This document shows, piece by piece, positions 1-42,679 of a stretch of 42,679 nucleotides of DNA. Source of the stretch: Candidatus Zixiibacteriota bacterium. GTDB taxonomy: Bacteria > Zixibacteria > MSB-5A5 > GN15 > FEB-12. Location of the stretch: positions 1 to 42,679 of the forward strand of contig JAWXAN010000050.1 in NCBI GenBank assembly GCA_034439475.1, read 5' to 3'. The stretch's first letter is position 1. Each line of letters opens with the position of its first letter. The notes beneath the pieces are model-generated. The model was given only the letters and a program-made list of their open reading frames with translations, did no database searches and was not told the DNA's origin. A program made the translations under genes and the position numbers.

Positions 1-120
1 ACCACACTGCTTGCGGTGTGATCTTAATGTTTGTGCAGGCCAGAGATTTTCGAATCCGCCAATGGAGGACGGCCTGCACGTCTATTTACCCTGGATTCCC
101 GCGTCCGCGGGAATGACAAG
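1..120. repeat. Composite dispersed hairpin repeat at the left window end
   Basis: This is non-coding DNA built from consecutive inverted repeats. GTGCAGGCC at 33-41 pairs with GGCCTGCAC at 71-79, and ATTCCCGCG at 95-103 pairs with CGCGGGAAT at 106-114. The first 24 bases contain the same sequence as the last 21 bases of the window, in inverted orientation. Related pieces occur near 32.9, 35.8, 38.2 and 42.5 kb. It looks like a genome-wide intergenic repeat. No gene is seen between here and atpZ. Confidence 0.7.
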
Positions 121-254
121 ACGTAGATGAACTGAGATGGTTACGGTTCCACCACTCCCTTCGGTCGCACCATTCCCTTTGGTCATTGCCGCGTCAGCAC
201 ACTCCATCGCCCCCCACCCTCTTGATATTTTTTTCACAAACTTTGCGAAATCGC

Positions 255-283
255 TTGACACTGATACGCTCACTCTGTTATTT
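255..283 (+). promoter_or_regulatory. Probable sigma-70-type promoter of the atp operon
   Basis: TTGACA at 255-260 is a perfect -35 box. A 17-base spacer separates it from TTATTT at 278-283, a fair -10 box. It lies about 30 bases before the atpZ start, in the only sizeable non-coding stretch upstream of the operon. The call rests on consensus match alone. Confidence 0.6.
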
Positions 284-313
284 GCCCCCTGTTTAGCGAA
301 AGAAAGGGTTACT

Positions 314-595
314 ATGTCCCTTTTTGGAAACAAGTCAAAGAACAAGGACCGCAGCAACTTAGCTCAGATAAGTATGTTGGCGGCTGTTCCGGGGATTCTT
401 ATCGCCGGGCCGCTTATCGGATTCTTTGGCGGACAATGGCTCGACAAGAAGTTTTCGACAGAGCCATGGTTAGTCATAGTTGGGATAATTCTCGGATTTG
501 TGGCCGCCGGACAGCAGATTTATATTTTGGTTAAAAAATCGCAGGCGATTTCGGATCGGGAAGAACGTGAGAGAAGTGACTCTCTGAAGAAATAA
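314..595 (+). CDS. atpZ: AtpZ-like F0F1 ATP synthase accessory protein
   Basis: This small membrane protein (93 residues) belongs to the AtpZ/ATPase_gene1 type, which is usually encoded first in bacterial atp operons. In other bacteria AtpZ works with AtpI in assembly and ion supply of the Fo sector. The sequence shows a basic N-terminus, two hydrophobic segments (about residues 20-45 and 50-75) with glycine-rich turns (GPLIGFFGGQWLD), and a charged C-terminal tail. I chose the ATG at 314 because AAAGGG lies just upstream and the family is short. The frame stays open upstream to about 137, but that part covers the promoter and repeat edge and is unlikely to be translated. It is followed by atpI after 40 bases. 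Confidence 0.8.
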   Translation: MSLFGNKSKNKDRSNLAQISMLAAVPGILIAGPLIGFFGGQWLDKKFSTEPWLVIVGIILGFVAAGQQIYILVKKSQAISDREERERSDSLKK

Positions 596-635
596 GAACT
601 TGCAGGATATGCAGTTATCGAAATATACGAGTTGA

Positions 636-1043
636 ATGATGGGATTTGAATTTATCACACGCACACTTCGAACCACTGGAATCGTTCTTCTCATCGCTTT
701 CCCCTTTGGACTCTACTATTACGGATTATTCCCGACTTTGGCCTTCTTTTCAGGCGGTGTGTGGGGAATGATAAACCTCATGTTTCTCTCGGCATTAGTT
801 CGCTCGACAATCCGCCCCGAGGGAGTCAACACCCAAAAGGCAATCGGCTTAAGTCTGATCAAATTCCCTCTATTATATATAACAGGCTACTTTCTCCTTA
901 AAGTAACTCAGTTCGATCCCTGGGTTCTACTTGCTGGATCATCGCTAATTTTAGCCGTCATGGTTCTTAAAGTACTTGGGCGCAGTTTCTTAAAGATTGA
1001 CGTTGCCGCACCTGAAAAAGAACAGGTCCAGAAGGCGATATGA
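636..1043 (+). CDS. atpI: AtpI-like ATP synthase assembly protein
   Basis: This 135-residue protein has four predicted hydrophobic helices (about 13-30, 34-52, 68-90 and 94-112) and a short charged tail. That size and layout match ATP synthase I chain (AtpI) proteins, which help assemble the c-ring in the inner membrane. Sequence conservation in this family is low, so position supports the call: it lies between atpZ and atpB, and its TGA overlaps the atpB ATG by four bases, implying translational coupling. Two consecutive ATGs open the frame; the first was kept. No strong ribosome binding site is visible. Confidence 0.7.
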   Translation: MMGFEFITRTLRTTGIVLLIAFPFGLYYYGLFPTLAFFSGGVWGMINLMFLSALVRSTIRPEGVNTQKAIGLSLIKFPLLYITGYFLLKVTQFDPWVLLAGSSLILAVMVLKVLGRSFLKIDVAAPEKEQVQKAI

Positions 1044-1891
1044 TAGCGGCAATACTCACAAATATTATCGGCCTTATTCCAGCCCCAATCGGACAATGGA
1101 TCATGATTGCCACGGCAACCGAAGGCGGTGCGCATGCGGCTGATCCGGTTGCGCTTCCGAGCATAGCGCACTTTATCCTAAAATATCTGGGGCCGGAATA
1201 TGAGTGGGTCGAGCATTGGGTAAACATAATTTTTGCGCTCGCAACATCGGTCTTGTTTGCGTTTATCGCCACGCGAGTGCATGCCAACAGGCAGATGATT
1301 CCCGGCCCGTTTCAAAATAGTATAGAAATGCTCGTCGAAGGGATGTACAATTTTGTGCACACAATGCTCGGGAAACACACCAAGGCATACATTCCACTGC
1401 TCGGAACGCTTTTCTTCTACATCTTAGTGAATAATCTATGGGGTATTATACCGCTCGGGCATTCGCCGTCAACAAGTATCAATGTGACTGCCTCGCTTGC
1501 GCTTATCGTTTTTTGTGTCACGCATTACACCGGAATAAAGAAACTTGGCATCAAGACGTACCTGCATCACCTGATGGGAAGCCCAAAGGGAATAATGATG
1601 TGGTGCCTGACCCCGATATTTTTGATAATCCATCTTGTAGGAGAAATCGCCAAACCGGCCTCGCTGGCGCTTCGACTCTTTGGAAATATAACCGGAGAAG
1701 ACATACTTGTGGCGGCTTTTGTGGGTCTTGGGATCACCGCGCTCTCGTTTGCACATTCGCCCATCGGTTTGCCGTTCAATGTCCCTTTTATTCTTCTTGG
1801 GTTGCTTTTGTCGACAATTCAGGCATTAGTCTTTACACTACTTTCGACAATTTACATTCTGATGATGCTACCCCATGAGGAAGCGCATTAG
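1040..1891 (+). CDS. atpB: ATP synthase Fo subunit a
   Basis: Subunit a is the stator channel of the Fo motor and carries protons to and from the c-ring in the inner membrane. The 283-residue protein has several hydrophobic helices. Its hallmark is LALRLFGNITGED; the essential arginine (counterpart of E. coli Arg210) is at about residue 212, preceded by the HLVGEIAKP segment. The N-terminus begins with a hydrophobic stretch and a longer periplasmic-type loop with His and Asp residues. The start codon overlaps the end of atpI by four bases. Length is in the normal range and no defect is seen. Confidence 0.96.
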   Translation: MIAAILTNIIGLIPAPIGQWIMIATATEGGAHAADPVALPSIAHFILKYLGPEYEWVEHWVNIIFALATSVLFAFIATRVHANRQMIPGPFQNSIEMLVEGMYNFVHTMLGKHTKAYIPLLGTLFFYILVNNLWGIIPLGHSPSTSINVTASLALIVFCVTHYTGIKKLGIKTYLHHLMGSPKGIMMWCLTPIFLIIHLVGEIAKPASLALRLFGNITGEDILVAAFVGLGITALSFAHSPIGLPFNVPFILLGLLLSTIQALVFTLLSTIYILMMLPHEEAH

Positions 1892-1951
1892 GCAGTGAAC
1901 AATGGAATTACAATCAAACCCTTTTAATCGTATCGGATAAGGAGAGAAACA

Positions 1952-2188
1952 ATGGATTATCAATCAATGTTAGCATGGGCGTTACCGATGGGTGTCGGGC
2001 TGGCCGCAGTCGGTTCAGGTTTGGGTCTGGGACCCGCAGTCGGCAAAGCGATGGAAGCTATCGGCCGTCAGCCCGAAGCCTCAGGAAAAATTCTGACTGC
2101 GATGATTATCGGCGCGGCGCTGATTGAAGCGTTGACCATTTATGCGCTTGTCGTCTTCTTCTTGCTCTATGGCAAGATTGGAGCCTAA
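1952..2188 (+). CDS. atpE: ATP synthase Fo subunit c
   Basis: The 78-residue proteolipid forms the rotating c-ring. Helix 1 carries the glycine motif GSGLGLG (residues 21-27), the polar loop is GRQPEASG (38-45), and helix 2 carries the ion-binding glutamate Glu59 in GAALIEALTIY. The residue after Glu59 is Ala, not Ser or Thr, and the helix-1 Gln of sodium-type rings is replaced by Leu26. From known c-ring signatures this points to proton coupling. A strong Shine-Dalgarno (AAGGAGAG) lies nine bases before the ATG, which fits the high copy number needed. Confidence 0.97.
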   Translation: MDYQSMLAWALPMGVGLAAVGSGLGLGPAVGKAMEAIGRQPEASGKILTAMIIGAALIEALTIYALVVFFLLYGKIGA

Positions 2189-2263
2189 GAAGAGAGCGGG
2201 TGTCCGTGTGAAGTCGGCGACAGTGCGCTTCCAAGGATACTTACTCCCTAACGTGGAGAGACA

Positions 2264-2746
2264 ATGACATTTGATATACAACAATTTCTGACTCACTTAG
2301 TCGGGTTCTTGATTACGCTCTGGATTCTCAAGAAATTCGCGTGGGGGCCGCTTTTGGCGCTCATGGAAGAACGGCGCAATAAGATTGTCGATGAGTTCAA
2401 ATCGATCGACGATGAAAAGGCAAAAGTCGCTCTTCAGCAAGTCGAGTACGATTCGCGTCTCAAAGAAATTGAGAATGAGCGTCGCGCGAAACTTGTCGAA
2501 GCCGTCGATGAAGGCAAACGTGTCGCGGCTGATATGAAGGCCACGGCGCAAACAGAGGCCAAAGAGATAGGCTCAAAAGCGAAGGCAGAGCTTGAGCGAG
2601 AAGTCGCAAAAGCGAAAGTCCAGCTTAAGAATGACATGGTTGCCATAACGATGCGCGCCACCGAGAAGGTTATCAAGGAAAAGCTCGATGAAACCAAACA
2701 GCGCGATCTGATTGGCCGCTTCATCGACGATTTGCAAAAGGTCTGA
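2264..2746 (+). CDS. atpF: ATP synthase Fo subunit b
   Basis: Subunit b is the peripheral stalk that joins Fo to F1. The 160-residue protein has one N-terminal membrane helix (about residues 8-28, FLTHLVGFLITLWIL), the usual KKFAWGP junction, then a long charged, alanine- and lysine-rich coiled-coil region to the C-terminus. Only one b-type gene is present, so the stalk is probably a homodimer and not the b/b' pair of some lineages. It sits between atpE and atpH as in most bacterial operons. GTGGAGAG upstream acts as the ribosome binding site. Confidence 0.95.
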   Translation: MTFDIQQFLTHLVGFLITLWILKKFAWGPLLALMEERRNKIVDEFKSIDDEKAKVALQQVEYDSRLKEIENERRAKLVEAVDEGKRVAADMKATAQTEAKEIGSKAKAELEREVAKAKVQLKNDMVAITMRATEKVIKEKLDETKQRDLIGRFIDDLQKV

Positions 2747-2756
2747 TTAAGTCGCT

Positions 2757-3305
2757 ATGTTAGTTCACGAGGTCGCAAAAAAATACGGTCAGGCGCTTTT
2801 TTTATCCGCCAATTCCCGCGGTCTGATTGATGCAGCGCAGGACCAACTGACGAGTCTTCGTCAGATGCTCGCCACTGACCGAACGCTTCTGGATTTTTTG
2901 GCTGCTCCGCAAGTGCCGGATGACAAGAAGCTTAACCTTGTGCGAACAGTATTCGCTCCGAGAATCGAGCGGCTTTTTGTCGAGTTTATCGTCGTGCTGG
3001 TGGAAAAACATCGCGTCAATTTTCTTCCGGAAATTCTCGATGAGTTCGACCGGCTGGTCAAAGAGCAAAAAGGGATTCTCAAAGTTACTGTGGTCACCGC
3101 CATCCCATTGAAATCGTCCGAAGAACAAAGCCTCACCGAGCGGCTGGTTGGTATGACCAAGCTTAAGATTGACCTTACCAAAAAAATCGACCCGGCCATT
3201 GTCGGCGGAATGATACTTTTTATGCGCGGTGAAATAATCGATGGCTCGGTGCGGCACGGTTTGAATATGTTAGAAGAACAGTTGGAGAAAGTGAAGGTCG
3301 CCTGA
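2757..3305 (+). CDS. atpH: ATP synthase F1 subunit delta
   Basis: Subunit delta (182 residues) caps the F1 head and ties it to the peripheral stalk. The N-terminal part (VAKKYGQALF, residues 5-14) is the conserved opening of the OSCP/delta fold, and the C-terminal part ends with the typical DPAIVGGMILFMRGEIIDGSV segment. It starts ten bases after the atpF stop. There is no repeat or truncation in the protein itself. The downstream 350 bases are non-coding repeat DNA, which separates it from atpA more widely than is usual. Confidence 0.94.
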   Translation: MLVHEVAKKYGQALFLSANSRGLIDAAQDQLTSLRQMLATDRTLLDFLAAPQVPDDKKLNLVRTVFAPRIERLFVEFIVVLVEKHRVNFLPEILDEFDRLVKEQKGILKVTVVTAIPLKSSEEQSLTERLVGMTKLKIDLTKKIDPAIVGGMILFMRGEIIDGSVRHGLNMLEEQLEKVKVA

Positions 3306-3645
3306 GCTTTTCACCGGGAAGCGTTGGTACACGAGGCTTTCAAGTCCGCCCCACCACAGCGGGCAGGCGCGGAGGGACGTACACCAACCACGCCAATTGT
3401 CACTGGCATGTCATTGCGAGGAGCGGCTTCCCGGACGCGACCCTCCACGGCGGGCAGGCATGGCAATCTCATATTCTCTGAATAGGCCCTCACCCTGCCC
3501 TCTCGGGGGAGAGGGAAAGAAGTAAAGATGTCGAGACCTAAGAAGGTATCGACCTACGAATATCGGAATTGTTCTCGGATGGCCTGCTGCTCCGCCGGCG
3601 GATTTGTAACCCCTTAGGGGAAGAAAGAAATAAATGTTTGAACAT
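3306..3645. repeat. Dispersed-repeat block inside the atp operon
   Basis: The gap between atpH and atpA holds no credible gene. It carries fragments of common intergenic repeats. One runs from GTTGGTACACGAGG to its partial inverse TACACCAACC (about 3325-3390). Another starts TCATTGCGAGGAGC and ends GGCAATCTCA (about 3412-3470). A third is CCCTCACCCTGCCCTC followed by its partial complement (about 3488-3520). The 3433-3470 piece is related to the DNA at the start of the dockerin gene near 40.86 kb. Transcription must cross this block unless atpA has its own promoter; none is obvious. Confidence 0.6.
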
Positions 3646-3659
3646 AAAGGAGTTCGGTA

Positions 3660-5168
3660 ATGGCTCTCAATCCCGAAGAAGTATCATCGGTCATACGTAA
3701 AGAGCTCGAAAAGTACGACACCAAACTTGAGATGGAATCGGTTGGAACCGTCCTCCAAGTTGGCGATGGTATTGCGCGCATTTGGGGACTTGAAGATGTC
3801 CAGATGTCCGAGCTTATTTTGTTTCCCGGAGATATCTTAGGTATCGTTTTGAACCTTGAAGAAGACAATGTCGGCGCGGCCATTTTTGGCTCAGTGACCG
3901 GCATCAGAGAAGGGGATACCGTTCGTCGCACCGGCAAAGTCGCCCAGGTTCCGGTCGGCACTGCGCTCATCGGACGTGTCGTCGATCCGCTCGGCAAGCC
4001 GCTCGATGGCAAGGGGCCGATTGTCACCGACAAATTCCGCGTGCTCGAAGGTCGCGCGCCGTCGGTTGTAGAACGTCAGCCGGTAAAAGAACCGATGCAG
4101 ACCGGACTCAAATCCATCGACGCCATGATTCCAATCGGACGCGGACAGCGCGAATTGATTATCGGTGACCGTCAGACCGGAAAAACAGCAATCGCAATCG
4201 ACGCCATTATCAATCAGAAAAATACTGGCGTGATCTGTGTCTATGTCGCGATCGGACAAAAGTCCTCGACTGTCGCACAGGTTGTTGAGATTCTGCGCCA
4301 GCAAGGCGCAATGGAATACACAATCGTTGTCTCGGCGACAGCGACCGACCCGGCCCCGCTGCAATATATCGCGCCGTATGCCGGATGCGCCATGGGCGAA
4401 GAGTTCATGTACAACGGCAAACATGTGCTTTGCGTGTACGATGATTTATCAAAACAGGCCGCGGCTTACCGCCAGCTTTCGTTGCTCCTTCGCCGTCCTC
4501 CGGGACGCGAGGCCTACCCCGGCGATATTTTCTACGCCCACTCGCGTTTGCTTGAACGCGCCGCAAAACTCTCAAATGAACTCGGTGGCGGTTCGCTGAC
4601 CGCGCTTCCGATTATCGAAACACAGGCGGGCGATGTCTCGGCCTATATTCCGACCAATGTGATTTCAATTACCGACGGGCAGATATTTTTGGAAGCCGAA
4701 CTTTTCTTCTCGGGTGTGCGTCCCGCAATCAATGTCGGCGTCTCGGTCTCTCGTGTGGGGGGTAACGCCCAGACAAAAATGATGAAACAAGTTGCGGGGT
4801 CGCTTAAACTCGATTTGGCGCAGTACCGCGAGTTGGCTGCATTCACTCAATTTGGTTCCGATCTCGATGAAGGCACCAGACGGCAGTTGAATCGCGGAGA
4901 GAAGATGGTCGAACTGCTCAAACAGGGGCAGTATGTGCCGATGCCGGTCACCAAAGAGGTAATAATGATCTGGGTGGCGACACGCGGTCATCTTGATTCG
5001 ATTCCGACTGCGGCGATCTCGAAATTTGAGCGCGAGTTATTTGAATTCTGTGATAAGAATTTTCCGGATATTGAACACACTATGAATCAGGAATTGAAAA
5101 TCTCTGATGCGACTGAGGCTAAACTGAAACAGGCTGTTGAACAATTCAAAGCAGGGTTCAAGGAGTAG
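3660..5168 (+). CDS. atpA: ATP synthase F1 subunit alpha
   Basis: Subunit alpha forms the non-catalytic nucleotide sites of the F1 hexamer. The 502-residue protein has the N-terminal beta-barrel region, the P-loop GDRQTGKT at residues 169-176, and the ATP-synthase alpha/beta signature region near [14 protein letters not shown]. The last 120 residues form the C-terminal helical domain. AAAGGAG lies eight bases before the ATG and fixes the start. Length equals that of typical bacterial alpha subunits. It is followed by atpG after 20 bases. Confidence 0.98.
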
Positions 5169-5188
5169 AGTCGCTTTAGTACTTACAT

Positions 5189-6055
5189 ATGGCAAATCTT
5201 CGCGCGGTAAAAAAGAGAATCAAATCGGTCGTGTCGACCCGGCGTATCACCAAAGCCATGAAAATGGTGGCGGCGGCTAAATTGCGCAAAGCCCAACAGC
5301 GCGTCGAGCAGGCCAAACCGTATGCCCTGAAACTCGACGAAATGCTGTCGCATTTGGCTCAAGGCTCGCAGGGAGAAATAGTTCATCCGTACTTCGAAGA
5401 ACGTCCCGCACGCAAAAAGACGCTGGTTGTCATCACATCTGATCGCGGACTGTGCGGGTCATTCAATTCAAATGTCATCCGTCGCGCCGATCTGTGGCTT
5501 GCGGAAAATAGCAATGTCGAAATCGAGCTTGTAACTATCGGCAAACGCGGCAATGATTATTATAAAAGGCGCAAATGGCCAATTGTCAATTTCTATGGCG
5601 ATTGGGGCGGGGTTCTCAATTACGACCGTGCGCGAGAGATTGTTGCCCTGTTGACAAATCGATTTGTCACCGGACAGACCGATGAGATTGTGCTTCTCTT
5701 TACGCGCTTTCTCTCGATGGTTCGCTACCGCATTACCAATGAAAAATACCTGCCCGTCGCAAAACCGGCAAGCGAACATGGCGATAGTAAGACCGCCCGC
5801 GAATATATTTTTGAGCCGTCATCGGAAGAGATTTACGCTGCGCTGATGCCCGGGTATGCGACCACAAAGCTGGTGACGGCTTTGGCAGAATCATTCGCTT
5901 CAGAGCATGGCTCGCGTATGCAGGCGATGGGAAATGCCACCACAAATGCCGGCGACATGATTCAGAGTTTGACATTGGAATACAACAAGGCTCGTCAGGC
6001 GCAAATTACGAAAGAAATATTGGAAGTTATTTCCGGCGCGGATGCCTTGAAATAA
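5189..6055 (+). CDS. atpG: ATP synthase F1 subunit gamma
   Basis: Subunit gamma is the central shaft that rotates within the alpha/beta hexamer. The 288-residue protein opens with the conserved helix VKKRIKSVVSTRRITKAMKM. It has the core segment TSDRGLCGSFNSNVIR (about residues 84-99) and closes with the second shaft helix ending NKARQAQITKEILEVISGA. No strong Shine-Dalgarno precedes the ATG, so translation may be coupled to atpA, whose stop is only 20 bases upstream. Nothing unusual is seen in the protein. Confidence 0.97.
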   Translation: MANLRAVKKRIKSVVSTRRITKAMKMVAAAKLRKAQQRVEQAKPYALKLDEMLSHLAQGSQGEIVHPYFEERPARKKTLVVITSDRGLCGSFNSNVIRRADLWLAENSNVEIELVTIGKRGNDYYKRRKWPIVNFYGDWGGVLNYDRAREIVALLTNRFVTGQTDEIVLLFTRFLSMVRYRITNEKYLPVAKPASEHGDSKTAREYIFEPSSEEIYAALMPGYATTKLVTALAESFASEHGSRMQAMGNATTNAGDMIQSLTLEYNKARQAQITKEILEVISGADALK

Positions 6056-6107
6056 AATCGACCGGCAAATGAAACAACCACCAGTTCGATGACACGTATG
6101 AGTATGA

Positions 6108-7541
<1,434 letters not shown>

Positions 7542-7558
7542 GATCGGGATATTCTATT

Positions 7559-7969
7559 ATGTTTCGTCTATCGATAGTCACACCTGAAAAAACATTTTAT
7601 GATGCCGAGATTAAGTCATTGACTGTGCCCGGCACAGAGGGGTATCTCGGAATACTCTCGCACCATGCCCCGATTATTTCCGCGCTCAAACCTGGCAAGA
7701 TTGAATTTCTTGACGCGACCGATATAGCCCATGTTCTGGCCGTCTCCGGCGGATTTCTTGAGGTCTCAAATAATGTCGCGACTATTCTCGCCGACTCGAT
7801 AGAGAATGCAAGTGAGATCGATATTGAACGGGCGCGAAGAGCCTATGAAATATCGAAAGCGCGTCTGCTCACTGCCGGAAGCGGCGAGACTGAATTAGAT
7901 TTGCCATCGACCCGTGCCGCAATAGAACGGGCCGCGAATAGAATCAGGATATATCAAGACCGGGCATAG
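7559..7969 (+). CDS. atpC: ATP synthase F1 subunit epsilon
   Basis: Subunit epsilon (136 residues) sits at the foot of the central stalk and regulates ATP hydrolysis. The N-terminal beta-sandwich is seen in LSIVTPEKTFYDAEI and the conserved GTEGYLGILSHHAP stretch (about residues 29-42). The C-terminal part (IERARRAYEISKARL to the end) forms the helical hairpin that can act as a brake. It is the last gene of the operon. No clear intrinsic terminator was found in the 90 bases before the convergent DUF1003 gene. Confidence 0.96.
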   Translation: MFRLSIVTPEKTFYDAEIKSLTVPGTEGYLGILSHHAPIISALKPGKIEFLDATDIAHVLAVSGGFLEVSNNVATILADSIENASEIDIERARRAYEISKARLLTAGSGETELDLPSTRAAIERAANRIRIYQDRA

Positions 7970-8058
7970 TATCCTTGCTCCATCTCGTCTCCGCCACCGA
8001 CTACTGCTCCCATCAATCATATCAAAACCGACTCATTGAGCGGGCTACGCTGAACAGG

Positions 8059-8841
8059 TTAGTTTGTTTCATCGGGATGATCCTCTGTTCCTTCCGTTGA
8101 AGTTTTGCTTGATAGCGTCTTATCCTTTGACACTTCCACTCCTTTAGAATGGTTTTCTTCCAACTCTTCGAGTACTTCAAGTTGTAATTTCTGAATGTCA
8201 AGAAGGCGCTGCCATTGGTGTTGTAACAGTTGATCTATCTTCATATTTAGATGCCGTATCTCAATTTCTGCCTTTAGATTGACCTGATAATCATGTTCGG
8301 CTCGAATTCTGTCCTTCGATTCCTGGCGATTTTGACTCATCATTATAACCGGCGCTTGCATTGCGGCCAGGCAAGAGAGAACGAGGTTTAACAAAATGAA
8401 TGGAAAAGGATCAAAAGGCGGCGACAAAAGTATTATCGAGTTAATTGTAATCCAGACTAGAAGGATAGAGAAGAAGATAAGTATGAACGCCCAGCTCCCT
8501 CCGAACGATGCGATCCGGTCGGCTAGTCGCTGGCCAAACGTAATCTGTCCTGCGTACATGGCTTCAACATTTCGAGCAATAATCGCTTCCTTTGAAAGAC
8601 TCTGCAAAACCGCACTTTCGAGAGATGTGATCTCTCCCTGTCCCTGGAGAAGAGTGGTTTCGACATACTGACGGCGATATTTTGCTCGACAGCGTTGGCA
8701 TACTGGAGCATCACGATCAATTTGAGAATTGGCGTCTCGTATGAGGTCGTCAATTGGATGACTGATTAACGAGAGCGGCTTGAGTTCGTGGGAATTGGTC
8801 TCACCCTTGCAGACGGCGCATTTCATAGACAGCGGCTTCAT
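8059..8841 (-). CDS. DUF1003 membrane protein with N-terminal CxxC pairs
   Basis: The 260-residue protein has two hydrophobic helices at about residues 115-137 and 145-165 (SWAFILIFFSILLVWI; FILLNLVLSCLAAMQAP). These are followed by MSQNRQESKDRIRAEHDYQVN, the signature of DUF1003 inner-membrane proteins of unknown function. The N-terminal half adds Cys8-x2-Cys11 and Cys48-x2-Cys51, a plausible zinc knuckle. A C-terminal charged region predicted to form a coiled coil and a Ser/Thr/Glu tail follow. GAGGA lies before the first ATG. It converges with atpC and appears to be a single-gene unit. Confidence 0.8.
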   Translation of the reverse strand: MKPLSMKCAVCKGETNSHELKPLSLISHPIDDLIRDANSQIDRDAPVCQRCRAKYRRQYVETTLLQGQGEITSLESAVLQSLSKEAIIARNVEAMYAGQITFGQRLADRIASFGGSWAFILIFFSILLVWITINSIILLSPPFDPFPFILLNLVLSCLAAMQAPVIMMSQNRQESKDRIRAEHDYQVNLKAEIEIRHLNMKIDQLLQHQWQRLLDIQKLQLEVLEELEENHSKGVEVSKDKTLSSKTSTEGTEDHPDETN

Positions 8842-8987
8842 GTTTGTTCCTCTACTTTCGCTATACTAGCTCTGTAAAAGCTATCGGGTAAAAAGCTGAG
8901 AATCAAGCAATGATATGCTATTGAGCATAGACAAAGCAGGTCAAGTTACTTTAGACCTCGAACTACCAGAGATAAATCTCAGATAGC

Positions 8988-9608
8988 CTAAAGAGCGGTC
9001 AATTTCAGACAGATGCTGATATAATGGCCGCGGGCGGGCGGTTTGTTTACCGTTATGCGAATAACGCTCAGATCATTCAGCGTACGCTCGGTCACAAACG
9101 AAGGATCCTGTCCGACCGGCCACTGAAATTCCTGACCGTCGATATTTACAGTCACAGACTGGTTTGGCTGATTCTGCTCTGTATAGGCATCAAACTCCAT
9201 CCGGTACATTCCTGAGGGATAGCGAAGCATCCAGACAATTTCCTGCTGATTTGAACCTAACTGCGCGCAGGCAGTAGTCGGGCCGGTAGAATCTGGAACG
9301 ATGACAATTAAGGTATCCACAACTATCACCGTATCAATCACAATTACCGTGTCTCTAATTATCGTGGTGTCGGTATTATTCAACGTGTCTACTATTATCG
9401 TGTCGGTCACCACTATTGTATCGCCTCCGACAAAAACAGTGTCTGTGACAAGTATCGTGTCGCCGTTAATGTAGATAGTATCAACTGTATTGACGGGTCC
9501 AAGGATAGGGTTGTCACTTTCTCCTTCGAGCGGGTCGGCACAGTTCATCACCAGAGTTGCAACAAGAAATATGAGTATTCCAAAGGTAAATACAATGCGT
9601 CTGTTCAC
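8988..9608 (-). CDS. Probable lipoprotein with DT-rich repeat stalk
   Basis: The 206-residue protein has an N-terminal hydrophobic signal (about residues 4-22) followed by Cys23 in a weak lipobox (LVMNC, with Asn at -1). Residues 42-108 are a chain of degenerate DTIxV/DTVxV units, which probably form an extended, beta-rich, Thr-rich stalk. The last 95 residues look like a small beta-sandwich domain that I do not recognise. The start is a GTG that overlaps the stop of the upstream OmpA-like gene (GTGA) and is preceded by GGAGG, so the two genes are translationally coupled. Function is unknown; a cell-envelope role is inferred. Confidence 0.65.
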   Translation of the reverse strand: MNRRIVFTFGILIFLVATLVMNCADPLEGESDNPILGPVNTVDTIYINGDTILVTDTVFVGGDTIVVTDTIIVDTLNNTDTTIIRDTVIVIDTVIVVDTLIVIVPDSTGPTTACAQLGSNQQEIVWMLRYPSGMYRMEFDAYTEQNQPNQSVTVNIDGQEFQWPVGQDPSFVTERTLNDLSVIRITVNKPPARGHYISICLKLTAL

Positions 9609-10561
9609 TTTGCGCCTCCAAATCCGATATGTGCAGTGATACTCAGGAGAAATTGGTCTCGGTTCATTTTTGATAACTCTTCGCCCACGATTCGCCGCTT
9701 GGCCGGATCGAATACTCCGGTCGCCGAGAGATATTTGATTGGCGTGACGCGCAATCCAAGAAGCGGTCCTTCGGAGAGATTTACATATTTGTAATAGGAT
9801 TGGGATATCTCTTCAATTCGAATCCAGCCTCCGACGATCCCGACTGGTATGTGGGATATAGGAAAAACAATCACCTGGCCGCCTATGAGTCGTCGTTTGG
9901 TATTCAAATCAGAACCGTCAAAATTGAACGTGCTGTTCCAGAATGTGTGACCGGCGAAGGCTTCGACAAAAATAACGCGCTCCCAAGTCAAAGCCGCGTT
10001 TACCAACGGAATGCCGCCAAAGGGGGAGGTTGTTAGCCCTGCGCCAAACTGGAGGCCAAAATTTTCGATAGGCGTGCCGGACGAAGTCTGGACTTCGGTG
10101 AAATGTTTTTCGACTGGCGCTCTTTGCTCAACAGCCTGGAGGCGGGCTTCGATATCTGACAACTCGCGCGATATACGAATACTGGCATAGCGATATTCGG
10201 AGCCTCTGCGTTTGCTGTCATCGGACTGGACGATAATCTGAATAGAATCGACTTTGAATTCACTGATAAGCAGTGCGCGGAGAATATGCGCGCGCCCCAA
10301 GGCGAGGCCGGGATTTTTTGCATCGTGATCACTTTGATACTGCCCGCCATCAGCGCCGCCCGTAATGACAGCTCTGGCGAGCGGATACTTTTTGAGCGTA
10401 TCGGCTACTGCTTTCATACCGGGGAAGTATGCCTGAAAGTGGTCAGAGTCGATACTTCCGCCGACACCCAGCGGAAAATCTTTGATGACCACTTCCTGCG
10501 CCGATGCAATCCCCGCCAGAATAGCGAGAGTGCCGATCACTCGAATAATGAGTCTCTTCAT
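9605..10561 (-). CDS. Exported OmpA-like envelope protein
   Basis: The 318-residue protein begins with a signal peptide (MKRLIIRVIGTLAILAGIASA, cleavage after ASA). The next 120 residues resemble an OmpA-like peptidoglycan-binding domain: a strand, a helix with LKKYP, GGADGG, and the N-x2-L-x3-RA helix (NPGLALGRAHILRALL). The remaining 170 residues are rich in alternating hydrophobic and aromatic residues and may form a membrane beta-barrel. I used the ATG at 10561 and not the one at 10582 because AAAGGA is well placed for it and the signal peptide starts there. It forms an operon with the DT-repeat lipoprotein. Confidence 0.65.
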   Translation of the reverse strand: MKRLIIRVIGTLAILAGIASAQEVVIKDFPLGVGGSIDSDHFQAYFPGMKAVADTLKKYPLARAVITGGADGGQYQSDHDAKNPGLALGRAHILRALLISEFKVDSIQIIVQSDDSKRRGSEYRYASIRISRELSDIEARLQAVEQRAPVEKHFTEVQTSSGTPIENFGLQFGAGLTTSPFGGIPLVNAALTWERVIFVEAFAGHTFWNSTFNFDGSDLNTKRRLIGGQVIVFPISHIPVGIVGGWIRIEEISQSYYKYVNLSEGPLLGLRVTPIKYLSATGVFDPAKRRIVGEELSKMNRDQFLLSITAHIGFGGAK

Positions 10562-10936
10562 GTTTATAAATCCTTTCATCATTACGAGCAGTTCTCCTGA
10601 TGTGGAGGGAGAATCGATGACAAATTGTCTATTTCATAACTGACATATTTTTGAACAGAATGACAAAGCCCAGCTTTGATATCTCCTGTATACATGCATG
10701 CGGACAGGGAATCACCGTTGATTTCGCAGTCTTTTTGCATTGTTTATCCTCCTGCGGATTCGGCTACATCATATCACAAACTGTCATATCTCATTGAAGC
10801 CAGAGAGGTAAGTACAAACTCTCTGTCTTTGGTAGAGACATATTGCAAGAAGTGTACCAAGAAGTGGAGGGGGGTCGTGTAGTGGGGATTTTTGTAGACT
10901 GGACAAAGACTTTTAAAACAATTATCCTAATATAGT
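10562..10936. other. Intergenic region between divergent genes
   Basis: About 375 bases lie between the OmpA-like gene and the divergent type IIG gene. A short open frame at 10676-10882 has no ribosome binding site and no coding character. Promoters for both flanking genes should lie here, but no box pair is convincing enough to name. Nothing else is seen. Confidence 0.4.
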
Positions 10937-13900
10937 ATGTCATCAAGTTCAAGAATATTACCTTACAAAGCAAATTATCCCGATGTCCTTTCCGAATATG
11001 TGGCAGAGATCAAACAGGCGATTCGCCAAGGGAAGCACCACGATCAAAGGAGAGAATTTCTCTTAAACTACTTGCGACTCGCTTATGGAGTTGAAGTCAA
11101 TGAAATTGAAATAGAACAAAAGATTAAGGTGGCCAACGTAAAGGGATTCATTGATGCCCTGTACAAGTATATAATATTTGAAGTCAAGACCGATATCGAC
11201 AGTGAGCGGCCAGCCGCAATGACCGAACTCAGAAAATACTTCGCTGCTCAAAAAACTCCTTCGGAGTACCTTGGGTTGGTGACTGATGGCTTAAGATTCG
11301 AACTATATCAACTCGAAGGCGCGTCTATAGAACAGATATCCAAATTTACAATAGATGAGAATGATGTTCTTGGCTCCTTCAGATATCTTGATAATATTCT
11401 TTTCTCTGCCAAAAAAACTACACCCCGTTCGATTGATATCACTACCCGCTACGGGCCAGACAGCGCAGTTTTTAGAAAATGTAATAATATCTTAACCGAA
11501 CTTCTCGGAAGCGTTAAAACAGTGCCCAGTGTGAAGGTGAAGTTCAGCGAATGGAATTCACTACTTTCGCGTGTATACGGAGAACCTATCGGCGACCAGA
11601 TTCTTTTTGTACGCCACACATATTTGACGATGCTGTCAAGATTACTCGTACTGAATGCATTATTCCCTAAAATCACGATGTCCAAGACTCTATACCGTGG
11701 TTTACTAACCGGACAGTTTTTTGCAAAACATAACCTGCCCAATCTGGCTGAACCGGACTTTTTTAGTTGGGCACTCGGTACTACCGCTGAAGACGATTTC
11801 ATAGGGTTTCTTTCGAGACTGGATACCTACCTAAGACCATATAAATTTGACGATATAGATGAAGATATTCTGAAGGAAATTTATCAAGAACTGGTTGATA
11901 CTACAAGTCGTCATTCGTTAGGTGAGTACTACACCCCAGATTGGATTGCGGATCTTGCCTTGGAATCGATAAAGTATAAATCGGGAACGGTACTGGATCC
12001 CGCATGCGGCTCTGGTTCTTTTCTCTTAGCCACAATTCGCCGACTTAGGAAGCAAGGACTTGCCGGAAGCAAGCTATTGAATAAAGCAATGACAACCGTT
12101 TCAGGAATCGATGTGCATCCTTTGGCAGTCATAATGACCAAGGCAAATCTCTTACTTAGCTTGGCGAAAGAAATAAAAGAAGCAGTTCATGAAGTTTATT
12201 TGCCTGTCTACATGGCAGATACCCTGTTGGTTGCGGAAGACAAGAAGAAGCGCTCGATTGCAATTCAGGCCAGCGCTGAGGAGTCGTTTCACATACCATC
12301 TGAGGCCGCCGAACGCGGCGATGACATTGACCGACTAATTGATAAGTTAGCTTCAGTTTCGCAGATCGCCGTTAAAGATTCCAAAACCATGGCAACAGTA
12401 TGGTCGGCGTTTGAATCTCGCTATCTCAAGGCATCCGATGATCATGAAAAATTTCTCTGGAAGCAAAACTTCAAGCTGTATGTAAAGCTTATCAAACAGA
12501 ATAAGGACACTGTTTGGGCATTCATCCTTAAAAATGCCTGCCGGCCAGCGTACTTGAGACGTCAAAAGGTTGATTACATTCTCGGTAATCCACCGTGGCT
12601 GGCTTATAGATATATCAAGGATAAAGCCTATAAAGCAGTGGTAAAGGATTTGACTCTACATAATGGATTACTTGATAGAACTCAGGTCAAGCTCTTCACT
12701 CAATTGGACACTAGCACACTATTTTTTGTATACTGCCAAAAATACTTTCTCAAAGAGGGCGGAACCATTGGATTTGTACTTCCTAAGACCACGATTCTCC
12801 CCGCGAAACAACATGCTAAGTTTCAAGAACTGGGCTTCTCACAAATTCATGATTTTTCCGGTGTCAGTCCTTTATTCAACGTGCGTTCTGTTCTACTGAT
12901 TTCAAACCCGAAGACAAAAGTGCGCACTAAAATACCGACTACGCTCTATCGGGGCAGACTATCATCCAAAAATTTGAAATGGGAAACGGCCAAGAAGTTT
13001 CTTTCCACCGAAGAAAAAAACACTGATTTCCTGGATTCCAACCAGCAACTATCCCCGTATTTTCATCTTTTCCAACAGGGAGCTACAATCGTGCCTCGGT
13101 CATTTTGGTTTGTTCAACAGGACAAAAATGCCGCCAAACATGAAAAAATACCGCACTTGGAAACATCCGATGAGGCTTTGGATGAAGCCAAGAATCCATG
13201 GAAAATAAAAATCCAAGGTCGGATAGAGAAAGAATTAATTTTTGAAACGATACTTGCTAAAGGCTTGTTACCATTCGGTATTACACGGACTGAATCAATT
13301 TTCCTTCCGATTATCCGAAAGAAAAAATCTTACTCGCTGGCTGATTCGGTAGTCTTGACAGAGAAGGGGTTCGAAAATGCTGCACTCTGGCTGGCTGGAA
13401 CTGAAAAACTGTGGGAAACGCATCGACAGACAAATGACCGTTCCTTGCTACAACGATTGAATTACAACCAAACGCTTATAAGGCAAGACATAACGGCGGA
13501 ACATGTGGTCATATATAATACATCGGGTACAAACCTTGCCTCGGCGCTCTTTCAACGAAGTACCGTTTCGAAAAACACTGGATTGCTGACAAATGGATTC
13601 TTTGCGGATGCAAAGACATATTACTATTATGTCATGACCGAACAAGAAGGTCATTACTTAGTTGCATGTCTAAATTCTGACATTGTAAATTTGGCGATCA
13701 AACAATATCAACCACAGGGACTTTACGGAGAGAGAGACATTCACCGTCGTCCATTTGAGGTTTGCGCTATTCCCAAATTTGACCTTAAGAATCCGGTTCA
13801 TATTCAACTTGCTGAACTTGGCGGGAAATGTAAAGAGGAGCTTGAATCATTGTTACCTCAGTTTGCTGGACGGCTCGGGCAAAAAAGACTCGATGTTCGA

Positions 13901-14029
13901 AAGCTATTTGCTGGCGAGCTTAATAAAATCAACAAGCTTGTTGTCCTATTGCTCGAAGAGTCGGGTCAAGACACCGAGAGTCTAATACCCGAGGCAAATC
14001 GGATTAAGAACGGCGATCTTTTCGAGTAA
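10937..14029 (+). CDS. Type IIG-like restriction-methylation protein (Eco57I/N6-adenine methylase family)
   Basis: The 1030-residue protein joins several parts seen in single-chain type IIG enzymes. An N-terminal nuclease-like motif, Asp73 followed by Glu82-Val83-Lys84 (FEVK), fits a PD-(D/E)xK site. The methylase core has GEYYTPDWIADL, the SAM motif DPACGSGSF at residues 354-362, and the catalytic NPPW at 551-554. The C-terminal third (from about 750) probably recognises the target DNA. No separate S, R or helicase gene is nearby. Codon use looks more A+T-rich than in the flanking core genes, suggesting horizontal transfer. Target sequence and activity cannot be read from the sequence. No clear Shine-Dalgarno precedes the ATG. 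Confidence 0.82.
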   Translation: MSSSSRILPYKANYPDVLSEYVAEIKQAIRQGKHHDQRREFLLNYLRLAYGVEVNEIEIEQKIKVANVKGFIDALYKYIIFEVKTDIDSERPAAMTELRKYFAAQKTPSEYLGLVTDGLRFELYQLEGASIEQISKFTIDENDVLGSFRYLDNILFSAKKTTPRSIDITTRYGPDSAVFRKCNNILTELLGSVKTVPSVKVKFSEWNSLLSRVYGEPIGDQILFVRHTYLTMLSRLLVLNALFPKITMSKTLYRGLLTGQFFAKHNLPNLAEPDFFSWALGTTAEDDFIGFLSRLDTYLRPYKFDDIDEDILKEIYQELVDTTSRHSLGEYYTPDWIADLALESIKYKSGTVLDPACGSGSFLLATIRRLRKQGLAGSKLLNKAMTTVSGIDVHPLAVIMTKANLLLSLAKEIKEAVHEVYLPVYMADTLLVAEDKKKRSIAIQASAEESFHIPSEAAERGDDIDRLIDKLASVSQIAVKDSKTMATVWSAFESRYLKASDDHEKFLWKQNFKLYVKLIKQNKDTVWAFILKNACRPAYLRRQKVDYILGNPPWLAYRYIKDKAYKAVVKDLTLHNGLLDRTQVKLFTQLDTSTLFFVYCQKYFLKEGGTIGFVLPKTTILPAKQHAKFQELGFSQIHDFSGVSPLFNVRSVLLISNPKTKVRTKIPTTLYRGRLSSKNLKWETAKKFLSTEEKNTDFLDSNQQLSPYFHLFQQGATIVPRSFWFVQQDKNAAKHEKIPHLETSDEALDEAKNPWKIKIQGRIEKELIFETILAKGLLPFGITRTESIFLPIIRKKKSYSLADSVVLTEKGFENAALWLAGTEKLWETHRQTNDRSLLQRLNYNQTLIRQDITAEHVVIYNTSGTNLASALFQRSTVSKNTGLLTNGFFADAKTYYYYVMTEQEGHYLVACLNSDIVNLAIKQYQPQGLYGERDIHRRPFEVCAIPKFDLKNPVHIQLAELGGKCKEELESLLPQFAGRLGQKRLDVRKLFAGELNKINKLVVLLLEESGQDTESLIPEANRIKNGDLFE

Positions 14030-14213
14030 TAAATTTTCAATTTGAACTTAAGCCTATCTGAGCGGCTATAACGCAGTATTCCATTATCGTCCGTCTCTGA
14101 TGAACCCCTCGCGATTGTCCCCGCCCGTTCCCTCATAACATCTTCTCCATCAATGAATTGACCGCAGCTTTTCTGCTTGACTTTGTGCTCCAAATGCTAT
14201 ACCATCGTAAGTT

Positions 14214-14747
14214 ATGATATTGGATTTACGACCATTTGATGACTTTCCAGTCGAAGCCATAGCCAAATCCGGCGATGGCGAGTTTGCGCCTTTTGATCCG
14301 ACTGTCCTCAGCGTCAAAAGCGTGACTTTGACTGTTAATGTCCAAAAATCCGGCGAGGAATATTTTTGCCAAGGAACTGTTGAGGCCGAAGTCCGTTTAG
14401 AGTGCGCGCGCTGCTTGACTGAATATGATGGCACTCAGACCCAGGATTTGGATTTTATCATCAAAGGCTCAAGTAAACTTGATGTAATCGAAGATCCAGT
14501 AGCGGATGATGAGGATTATGTTTATTTTGTGGGGAGTGATTTGCGGGTTGATGTTACCGAACCGGTGCGTCAAGCGCTCATTCTGTCATTAGACCTGAAA
14601 CCGCTCTGTTCGGAGGACTGCAAAGGTCTCTGTCCCAGTTGCGGCACGAATTTAAATGAACGAACCTGTGGTTGCAAACGCGAGCAGATAGATGAACGCT
14701 GGCGCGGACTACTGGGTTTGACCGATCAACAATCTGATACGAAGTAA
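14214..14747 (+). CDS. yceD: YceD/DUF177 family protein
   Basis: The 177-residue protein belongs to the YceD (DUF177) family, which is typically encoded directly before rpmF and has been linked to rRNA and ribosome metabolism. It has the conserved cysteine pair CARC at residues 64-67 and a C-terminal cysteine-rich segment (about 132-155, with CPSCG and CGC) typical of the longer members. It lies 11 bases before rpmF, the usual arrangement. The preceding 180 bases are non-coding and probably hold the promoter of the whole lipid-synthesis cluster. Confidence 0.88.
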   Translation: MILDLRPFDDFPVEAIAKSGDGEFAPFDPTVLSVKSVTLTVNVQKSGEEYFCQGTVEAEVRLECARCLTEYDGTQTQDLDFIIKGSSKLDVIEDPVADDEDYVYFVGSDLRVDVTEPVRQALILSLDLKPLCSEDCKGLCPSCGTNLNERTCGCKREQIDERWRGLLGLTDQQSDTK

Positions 14748-14758
14748 GGAATTTCACG

Positions 14759-14941
14759 ATGCCTCTTCCCAAACGAAGACATTCACGAACACGAGGTCGC
14801 AAGCGTCGCACCCACTGGAAGCTTGAGACGGTGAATGTCAGCAGTTGTCCAAACTGCAGCCAAGCAAAATTGCCTCATCATATCTGCCCACACTGCGGTT
14901 TTTACCGTGGTCGTAGCGTCATTGCAGTCAAATCGGCGTAA
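14759..14941 (+). CDS. rpmF: Ribosomal protein bL32
   Basis: This 60-residue ribosomal protein of the large subunit starts with the conserved basic region PLPKRRHSRTRGRKRRTHWKL. It carries a four-cysteine zinc ribbon, CPNC (residues 30-33) and CPHC (43-46), so it is the zinc-binding form of L32. TAAGGA is seven bases before the ATG. It sits between yceD and plsX as in many bacteria. Confidence 0.96.
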   Translation: MPLPKRRHSRTRGRKRRTHWKLETVNVSSCPNCSQAKLPHHICPHCGFYRGRSVIAVKSA

Positions 14942-14973
14942 CAGCTGAACACAGCATGGGGAGTGTTTTCGGT

Positions 14974-15825
14974 ATGACCGAAAAGACAATGCATACTGTC
15001 GTACTCGATGCTATGGGAGCCGATCGAGGACCGGCAGAGATTCTCGCCGGCGGCGTCGAAGCCGCGCGGCGTATGGGTGAGTCTTTGCATGTAATTGTCG
15101 TTGGTGATGAGAACAAACTCAAACCGGCCCTCGCGCGTATTTCCCATCCCCCTGCCAATCTTTCTCTTCACCATGCCGCAAGTGAAATAACCATGCATGT
15201 CGCGCCAAAAGAAAGCCTTCGTGTCAAAGACAGTTCAATATCAGTCGGAATTCGTCTGGTCAAAGAAGGCAAGGCATCGGGTTTCGTTTCGCCCGGAAAT
15301 ACCGGAGCCGTCATGGCTAATGCGCTGGTTACACTCGGTAGAATCGAAGGTGTGAGCCGACCGGCTATAACTTCAGTCTTTCCAACCAGTACTGGTTGTC
15401 CGACGGTTGTTCTGGATGTCGGCGCCAACGCCGATTGCAAACCGCAGCATCTTTCGCAGTTTGCCGTCATGGGGTCGGTCTATTCCTCGCTTGTGTTTAA
15501 TCACGCCTCGCCCAAAGTTGGTCTGCTGTCGATTGGCGAAGAGCGAAGCAAAGGGAATGAGTTGATTTTTGGCGCGCGGGAACTGCTTAATAATTCAAAG
15601 ATTAATTTTGTCGGTAACGTCGAAGGACGTGATATTCTCTCCGGCGCTGTGGAGGTTGTGGTGACCGATGGTTTCACGGGAAACATTATTCTCAAATTTG
15701 CTGAATCGATTCAGCCTTTTCTTGTTAAGGCCATCAAGCGGCAAGTTGAAACCAATGTTTTCTCACGTTTTGGCGCGATATTGCTGGGGCCATTCCTTCG
15801 CCGTATGAAAAAAACGTTCGATTAG
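14974..15825 (+). CDS. plsX: Phosphate acyltransferase PlsX, cut by an in-frame TAG
   Basis: PlsX converts acyl-ACP to acyl-phosphate at the start of phospholipid synthesis. This part encodes 283 residues, beginning MTEKTMHTVVLDAMGADRGP and containing SPGNTGAVMA and DVGANADCKP. It stops at TAG 15823-15825 directly after KKTFD. Normal PlsX proteins run to about 330-345 residues, and the same frame beyond the TAG continues with the expected family sequence. The TAG falls where family members usually have Tyr (FDYAEYGGA type). TAG ends many other genes here (atpB, atpA, atpC, fabF), so general recoding is unlikely. The start at 14974 is supported by GGGGAG; ATGs at 14956 and 14989 are alternatives. 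Confidence 0.85.
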   Translation: MTEKTMHTVVLDAMGADRGPAEILAGGVEAARRMGESLHVIVVGDENKLKPALARISHPPANLSLHHAASEITMHVAPKESLRVKDSSISVGIRLVKEGKASGFVSPGNTGAVMANALVTLGRIEGVSRPAITSVFPTSTGCPTVVLDVGANADCKPQHLSQFAVMGSVYSSLVFNHASPKVGLLSIGEERSKGNELIFGARELLNNSKINFVGNVEGRDILSGAVEVVVTDGFTGNIILKFAESIQPFLVKAIKRQVETNVFSRFGAILLGPFLRRMKKTFD

Positions 15826-16074
15826 GCCGAATCCGGCGGCGCGCCGCTCTTGGGCATTAATGGCAATGTCATTATCTGCCACGGCTCAAGTAACGCGAGA
15901 GCCATTACCAACGCCGTCCTTGTTGCCTACGAAATGGCGGCCAAAAGGCTAAATGAGCGAATTCGCGATGAACTTATAACCAATCACTTCGGAAGCTCGA
16001 ATGAGTCACAAAATAAGAGCAAAGATCGCCGGGACGGGGTCGTATACTCCTCCGAAGCGAATGACCAACGCTGA
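15826..16074 (+). pseudogene. plsX: Separated C-terminal part of plsX after the in-frame TAG
   Basis: Immediately after the TAG and in the same frame the sequence reads AESGGAPLLGINGNVIICHG, then SSNARAITNAVLVAYEMAAK. This is the conserved C-terminal region of PlsX. The frame stays open to a TGA at 16072-16074 and so would overlap fabH by 74 bases; homology to PlsX seems to end near 15990. No good start codon or ribosome binding site is seen for separate translation. It is either a nonsense mutation, a sequencing error or a readthrough site. Confidence 0.8.
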
Positions 16075-16990
16075 TTTTGAAAAAATAGTCGAAACGTCCG
16101 ATGAGTGGATTGTCTCTCGTACTGGCATCCGCGAACGGCGTATTGCCGATGAATCAATCGGTACATCGGATATGTCAGTCGAGGCGGCCAAACGTGCCAT
16201 GGAGATGGCCGAGTGCGATCCGGAAGAAATTGAACTCCTCATCACTGGCACGGTCACTCCCGATTATAAACTTCCCTCGAATGCCTGCATCGTACAGGAA
16301 AAAATAGGTCTGCCCAATGCTGTAGCCTTTGATGTCGTCGCGGCCTGTACCGGATTTATCAGCGGGCTTTCAATAGCAGAATCCTATATTGCATCGGGCA
16401 AATATAAAAAAGTGCTGGTAATTGGCGCCGAAAAATTATCATCGTTTACCAACTATAAAGACCGCAATACCTGTGTACTTTTTGGCGATGCCGCAGGCGC
16501 CGCGGTACTTGAGGCCTCAGACAATGGCCGGGGTGTGCTGTCGACCTTCCTAAAATCTGATGGAAGCTATCGCAAACTCCTCTGGACGGAATACGGCGGC
16601 TCAAAAAATCCCTACACACCGGACTTTGCCTTTGACGGCAGCGACAAGATCTTTATGAATGGCGCGGAAATTTTCAAAGTCGCCGTGCGCGAAATGGGCA
16701 AAGCCGCAGAAAAAGTAATAGCCGATGCCGGTTTGACCTCGGATGATATCGCTCTTTTCGTTCCTCACCAGGCCAATATTCGCATTATCGATGCCATCAC
16801 CAAACGCCTTGGTCTTGACAGCGACAAAGTATATGTCAATATCGAACGGTATGGCAACACCTCAGCGGCATCGATCCCCCTCGCCCTCGACGAAGCCAAT
16901 CGAGCCGGTCGTCTCAAACCGGGCGATAATGTTGTCATGGTTGCATTCGGCGGCGGGCTTATTTGGGGCGCGGCCGTTGTAAAATGGTAA
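16001..16990 (+). CDS. fabH: Beta-ketoacyl-ACP synthase III (FabH)
   Basis: FabH starts fatty acid synthesis by condensing an acyl-CoA primer with malonyl-ACP. The 329-residue protein has the full catalytic triad: Cys116 in AACTGF, His256 in PHQANIRI, and Asn286 in YGNTSAAS. The C-terminal GGGLIWGAAVV is also typical. GGAAG lies nine bases before the ATG. It overlaps the readthrough frame of plsX and is followed by fabD after 21 bases. Length is normal. Confidence 0.97.
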   Translation: MSHKIRAKIAGTGSYTPPKRMTNADFEKIVETSDEWIVSRTGIRERRIADESIGTSDMSVEAAKRAMEMAECDPEEIELLITGTVTPDYKLPSNACIVQEKIGLPNAVAFDVVAACTGFISGLSIAESYIASGKYKKVLVIGAEKLSSFTNYKDRNTCVLFGDAAGAAVLEASDNGRGVLSTFLKSDGSYRKLLWTEYGGSKNPYTPDFAFDGSDKIFMNGAEIFKVAVREMGKAAEKVIADAGLTSDDIALFVPHQANIRIIDAITKRLGLDSDKVYVNIERYGNTSAASIPLALDEANRAGRLKPGDNVVMVAFGGGLIWGAAVVKW

Positions 16991-17011
16991 TAGTGAGAGG
17001 GCTATTCTACG

Positions 17012-17944
17012 ATGAGTAAAACAGCATTACTTTTCCCGGGGCAGGCCTCCCAGTATGTTGGCATGGGGAAAGACCTGTTTGAATCTTCAGCCGAAGTCCG
17101 TCGCCTCTACGAGTTGACATCGGATTGCATTGGAGAGAATATCGCCGAACTTTCTTTCAATGGTCCTGCCGAACGGCTCAAAGAGACAAGATTTACCCAG
17201 CCTGCGATTCTTTTGCACTCGCTCTCTGTGCTCAATATTCTCGGGGAAGAATGCCCGTCGTTCGATTTTGCGGCAGGACACTCGCTTGGAGAATACGGCG
17301 CGCTTGTGGCAGTTGGAGCGCTGAGTCCGGAGAGTGCGATAAAATCTGTTGTTGAGCGAGCGAAGCTTATGGACGATGCTTGCCGCCAGAACCCCGGCAC
17401 AATGGCTGTCGCGATGGGGCTGAGTGCCGAGGATATTCACCGGATTTGCGGTCGTGCAGCCGAAGCCAGTATTATTGTCGAAGCCAATTTTAACTCACCG
17501 GCTCAGATCGTGGTGTCCGGCTCTCTTGAAGGAATAGATCGTTTTATTGAGTTGGCAAAAGAGGCTGGAGCAAAACGCGCGATGATTCTTGAGGTCGGCG
17601 GCGCATTTCATTCGCCTTTGATGGAGCCGGCCCGAAAGGGACTTGAGCGGTATCTGCAGACCATTGAGATTCATTCTCCTCGCGTACCCATCATTGCCAA
17701 TGTCACCGGCGAAGCAGCAACGGATCCAACCGAAATTCGCAATTTGCTGATTCAGCAGGTCACGGCTCCTGTGAGATGGTCGCAGACGATGGCATATCTT
17801 AAACGAAACAACGTCACCAAGGTTTTTGAAATCGGCCCCGGAAAAGTGTTGAGTGGACTTGCCAAACGAGAAATGCAAGTCGAACAGCTAATCAATCTTG
17901 ATACGCTGGCGGATATAAAATCATTTGCTCCACTTGCGGTCTAA
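17012..17944 (+). CDS. fabD: Malonyl-CoA:ACP transacylase (FabD)
   Basis: FabD loads malonyl groups onto acyl carrier protein. The 310-residue protein opens with FPGQASQYVGMGKDL. It has the nucleophile Ser91 in GHSLGEYGAL and the catalytic His200 in GGAFHSPLM, and it ends with the conserved FEIGPGKVLSGL segment. GAGAGGG lies upstream of the ATG. It lies between fabH and fabG, in the standard order, and is of normal length. Confidence 0.97.
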   Translation: MSKTALLFPGQASQYVGMGKDLFESSAEVRRLYELTSDCIGENIAELSFNGPAERLKETRFTQPAILLHSLSVLNILGEECPSFDFAAGHSLGEYGALVAVGALSPESAIKSVVERAKLMDDACRQNPGTMAVAMGLSAEDIHRICGRAAEASIIVEANFNSPAQIVVSGSLEGIDRFIELAKEAGAKRAMILEVGGAFHSPLMEPARKGLERYLQTIEIHSPRVPIIANVTGEAATDPTEIRNLLIQQVTAPVRWSQTMAYLKRNNVTKVFEIGPGKVLSGLAKREMQVEQLINLDTLADIKSFAPLAV

Positions 17945-17965
17945 CCGTACACTTCCGACAGACTT

Positions 17966-18697
17966 ATGACCACCACCGGCAAAACTGTTATCGTAACTGG
18001 CTCGACCCGCGGAATTGGACGGGCTATCGCTGAAAAATTTGTTTCGGCAGGCAACAATGTCGTAATATGCGGCACCAATCAAGAAGCCGCAGACAAAACA
18101 GCTTCGGAAATAGGCGGAGCGACACTTGGTGTCGGAGTGAATGTTACTGACGCGAAAGAGATTGCCTCTCTGATGGAGAAGACGATGGCGAAATTTGGAC
18201 GGGTGGACATTGTTGTCAATAATGCCGGCATAACCCGCGACGGACTCATGCTCCGAATGGACGAAAATGATTGGGATGCTGTGCTTGACATCAATCTCAA
18301 AGGTGCGTTCCTTGTCACTAAAGCGGCCGCCAAGGTTATGATAAAGCAACGATATGGACGAATAATCAATATAAGCTCTGTTATAGGCTTGATGGGAAAT
18401 GCTGGCCAGTGCAATTATAGCGCATCTAAAGCTGGTCTGATCGGCCTGAGCAAGTCCAGCGCGCGAGAACTGGCATCACGGGGAATTACGGTAAATGTAG
18501 TCGCTCCGGGATTCATCGAGACCGATATGACCGCGGCCATGCCGGAAGCCGCAAAGGAATACTTGATGGGACGCGTCGCAATCAGTCGGACAGGAACTCC
18601 GATGGAAGTCGCCTCAGCCGTAATGTTTTTCGCCTCCGACGATGCGGGCTATGTCACCGGACAAGTGCTTGCAGTCGACGGCGGCTTGACGATGTAA
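17966..18697 (+). CDS. fabG: 3-oxoacyl-ACP reductase (FabG)
   Basis: FabG uses NADPH to reduce beta-ketoacyl-ACP in each elongation round. The 243-residue protein is a short-chain dehydrogenase. It has the cofactor motif GSTRGIG (about residues 12-18), NNAG, the catalytic Ser138, Tyr151 and Lys155 (NYSASKAG), and the C-terminal GQVLAVDGGLTM. The start is 21 bases after fabD. The ribosome binding site is weak, which suggests coupling to the upstream genes. Confidence 0.96.
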   Translation: MTTTGKTVIVTGSTRGIGRAIAEKFVSAGNNVVICGTNQEAADKTASEIGGATLGVGVNVTDAKEIASLMEKTMAKFGRVDIVVNNAGITRDGLMLRMDENDWDAVLDINLKGAFLVTKAAAKVMIKQRYGRIINISSVIGLMGNAGQCNYSASKAGLIGLSKSSARELASRGITVNVVAPGFIETDMTAAMPEAAKEYLMGRVAISRTGTPMEVASAVMFFASDDAGYVTGQVLAVDGGLTM

Positions 18698-18740
18698 ATG
18701 AAAAAGTTGAAATCATTGTTGAACACTAAGGAGAATTAAG

Positions 18741-18977
18741 ATGTCGGTTGAAGAAAGAGTCAAAGAAATAATTATTGAACAACTCGGTGTCGAAGCCGGT
18801 CAGGTAACCGAGAAAGCCAGATTTGTTGATGACCTTGGCGCTGACTCGCTTGATACAGTCGAGCTGGTCATGGCTCTTGAGGAAGAGTTTTCCCTTGAAA
18901 TCCCTGACGAAGACGCAGAAAAGATTGTCTCTGTCGGCGATGCTATTGACTATATCACCAAGAACGGCGACAAGTAA
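18741..18977 (+). CDS. acpP: Acyl carrier protein
   Basis: ACP carries growing fatty acyl chains on a phosphopantetheine arm. The 78-residue acidic protein has the attachment site Ser36 in [18 protein letters not shown] eight bases before the ATG is a strong ribosome binding site, in contrast with the weaker sites of its neighbours; this fits the high level needed. A hairpin with a run of eight T overlaps the 3' end of the gene and may set the level of fabF relative to acpP. Confidence 0.97.
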
Positions 18978-18999
18978 CTTCTCCGTCGCGGTTTTTTTT
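18965..18999 (+). terminator. Possible intrinsic terminator or attenuator after acpP
   Basis: GCGAC (18967-18971) pairs with GTCGC (18985-18989), with one more pair beyond a mismatch, and eight T follow at 18992-18999. The stem is short and spans the acpP stop codon. It could give partial termination between acpP and fabF, so that acpP is made in excess. Confidence 0.45.
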
Positions 19000-19080
19000 C
19001 ACCCATAAAGGGTGTACGACCATTCGTCACGGGTTTGCGGCCTGAGCGCAACAGATGCAAAACGAAGTCTGTAAGGACAT

Positions 19081-20328
19081 ATGAATCGTAGAGCAGTAGT
19101 AACAGGAATAGGTGTTCTCACTCCCAACGGGAATACTGTTGACAGTTTTTGGAACAGTCTTCTTGCGGGCGAATCCGGTATTGCTCCAGTTACGCGGTTC
19201 GACGTTTCAGCCTACCCGACGCGTATCGCTGGCGAAATAAAAGGCTTCGATGCTGGCGAGACGATGGACAAAAAAGAGTCCCGCCGAATGGACCTTTCGG
19301 CCCAGTATGCCGTCGCCACAAGCGTTCAGGCAATCGCAGATTCCGGTCTGAATGTTTCATCTCTTGATTTGGACAGGTGCGGCGTTGTTATTGGATCGGG
19401 TATAGGCGGTATCTCCACTTTTGAGGACCAGCATTCCCGTCTTATGGCGTCCGGACCCGACCGGGTGTCCCCTTTCTTTATTCCCATGATGATTATTGAT
19501 ATGAGCGCGGGGCTTGTTTCCATGCGTTTTGGCTTCCGCGGACCAAACTATGCAACTGTCTCGGCCTGTGCTTCATCGGCCCATGCCATCGCTGATGCCT
19601 ATCGTATCATTCAACGGGGTGAAGCCGATGTTATGGTAACTGGCGGAGCCGAGGCGACAATCACGCCGACCTCAATGGCAGGATTTTGCCAGGCCAAAGC
19701 AATGTCAACGCGCAACGATGACCCCGCCCGGGCATCGAGGCCTTTTGATACCGAACGCGATGGCTTTGTTATGGGCGAAGGTTCAGCCATTCTGATTCTT
19801 GAAGAATATGAGTATGCCAAAAAACGGGGAGCCAGAATATACGGCGAAATACTCGGGGCAGGTATGACGGCCGATGCCTATCATATGACCGCGCCGCACC
19901 CGGAAGGAATAGGGGCGCGCAAGGCGATGGAGAATGCAATCAAGAATGCAGGGCTTCAAGGTAATAACATCGATTACATAAATACTCACGGCACCTCGAC
20001 AGGACTTGGGGATATCGCTGAAACCAAAGCCATCAAGGCCGTGCTCGGCGATCATGCCCGCACCATTCCGGTTAATTCGACGAAATCGATGACTGGCCAT
20101 CTGCTCGGCGCGGCTGGAGCAGTCGAAGCGATTGTAGTTCTCAAAAGTATTGAAACGAACATGGTTCATCCGACTATTAACCTCGAAAATCCCGATCCCG
20201 AGTGCGATCTTGACTATGTGCCGAACAAGAAACGCGAATGGCCGGTCAATATTGGCATGTCAAACTCTTTCGGTTTCGGCGGTCACAACGTTTCCCTTAT
20301 ATTGGGTCGGGTCAATGGAGCCCGTTAG
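19081..20328 (+). CDS. fabF: Beta-ketoacyl-ACP synthase II (FabF)
   Basis: FabF elongates acyl-ACP with malonyl-ACP. The 415-residue protein has the Cys-His-His triad of this class: Cys163 in SACASSAHA, His303 in NTHGTSTGLGD and His340 in MTGHLLGAAGA. It ends with MSNSFGFGGHNVSLILGR, also typical. It lies 100 bases after acpP, with a terminator-like hairpin between them, and is followed by rnc after six bases. Length and motifs are normal. Confidence 0.97.
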   Translation: MNRRAVVTGIGVLTPNGNTVDSFWNSLLAGESGIAPVTRFDVSAYPTRIAGEIKGFDAGETMDKKESRRMDLSAQYAVATSVQAIADSGLNVSSLDLDRCGVVIGSGIGGISTFEDQHSRLMASGPDRVSPFFIPMMIIDMSAGLVSMRFGFRGPNYATVSACASSAHAIADAYRIIQRGEADVMVTGGAEATITPTSMAGFCQAKAMSTRNDDPARASRPFDTERDGFVMGEGSAILILEEYEYAKKRGARIYGEILGAGMTADAYHMTAPHPEGIGARKAMENAIKNAGLQGNNIDYINTHGTSTGLGDIAETKAIKAVLGDHARTIPVNSTKSMTGHLLGAAGAVEAIVVLKSIETNMVHPTINLENPDPECDLDYVPNKKREWPVNIGMSNSFGFGGHNVSLILGRVNGAR

Positions 20329-20334
20329 AGATAG

Positions 20335-21084
20335 ATGGGTCTTCGCCGCTTTTTAAGAAAACTACTAAGAACCAAACCAACCGATGGCCTCAAAAGTCTT
20401 CGGCCCGCTGAATCAATCCTCGGATATCATTTTTCCGATCCCCGCCTGCTTATGCTTGGACTTACCCACCGTTCGGTCGTGCGAGTCACCGAAACAGAGG
20501 AAGTTTCAAACGAACGACTGGAATTTTTGGGGGATTCAGTGCTCGGCATGGTTATCGCCGAGATGCTCTATCGCGATTACCCCGAAATGGCCGAAGGTCA
20601 GCTCACAAAATTCAAAGCCATGCTTGTTAACGAAGCTACACTGGCAGGAATGGCCAAAGCGTCCGGTTTAAATCAATTCATCAGGCTTTCGCCCGAAGAA
20701 GATCGTACTGGCGGAAGGGAACGGGCATCGATTATATCTGATTCATTCGAGGCTGTTATCGGCGCGGTCTACCTCGATGGCGGACACCAGGCGGCATCAG
20801 TGGTTATCGACCGCCTTATTTATGCCAACAAGGAAAACATTATCAGTGATTCCTCCCAGAGAAATTATAAAGGGGAACTGCTCGAGATGTCCCAGTCACG
20901 CGGAGAGGGCGCGCCGAGATACGATGTTGTCTCCGAAGAAGGACCCGATCATGAGAAAATCTTCTATGTCGCCGTGACTATTGCCGGAGAACAGATAGGG
21001 GAAGGCTCTGGTCTTTCAAAAAAAGAAGCCGAACAAAAAGCCGCCTCGGCGGCCCTTCAACGATATACCTCGCTCAGCAGCTGA
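20335..21084 (+). CDS. rnc: Ribonuclease III
   Basis: RNase III cuts double-stranded RNA during rRNA and mRNA processing. The 249-residue protein has the signature NERLEFLGD at residues 59-67 and the second acidic cluster DSFEAVIGAVYLDGG. A C-terminal double-stranded-RNA-binding domain follows (from about 175, YKGELLEMSQSRG to KKEAEQKAASAAL). The start lies six bases after fabF. The fabF-rnc pairing is common in bacteria. It is the last gene of this cluster. Confidence 0.95.
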   Translation: MGLRRFLRKLLRTKPTDGLKSLRPAESILGYHFSDPRLLMLGLTHRSVVRVTETEEVSNERLEFLGDSVLGMVIAEMLYRDYPEMAEGQLTKFKAMLVNEATLAGMAKASGLNQFIRLSPEEDRTGGRERASIISDSFEAVIGAVYLDGGHQAASVVIDRLIYANKENIISDSSQRNYKGELLEMSQSRGEGAPRYDVVSEEGPDHEKIFYVAVTIAGEQIGEGSGLSKKEAEQKAASAALQRYTSLSS

Positions 21085-21526
21085 TTCACTTTCAATCTCC
21101 TTCAATATATTTTCATCACCGATTCAGCCTTCGCAATAAGGCGATCAACGATACATGACTGTTGATTTACTCTTCCATATTTCTATTTTCTCATAGGAGC
21201 AATCATCGGTGGGCGCATTATCATGTCGTGATTTTTTTCTTTGTAGACATGAGTGATTGCATGCGTGATGAACAAATGAGATGTTCATCATCGATGTGTA
21301 ATAATGCGCGATGTAATACTGATCGCTCTTCTGATTGTTCAGTTGGTGTAGATTGACTGCAAGAAAATATTTGATGATGTCAACTTTTTTTATTGACATT
21401 TAAATATAATTATCGTTATTAACTGATGAATGTGTAATAGGTCAGGTGATGCAAGTCATCATCGCAAGATGACGATGCGCGGAACTTGACTAACAACGAA
21501 AACGCTTTGCTAAAGGAGCACGATCA
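21085..21526. other. A+T-rich structured intergenic region before the histone-like gene
   Basis: This 440-base stretch holds no credible gene on either strand. It has a perfect 9-bp stem with a 7-base loop (TGATGAACA at 21266-21274 with TGTTCATCA at 21282-21290). A shorter stem (GTCATC 21455-21460 with GATGAC 21468-21473) lies in the probable leader of the next gene. A promoter-like element is at 21393-21421. Repeated GATG/CATC words give it a distinct composition. Confidence 0.5.
21393..21421 (+). promoter_or_regulatory. Probable promoter of the histone-like gene
   Basis: TTGACA at 21393-21398 is followed after 17 bases by TTATTA at 21416-21421, inside very A+T-rich DNA. The same TTGACA-N17-TTATT pattern precedes the atp operon. 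Transcription from here would give a leader of about 100 bases. Confidence 0.5.
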
Positions 21527-21637
21527 ATGCCAGCTGCAAAGAAAGCCGCCAAGAAGTCAACCGCTAAGAAGTCAACCGCTAAGAAGTCGACTGCTAAGAA
21601 GTCGACTGCCAAAAAGGCGACCAAGAAGAGAAAGTAA
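21527..21637 (+). CDS. Histone H1-like lysine/alanine-rich peptide
   Basis: This 36-residue gene encodes MPAAKKAAKK followed by four STAKK units and ATKKRK. Half of its residues are Lys or Arg, and it has no acidic, aromatic or large hydrophobic residue. It resembles the C-terminal tails of eukaryotic H1 and the bacterial Hc1/HctB-like proteins, which bind DNA non-specifically; nucleoid binding is therefore inferred. AAAGGAG nine bases before the ATG, a perfect -35 box and two terminators show that it is a real, probably well-expressed, single-gene unit. The 15-base repeat units use nearly identical codons and could expand or contract in copy number. No paralogue lies nearby. Confidence 0.8.
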   Translation: MPAAKKAAKKSTAKKSTAKKSTAKKSTAKKATKKRK

Positions 21638-21647
21638 CTACCGCTGC

Positions 21648-21669
21648 AAAAACCGTTCAGCGGTTTTTT
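21648..21669 (+). terminator. Intrinsic terminator of the histone-like gene
   Basis: AAAAACCG (21648-21655) pairs with CGGTTTTT (21661-21668) across the loop TTCAG, and the T run continues. It lies ten bases after the stop codon. Confidence 0.75.
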
Positions 21670-21704
21670 CAAAAGAGTTACATCGGTTGTTAACACAATC
21701 GAAC

Positions 21705-21735
21705 ACTGGCCCGCTTCACGCGGGTCAGTTTTTTT
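21705..21735 (+). terminator. Second intrinsic terminator in tandem
   Basis: ACTGGCCCGC pairs with GCGGGTCAGT (10 bp with one G-T pair, loop TTCAC), followed by seven T. It lies 35 bases after the first terminator. The tandem arrangement isolates the histone-like gene from etfB, or could end a short separate RNA. Confidence 0.75.
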
Positions 21736-21875
21736 ATGCCTGAAACCCTCTGAGGCGGCCATTATCACCTCGCGGTTTTCTTGACTTTTCCCCTCTCATA
21801 GCCCATATTCGAGCTCAATAAATGAAGCGTGTTCGTTATAAAAAGATCTGAACTGAAATCCGGAGTTATTACCGA

Positions 21876-22661
21876 ATGAATATCGTCGTCTTAGTCAAAC
21901 AAGTTCCTGAAATAGCCTTAATCAAAGTCGATGAATCAGCCAACCAAGTTCTGCTGCCCCAGGGGCCGGGTGTGGTCAATCCCTTCGATGAATACGCCGT
22001 CGAGGAGGGACTTCGACTTCGGGAGAAGACCAATGGTAAATGCATCGTGATGTCGCTCGGAAGCGAACGAGCCGAATCGGCCCTTCGTGATTGTCTTGCC
22101 CTCGGCGCGGACGACGCCTATTTATTGAACGATGAGCTATTCCTTGGCTCCGATCCACAAGCTGTTGGGAAAATACTTGCCGCAGGACTTAAGAAACTTG
22201 GAAACTTTGACCTTGTGCTGGCCGGCAAACAATCTGTCGATGCTGATTCCTCGCAGGTTCCTTCAGCGGTCGCCGCCGCGCTGGATTTGCCGCAGGCGAT
22301 GTTTGTCAAAAAATTTGAATCGGCAGCCGCGGACAAAGTAACGGTCTATCGAACGACCGAAGACGGCTATGATATTGTTGAGCTTCCCCTGCCGGCAGTA
22401 GTTTCTGTGGTAAAAGAAATCAATGAGCCGCGTTTGCCTTCGTTGAAAGGGAAGATGGCCGCCAAGAAAAAAGAGATTGTTAAATGGTCGGCCGCTGACC
22501 TTGGCTTGACCAAAGACGGCATCGGAGCTAATTCACAGACCAAAACGCTCAAAGTTTCCCCGCCGGCGCCTCGTTCTAAAGGAGAGATGATCGAAGGGGC
22601 TTCGCCTGAGGAAATAGCCGACAAGCTTTTCAATAAGCTGAGGGAGAATCAGGTAATTTAG
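21876..22661 (+). CDS. etfB: Electron transfer flavoprotein beta subunit
   Basis: EtfB pairs with EtfA to shuttle electrons from acyl-CoA and other dehydrogenases, using FAD, with an AMP site in EtfB. The 261-residue protein begins MNIVVLVKQVPE and has NPFDEYAVEEGLRLRE (about residues 35-50). GADDAYLL and the conserved GKQSVDADSSQVPSAVA region (about 117-133) follow, and then the ETF-beta signature-like VKEINEPRLPSLKGKMAAKKK. No etfA gene follows; a cupin gene does. EtfA must be elsewhere in the genome. A 10-bp stem spans the stop codon. Confidence 0.93.
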   Translation: MNIVVLVKQVPEIALIKVDESANQVLLPQGPGVVNPFDEYAVEEGLRLREKTNGKCIVMSLGSERAESALRDCLALGADDAYLLNDELFLGSDPQAVGKILAAGLKKLGNFDLVLAGKQSVDADSSQVPSAVAAALDLPQAMFVKKFESAAADKVTVYRTTEDGYDIVELPLPAVVSVVKEINEPRLPSLKGKMAAKKKEIVKWSAADLGLTKDGIGANSQTKTLKVSPPAPRSKGEMIEGASPEEIADKLFNKLRENQVI

Positions 22662-22690
22662 ACGTCGTCGACCTCCTGATTCTCTAATTT
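22644..22690 (+). terminator. Hairpin at the end of etfB
   Basis: GAGAATCAGG (22644-22653) pairs perfectly with CCTGATTCTC (22675-22684) around a 21-base loop that contains the etfB stop codon. The T tract after it is weak (TAATTTT). It may be a weak terminator or an mRNA-protecting stem. Confidence 0.45.
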
Positions 22691-22704
22691 TCGACACACT
22701 ATCA

Positions 22705-23070
22705 ATGCGAATTCGCAAACTTTCTGACTGCAAACTCATTGTCGCCGGGGATAGCACCAATCTCCGCGAACTCCTTCATCCAAAGCGAACATCGGGCTTT
22801 CATGGCGGGTACTCGCTGGCCCACGCCTCGTTGACTCACGGGACTAAATCCCGCAAACACCGGATGAAGACCGACGAAGTCTACTATATCCTGTCAGGCA
22901 CAGGGGAGATGCATATTAATGAAGAAACGGCCGTTGTCACAGCCGGTGACTGCATTCATATTCCGCCCGGGTCGTCTCAATGGATTAAAAATATCGGGAG
23001 CGATAAACTAACCTTCCTCTGTATTGTTGACCCGGCTTGGAATGCCAACGATGAGATAATCCTCGAATAA
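22705..23070 (+). CDS. Small cupin-domain protein
   Basis: The 121-residue protein is a single-domain cupin. Motif 1 is GTKSRKHRMKTDEVYYILSG (about residues 46-65). It keeps one His and the Glu, but the second His of the usual HxH is Met. Motif 2 is GDCIHIPPGSSQWIKNIG, with Gln where many cupins have the last His. These replacements are known in a subfamily of small cupins, so metal binding may differ from the classical type. The substrate cannot be told. It lies 43 bases after etfB and is probably co-transcribed in part. Confidence 0.8.
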   Translation: MRIRKLSDCKLIVAGDSTNLRELLHPKRTSGFHGGYSLAHASLTHGTKSRKHRMKTDEVYYILSGTGEMHINEETAVVTAGDCIHIPPGSSQWIKNIGSDKLTFLCIVDPAWNANDEIILE

Positions 23071-23152
23071 ATAGTCGGTTGGCCCAAGAACTTACTGGGT
23101 CGGGCCAGTTTCAATTTTGACATAGTCACTATAAACACAATATATTCCCGAT

Positions 23153-25399
23153 ATGTATTTGCTCTTTTCCCGACTCTGGCGCCGAATCGGTTCTTTGCCC
23201 TTATTCTTCACAAGCCTCGTTTTGGCGGCTGTCTTATTTACACAAAATGCTTATGCCGATGCCATCAGATACGCCCTTAGTGATATTCGTGTGCTCTATG
23301 TTTATGACCAGCCTGCTGATATCGACTGGCCGGTTCTCTATTATCTGAACGAGGAATACGGCGCGACAATATATCTGGTGAGGGTAGGCTCAGGTCAAAA
23401 TAGTGGCGTCAGTACGTCGAAAATTCCTGATAAGGAGATTTTCCATCACACATATACTATCAATGAGAACGTATCGGCTGCGGCTTCATACGACAGCCTG
23501 CTAAGCAGTATATTTCGGCCCCGCCCACCCGACATAGTCTTATTTAGTGTGAATACTAACGCTCCAATCATTCAAGCTATTAGGACAAAGACTGAGCGGG
23601 TAAATACTATTTTCTCTACCAGCAAAATATATGAGCAGTTGGATGTTTCGGACTCGATAAAGCCCGCCGGAATTGTCATTAATCTTGCAGAATTTGAGCT
23701 GAGATACCGCGAGCGTATGATTTCAGAGATTCCCCAACTGAAGCTTGCGGACGATGCCGCAGGCGTTGAAAACCGGCGAACATCGCGATACCAATTTATG
23801 GAATCGGGTAATCAAATTCTCCCCTCTGGTCCGGATTTCCTGTCCGGGATGAGTACATTTCGGCTTGTTTCACTCCTTGATACGCTTCTAAAAGATGACG
23901 GGGTCAAAGAAGTAGCCATCCGACAAGCCAGAAATTATATATCGCTCATGAGCCACGCCGACAAGGCGGCCGGTCTGACACGCGTGACATCGTCTGTTAA
24001 GGGCTACAAAGAGTTGCTCGCGCTTCAGGAGCAGATTCTTACCGATGCAAAAATCTCGAAACATCAGGAATTCATCGGTTATTTGTCATCACTTGTTGCA
24101 AAAGCGGAGCGGGCAGTTCAGGCAGAAGTCGGGTTATCATATTCTGGCGAAATAGTTCTGAGAGATTCACCCGATGGTCCGGTTGTCAAATTAATTTCCG
24201 CGTTATCTGTAACCGGGCCAACCGAGGTTGAGTTATCCACAATCCGCTTCCATCCCTATTGGGACAGCTCCATTGTTGTTCTTGATTCCGTTCCTCGGAC
24301 TGTTACTCCACACCAGACCTTTGTGCGTGAGTATCTGGTGGACATTGACCCGTCGCGATTGCAGTCATCGATGCCGGAATCGCTGAAATTTAGCGCAGAA
24401 CTTGTTTATTTGCAGATTCCGTTGACGGTTTTTTCGACTCGCCCATTATTTGTCACACCGGAGCTTTCGATTCAGTTCGTTCCAAGCTTTTCATTTGTAG
24501 ATCCGGTGGCGCGGATCAATGTCGACAAAGTTGTCAGCCCGCTCCACTGGCGGGTCATGCTGACAAAACCGCCGAAGTTTTCCGGCCGGGTGAAATTGAC
24601 CCTCGAAACGCCGACGGGGCTCTTCGCCGGAGCCTACAAACAGGATATAATGCTCGAGAAGGGTTCAGTATATGAGAGCATTGATATTCCGTTCAGCGTT
24701 TCAAACCTTTTTGCCCTGGGAATTCAGCAAGGCGTTATCACACTAACAGCAGATAACCGAAATGTCTCGACCGACACCGGGCTGATACGAATTGCCGAAT
24801 GCGCTATAAATCCAACCCGCAAAATTGCTTTCCTGCCTGATTCACTCGGACTTCTCGAAGACATCCTCCGCATGACTGATGCCGGATTTCAGCCCTTGAC
24901 CGACCGCGGGTTACTAACTGCCGACCTTGATGCCTACTCGGTCATCGCTATAGGCTCAGGAGCCATTAGGGACTATCCATCGCTTGAATTGGTCTCGGAT
25001 CGAATTACAGATTTTGTTCATGCCGGTGGTACGCTTCTGATTTTCGGCCAATCCGAAGAACTCCCGCGTGGACTTTTGCCGTTTTCATTTGCTCCATCGC
25101 CCGAAAGGCCCTCATCGGCTAATATAAGGAACAGACTTCCCGAAGCTGCTCTTCTGACAAAACCAAATATGATTGTTGATAAGATTCTCTATTCTGGTTT
25201 CTCGGGCAAGACACTTATGTCTGCGGCACGACTATCACCGGCCGAAGTCATCTACGCCACTGAATCGGGTGCCGCACTGCTTGCGGTCTCACGGTTAGGG
25301 AATGGACAGGTAATTTATTGCGGACTTCCTCTGCTGGAGATGATCTCCCAACTCAATATCGAAGCCATTCACTTATTGTCCAATATTCTGAACTACTGA
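23153..25399 (+). CDS. Large exported protein with C-terminal GATase1-like domain
   Basis: The 748-residue protein has a signal peptide (residues 1-36, ending NAYA). Residues 40-200 look like an alpha/beta region (DIRVLYVYDQPADIDWPVLYYLNEEYGA). The middle (about 320-530) is beta-rich with immunoglobulin-like strands. The last 170 residues (from KIAFLPDSLGLLEDIL; AYSVIAIGSGAIRDYPSLE; FVHAGGTLLIFGQ) resemble the class I glutamine-amidotransferase-like fold seen in exported hydrolases and sugar-related proteins. No nucleophilic Cys is evident there, so a binding role is possible. I do not recognise the family. It precedes the ABC exporter genes and may share a transcript with them. Confidence 0.55.
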   Translation: MYLLFSRLWRRIGSLPLFFTSLVLAAVLFTQNAYADAIRYALSDIRVLYVYDQPADIDWPVLYYLNEEYGATIYLVRVGSGQNSGVSTSKIPDKEIFHHTYTINENVSAAASYDSLLSSIFRPRPPDIVLFSVNTNAPIIQAIRTKTERVNTIFSTSKIYEQLDVSDSIKPAGIVINLAEFELRYRERMISEIPQLKLADDAAGVENRRTSRYQFMESGNQILPSGPDFLSGMSTFRLVSLLDTLLKDDGVKEVAIRQARNYISLMSHADKAAGLTRVTSSVKGYKELLALQEQILTDAKISKHQEFIGYLSSLVAKAERAVQAEVGLSYSGEIVLRDSPDGPVVKLISALSVTGPTEVELSTIRFHPYWDSSIVVLDSVPRTVTPHQTFVREYLVDIDPSRLQSSMPESLKFSAELVYLQIPLTVFSTRPLFVTPELSIQFVPSFSFVDPVARINVDKVVSPLHWRVMLTKPPKFSGRVKLTLETPTGLFAGAYKQDIMLEKGSVYESIDIPFSVSNLFALGIQQGVITLTADNRNVSTDTGLIRIAECAINPTRKIAFLPDSLGLLEDILRMTDAGFQPLTDRGLLTADLDAYSVIAIGSGAIRDYPSLELVSDRITDFVHAGGTLLIFGQSEELPRGLLPFSFAPSPERPSSANIRNRLPEAALLTKPNMIVDKILYSGFSGKTLMSAARLSPAEVIYATESGAALLAVSRLGNGQVIYCGLPLLEMISQLNIEAIHLLSNILNY

Positions 25400-25455
25400 G
25401 ATTTCTTTTTGTTATAATAGCCTGATAATAGAGAAACCAGTTGGAAAAGCAGGAT

Positions 25456-27222
25456 ATGTCATCTTCGTCTGATACCCGCTCGAAAGCGGGACGATTTACA
25501 GTAATATTTAAATATCTCAGGCAATACCGGGGCTATCTCCTTTTTGGCGCAGTTGCCGTTATTCTCTCGAACGTCCTCGGGCTTACAACCCCCTATATTA
25601 TTAAAATTATCTATGACATGCTCGAGCAGAATCAGGCTATCAGCACAGTTGTTCCCTATCTGTTGCTCATGATTGCCCTTGCGGCCTCGTCCGGTTTTTT
25701 TAGGTATCTGATGAGGCGGACAATTATCTGGATGTCCCGCAAATTGGAATACGAACTTCGAGGCGAAATGGTCAATCACCTGTTGAAACTGTCGCCGTCG
25801 TATTATGACAACAACCGTACTGGCGATATTATGGCAAGGTTGACAAATGACCTCGAAGCCGTGCGTATGATGGTCGGCCCGGGTATTATGCAGATGTCCA
25901 ATACGATTATCACTGTTATAGTCGCGCTCGCCTTCATGATTGCCCTTTCGCCGAAACTGACCCTCTATGCGCTCATTCCGGCCGCGGTTTTGCCGATTGT
26001 AGTCAACCGTTTGGGGACACTCTCGCATAAGCGATATATCAAAATCCAGGAACATTTTGCCGATTTGACCGCCGCGGCGCAGGAAAACCTTGCCGGTGTG
26101 CGAGTAGTCAAGGCGTATCGTCAGGAGAACAAAGAATTCAATTATTTTGCCGGAATGTCACTGAAATATTTCGACCTCAATATGGATATGGGCAAACTCA
26201 TGGCGACCTTCTATCCCATGATTGCTTTTGTCGGGGCTGGGTTGGTTTTGACTGTGCTTTATTTCGGCGGCAAGGGAGTTATCAACAACGAGATGTCACT
26301 CGGTTCGCTGGTCGCCTTTTTTGTCTACTTGAACATGCTTCTCTGGCCGATTATTGCGGTCGGGTGGGTGATTAGCCTGTATCAGCGCGGAATAGCTTCG
26401 CTTGACCGTATCAATGAGATACTCCACACCGAGCCCGATATTCCGGCCCTTGACAATGGCCATAAAGGGCCAATGCGCGGAGATATCGAAATTCGTCATC
26501 TTACATTCAGCTATGACGATCGAATAATCCTCAATGATATCAGCCTGACAATTAAAGCCGGCGAAACAATCGGAATTGTCGGCATGACTGGGTCGGGCAA
26601 GACAACGCTCGTATCCCTTCTCGGGCGGCTCTATCCGGTTCATCGCGGACAGATATTTATCGATGGGGTCGATATCAACGACTGGAGTCTGCATGCCCTG
26701 CGAAGTGGAGTGGGTTTTGCCACACAGGAGTCATTTTTATTCTCAGACAGCCTCACTGATAATATCCGCTTTGGGCGCGATGATTCCGACCTTTCAAAAG
26801 TTACCGAAATGGCGGAAATGGCGGCTCTGTCAAAAGACATTAAGACCTTTCCACGCGGATACGACACTATTATCGGCGAGCGCGGCATTACCCTTTCTGG
26901 CGGTCAAAAACAGCGCACAGCAATCGCGAGGGCTTTGTTAATTGACCCGGCGGTGCTTGTTTTGGACGACGCCACATCGTCGGTCGACACCGAGACCGAA
27001 GACCAAATAAACAGCCGGATCCATATCCGCGATGAAAAATGCACGACGATCATTATCTCGCACCGCGTTTCATCGGTCAAAGAAGCCGACCAGATAATTT
27101 ACCTCAAAGACGGTAAAATCGCCGAGCGCGGAGGCCATCATGAATTGATAGCCGTCGATGGTTACTATGCTGCGCTCTACCGTTCGCAATTGATGGCCAA
27201 GGAACTGGAGACATTGGAATGA
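25456..27222 (+). CDS. ABC exporter half-transporter with degenerate catalytic glutamate
   Basis: This type IV (MsbA-like) exporter subunit has about 588 residues. Six membrane helices lie in the first 310 residues, followed by a nucleotide-binding domain. The domain has Walker A GMTGSGKT (376-383), signature LSGGQ (from 480), and Walker B ending LDDATSSVD, where Asp505 replaces the catalytic Glu. It overlaps the next ABC gene by four bases (ATGA), so the pair forms a heterodimer. The frame can begin at TTG 25441, but ATG 25456 is preferred. The substrate (lipid, drug or peptide) is not evident from the sequence. Confidence 0.9.
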   Translation: MSSSSDTRSKAGRFTVIFKYLRQYRGYLLFGAVAVILSNVLGLTTPYIIKIIYDMLEQNQAISTVVPYLLLMIALAASSGFFRYLMRRTIIWMSRKLEYELRGEMVNHLLKLSPSYYDNNRTGDIMARLTNDLEAVRMMVGPGIMQMSNTIITVIVALAFMIALSPKLTLYALIPAAVLPIVVNRLGTLSHKRYIKIQEHFADLTAAAQENLAGVRVVKAYRQENKEFNYFAGMSLKYFDLNMDMGKLMATFYPMIAFVGAGLVLTVLYFGGKGVINNEMSLGSLVAFFVYLNMLLWPIIAVGWVISLYQRGIASLDRINEILHTEPDIPALDNGHKGPMRGDIEIRHLTFSYDDRIILNDISLTIKAGETIGIVGMTGSGKTTLVSLLGRLYPVHRGQIFIDGVDINDWSLHALRSGVGFATQESFLFSDSLTDNIRFGRDDSDLSKVTEMAEMAALSKDIKTFPRGYDTIIGERGITLSGGQKQRTAIARALLIDPAVLVLDDATSSVDTETEDQINSRIHIRDEKCTTIIISHRVSSVKEADQIIYLKDGKIAERGGHHELIAVDGYYAALYRSQLMAKELETLE

Positions 27223-29054
27223 GCAGCGACCACCACGACGAAGAAGCGCTTGGGCGTGCCTACGACAGCCGCTTGATGCGCCGACTGCTGGGCTATCTCC
27301 GGCCATACAAACTCACCGTCGGAGTTGCGATTGTTCTGCTTTTGGCCGGAACAGCTCTGCAATTATACCAGACTATTTTGATTCAACAGGCAATCGATCG
27401 GTTTATTGTACCAAAGGACCTCGAGGGGCTTGGAGGGATTACCCTTCTCTTTTTTGGCGTCATGCTCATGACTTTCATCGCATCATACTCGGAAACTCTG
27501 CTTACAATGTGGCTGGGGCAAAAAGTCCAGCACGATATTCGCCGTCAGGTTTTCAGTCACCTGCAAAAACTGCATCTCGGCTACTACGACAAAAATCCGG
27601 TGGGAAGGCTGTTGACTCGTGTCACTAACGATGTCAATGTGCTCAATGAAATGTTCTCGTCTGGGGTAGTTACTATTATAGGCGACATTTTCATGCTCGT
27701 GCTGATTATCGGCGCCCTGCTCTATTATGACTGGAAACTTGCGCTGTGGACCTTTCTGGCCCTGCCGCTACTGCTTATTGCCACAACCATCTTCCGCAAA
27801 AAAGTCCGCGAGACCTACCGTCAAGTGCGCCTAAAACTTGCCCGTCTCAATTCCTTCACTCAGGAGCATATCACCGGGATTAAGATTGTCCAGCTCTTTA
27901 CCCGTGAAAAAAGGACATTTGAGAAGTTTGATTCGATCAATCGTGATCTACAGACCCAACATTTCCGCTCGGTGACATATTATGCCATCTTCTATCCAAC
28001 GGTTGGTTTTATCGGTACTCTGTCGGTTGTCCTGCTGCTATACAAAGGGGGTATGAATATCAATCAAGGTCTGCTGACATGGGGCGAACTTGCTGCCTTC
28101 ATTCGCCTCGTTGAAATGTTCTATCGTCCCATACAGGATTTGTCGGATAAATATAATATTCTGCAGTCATCAATGGCCTCATCGGAACGAATCTTTCAAT
28201 TGCTGGACACGGCTCCAGCCATAGCCGAGCCGTCAACAACCACGACAGAAAGCCATGCTGACAAAAAATTGCAGGGGAAGCTCGAAGTCAAAAATCTCTG
28301 GTTTGCCTACAACGATACCGATTGGGTGCTCCGTGATGTCAGCTTTACCGTTGAACCGGGCGAGAAGGTGGCAATTGTCGGCGCAACTGGAGCCGGGAAG
28401 AGTTCACTCATTTCATTGCTCTATCGTTTCTATGATTACCAAAAAGGCTCGATTTCACTCGATGGCATAGAAATCAACAAACTGCCAGTCGATAAACTGC
28501 GCTCGCGCCTTGGGTTGGTTTTGCAGGATGTTTTTCTGTTCAGCCGTGACTACGCCGGTAATGTGCGCCTTCGTAACGAAGAGATAACCGATGAGCAGAT
28601 TCAGACGGCTCTTGAGCGGGTTGGCTATGGCCGGTTCATGGATGAATTGCCGGATGGGCTGGCTACAAAAATCAAGGAGCGTGGCGCGACTCTTTCTACC
28701 GGCCAAAAACAGTTGTTGTCTTTTGCCCGTGCGCTGGCTTTCGACCCGCCGATTCTGATTCTCGATGAAGCTACATCCTCGGTCGATACCGAAACTGAGC
28801 AGTTGATTCAACGAGCCCTCGAAGAACTTCTTAAAGGGCGAACGAGTATTATTATCGCGCATAGACTTTCGACTATTGAGAAAGCCGACAAAATTATCGT
28901 CCTCCACCATGGTCAGCTTCGCGAAATGGGACGACATGATGAATTATTGGCGCAGAGGGGGCTGTACTATAAGCTCTATCAGATGCAGTACAAAAAGAAC
29001 GCAATTGCCGCCAGGGGAGTCCCATCAACACCGCTTGATGAAGTCCGAGGATGA
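27219..29054 (+). CDS. ABC exporter half-transporter with degenerate signature motif
   Basis: This is the partner of the preceding exporter gene (611 residues). It has six membrane helices, Walker A GATGAGKS (388-395), signature LSTGQ (492-496) with Thr in place of Gly, and Walker B ending LDEATSSVD with catalytic Glu517. Combined with its partner, one ATP site is canonical (this Walker B with the partner's LSGGQ) and the other is degenerate. That is the pattern of TM287/288, TmrAB and BmrCD. It starts inside the partner's stop codon and is translationally coupled. Confidence 0.92.
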   Translation: MSSDHHDEEALGRAYDSRLMRRLLGYLRPYKLTVGVAIVLLLAGTALQLYQTILIQQAIDRFIVPKDLEGLGGITLLFFGVMLMTFIASYSETLLTMWLGQKVQHDIRRQVFSHLQKLHLGYYDKNPVGRLLTRVTNDVNVLNEMFSSGVVTIIGDIFMLVLIIGALLYYDWKLALWTFLALPLLLIATTIFRKKVRETYRQVRLKLARLNSFTQEHITGIKIVQLFTREKRTFEKFDSINRDLQTQHFRSVTYYAIFYPTVGFIGTLSVVLLLYKGGMNINQGLLTWGELAAFIRLVEMFYRPIQDLSDKYNILQSSMASSERIFQLLDTAPAIAEPSTTTTESHADKKLQGKLEVKNLWFAYNDTDWVLRDVSFTVEPGEKVAIVGATGAGKSSLISLLYRFYDYQKGSISLDGIEINKLPVDKLRSRLGLVLQDVFLFSRDYAGNVRLRNEEITDEQIQTALERVGYGRFMDELPDGLATKIKERGATLSTGQKQLLSFARALAFDPPILILDEATSSVDTETEQLIQRALEELLKGRTSIIIAHRLSTIEKADKIIVLHHGQLREMGRHDELLAQRGLYYKLYQMQYKKNAIAARGVPSTPLDEVRG

Positions 29055-29096
29055 TTACTCTGTTAATGACTCCTCTTATGCTGTATTTTACTTTCT

Positions 29097-29894
29097 ATGT
29101 CTGAAGTATCTGGAAAACTGCTGAAATCACTCGCCGCATTTGCCAATAAAACGGCAATCGGCGCAGGGAAAATTCTCGCTCAGGGATTCAGCCAACGCAA
29201 AAACATATCGTACAAAAGCAGAATTGACCCGGTCACCCAGTTTGACCTGATGTCTGAGAAATTTATTGTATCCCGCATTGCCAAAAAATTCCCCGATCAC
29301 GGGGTGCTGACTGAAGAAGGAAGCGCGCGACCGATGAATGATGTTTTCAGATGGATAATTGACCCGCTCGACGGAACTGTTAATTTCGCGCATGGCTTTC
29401 CTATTTACTGTGTCTCGATAGGACTCGAATTTGACGACGAAATTATTGTCGGGGCAGTCTATGATTCGGAGCGGAAAGAACTGTTTCGCGCGACATTGGG
29501 CGAAGGCGCGTTCGTGAATTCGAGCAGACTTGCCGTTTCAAAAGAGAAAAACCTCGAACGGGCGCTCATTGCCACGGGCTTCGCTTACGATATTTCAACG
29601 TCTAAAAAAAACAACCTCGGCTATTTTGGGCGGATGGCAAAAAAGGCTCAGGGAGTCCGCCGTCCCGGGTCGGCGGCGCTTGACCTGTGTTGGCTTGCGG
29701 CTGGACGGGTCGATGGTTTTTGGGAATTGAAACTGCACCCGTGGGACACGGCGGCCGCAACTCTAATTGTCACCGAAGCCGGAGGGAAACTCAGCCGGAT
29801 CAATTCAGAAACGTATTCCATTTATAAAGATGACCTGCTTGCTTCAAACGGCCATTTGCATGATAAGATGCGGGCAGTGTTGAAGGGGAGATAG
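29097..29894 (+). CDS. suhB: Inositol monophosphatase family protein (SuhB-like)
   Basis: The 265-residue protein has the metal- and phosphate-binding motifs of this magnesium-dependent family: TEEGS (about 72-76), DPLDGTVNF (89-97) and HPWDTAAATLIVTEAGG (from 214, with Asp217). It probably hydrolyses inositol phosphate or a related sugar phosphate. FBPase-like or nucleotide (CysQ-like) activity cannot be excluded. It follows the ABC exporter by about 40 bases in the same direction. The ribosome binding site is not clear. Confidence 0.9.
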   Translation: MSEVSGKLLKSLAAFANKTAIGAGKILAQGFSQRKNISYKSRIDPVTQFDLMSEKFIVSRIAKKFPDHGVLTEEGSARPMNDVFRWIIDPLDGTVNFAHGFPIYCVSIGLEFDDEIIVGAVYDSERKELFRATLGEGAFVNSSRLAVSKEKNLERALIATGFAYDISTSKKNNLGYFGRMAKKAQGVRRPGSAALDLCWLAAGRVDGFWELKLHPWDTAAATLIVTEAGGKLSRINSETYSIYKDDLLASNGHLHDKMRAVLKGR

Positions 29895-29908
29895 ACGGGG
29901 AGCAAAAT

Positions 29909-30283
29909 ATGCCAGAGCCAAAACTTTTACCTGTTGACGATGATACTTTGGGCATTTTACACGACGCCGAAATCATCTCAATTAGACTGCCTGATAAAAG
30001 TAAACGTGTAACATTGGACATGATCGCTGATAATAAAAAAGTATACCGCATGCAGTTTTTAGAAGTCGATTCCATACTCGGCACAAATTTTATCCATCAA
30101 AATGTCATATTAGATGTTCAAGTTTTCGATTCAAGCACCGTCGACATGCATACCTTAAAGTATCTCTTGATGGACGAAGAACTTAGGCATCCGACAGCCG
30201 AGAGTAAGCTGGCAATGTTATACAAGAGCTGTGTGGAACATCCACGAACGATGGTTGTAATACCTTCCTCATTTGGCTTTTAG
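29909..30283 (+). CDS. Conserved-looking hypothetical protein with HDAEI motif
   Basis: This 124-residue soluble protein has GGGGAG seven to eight bases before the ATG, and coding character throughout. It has LGILHDAEIISIRL (about 14-27) followed by alternating beta strands, and no signal or membrane segment. The LHDAEI start recalls several small proteins of the immunity/DUF type, but the match is too slight to name a family. It begins 14 bases after suhB and is likely co-transcribed with it. No toxin partner is adjacent. Confidence 0.5.
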   Translation: MPEPKLLPVDDDTLGILHDAEIISIRLPDKSKRVTLDMIADNKKVYRMQFLEVDSILGTNFIHQNVILDVQVFDSSTVDMHTLKYLLMDEELRHPTAESKLAMLYKSCVEHPRTMVVIPSSFGF

Positions 30284-30370
30284 TTGGCTCTGTTATGCCG
30301 TAAAGTCGAACTCTTCGATCTTGACGAAACTGGTGTTCGGATAGCGTCGGGGTGATATTTCTTGTATGGA

Positions 30371-30449
30371 TTCGCCTGTTGCGTCAGGGCATTCACCTAT
30401 ATCCTTGCGCACGCAATGATATAGGTGAATGCCCTGACGCAACAGCGAA
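30371..30449. repeat. Long near-perfect inverted repeat (27-bp arms)
   Basis: The arm at 30376-30402 is perfectly complementary to the arm at 30419-30445. The 16-base loop could itself pair (TTGC with GCAA). Four further pairs (TTCG with CGAA) extend the outer end past a bulged base. No T run follows in either direction, so it is not a normal terminator. It lies in the gap between the hypothetical gene and lpd, upstream of the likely lpd promoter. The remaining DNA of this gap shows nothing else. Confidence 0.85.
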
Positions 30450-30493
30450 ACTCCGTTTCAACGTGCCACGCTATTTTTATCCCCGATTGCAAC

Positions 30494-30521
30494 TTGACCA
30501 CGCACCGAAATCGACTACATT
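30494..30521 (+). promoter_or_regulatory. Possible promoter of lpd
   Basis: TTGACC at 30494-30499 is separated by 16 bases from TACATT at 30516-30521. Transcription would begin near 30528. That argues against the TTG at 30527 as start codon and favours a start further down, near the GAAGGAG at 30551-30557. Confidence 0.4.
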
Positions 30522-30556
30522 AGTCCTTGATTATTGAGAATGTTTTTTCCGAAGGA

Positions 30557-31963
30557 GTGTCTGTCATCGATCAGTTCAATATAGTTATCATAGGCGCCGG
30601 GCCGGGCGGTTACACGGCGGGTATTCGTGCCGCAATGAAAGGGGCCAAAGTCGCAGTCATCGAAGGACGCGAGTTGGGCGGAGTCTGTCTCAATCGCGGC
30701 TGCATCCCATCCAAAGCCCTTATTGCCTCAGCCGCTCAGTATGATAAGATGAAACATGCCGATAGCTTCGGCATCAGACTTTCCGCGCCGCCGGTTTACG
30801 ACTGGCTCGAAATGAGAAAACGGAAAGACAAAGTCGTCAGCACCATGGTAGGCGGTATCGGCTCATTATTTAAATCCCACGGTGTCACTCATTATAACGG
30901 CTATGGGAAAATCAGCGGCAAATCTGAAGTCACCGTTTTTGCCGACAACGGGACCGAAACCAAAATCAAAGCCGACAATATTATCATCGGAACCGGATCG
31001 CGCGCGATGACCCTTCCGGCCTTTCCCTTCGATGGTAAACGCATCCTCAACTCAGACCATCTCCTTGAATTACAGAATTTGCCCAAATCTATTTTGATTA
31101 TCGGCGGCGGCGTGATTGGCTGCGAATGGGCCTGTATGCTCTCGCTTCTCGATGTCGAAGTTACCGTCGTCGAAATGCTGGATAACTGCCTCCCGACCGA
31201 AGAGGTCAACAGCTCCCAGATTCTTGAACGTGAGATGAAAAAACAGAATGTCAAAATCTTCACCAAAACCAAAGTAGAATCCATTAAACCCGGGCCGCAG
31301 GGAATTATCGCCAAACTCTCAAGCGGTGAGTCGATCGAAACCAATCAGGCTCTGGTCTCTGTTGGCCGCGCTTTTAATACCGAAGATCTCGGCCTCGATG
31401 AGATTGGTGTCGAGAGAAATAAAAATGGCTCAATTAAGACTGGCGCCGATATGCAGACAAATGTGAAGAATATTTATGCCATTGGCGATGTCCGGGGCGA
31501 GATCCTGCTGGCCTACACCGCTGTCCATGACGGCATGGTTGCTGTGGACAACTGTTTAGGTGAAAAGGCGTCGGCCAATTATTTGGGCTGGCCGTCGGTC
31601 ATTTTTACCCATCCTGAAGTCGCCTCGGTCGGATTGACCGAAGCCAAGGCGGCTGAAAAGCACGATGTTACGGTCGGCAAGTTCCCGCTTCGCGCTCTTG
31701 GGAAGGCCCATGCCGAAAACGAGATTGCCGGAGAGGTCAAAATTGTGGGGGACAAAAAAACCGACAAGATTCTCGGCGTCCACATTATAGGCGTTCATGC
31801 CGCCGAGGTAATCCATGTTGCGGCATTGGCAGTGCGGCAAGGTTTGACCGTGACCCAGCTTGGAAATATGATATTCGGGCATCCGGTTATATCCGAAGCG
31901 ATAATGGAAGCGGCGCATGATCTGCATGGGATGTCGGTGCATTTGGCTAAAAAGAAGATATAA
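30557..31963 (+). CDS. lpdA: Dihydrolipoamide dehydrogenase (E3)
   Basis: E3 reoxidises dihydrolipoyl groups of 2-oxoacid dehydrogenases or the glycine cleavage system with FAD and NAD+. The protein has FAD motif IVIIGAGPGGYTAGIRAA, the redox disulfide GGVCLNRGCIPSKAL, and the NAD motif IIGGGVIGCEWA. It also has the second FAD motif AIGDV and the C-terminal GHPVISEAIMEA with the active-site His and Glu. No E1, E2 or lipoate genes are near. The start is unsettled. TTG 30527 lacks a ribosome binding site, GTG 30557 overlaps the GAAGGAG, and the best-spaced codon (8 bases) is ATC at 30566, which would give the usual family N-terminus. Confidence 0.92.
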   Translation: MSVIDQFNIVIIGAGPGGYTAGIRAAMKGAKVAVIEGRELGGVCLNRGCIPSKALIASAAQYDKMKHADSFGIRLSAPPVYDWLEMRKRKDKVVSTMVGGIGSLFKSHGVTHYNGYGKISGKSEVTVFADNGTETKIKADNIIIGTGSRAMTLPAFPFDGKRILNSDHLLELQNLPKSILIIGGGVIGCEWACMLSLLDVEVTVVEMLDNCLPTEEVNSSQILEREMKKQNVKIFTKTKVESIKPGPQGIIAKLSSGESIETNQALVSVGRAFNTEDLGLDEIGVERNKNGSIKTGADMQTNVKNIYAIGDVRGEILLAYTAVHDGMVAVDNCLGEKASANYLGWPSVIFTHPEVASVGLTEAKAAEKHDVTVGKFPLRALGKAHAENEIAGEVKIVGDKKTDKILGVHIIGVHAAEVIHVAALAVRQGLTVTQLGNMIFGHPVISEAIMEAAHDLHGMSVHLAKKKI

Positions 31964-32306
31964 TTCAAATTTGGCGCATAAAGCGCGTACTTACAATAAC
32001 TACTTAGAGCGAGTCGCATTTTCTGCGAGTCTCCTTATTCTGTATAAGTTATTTTGCAACAATAATATAACTGTTTTTGACGACATCCTTACTGTGTGTG
32101 TGTCGACGCAGACTGTGCGTCATTATCTAAAGGTCTAAATACATGAGCTGTCAGTATTTCCTATAAGTCTTTGGCCTGTTTTGCCTTTCAGGTATTTGCG
32201 GGCTTTGCTTTGTGAGTTGGCATGCATATTGATTGTAATTGGTCTGCGTTAGTTACTCTTAAGTATACGTTGAATGGCGGTTCAGAGTATTTAAGAGGTG
32301 GAGATG
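31964..32306 (+). ncRNA. Non-coding block ending in a terminator; candidate small RNA or long 3' UTR
   Basis: This A+T-rich stretch after lpd has no credible open frame. It contains small stems (GACGCA 32105-32110 with TGCGTC 32116-32121; near 32011 GAGTCGCA with TGCGAGTC, one mismatch) and ends at a strong terminator (32307-32341), more than 340 bases from the lpd stop. That distance suggests either a separate short transcript or a long 3' UTR. No known RNA family was recognised. Confidence 0.3.
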
Positions 32307-32341
32307 AAGGAGTTCCTTGTGAGGGGGAACTCCTTTTTCTT
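32307..32341 (+). terminator. Strong intrinsic terminator
   Basis: AAGGAGTTCC (32307-32316) pairs perfectly with GGAACTCCTT (32326-32335) across a nine-base loop, followed by TTTCTT. No gene ends directly before it. Confidence 0.75.
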
Positions 32342-32502
32342 GTTATTCTTCAAAATAAATTTTATTTTTTTAGATTCTGTTGAACATTTCAGCCGTTTGA
32401 AAAGTATAGTGTGACAAGACAATTTTGCGGACAGACTTTTTTGCCTGCAAATAAAAAACCAAATCACTGTGGTAATGTAATATCGCAAAGGAGGGTAAGC
32501 AG

Positions 32503-32739
32503 ATGGCCACAGGAGCTTTCTTCAATGAGATTTTCAGGGCTGTAAAAGAAGAAAAATTGTTAGAACCGTTCATGCCGAATGATGTCCGTGACGCCTGTCC
32601 CGGGTATGCTGAAAATACATACAGTGTATTTCTTCCAAAGCATAGAATAGGCAATCCCGGCAGGAATACAGAGCTTTTCGAGAGAATGGCTGATGGATCT
32701 AAACTAATAGGCTACAAAATAAACAGAAAGCGGAAATAG
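32503..32739 (+). CDS. Small conserved-looking protein, possibly winged-helix
   Basis: This 78-residue protein is preceded by AAGGAGGG, a very strong ribosome binding site, eight bases before the ATG. It has a predicted helical N-terminus (FFNEIFRAVKEEKLLEPF) and then DVRDACPGYAENTYSVFLPKH, RIGNPG and LFERMADGSKLIGYKI. This layout (helix, Cys-Pro-Gly turn, helix, two strands) recalls a compact winged-helix fold. Function is unknown; nucleic-acid binding is only an inference, helped by the basic C-terminus (INRKRK). It stands alone between a terminator and a repeat block. Confidence 0.6.
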   Translation: MATGAFFNEIFRAVKEEKLLEPFMPNDVRDACPGYAENTYSVFLPKHRIGNPGRNTELFERMADGSKLIGYKINRKRK

Positions 32740-33060
32740 CTAGTAAGTGGCGGATGTCCATTCCAGCACGTGCGGGCTTGAAGTCGTTATGCACCACGAC
32801 TAATTCAGAAATCTTGGATTTCGGCTAGGTGTCGGTCCACCGCGGTTGCCCTTTTCTTGTCTTTCCTGCCCCTGCCCGATGTGGCGGGAAAGCTGGAAAC
32901 CATCTTGATCTTCGTGCAGGCCGTCTCTGGCCTGCACGAAGATCAAGATCACATTGTCCCGACGAATGTCGGGAGTGTGGTACAAGAACTAAGAGAAGAT
33001 GGCCCCCAGCCCTACCAGTTCGCGGTCGTCCGCCAAATGAGGGCGCCCTGACTGAACCGC
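32740..33060. repeat. Composite dispersed hairpin repeat
   Basis: This non-coding block contains a perfect 21-bp stem: 32902-32922 (starts ATCTTGATC) with 32929-32949 (ends CAAGAT), loop GTCTCT. It also has a smaller stem CCCGAC/GTCGGG near 32958 and a stem built from CTTTCCTGCC and GGCGGGAAAG. The GTGCAGGCC core also occurs in the left-end repeat, and the TGTACCACAC edge, in reverse, matches 38180. Open frames here follow the repeat and are not genes. Confidence 0.75.
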
Positions 33061-33073
33061 TCCAAACAACTGC

Positions 33074-33101
33074 TTGACTTGCCCCCTAATTTTCTTAGAT
33101 T
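33074..33101 (+). promoter_or_regulatory. Probable tRNA promoter
   Basis: TTGACT at 33074-33079 is followed after 16 bases by TAGATT at 33096-33101. It ends 26 bases before the tRNA, a usual distance. Confidence 0.5.
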
Positions 33102-33127
33102 CGATACTCTGCAAATGTCTTAAATAT

Positions 33128-33201
33128 GGCGGTGTAGCTCAGCTGGTTAGAGCAGCGGAATCATAATCCGCGTGTCCGGGGTTCGAGTCCCTGCACCGCT
33201 A
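33128..33201 (+). tRNA. tRNA-Met (anticodon CAT)
   Basis: The 74-base cloverleaf has acceptor arms GGCGGTG and CACCGCT (closed by one G-U pair at the end), D-arm GCTC/GAGC with GGTTA, and anticodon stem GCGGA/TCCGC. The loop is ATCATAA, giving anticodon CAT, and the T-arm loop is GTTCGAGTC. It lacks the features of initiator tRNA and resembles elongator Met tRNA. A tRNA-Ile with modified CAU cannot be fully excluded. The CCA end is not encoded. Confidence 0.95.
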
Positions 33202-33420
33202 TTTGTTTTAAGTAGTCCGCCTTATTTCCTGAGATGGGTACCTCGCCGTGGCGGCCCGCAATGAAGGGATGAAATGGGCAACCACTGGGGGTTGCCCCTA
33301 CAGCAGAACCAATCCCAACTAAACAATGCATATTATTCCGTAGGGGCAGGCCCCTGTGCCTGCCCTCCATGTAGTTGATTCAATGTGCTGGTGTGCGTCC
33401 CTCGTGCACTAGCTTATTCG
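33202..33420. repeat. Fragments of dispersed repeats after the tRNA
   Basis: There is no gene here. GGGCAACC near 33278 is repeated in inverse as GGTTGCCC. GTAGGGGCAGGCCCCTGTGCCTGCCC near 33340 is a hairpin with GGCAGGC/GCCTGCC arms. GGTGTGCGTCCCTCGTG near 33393 is like the inverse of the piece near 3380 between atpH and atpA. Confidence 0.55.
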
Positions 33421-33445
33421 TCTTGCAACTACTCCCCCCCCAAGC

Positions 33446-33474
33446 AAAAAAAACCGCCGTATCTCTACGGCGGT
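33446..33474 (-). terminator. Intrinsic terminator of the minus-strand exported-protein gene
   Basis: Read on the minus strand, ACCGCCGTA pairs with TACGGCGGT across loop GAGA and is followed by eight T. It lies 26 bases after the stop codon of the minus-strand gene. Confidence 0.85.
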
Positions 33475-33499
33475 CACACACAAATCTTAGTACATTAGC

Positions 33500-34066
33500 C
33501 TACTGCGATTTTCTTACCACCCAGGCCGGGACAATCTGCCGATCCTTCATCTCGACCTTCACCGTATCCGGAGCGATTCCCTGCACGGCCTCGGCTATTA
33601 CCAGCAGAGAATTATCTGGATTGGTGGTCACGGTATCAATACTCAGACTCGTGATCGGTTTGTCCTCAATGGACGATACGTATATAGTCACAAGCCGACC
33701 TGAGCCCGCCGCAAGTCTCGCTTTCGTTGAACCCAAAGTCGCTATCAATCCAAGCGTGACACACTGGATCGCGGTATCGGCTCTAAATGCTTTCATCTCA
33801 AAATGCGACACTCGTCCACCTGTCCAAATCGCCGAGTCGGCCGTAATGCGATTAAGGCCAGCAGTCATTTTGAATGGGACGGACATACCGACAATCGGCT
33901 CGTCATTCGTATATGAAATCGTGATCGACCAGTTGCGGTCATCGATTTTGGCAAGATCCGCAAAGACCGTGTCCGTTTTGCCAAACGGATCAATTTGCGC
34001 GCTGATAATGCTTGGCGCAACCACAAACGCAACAATCCCGAAAAGTGTAACAATAAACCGATTCAT
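33500..34066 (-). CDS. Exported protein, possibly cohesin-like fold
   Basis: The 188-residue protein has a signal peptide (MNRFIVTLFGIVAFVVAPSIISA, cleavage before QIDP). The mature part is beta-rich (ITISYTNDEPIVGMSVPFKM; VTLGLIATLG; RLVTIYVSS) and resembles the cohesin-like sandwich found in surface proteins that go with dockerins. Dockerin proteins are encoded a few kilobases away, which fits, but the assignment is tentative. The start at 34066 has GGAGG six bases upstream. The frame runs further to 34123 without support. It has its own strong terminator. Confidence 0.55.
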   Translation of the reverse strand: MNRFIVTLFGIVAFVVAPSIISAQIDPFGKTDTVFADLAKIDDRNWSITISYTNDEPIVGMSVPFKMTAGLNRITADSAIWTGGRVSHFEMKAFRADTAIQCVTLGLIATLGSTKARLAAGSGRLVTIYVSSIEDKPITSLSIDTVTTNPDNSLLVIAEAVQGIAPDTVKVEMKDRQIVPAWVVRKSQ

Positions 34067-34160
34067 GTAACCTCCAAAAATGTCCTCTTTGCCGGCTCTC
34101 TTCTTTTTAATAGTGGAGTGCATCGGCTACGTCTTTTACCTAATTCGAACGACTTAGATC

Positions 34161-35681
34161 CTAAATATCCGAGTTTTCATCGACAGTCATTAAACTCCGT
34201 TTTAACTCCTCCATAAGTGCCTCAGCCGTAACAGGATCGTTGAGTTTGTCGCGATAGATTTGCGCGGCCGTTACAATAGCCTGTCTGCCGGGCTCAGTCC
34301 TTGGAAAGCTCGTGAAGATACGCTTGAAGGTTTCTGCGGCCTGAAGCCAGTTACGCTTCTGCCGGAATAACTCGGCTTTAAACACAAGCGCGGTTGCCTC
34401 TTTGGCTGTTCCGGAATGAATGGCGGCAATTTCATCAAAATGCTTTTCGGCCCGATTGTACCATTTATCAGACTCAAGATTGAGCCCTTTGTCGGCATAG
34501 TGTTGCGCGAGAAAAAGCAACGTGGACATTGCTTCAGGCGCGTCGGGGTATTTTTCGATAAGAAATCGATACTCCCCTTCTGCCCGCTCCCAGTTGTCTT
34601 CTAATTCAAAAGTTCGCGCCTTCGCCTGCTGTGCCGAAGGATTTCCGGCAAAATAGCCCGGGTAGCGATGCTCAAGTTGAACCAGCATGGCCCGGGCGTC
34701 GGCAAACCGTTTCTGATTAAGAGCAACCACCGCCCTCTTGTAAAAAATTGTCGGACGGTAGAGGGTGTCATTTCCCGTTAGTTTGGCGTCAATTTCGTCA
34801 TACTTCATGAGCGCGGTATCGAAGACTTTCAACTGCATGGCATAAATATCAGCGATTTGCATCTGCGCGTTCACGAACACAAATCCAGCTGTGTCAGTAA
34901 GATGGCTCAGGGAATAGACCGCCTCACGCCACATCTTTGAGTCGTTATATAATTTGGCAAGGTTTGCATAGGATGCAAATGCGATCTTCTCCCCGGGATA
35001 GCGGCTGATAATATCCTGATAGTAGTATTCCGCCTGAGTAAAGGCCGATGCGTTCTGCTCGACATCGCGGCTGGTCTGGGCGACCTCGTAAATATTCATT
35101 GGAATATTAAAGAGCCTGAACATGATCTCGCCGTCAGCATCGATGGGCGGATTGAACTTCTCGATAGCGGCCGTATAGACAACCAGCGCGCTGTCCCATT
35201 TGCCCGAGGCCTGGAGGGCTCGGCCAAGATTGTAGTAGTTGTTCATTTGTCCCGATTCGTTAATGCGAATCTCGCGCATGAGCCGGTCTATAATGACGGC
35301 GCATGTATCAAACTGCTCAGCGGCATAATAGAACTGCGACAGTCGGGTCGCCGCGCTGTAGGTCAGTTGGTACAGATTGCTTGTTTCTTCGGGATATTTC
35401 TGCGGGTCTATCGAATCAAGCGCGGAATAGCAGTAATCGAGGAGGCTGCCGTAACGCGTGCGAATCTCCTTAAAAAATGCCGGATCATTGAGCTCTGGTT
35501 TGATACTTGTCTTATTGACATCTTTCTCAATATCAAACAGTTCCTTCTCTGCGGCATAGCGAAGACGGACTGCATAATTGTCGGCGCACGATGTAAGTGC
35601 GAGAGCGGCAATTATCAGTGGAAATATAAGTCGGGCGATTCGGCGGCTGGTCATTCTTCGTATTATCGGTCGGGGCATCAT
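34161..35681 (-). CDS. TPR-repeat outer-membrane lipoprotein
   Basis: The 506-residue protein has an N-terminal hydrophobic segment and a good lipobox (LALTSC, Cys at about residue 32). The rest is helical and made of tetratricopeptide-type repeats, for example NNYYNLGRALQASGKWDSALVVY, YFKRAVVALNQ-type pairs and PEAMSTLLFLAQHYADKG. Such lipoproteins often act as scaffolds at the envelope (BamD/CpoB-like organisation), but the partner is unknown. Both the ATG at 35681 and the one at 35654 are possible. It is followed by the smaller exported protein on the same strand after about 95 bases. Confidence 0.75.
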   Translation of the reverse strand: MMPRPIIRRMTSRRIARLIFPLIIAALALTSCADNYAVRLRYAAEKELFDIEKDVNKTSIKPELNDPAFFKEIRTRYGSLLDYCYSALDSIDPQKYPEETSNLYQLTYSAATRLSQFYYAAEQFDTCAVIIDRLMREIRINESGQMNNYYNLGRALQASGKWDSALVVYTAAIEKFNPPIDADGEIMFRLFNIPMNIYEVAQTSRDVEQNASAFTQAEYYYQDIISRYPGEKIAFASYANLAKLYNDSKMWREAVYSLSHLTDTAGFVFVNAQMQIADIYAMQLKVFDTALMKYDEIDAKLTGNDTLYRPTIFYKRAVVALNQKRFADARAMLVQLEHRYPGYFAGNPSAQQAKARTFELEDNWERAEGEYRFLIEKYPDAPEAMSTLLFLAQHYADKGLNLESDKWYNRAEKHFDEIAAIHSGTAKEATALVFKAELFRQKRNWLQAAETFKRIFTSFPRTEPGRQAIVTAAQIYRDKLNDPVTAEALMEELKRSLMTVDENSDI

Positions 35682-35947
35682 AATCTATAATCAGCCAAGA
35701 ATATAAGGGGATGTTGATTCTAATTCAAGGTAAATCAATACCGGCAAACCAGCCATTATTAAGCACTTTTTGGAAGAACGTCGTGTAGGGGTCTTTTTTA
35801 TAATGGCATACCCGATAATGTCATTCCAGTCCGCCAATGGCGGAGAATCCAGGGTCAATAAACGTGCTGGCCATCCCCGGTCTGCACCACATTCAATGGT
35901 GTGCTTACTTTACCCCCCCTCTGATTTACAATTTCCGAGGTAAAACA
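35682..35947. repeat. Intergenic region with dispersed-repeat fragment
   Basis: There is no gene here. TCATTCCAGTCCGCCAATGG and the following GCGGAGAATCCAGGG (about 35820-35856) form a hairpin through TCCGCC/GGCGGA. It shares GAATCCAGGGT with the left-end and right-end repeats. A ribosome-binding-like GAGGTAAAACA precedes the remnant gene. Confidence 0.55.
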
Positions 35948-36225
35948 ATGGTAAATACGAATTGCTGCCCAAACGCTCCAGAAAAGGCACTCATGAGAGA
36001 TTATGTGGTCAGAGATTTTGGGAGTTGATCTTCGGAGGCAATGAGGAGTTGTACCGGGACATTATTGAGCCCTTGGGTCACTTAGCATTAGAACGCAATG
36101 AAGAGGCGAAGCGACTTTATATTGAAAACCTCAATACATTGACCGCCGACTTTGTGAATCGTTTTTGCGACGGCGGAGTTATAAACTGGAATCAGTTGAT
36201 CCGCTTTAATTCCGGCAAAGACTAA
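35948..36225 (+). pseudogene. Broken gene, possibly the C-terminal end of a type II restriction enzyme
   Basis: Two overlapping frames together look like the remains of one gene. ATG 35948 with GAGG upstream encodes MVNTNCCPNAPEKALMRDYV, then stops soon after. From about 36010 another frame continues GQRFWELIFGGNEELYRDII, EPLGHLALERNEEAKRLYIE and a C-terminal DGGVINWNQLIRFNSGKD. The second part resembles the C-terminus of some type II restriction endonucleases (TdeIII/PmeII-like), a tentative match. The catalytic core and a methylase are missing, so it is probably non-functional. Repeat DNA lies directly upstream. Confidence 0.4.
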
Positions 36226-36244
36226 GTGTTCTCCCGCTCCGCCA

Positions 36245-36290
36245 AAAAAAACGCTCCCCTGAGACAAATATCACTCAAGAAGCGCCAGAG
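36245..36290 (-). terminator. Likely terminator of the PEP-CTERM gene
   Basis: On the minus strand an imperfect stem (GCGCTTCTTGAG with CTCAGGGGAGCG) is followed by eight T. It lies about 20 bases after the gene. Confidence 0.55.
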
Positions 36291-36308
36291 AGAAGGGGTT
36301 GGGAATCG

Positions 36309-36614
36309 CTAATTTTTCAATCTATTCCGATTGCGGCCATACAGATAAATCGCGCTCAATCCACTTCCCAATAAAATCAAGGTAGCCGGCTCGGGTACCC
36401 CTGAAACCGGTTCTCCGGGCGTTTCATAAGGCGGATTTGTGCTGCCCTTAGGAAGGCTTTCACTTCCGTTTGAGGTCTTCGTCGTGTCCACAACATTACT
36501 CGGGTTGCCGACACCGTATACATCATCCCATGTGCTAGTCATAGTCAGGACAAAAACAACGAGGGCTACCAGCCAATAAATTTGAATCCTATTCTGACGT
36601 TTGTACGTGACCAT
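36309..36614 (-). CDS. PEP-CTERM sorting-domain protein
   Basis: The 101-residue precursor has an N-terminal signal or membrane segment (about 12-30, YWLVALVVFVLTMT). A short Ser/Thr/Pro/Asn-rich region follows, and then the PEP-CTERM tail: VPEPATLILLGSGLSAIYLY and the basic end GRNRNRLKN. PEP-CTERM proteins are cut and sorted by exosortase in bacteria that make exopolysaccharide. No exosortase is in the window. AAAGGAAG precedes the ATG. The mature part is only about 45 residues, so it may be a small surface peptide. Confidence 0.8.
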   Translation of the reverse strand: MVTYKRQNRIQIYWLVALVVFVLTMTSTWDDVYGVGNPSNVVDTTKTSNGSESLPKGSTNPPYETPGEPVSGVPEPATLILLGSGLSAIYLYGRNRNRLKN

Positions 36615-36869
36615 TTAGATCTTCCTTTCAGTCATTATCAATGCACTTTGTGCTCGATACATCGTAAAGCAAAGGTTATGCCAAATTTTTTCCCGCGCAG
36701 ATATCCTTCTATCAATGAGCCGATTACAGAGTCAAAATCGACAATTGCAACCGCTCATACAAGTAGAAACAGACAGCAACCCATTGCGCAATTTTACTAG
36801 TAAATCACCAGTGATTCAGAAACGGAAATCCTTTCCATGCGACATAACTCACCTGCAAGAGAGGAAAAA

Positions 36870-37393
36870 ATGAAAACAGGTATTGGAAAGCTGATTGCCC
36901 AACTTGCCGAGCCGAATGAACAGATGCCTAAGGCACTCATCTCACGCATCAATACAATCGTCAATCCGTCGGAAACAGTACGCGCGGAGGATGTCCATCC
37001 GCGGCAACCATATCGTGTGGGGCGCAGAACAAGTTGAGGAGCTGCGGATTGTCCATCGGAAATGGGCTCCTGAGCGCTTTTCCGAGCAGGCCATGCCAAT
37101 GCTCAACAGATTCGTAGAAAGTCGGGGCAATAATGACCGAATCACGGACACCGTTGCAAGGGCCATGAGCACACCGATTGGAGAGACTCTCGCTGACCTT
37201 CCCACGATTTCGTGGACAGTTAGTTAAGAGTGTAGGTCACGCCTGGACGACCGGCATTCAAGAGGGTGAAAACGTGACCACGTTATGGGGCATGTTACAG
37301 GGCTTTACCGCACAGGCCAGGCAATATGCCCACGTAGATGTCCGGGTTAATCTGGAATTACGAGCAGGTAGATTGCTGACCAGTCCAAACTAA
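36870..37393 (+). pseudogene. Doubly frameshifted gene of unknown family
   Basis: Three consecutive frames read as one protein. ATG 36870 (after GAGAGGAAAA) gives MKTGIGKLIAQLAEPNEQMP to AEDVH. Near 37000 the reading moves to a second frame with IRGNHIVWGAEQVEELRIVH, then NNDRITDTVARAMSTPIGETLADLP. Near 37200 it moves again to RFRGQLVKSVGHAWTTGIQ, then TTLWGMLQGFTAQARQYAHV and RVNLELRAGRLL. The end recalls DUF932-type phage or plasmid proteins, a weak resemblance only. A terminator follows. Frameshifts could also be assembly errors. Confidence 0.5.
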
Positions 37394-37408
37394 ATTCCGC
37401 TCCTTATC

Positions 37409-37445
37409 GAGCCAATTCGCTTTCTATGTGAATTGGCTCTTTTTC
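37409..37445 (+). terminator. Intrinsic terminator after the frameshifted gene
   Basis: GAGCCAATTC (37409-37418) pairs perfectly with GAATTGGCTC (37430-37439), followed by TTTTTC. Confidence 0.8.
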
Positions 37446-37534
37446 TTGATCACTCATCTCTTGTATAGGCTCAGATAAAAGGGAAGGCCGCTCCGGATGA
37501 GGAATGGCCCACGGTCGTTGAAAAGAATGAGAGT

Positions 37535-38188
37535 CTACTGACACGTCGCAGTCCGAGCTAAGCTGATAAACAGGTGATCAATCAATGCTGTCAGGTCGCC
37601 GATGTCGACGCCGCCAATATTGTCGCAGTTGGCTTCCTGCTCGCAGCAAAGTGGAGCGAAGGATATGAAAAGATTATCAATCAACGCAGTAAGATCGGCA
37701 ATATCGACCCCGTCGCCGGGATCGCAGTTGACGTTGCCAGCGCTTGCAATGCAACAGCTTAGATTCTTCACGTTGACAGAAATTGGACAGGTTAAAATTG
37801 CTTGGGGCAGAGAGATGATTAGATTGCCCAAGTAGATGCCCACGTGCGAAGACACACCCAAGATGCCTTCCATGCGTATCACTGCTGCCTCACCGGCAGA
37901 CGCCGAGCTGTCGACAGTCAGCGTCAAAGAGGTGGGAGGCAGTGTATCTCCCTGCGAGTCTGCTAAGACTGAGAGGGTTGCAGTATTTATCGTCAAGGAG
38001 TTTTGGCCGGTTTTATCGACGACGGCTACTTCCATGCCTATTGTGTCGCCCAAGTTGGCAGACGTTGACCACTGCTTCGGCCAAATTCCCGGAACTGCCA
38101 CTGATCTGTCAACCTGCGTCAGCTCTAAAGTGAATGCTTCGCTGTCCACTACCTGCACTCCAATTATGTGCACATCATCTTGTACCAC
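37535..38188 (-). pseudogene. 5'-truncated dockerin protein
   Basis: The 217-residue frame lacks a signal peptide. Its first codons (GTG start, VQDD) come from the edge of a dispersed repeat at 38180, so the original 5' end seems lost. Residues 5-140 are a beta-rich, cohesin-like domain. The C-terminus has two dockerin-type units with EF-hand-like loops: CDPGDGVDIADLTALIDNLF and CDNIGGVDIGDLTALIDHLF. In intact relatives such proteins are exported. This copy is probably untranslated or non-functional. Confidence 0.65.
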
Positions 38189-38250
38189 ACCGCTTGCGGT
38201 GGGGTACCCTGTATGCTAAGAGTGTCGGGCGTCCGCGGACCGACACCACA
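38175..38250. repeat. Dispersed hairpin repeat next to the truncated dockerin gene
   Basis: The perfect palindrome CACCGCTTGCGGTG (38187-38200) is followed by GTGTCGG (38222-38228) and its complement CCGACAC (38240-38246) around TCCGCGGA. The same parts occur at the window ends and at 42551-42593. Confidence 0.7.
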
Positions 38251-38305
38251 GCACGGGCAAACAACAAGAATTGAAATAATAAACAAAGTAAAGTAAGGAG
38301 ATTTT

Positions 38306-38608
38306 ATGAACGCATCGATTTTTGACAGGAGTTCACTTTTTGGACTGCTTGGATCAGTCGGACTTGCTTTGGCTACGTATCTTGTCAACAAGCATGTCAT
38401 ACCGTTTCTCAAAATCGGAAGACGGCAGAAATTCGCGGAGTCTATTACCGTTATCGCCGATGAGGTCATCGCTGACCTTCGCGCAAAATATCCCGAGAAA
38501 GAATGGCTGAGCAAGCTCGATGAGGCAATCGCGACTCTGGCGTCGATTTGCGGTATAGATCCGCAGGTTGCTAAACGGGCGATCAATGCATCGGTTGCAA
38601 GGCGGTAA
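38306..38608 (+). CDS. Small single-helix membrane protein, holin-like
   Basis: This 100-residue protein has one N-terminal membrane helix (SLFGLLGSVGLALATYLVN, about 9-27) and a helical, charged remainder ending GIDPQVAKRAINASVARR. The layout recalls LLH-type phage holins, with a membrane helix and an AKRAI-type C-terminal segment. No endolysin or other phage gene is near, so a phage origin is only suggested. AAGGAG is five bases before the ATG. It ends at a bidirectional terminator shared with the convergent dockerin gene. Confidence 0.45.
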   Translation: MNASIFDRSSLFGLLGSVGLALATYLVNKHVIPFLKIGRRQKFAESITVIADEVIADLRAKYPEKEWLSKLDEAIATLASICGIDPQVAKRAINASVARR

Positions 38609-38633
38609 GGAGTTGTGCAGAAATAGACTTTTA

Positions 38634-38672
38634 AAAAAGCCGTTCTGCTTTTTTGGGTAGGACGGCTTTTTT
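38634..38672. terminator. Bidirectional terminator between convergent genes
   Basis: An AAAAAAGCCGT arm pairs with ACGGCTTTTTT, with extra pairs inside the stem. A runs on the left and T runs on the right serve both strands. It lies 25 bases from the plus-strand gene and 14 from the minus-strand one. Confidence 0.8.
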
Positions 38673-38685
38673 ATAAAAATCAATC

Positions 38686-40878
38686 TCAATAGCACGGGGC
38701 TGAGGCGCTGCCAAAGAGATAATTCATATAATAGACAGCGTCGCTCAGATTAACTATTCCATCGCAATTGCAATCGGCTCTCAAAGCCCCGCCCACTGGC
38801 GCGGCGCCGCCCGAAGTCAGATAGCTCATCAGTAATAGCAGATCGCCGATATCGGCCGTGCCATCATTATCGAGGTCTCCTTTGGCGAATGCGCCAACGC
38901 AGGTATAGCGAAGCAAAAGAGTGTGTGTTCCGCGATAATTACTTAAATCTTTTCCTGAGGCTCTGAAAAAGTAAAGTCCGTTTTCGGTCAGACCAGTTGG
39001 TTCATAACTCACCGACCAACCATCGCTTCCAGTTAGGTCGGCCTTGGTGAAGGTACGAGTGATGCTCCAGTTCGGGGCATGGACTGATATCATGATGTCG
39101 ATTCTATGCCAGTTGCTGTTGAAATATATTTCGCTGAATGAGCCGGAATTTCTGACAGGCAATTCCTCGATTGCGCCAGTGAGCGGCGATGCAATATACA
39201 CTTTATAGCTTCCGTCGGGCTGTTTCCATCCGTTAAAACCATCGACCGCCAGCCAGAAACCTTTATTGCCGCTCAGACCGATTATCACAGCGCGCTCTTC
39301 TTCTTCGACCCAGGTTCGAATGTCAAAATAGCCAGGCGCGCGTTTGTAGTCGACTTTGAGCTGGTTCCCTTTGGAGAAGAGATATGAACCCAAGCCGGCA
39401 TAAAATTTTTCGTCGTAGGTGCCGCGTTTGGCGCGTGTGGCGAAGGATACAGCCAACGCTTCAGCCAGAGCGGTCATTGTCATTGGTGTTGCGCCTTGAG
39501 TGGCAACGGCGGTGTAGCCTCGCCCCGCCCAAAGTTTGAGGGCCATAGCGGCTGATGCCGGGCCGCTGTAAAAGTCGCCGAATTCGCCATTGGAAACGAA
39601 ATTGCCATCGTTGGGATTGCCGTTGTTGTCCCCGGCGCTGAACTGATTCATGAGGGTCAGACCGGCATGATAGGTATTCGCGGCGGGTTTGCGATAGAGT
39701 TCGATGAATGACATGTTCTCATCGTTGCAGTTCATCAGAATATTTAAGGGGGAGCAAAAGTCTTCGGCGTTGTCGGGCGATGTTATCCTCGGTGTGGGCG
39801 GAGTCGGATCGAGGGTGATAACGGCGGTGGAGAAAGAACTTCGTCCGAGGGTGTCATTCGATGTCGCGCGGAGGGTATACGAACCTTCGGCGAGACTTGA
39901 GGTGTTCCAAATTACGCTGAATCCGTTTCCGGAGACAGCCGACGCGGTCCCACTTCGTAGCGGCGATGAGCCATCGTAATCGCGTCCGATCTCGACATGG
40001 GGAAGGCCATTGAACGAATAAGAAAATGAAATGTAATCGATGATTGTCGAGCCGGAGCTGTCTGCGGCCCAGAGTTCAGTTTCGCCGAGAACAAGGGCGC
40101 TGGTTGAAGGGGACAAGAGGATAGCCTGCGGATTGGGCTGGACTGTTCCGCCTCCGCCGTTACCGCCCGGCACGCCTGCGGCTTCCATTGCAAGGTTGCC
40201 GGGAAAGTTGTAGTACTCGTTGTTGACCAAATCTATCCAGCCAATATTTTCGTCCCAGATGTTGAACGAGGTGCATTCGGCGGGTGTGCTGTCGGCAAGG
40301 AGGGCGGCATTAACAGTGGCGCTGATGGTGTTGGAAATAAAAAAGCCGGCAAAGAATGGGCCATTGACTACCACTGGGCTGTCGAGAGGAATCCAGATGT
40401 TGAATATTCCGCCTCCGGCGGGGATATTGAGACTCCAGTCTTTTGAAATAGCGATAGGCACGCCAGGAATTGGACACCCGGGATAGGATGTATCATCGAC
40501 AAGCTCCACATCGACGGATACCACAAGCTGAGTTGCGGCATCAAATGACATGGGGAGATTAATTTCGGTAACGGTAAAGGGATATGGATTTGGACAGGTC
40601 GCTGAAGGGTCCATATATGATTTGTAGAGTTCGGCCCCCGCAAGCCAGCCTTCGATGAGGTATATGATCTCGCTGTTGGGAGACACAGAACAGGTGTCGG
40701 CTGTGGCAAGCGACGGGCTGAGACGGATGTCTGTTATCAGTGGATTTTCAACTTTACGAATACGAGGCGATGACTTGTCAATGGCATTGGTCGTTGCCGG
40801 GAGTGCAAGCAGAGTGGCAAAAACCATAAGCAATTTGAATGATCCTCCACAGGTGGGCAGGCACGGCAATCTTCTCAT
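38686..40878 (-). CDS. Large exported dockerin protein with inactive-looking C39-like domain
   Basis: The 730-residue protein starts with a signal peptide (to about residue 32, ALPATTNA). A beta-rich N-terminal domain is followed by a linker GGNGGGG and an immunoglobulin-like region (about 250-360). A C39-peptidase-like domain lies at about 400-580. There FYSGPASAAM has Ser438 where active C39 enzymes have Cys, and GFWLAVDGF has Phe541 where they have His, so it probably no longer cleaves. The C-terminus has two dockerin units (GDLDNDGTADIGDLLLLMSY; CNCDGIVNLSDAVYYMNYLF). The first codons come from a dispersed repeat, so the true start may be further in (near residue 16-18). Confidence 0.7.
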   Translation of the reverse strand: MRRLPCLPTCGGSFKLLMVFATLLALPATTNAIDKSSPRIRKVENPLITDIRLSPSLATADTCSVSPNSEIIYLIEGWLAGAELYKSYMDPSATCPNPYPFTVTEINLPMSFDAATQLVVSVDVELVDDTSYPGCPIPGVPIAISKDWSLNIPAGGGIFNIWIPLDSPVVVNGPFFAGFFISNTISATVNAALLADSTPAECTSFNIWDENIGWIDLVNNEYYNFPGNLAMEAAGVPGGNGGGGTVQPNPQAILLSPSTSALVLGETELWAADSSGSTIIDYISFSYSFNGLPHVEIGRDYDGSSPLRSGTASAVSGNGFSVIWNTSSLAEGSYTLRATSNDTLGRSSFSTAVITLDPTPPTPRITSPDNAEDFCSPLNILMNCNDENMSFIELYRKPAANTYHAGLTLMNQFSAGDNNGNPNDGNFVSNGEFGDFYSGPASAAMALKLWAGRGYTAVATQGATPMTMTALAEALAVSFATRAKRGTYDEKFYAGLGSYLFSKGNQLKVDYKRAPGYFDIRTWVEEEERAVIIGLSGNKGFWLAVDGFNGWKQPDGSYKVYIASPLTGAIEELPVRNSGSFSEIYFNSNWHRIDIMISVHAPNWSITRTFTKADLTGSDGWSVSYEPTGLTENGLYFFRASGKDLSNYRGTHTLLLRYTCVGAFAKGDLDNDGTADIGDLLLLMSYLTSGGAAPVGGALRADCNCDGIVNLSDAVYYMNYLFGSASAPCY

Positions 40879-41058
40879 AGAGGTTCCTTCGCAATGTACG
40901 TTGTCGTTTACGGGCCTTTCCTGTGATTATCGTTTGTTTTGCGGCAGACTTAAGGGTGTACGCGGAGGATTTACGGATATATAGGGAGCTGTGCAGATTT
41001 TGAACAGGGGGGGATGTGCATTGTCACCTCAGCACTCGACTCTGTCACCCCAGCGTGC
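40845..41058. repeat. Repeat fragments between the dockerin gene and the IS element
   Basis: CACAGGTGGGCAGGCACGGC near 40848 followed by AATCTTCTCAT is a copy of the piece at 3450-3471, and here it overlaps the start of the dockerin gene. The rest is non-coding. TCACCCCAGCGTGCGG (41045-41060) is half of a repeat that the IS element cuts; its other half seems to be at 42487 onward. Confidence 0.6.
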
Positions 41059-42486
41059 GGGACTGTTGCAAAAGCCCTGTTTAGGCGAGTGAGGGATGTA
41101 TCGTTCGTTTGGACTGTTGATCTATCGATACCGTTCCTGGGAACGTTTGTCTTGAGCCCAGATTCTGTCTCAGAGCATTTATTATCCTCTGAATTGCGTA
41201 CAAAGCCGCATAGGGACACTGACCATGGGCAATTACCCGTTTGAAGTTCATAACCGCAGCAATCAGCAGACACTGCAGACGCATCTTGGACAGACCACGC
41301 CGCCAGGCACGCCGCAATCCATGTCGCTCTTTAGCCTCAGCAAAGATTCCTTCTATTACCGGAGCACGACGTCGATACAAACTGCGAAAGCTCTCGCTCA
41401 GGCTATCGGCCCATAAACGAACCAAAGCCCCATGATGAACACCGGCATTGAGACAGCGCTGAGGCGCCACGGTACACTGAGCTTTCAGGTCACAGGGACG
41501 GCAGGCATGTCTCGACGCTCGATACTTCCGTCGCTCTCGACGACCGCTAAAGGAACCGACACAGCGTAAACGTTGACCGGCCGGACAGATAAATTCATTG
41601 ACCTCTTCATCATAGCTAAACTGCTCAATGCCAAAATACTGTTCGCTCATAGCGCTCTTGGGCTTCCGCGGAGGACGAACCAGACGTATCCCGCGCGCTT
41701 CACAGCCAGCTTGATTGGACGCACTGGCATAAGCCGAATCCGCGCACAGAACCTCTGGTGTCCGAGCCAGACGATCCCGTGCCTGGTCAACGACGCCCAG
41801 CATACTCTCTTCCTCACTGTGATTCGCTGCCGTCACCGTGACAGCCACCACCACCCGCGAGGTATCATCGACCACCGTATGCTGCTTGTAGCCCGGCTGC
41901 TTCGTACCATCTCCAAATCGACCAAAACGGGCATCCCCATCGGGACTGTCGACTTTGTTTACTTTCTGCTTGTCTAAATCGGCCCGCACTGTCGTCGCAT
42001 CTACATGCAGGACTTTCCCCTCGATCAACCCGCTTGTCTGACATTGGGCAATACTGCAAGAGAATACATTATTGAAAACCTCGTCGCCCATGCGGTCAAA
42101 GGCTCGGGACACTGTCGAATGATCCGGCAGCTCCTCGTCAAGTTCATAGCCGATAAACCAGCGGTAGGCCAGGTTCACCTGAACCTGACGCATGAGCTCA
42201 CGAACATGGCTGATCCCCTCTACGGCTTGAATCACGAACAGGCGAATGATCACCTCGGGATCAACCGATGGCCGACCGTTATCCTGGCAGTAGGAGGAGC
42301 GTACCGTTTCATGAACGAAGCTGACATCCAATACGCCATGTAAGCGACGCAGGCGATGATCTACAGGGACAAATGCTTCCAAAGGAGGAAGAATAATCAT
42401 CCGTTGTTGTATCTGTTTTCGTTTTGTTTGCATGACTATAAACAAATCATTTACCAAATAAAATCAAGAACTTTTGCAACAGTCCC
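41059..42486 (-). mobile_element. IS1182-like insertion sequence
   Basis: A 1428-bp element bounded by perfect 16-bp inverted ends: GGGACTGTTGCAAAAG at 41059-41074 and its complement at 42471-42486. It holds one transposase gene filling almost its whole length. It interrupts a dispersed repeat (TCACCCC... and ...CGGGAATCCAGGG). No clear target duplication is seen at the edges. It appears intact and may be active. Confidence 0.88.
41081..42433 (-). CDS. IS1182-family DDE transposase
   Basis: The 450-residue transposase has the N-terminal DUF772-type region (VDHRLRRLHGVL; DNGRPSVDPEVIIRLFVIQA; LPDHSTVSRAFDR) and a DDE catalytic set. The acidic residues are Asp145 in HVDATTVRAD, Asp232 in CADSAYAS, and Glu361 in VIEGIFAEAKERHGLRRA. 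A cysteine-bearing insert (CPAGQRL; CRPCDLKAQC) between the last two is usual for IS1182. I used ATG 42433; the frame can begin at TTG 42457 but neither has a clear ribosome binding site. The frame is unbroken, so the protein may be active. Confidence 0.9.
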   Translation of the reverse strand: MQTKRKQIQQRMIILPPLEAFVPVDHRLRRLHGVLDVSFVHETVRSSYCQDNGRPSVDPEVIIRLFVIQAVEGISHVRELMRQVQVNLAYRWFIGYELDEELPDHSTVSRAFDRMGDEVFNNVFSCSIAQCQTSGLIEGKVLHVDATTVRADLDKQKVNKVDSPDGDARFGRFGDGTKQPGYKQHTVVDDTSRVVVAVTVTAANHSEEESMLGVVDQARDRLARTPEVLCADSAYASASNQAGCEARGIRLVRPPRKPKSAMSEQYFGIEQFSYDEEVNEFICPAGQRLRCVGSFSGRRERRKYRASRHACRPCDLKAQCTVAPQRCLNAGVHHGALVRLWADSLSESFRSLYRRRAPVIEGIFAEAKERHGLRRAWRRGLSKMRLQCLLIAAVMNFKRVIAHGQCPYAALYAIQRIINALRQNLGSRQTFPGTVSIDQQSKRTIHPSLA

Positions 42487-42679
42487 AAACGCGGGAATCC
42501 AGGGTAAATAGAAGTGCAGTCAGGCGCCCCCGCCTGACTGTTCAACCATAGTGTCGGGCGAGGGATAGCATCCCCAGCATGGGCGCCCGACACCACACTA
42601 ACGATATTTGTAGGTCAGTCCCGCCGCGGCGGACTGACGTCCGATATTCGCCAAGATAAAGATCACACCGCAAGCAGTG
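42487..42679. repeat. Tandem hairpin repeats at the right window end
   Basis: Three stems follow one another. CAGTCAGGCG (42517-42526) pairs with CGCCTGACTG (42531-42540). GTGTCGGGCG (42551-42560) pairs with CGCCCGACAC (42584-42593). GTCAGTC near 42614 pairs with GACTGAC around CCGCCGCGGCGG. The last 21 bases match the left end of the window in inverse. No gene is present. Confidence 0.75.

Follow-up and report, generated by a model that had tools for sequence, protein, structure and literature searches.

The window analysed here, a 42,679-nucleotide stretch of a Candidatus Zixiibacteriota genome, carries between the genes for RNase III (rnc) and electron transfer flavoprotein beta (etfB) a very short open reading frame on the same strand, which is listed with its putative signals in the table below. 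Its translation, MPAAKKAAKKSTAKKSTAKKSTAKKSTAKKATKKRK, is the 36-residue peptide with four STAKK units that the initial annotation had described. The peptide contains 15 lysines and one arginine and no aspartate or glutamate, giving a net charge of +16, and, being lysine-rich, of low complexity and devoid of acidic residues, it belongs on composition to the H1-CTD-like class. A chance reading frame is ruled out by two observations. None of 1000 shuffles of the rnc–etfB gap yielded an ORF of at least 30 aa at the charge density of the peptide (0.44 charges per residue, versus 0.31 in the best intergenic shuffle), and the four sites that vary among the STAKK units are all synonymous, clustering at third codon positions (P about 0.004 for position alone). 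The 36-aa ORF is a genuine gene. The exclusively synonymous differences between the repeats are modest but direct evidence for purifying selection within them, acting to maintain the peptide and not only the DNA. A 92-aa ORF on the minus strand over the same bases mirrors the STAKK repeats, and nothing supports it.

Features of the rnc–etfB locus of the window (positions are those of the window)
Feature	Position	Strand	Basis
rnc (RNase III), adjacent upstream gene, used as synteny anchor	20335-21084	+	ORF list; matched in 59/61 relatives
-35 box TTGACA behind T-tract (TTTTTTTATTGACA)	21393-21398	+	direct sequence
Weak -10, TTATTA / TATTAA, spacer 17-18	21416-21422	+	resembles GTTATTG / TTATCA in relatives
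Putative 5'UTR, ~98 nt	21429-21526	+	start site inferred
RBS AAAGGAG, 8 nt before ATG	21512-21518	+	direct sequence
36-aa lysine-rich peptide, MPAAKKAAKK(STAKK)4ATKKRK, domain-less H1-like gene	21527-21637	+	direct sequence and ORF list
Four tandem 15-bp STAKK units	21557-21616	+	units vary at four third codon positions, always synonymously
Terminator 1, ACCGCTG...CAGCGGT followed by T run	21640-21669	+	fold -9.9 kcal/mol, z -2.6
Terminator 2, ACTGGCCCGCttcacGCGGGTCAGT followed by T run	21705-21736	+	terminator scan; fold z -5.1
etfB (electron transfer flavoprotein beta), adjacent downstream gene, used as synteny anchor	21876-22661	+	ORF list

The genome (G000) is a 2.66 Mb assembly that is 98.7% complete and, like the others in the comparison, was available as a metagenome-assembled sequence without reads. 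Collapse of the repeats during assembly is unlikely, because the array of about 60–75 bp has internal synonymous differences and is shorter than usual reads. Elsewhere in the window are a 1030-aa MmeI/Eco57I-like type IIG restriction-methylase (10937–14029, +), a tRNA-Met gene (33127–33202) flanked by a perfect 21-bp and an imperfect 33-bp inverted repeat (32902–32949 and 33276–33365), a PEP-CTERM sorting-signal protein near a DUF7451 and dockerin type I protein (36309–36614 and 38686–40878, both −) and, at the contig edge, a DDE transposase with a DUF772 domain (41081–42457, −).

The transcription signals of the peptide gene can be followed across its relatives. The TTGACA box lies at −134 relative to the ATG, within the distance of some 110–165 nt that characterizes the T-tract and TTGACA box of the family, and a TTGAC box at −165 to −75, usually behind a T-tract, is present at 30 of the 31 gene-bearing loci, including those of the window and of G016, versus a mean of 2.8 and a maximum of 8 in shuffled loci. 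The sole TATAAT is 6 nt downstream of TTGACA, too close for pairing, and the −10 element must therefore be the poor TTATTA or TATTAA. To call the promoter near-consensus, as had been done initially, was thus generous: the promoter assignment itself is right, as the −35 hexamer is perfect and conserved at the same position in relatives, but the −10 is weak, and a consensus promoter scan of the window did not list the site at 21393. The strong ribosome binding site and the tandem terminators were as originally reported, the loop of terminator 1 exceeding the length allowed by the terminator scan, and both the ribosome binding site and the downstream hairpins recur in the loci of relatives. A conserved promoter box, its own ribosome binding site and its own terminators suggest that the gene is a separate transcription unit, which is presumably transcribed and translated. 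The proposal of an independently controlled, small H1-like basic peptide is supported by the promoter box, the ribosome binding site and the conservation of the locus across the family.

The long structured leader that had also been proposed did not withstand scrutiny. The likely 5'UTR is about 100 nt (77–127 nt in relatives when the same boundary rule is applied), its fold, calculated for some 98 nt plus the start, is unremarkable (z −1.5), RNAalifold found no conserved structure in 10 orthologous UTRs, and an Rfam search of the leader returned no match. The 442-nt intergenic stretch as a whole does fold better than shuffles (z −2.6), but the greater part of it lies upstream of the promoter. 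A dispersed repeat in the leader is excluded, since the genome contains positions 21100–21470 only once. In the part that precedes the peptide promoter there is a branched stem-loop region (21200–21312), closed by GCGCATTAT/ATAATGCGC, which is single copy, has no Rfam match and could be the 3' end of a fab–rnc transcript or a small RNA.

The genomes searched included none from the same genus, the nearest relatives being members of the same family; the named matches to the window RNase III are MAGs of Zixibacteria or candidate division GN15. In most relatives etfB is found downstream of rnc. As the coding sequences are too simple for meaningful alignment, orthology was tested on their surroundings. 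In 28 of the 51 same-family genomes the rnc–etfB gap encodes, on the same strand, a Lys/Arg-rich protein of 95–227 aa with a central domain, and a further copy is cut by a contig end; L011, L019 and L023, whose sequences contain the domain, are counted among these loci. Domain-less lysine-rich products occur at this position in two genomes only, the window genome (36 aa) and G016 (L010, 144 aa). The locus holds nothing in 20 of the 51, a few of which have contig ends nearby or an etfB that is not adjacent to rnc.

The peptide gene, far from being isolated as first described, therefore lies at a conserved syntenic locus, as a reduced form of the 95–227-aa protein. It occupies the position by which the family was recognized, in the rnc–etfB gap and in the same orientation, and has in common with the rnc-linked proteins the promoter box, the ribosome binding site and the downstream terminators; both products are lysine-rich and end in KKRK/KKRR-type residues. 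The peptide differs, however, in its length and in lacking the central helix-turn-helix, and it starts with MPAAKK (MAVARK in G016), whereas all 16 aligned domain-bearing copies start with MRK. Because of this different start the coding sequence cannot be aligned as orthologous, and the proposed orthology to the domain-bearing copies rests on position and promoter. A lack of frame conservation in relatives was among the findings that, according to the initial annotation, would count against the gene, and it applies only in part: the exact 36-aa frame was not found elsewhere among them, but the locus, the promoter and a lysine-rich product are conserved. The window gene is a domain-less derivative of the rnc-linked H1-like family and not a full member; the family itself was defined in this analysis, and no name for it was found in the libraries searched.

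In the domain-bearing proteins disordered Lys/Arg-rich tails enclose a central block, some 50 residues long, in which a W, a Y and an R are invariant. Searched against the PDB, the profile of this block hits DNAJC1 in its SANT domain (E 2.9e-4) and, with E 0.016, GcrA, and the predicted structure of one relative has a three-helix core (pLDDT ~92) and low-confidence tails. A fold search with this model yielded nothing at E 0.001 or better, its hits being weak ones to helix-turn-helix, homeodomain and Myb structures, and 'SANT-like' thus relies on the sequence profile and the three-helix prediction. Pfam returned no confident family for the block, and the protein combining helix-turn-helix and lysine-rich tail reached the cut-off of no curated Pfam family. 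The block is best described as a putative Myb/SANT- or GcrA-like helix-turn-helix. A six-frame profile search of the window genome located the domain on contig C65 only, with no remnant, frameshifted or otherwise, between rnc and etfB. The C65 paralog (L033:347-784, −) is an Arg/Ser/Thr-rich protein of 145 aa that keeps the SANT/GcrA-like domain; its counterpart in other genomes, a second copy in which the domain has diverged further, is nearly universal in the family. Outside the family, the domain is also encoded at other loci in the order and class. On contig C61 (L002:1183-1617, −) the window genome further encodes a 144-aa protein with an H1-like lysine-rich N-terminal tail and a SWIB domain (Pfam SWIB, E 9.7e-30); several H1-tailed proteins therefore coexist in this organism.

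In an RNase III tree that included 20 outgroup sequences, G016 is placed as the sister of the window genome (99/91), so that one loss of the domain explains both, and their domain-less state is likely shared and of single origin. The outgroup genomes examined have no such gene between rnc and etfB, where the usual gap is 67–228 bp; in one of them the gap is 1,079 bp and contains no lysine-rich ORF. Because the domain occurs elsewhere in the order and class and these outgroup loci lack the gene, the domain-bearing protein is probably older than the rnc–etfB locus. Domain loss is the more economical, and hence the favoured, direction, though the branching at the base of the family is not settled. 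It could be argued that the peptide arose independently, from the basic N-terminal tail of a different H1-tailed protein, for instance the one with the SWIB domain, and then came under the control of the old promoter. That tail is the second-best match to the peptide within its own genome (73% identity over 33 residues), and the SWIB protein has a similar MxxAKK start. Convergence is easy for low-complexity sequences, however, and the match has an E value of 0.015; moreover, the promoter is that of the family, and at this locus G016 likewise carries a domain-less form of its own. We consider such an origin very improbable.

The main rival to a functional peptide is the decay of a dispensable gene, in which an ancestral gene, deprived of the folded domain and of the greater part of the tail, would encode a product without present function. 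The locus is dispensable in that it has become empty on many occasions within the family (20 of 51 genomes), and such repeated complete loss, the extreme shortness of the peptide, the disappearance of the conserved MRK start and the retention of the nearly universal paralog are all consistent with decay. Against this, the promoter box, ribosome binding site, start, stop and two terminators are all intact, the changes in the STAKK repeats are synonymous only, and the sister genome G016 keeps an intact 144-aa domain-less form. Decay is thus judged unlikely, though less so than an independent origin, and the peptide gene is probably functional, as the shortened form of an H1-like nucleoid-protein gene that is specific to the family, its product acting as an H1-type tail.

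Similar to the window peptide, chlamydial Hc2 and Bordetella BpH1 (Pfam HC2, PF07382) have consecutive lysine-rich pentamers, but Hc2 has 165–237 aa, and the peptide scores 14.9 bits (E 0.028) against this model, below its gathering cut-off of 40. It is likewise below the curated cut-offs of the NCBIfam models for histone H1-like DNA-binding protein (NF038053; 11.9 bits, cut-off 80) and the Rv3852 family (NF050153; 12.3 bits, cut-off 100). The likeness to AlgP and PhaF of Pseudomonas, whose DNA-binding H1-like tails are disordered tandem repeats, is that of a disordered repeat tail; AlgP, however, has an N-terminal helical domain and KPAA repeats, whereas the peptide is composed of STAKK units with one proline. 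The Coxiella proteins Hq1 and ScvA resemble the peptide, as far as their description goes, in being very small and basic, ScvA having a length of about 30 aa. Both are DNA-binding proteins of the small cell variant, which has a condensed nucleoid (PMC4766238). The C-terminal tails of eukaryotic linker histone H1 and mycobacterial MDP1/HupB share with the peptide a composition-driven polycationic disorder, but they are attached to a folded DNA-binding domain whereas the window tail stands alone. A literature search on Zixibacteria and histones found nothing relevant.

The ancestral product would have comprised a basic tail, the Myb/SANT- or GcrA-like helix-turn-helix and a second basic tail. 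Loss of the folded domain in an ancestor that the window genome shares with G016 would eventually have left, in the window, just the 36-residue polycation of STAKK units. Such a peptide would most likely act like the C-terminal tail of linker histone H1, remaining unfolded and being held to DNA by charge, so that it would neutralise phosphates and aid compaction without sequence recognition, while any site- or structure-specific work may be taken over by the C65 domain paralog. DNA binding by the peptide is suggested by analogy: in other bacteria, DNA is a ligand of both H1-like tails and KPAA peptides (PMC9239181). The tails of AlgP and of Hc2 (PMC2848022) serve as precedents for this mode of action, Hq1 and ScvA as precedents for the very small size. 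RNA or polyphosphate may be further partners. It could also be proposed that the main target is one of these polyanions rather than DNA, since AlgP, with its repetitive lysine-rich tail, associates with polyphosphate granules and sets their spacing (PMC9239181), and composition alone cannot discriminate. The helix-turn-helix of the relatives, however, is of a DNA-binding type, which points to DNA for the family, and proximity to rnc gives no link to RNA because the gene seems to be served by a promoter and terminators of its own. A main target other than DNA is therefore rather improbable.

Even with DNA as the preferred target, it is a tentative and on balance doubtful proposition that a free 36-residue disordered tail without a folded domain suffices for nucleoid compaction, with the number of units as a tunable parameter. 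Function is retained by short sub-segments of the H1 tail, as discussed in PMC5974015, but either half of mycobacterial MDP1 by itself has limited DNA affinity (PMC5974015), and by the same token the free tail may bind DNA weakly. Tuning by repeat number, which the initial annotation had put forward, is not new in kind: in Hc2 and BpH1 the number of lysine-rich pentamers is already known to vary between strains (PMC2848022), and in AlgP/PhaF the repeat number differs between isolates (PMC9239181).

H1-like basic proteins are scattered among bacteria, and the question they raise is how far their action depends on a folded domain. What is new here is a locus-defined family in Zixibacteria, together with a natural reduction series that descends to a 36-residue tail. 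The case also illustrates how synteny and promoter conservation can serve to validate a gene of 36 aa. At a single promoter-defined locus the series runs from a helix-turn-helix with long tails, through the long tail of G016 and the 36-residue tail of the window, to complete loss, and it makes the question of whether a tail can act alone approachable with synthetic peptides.
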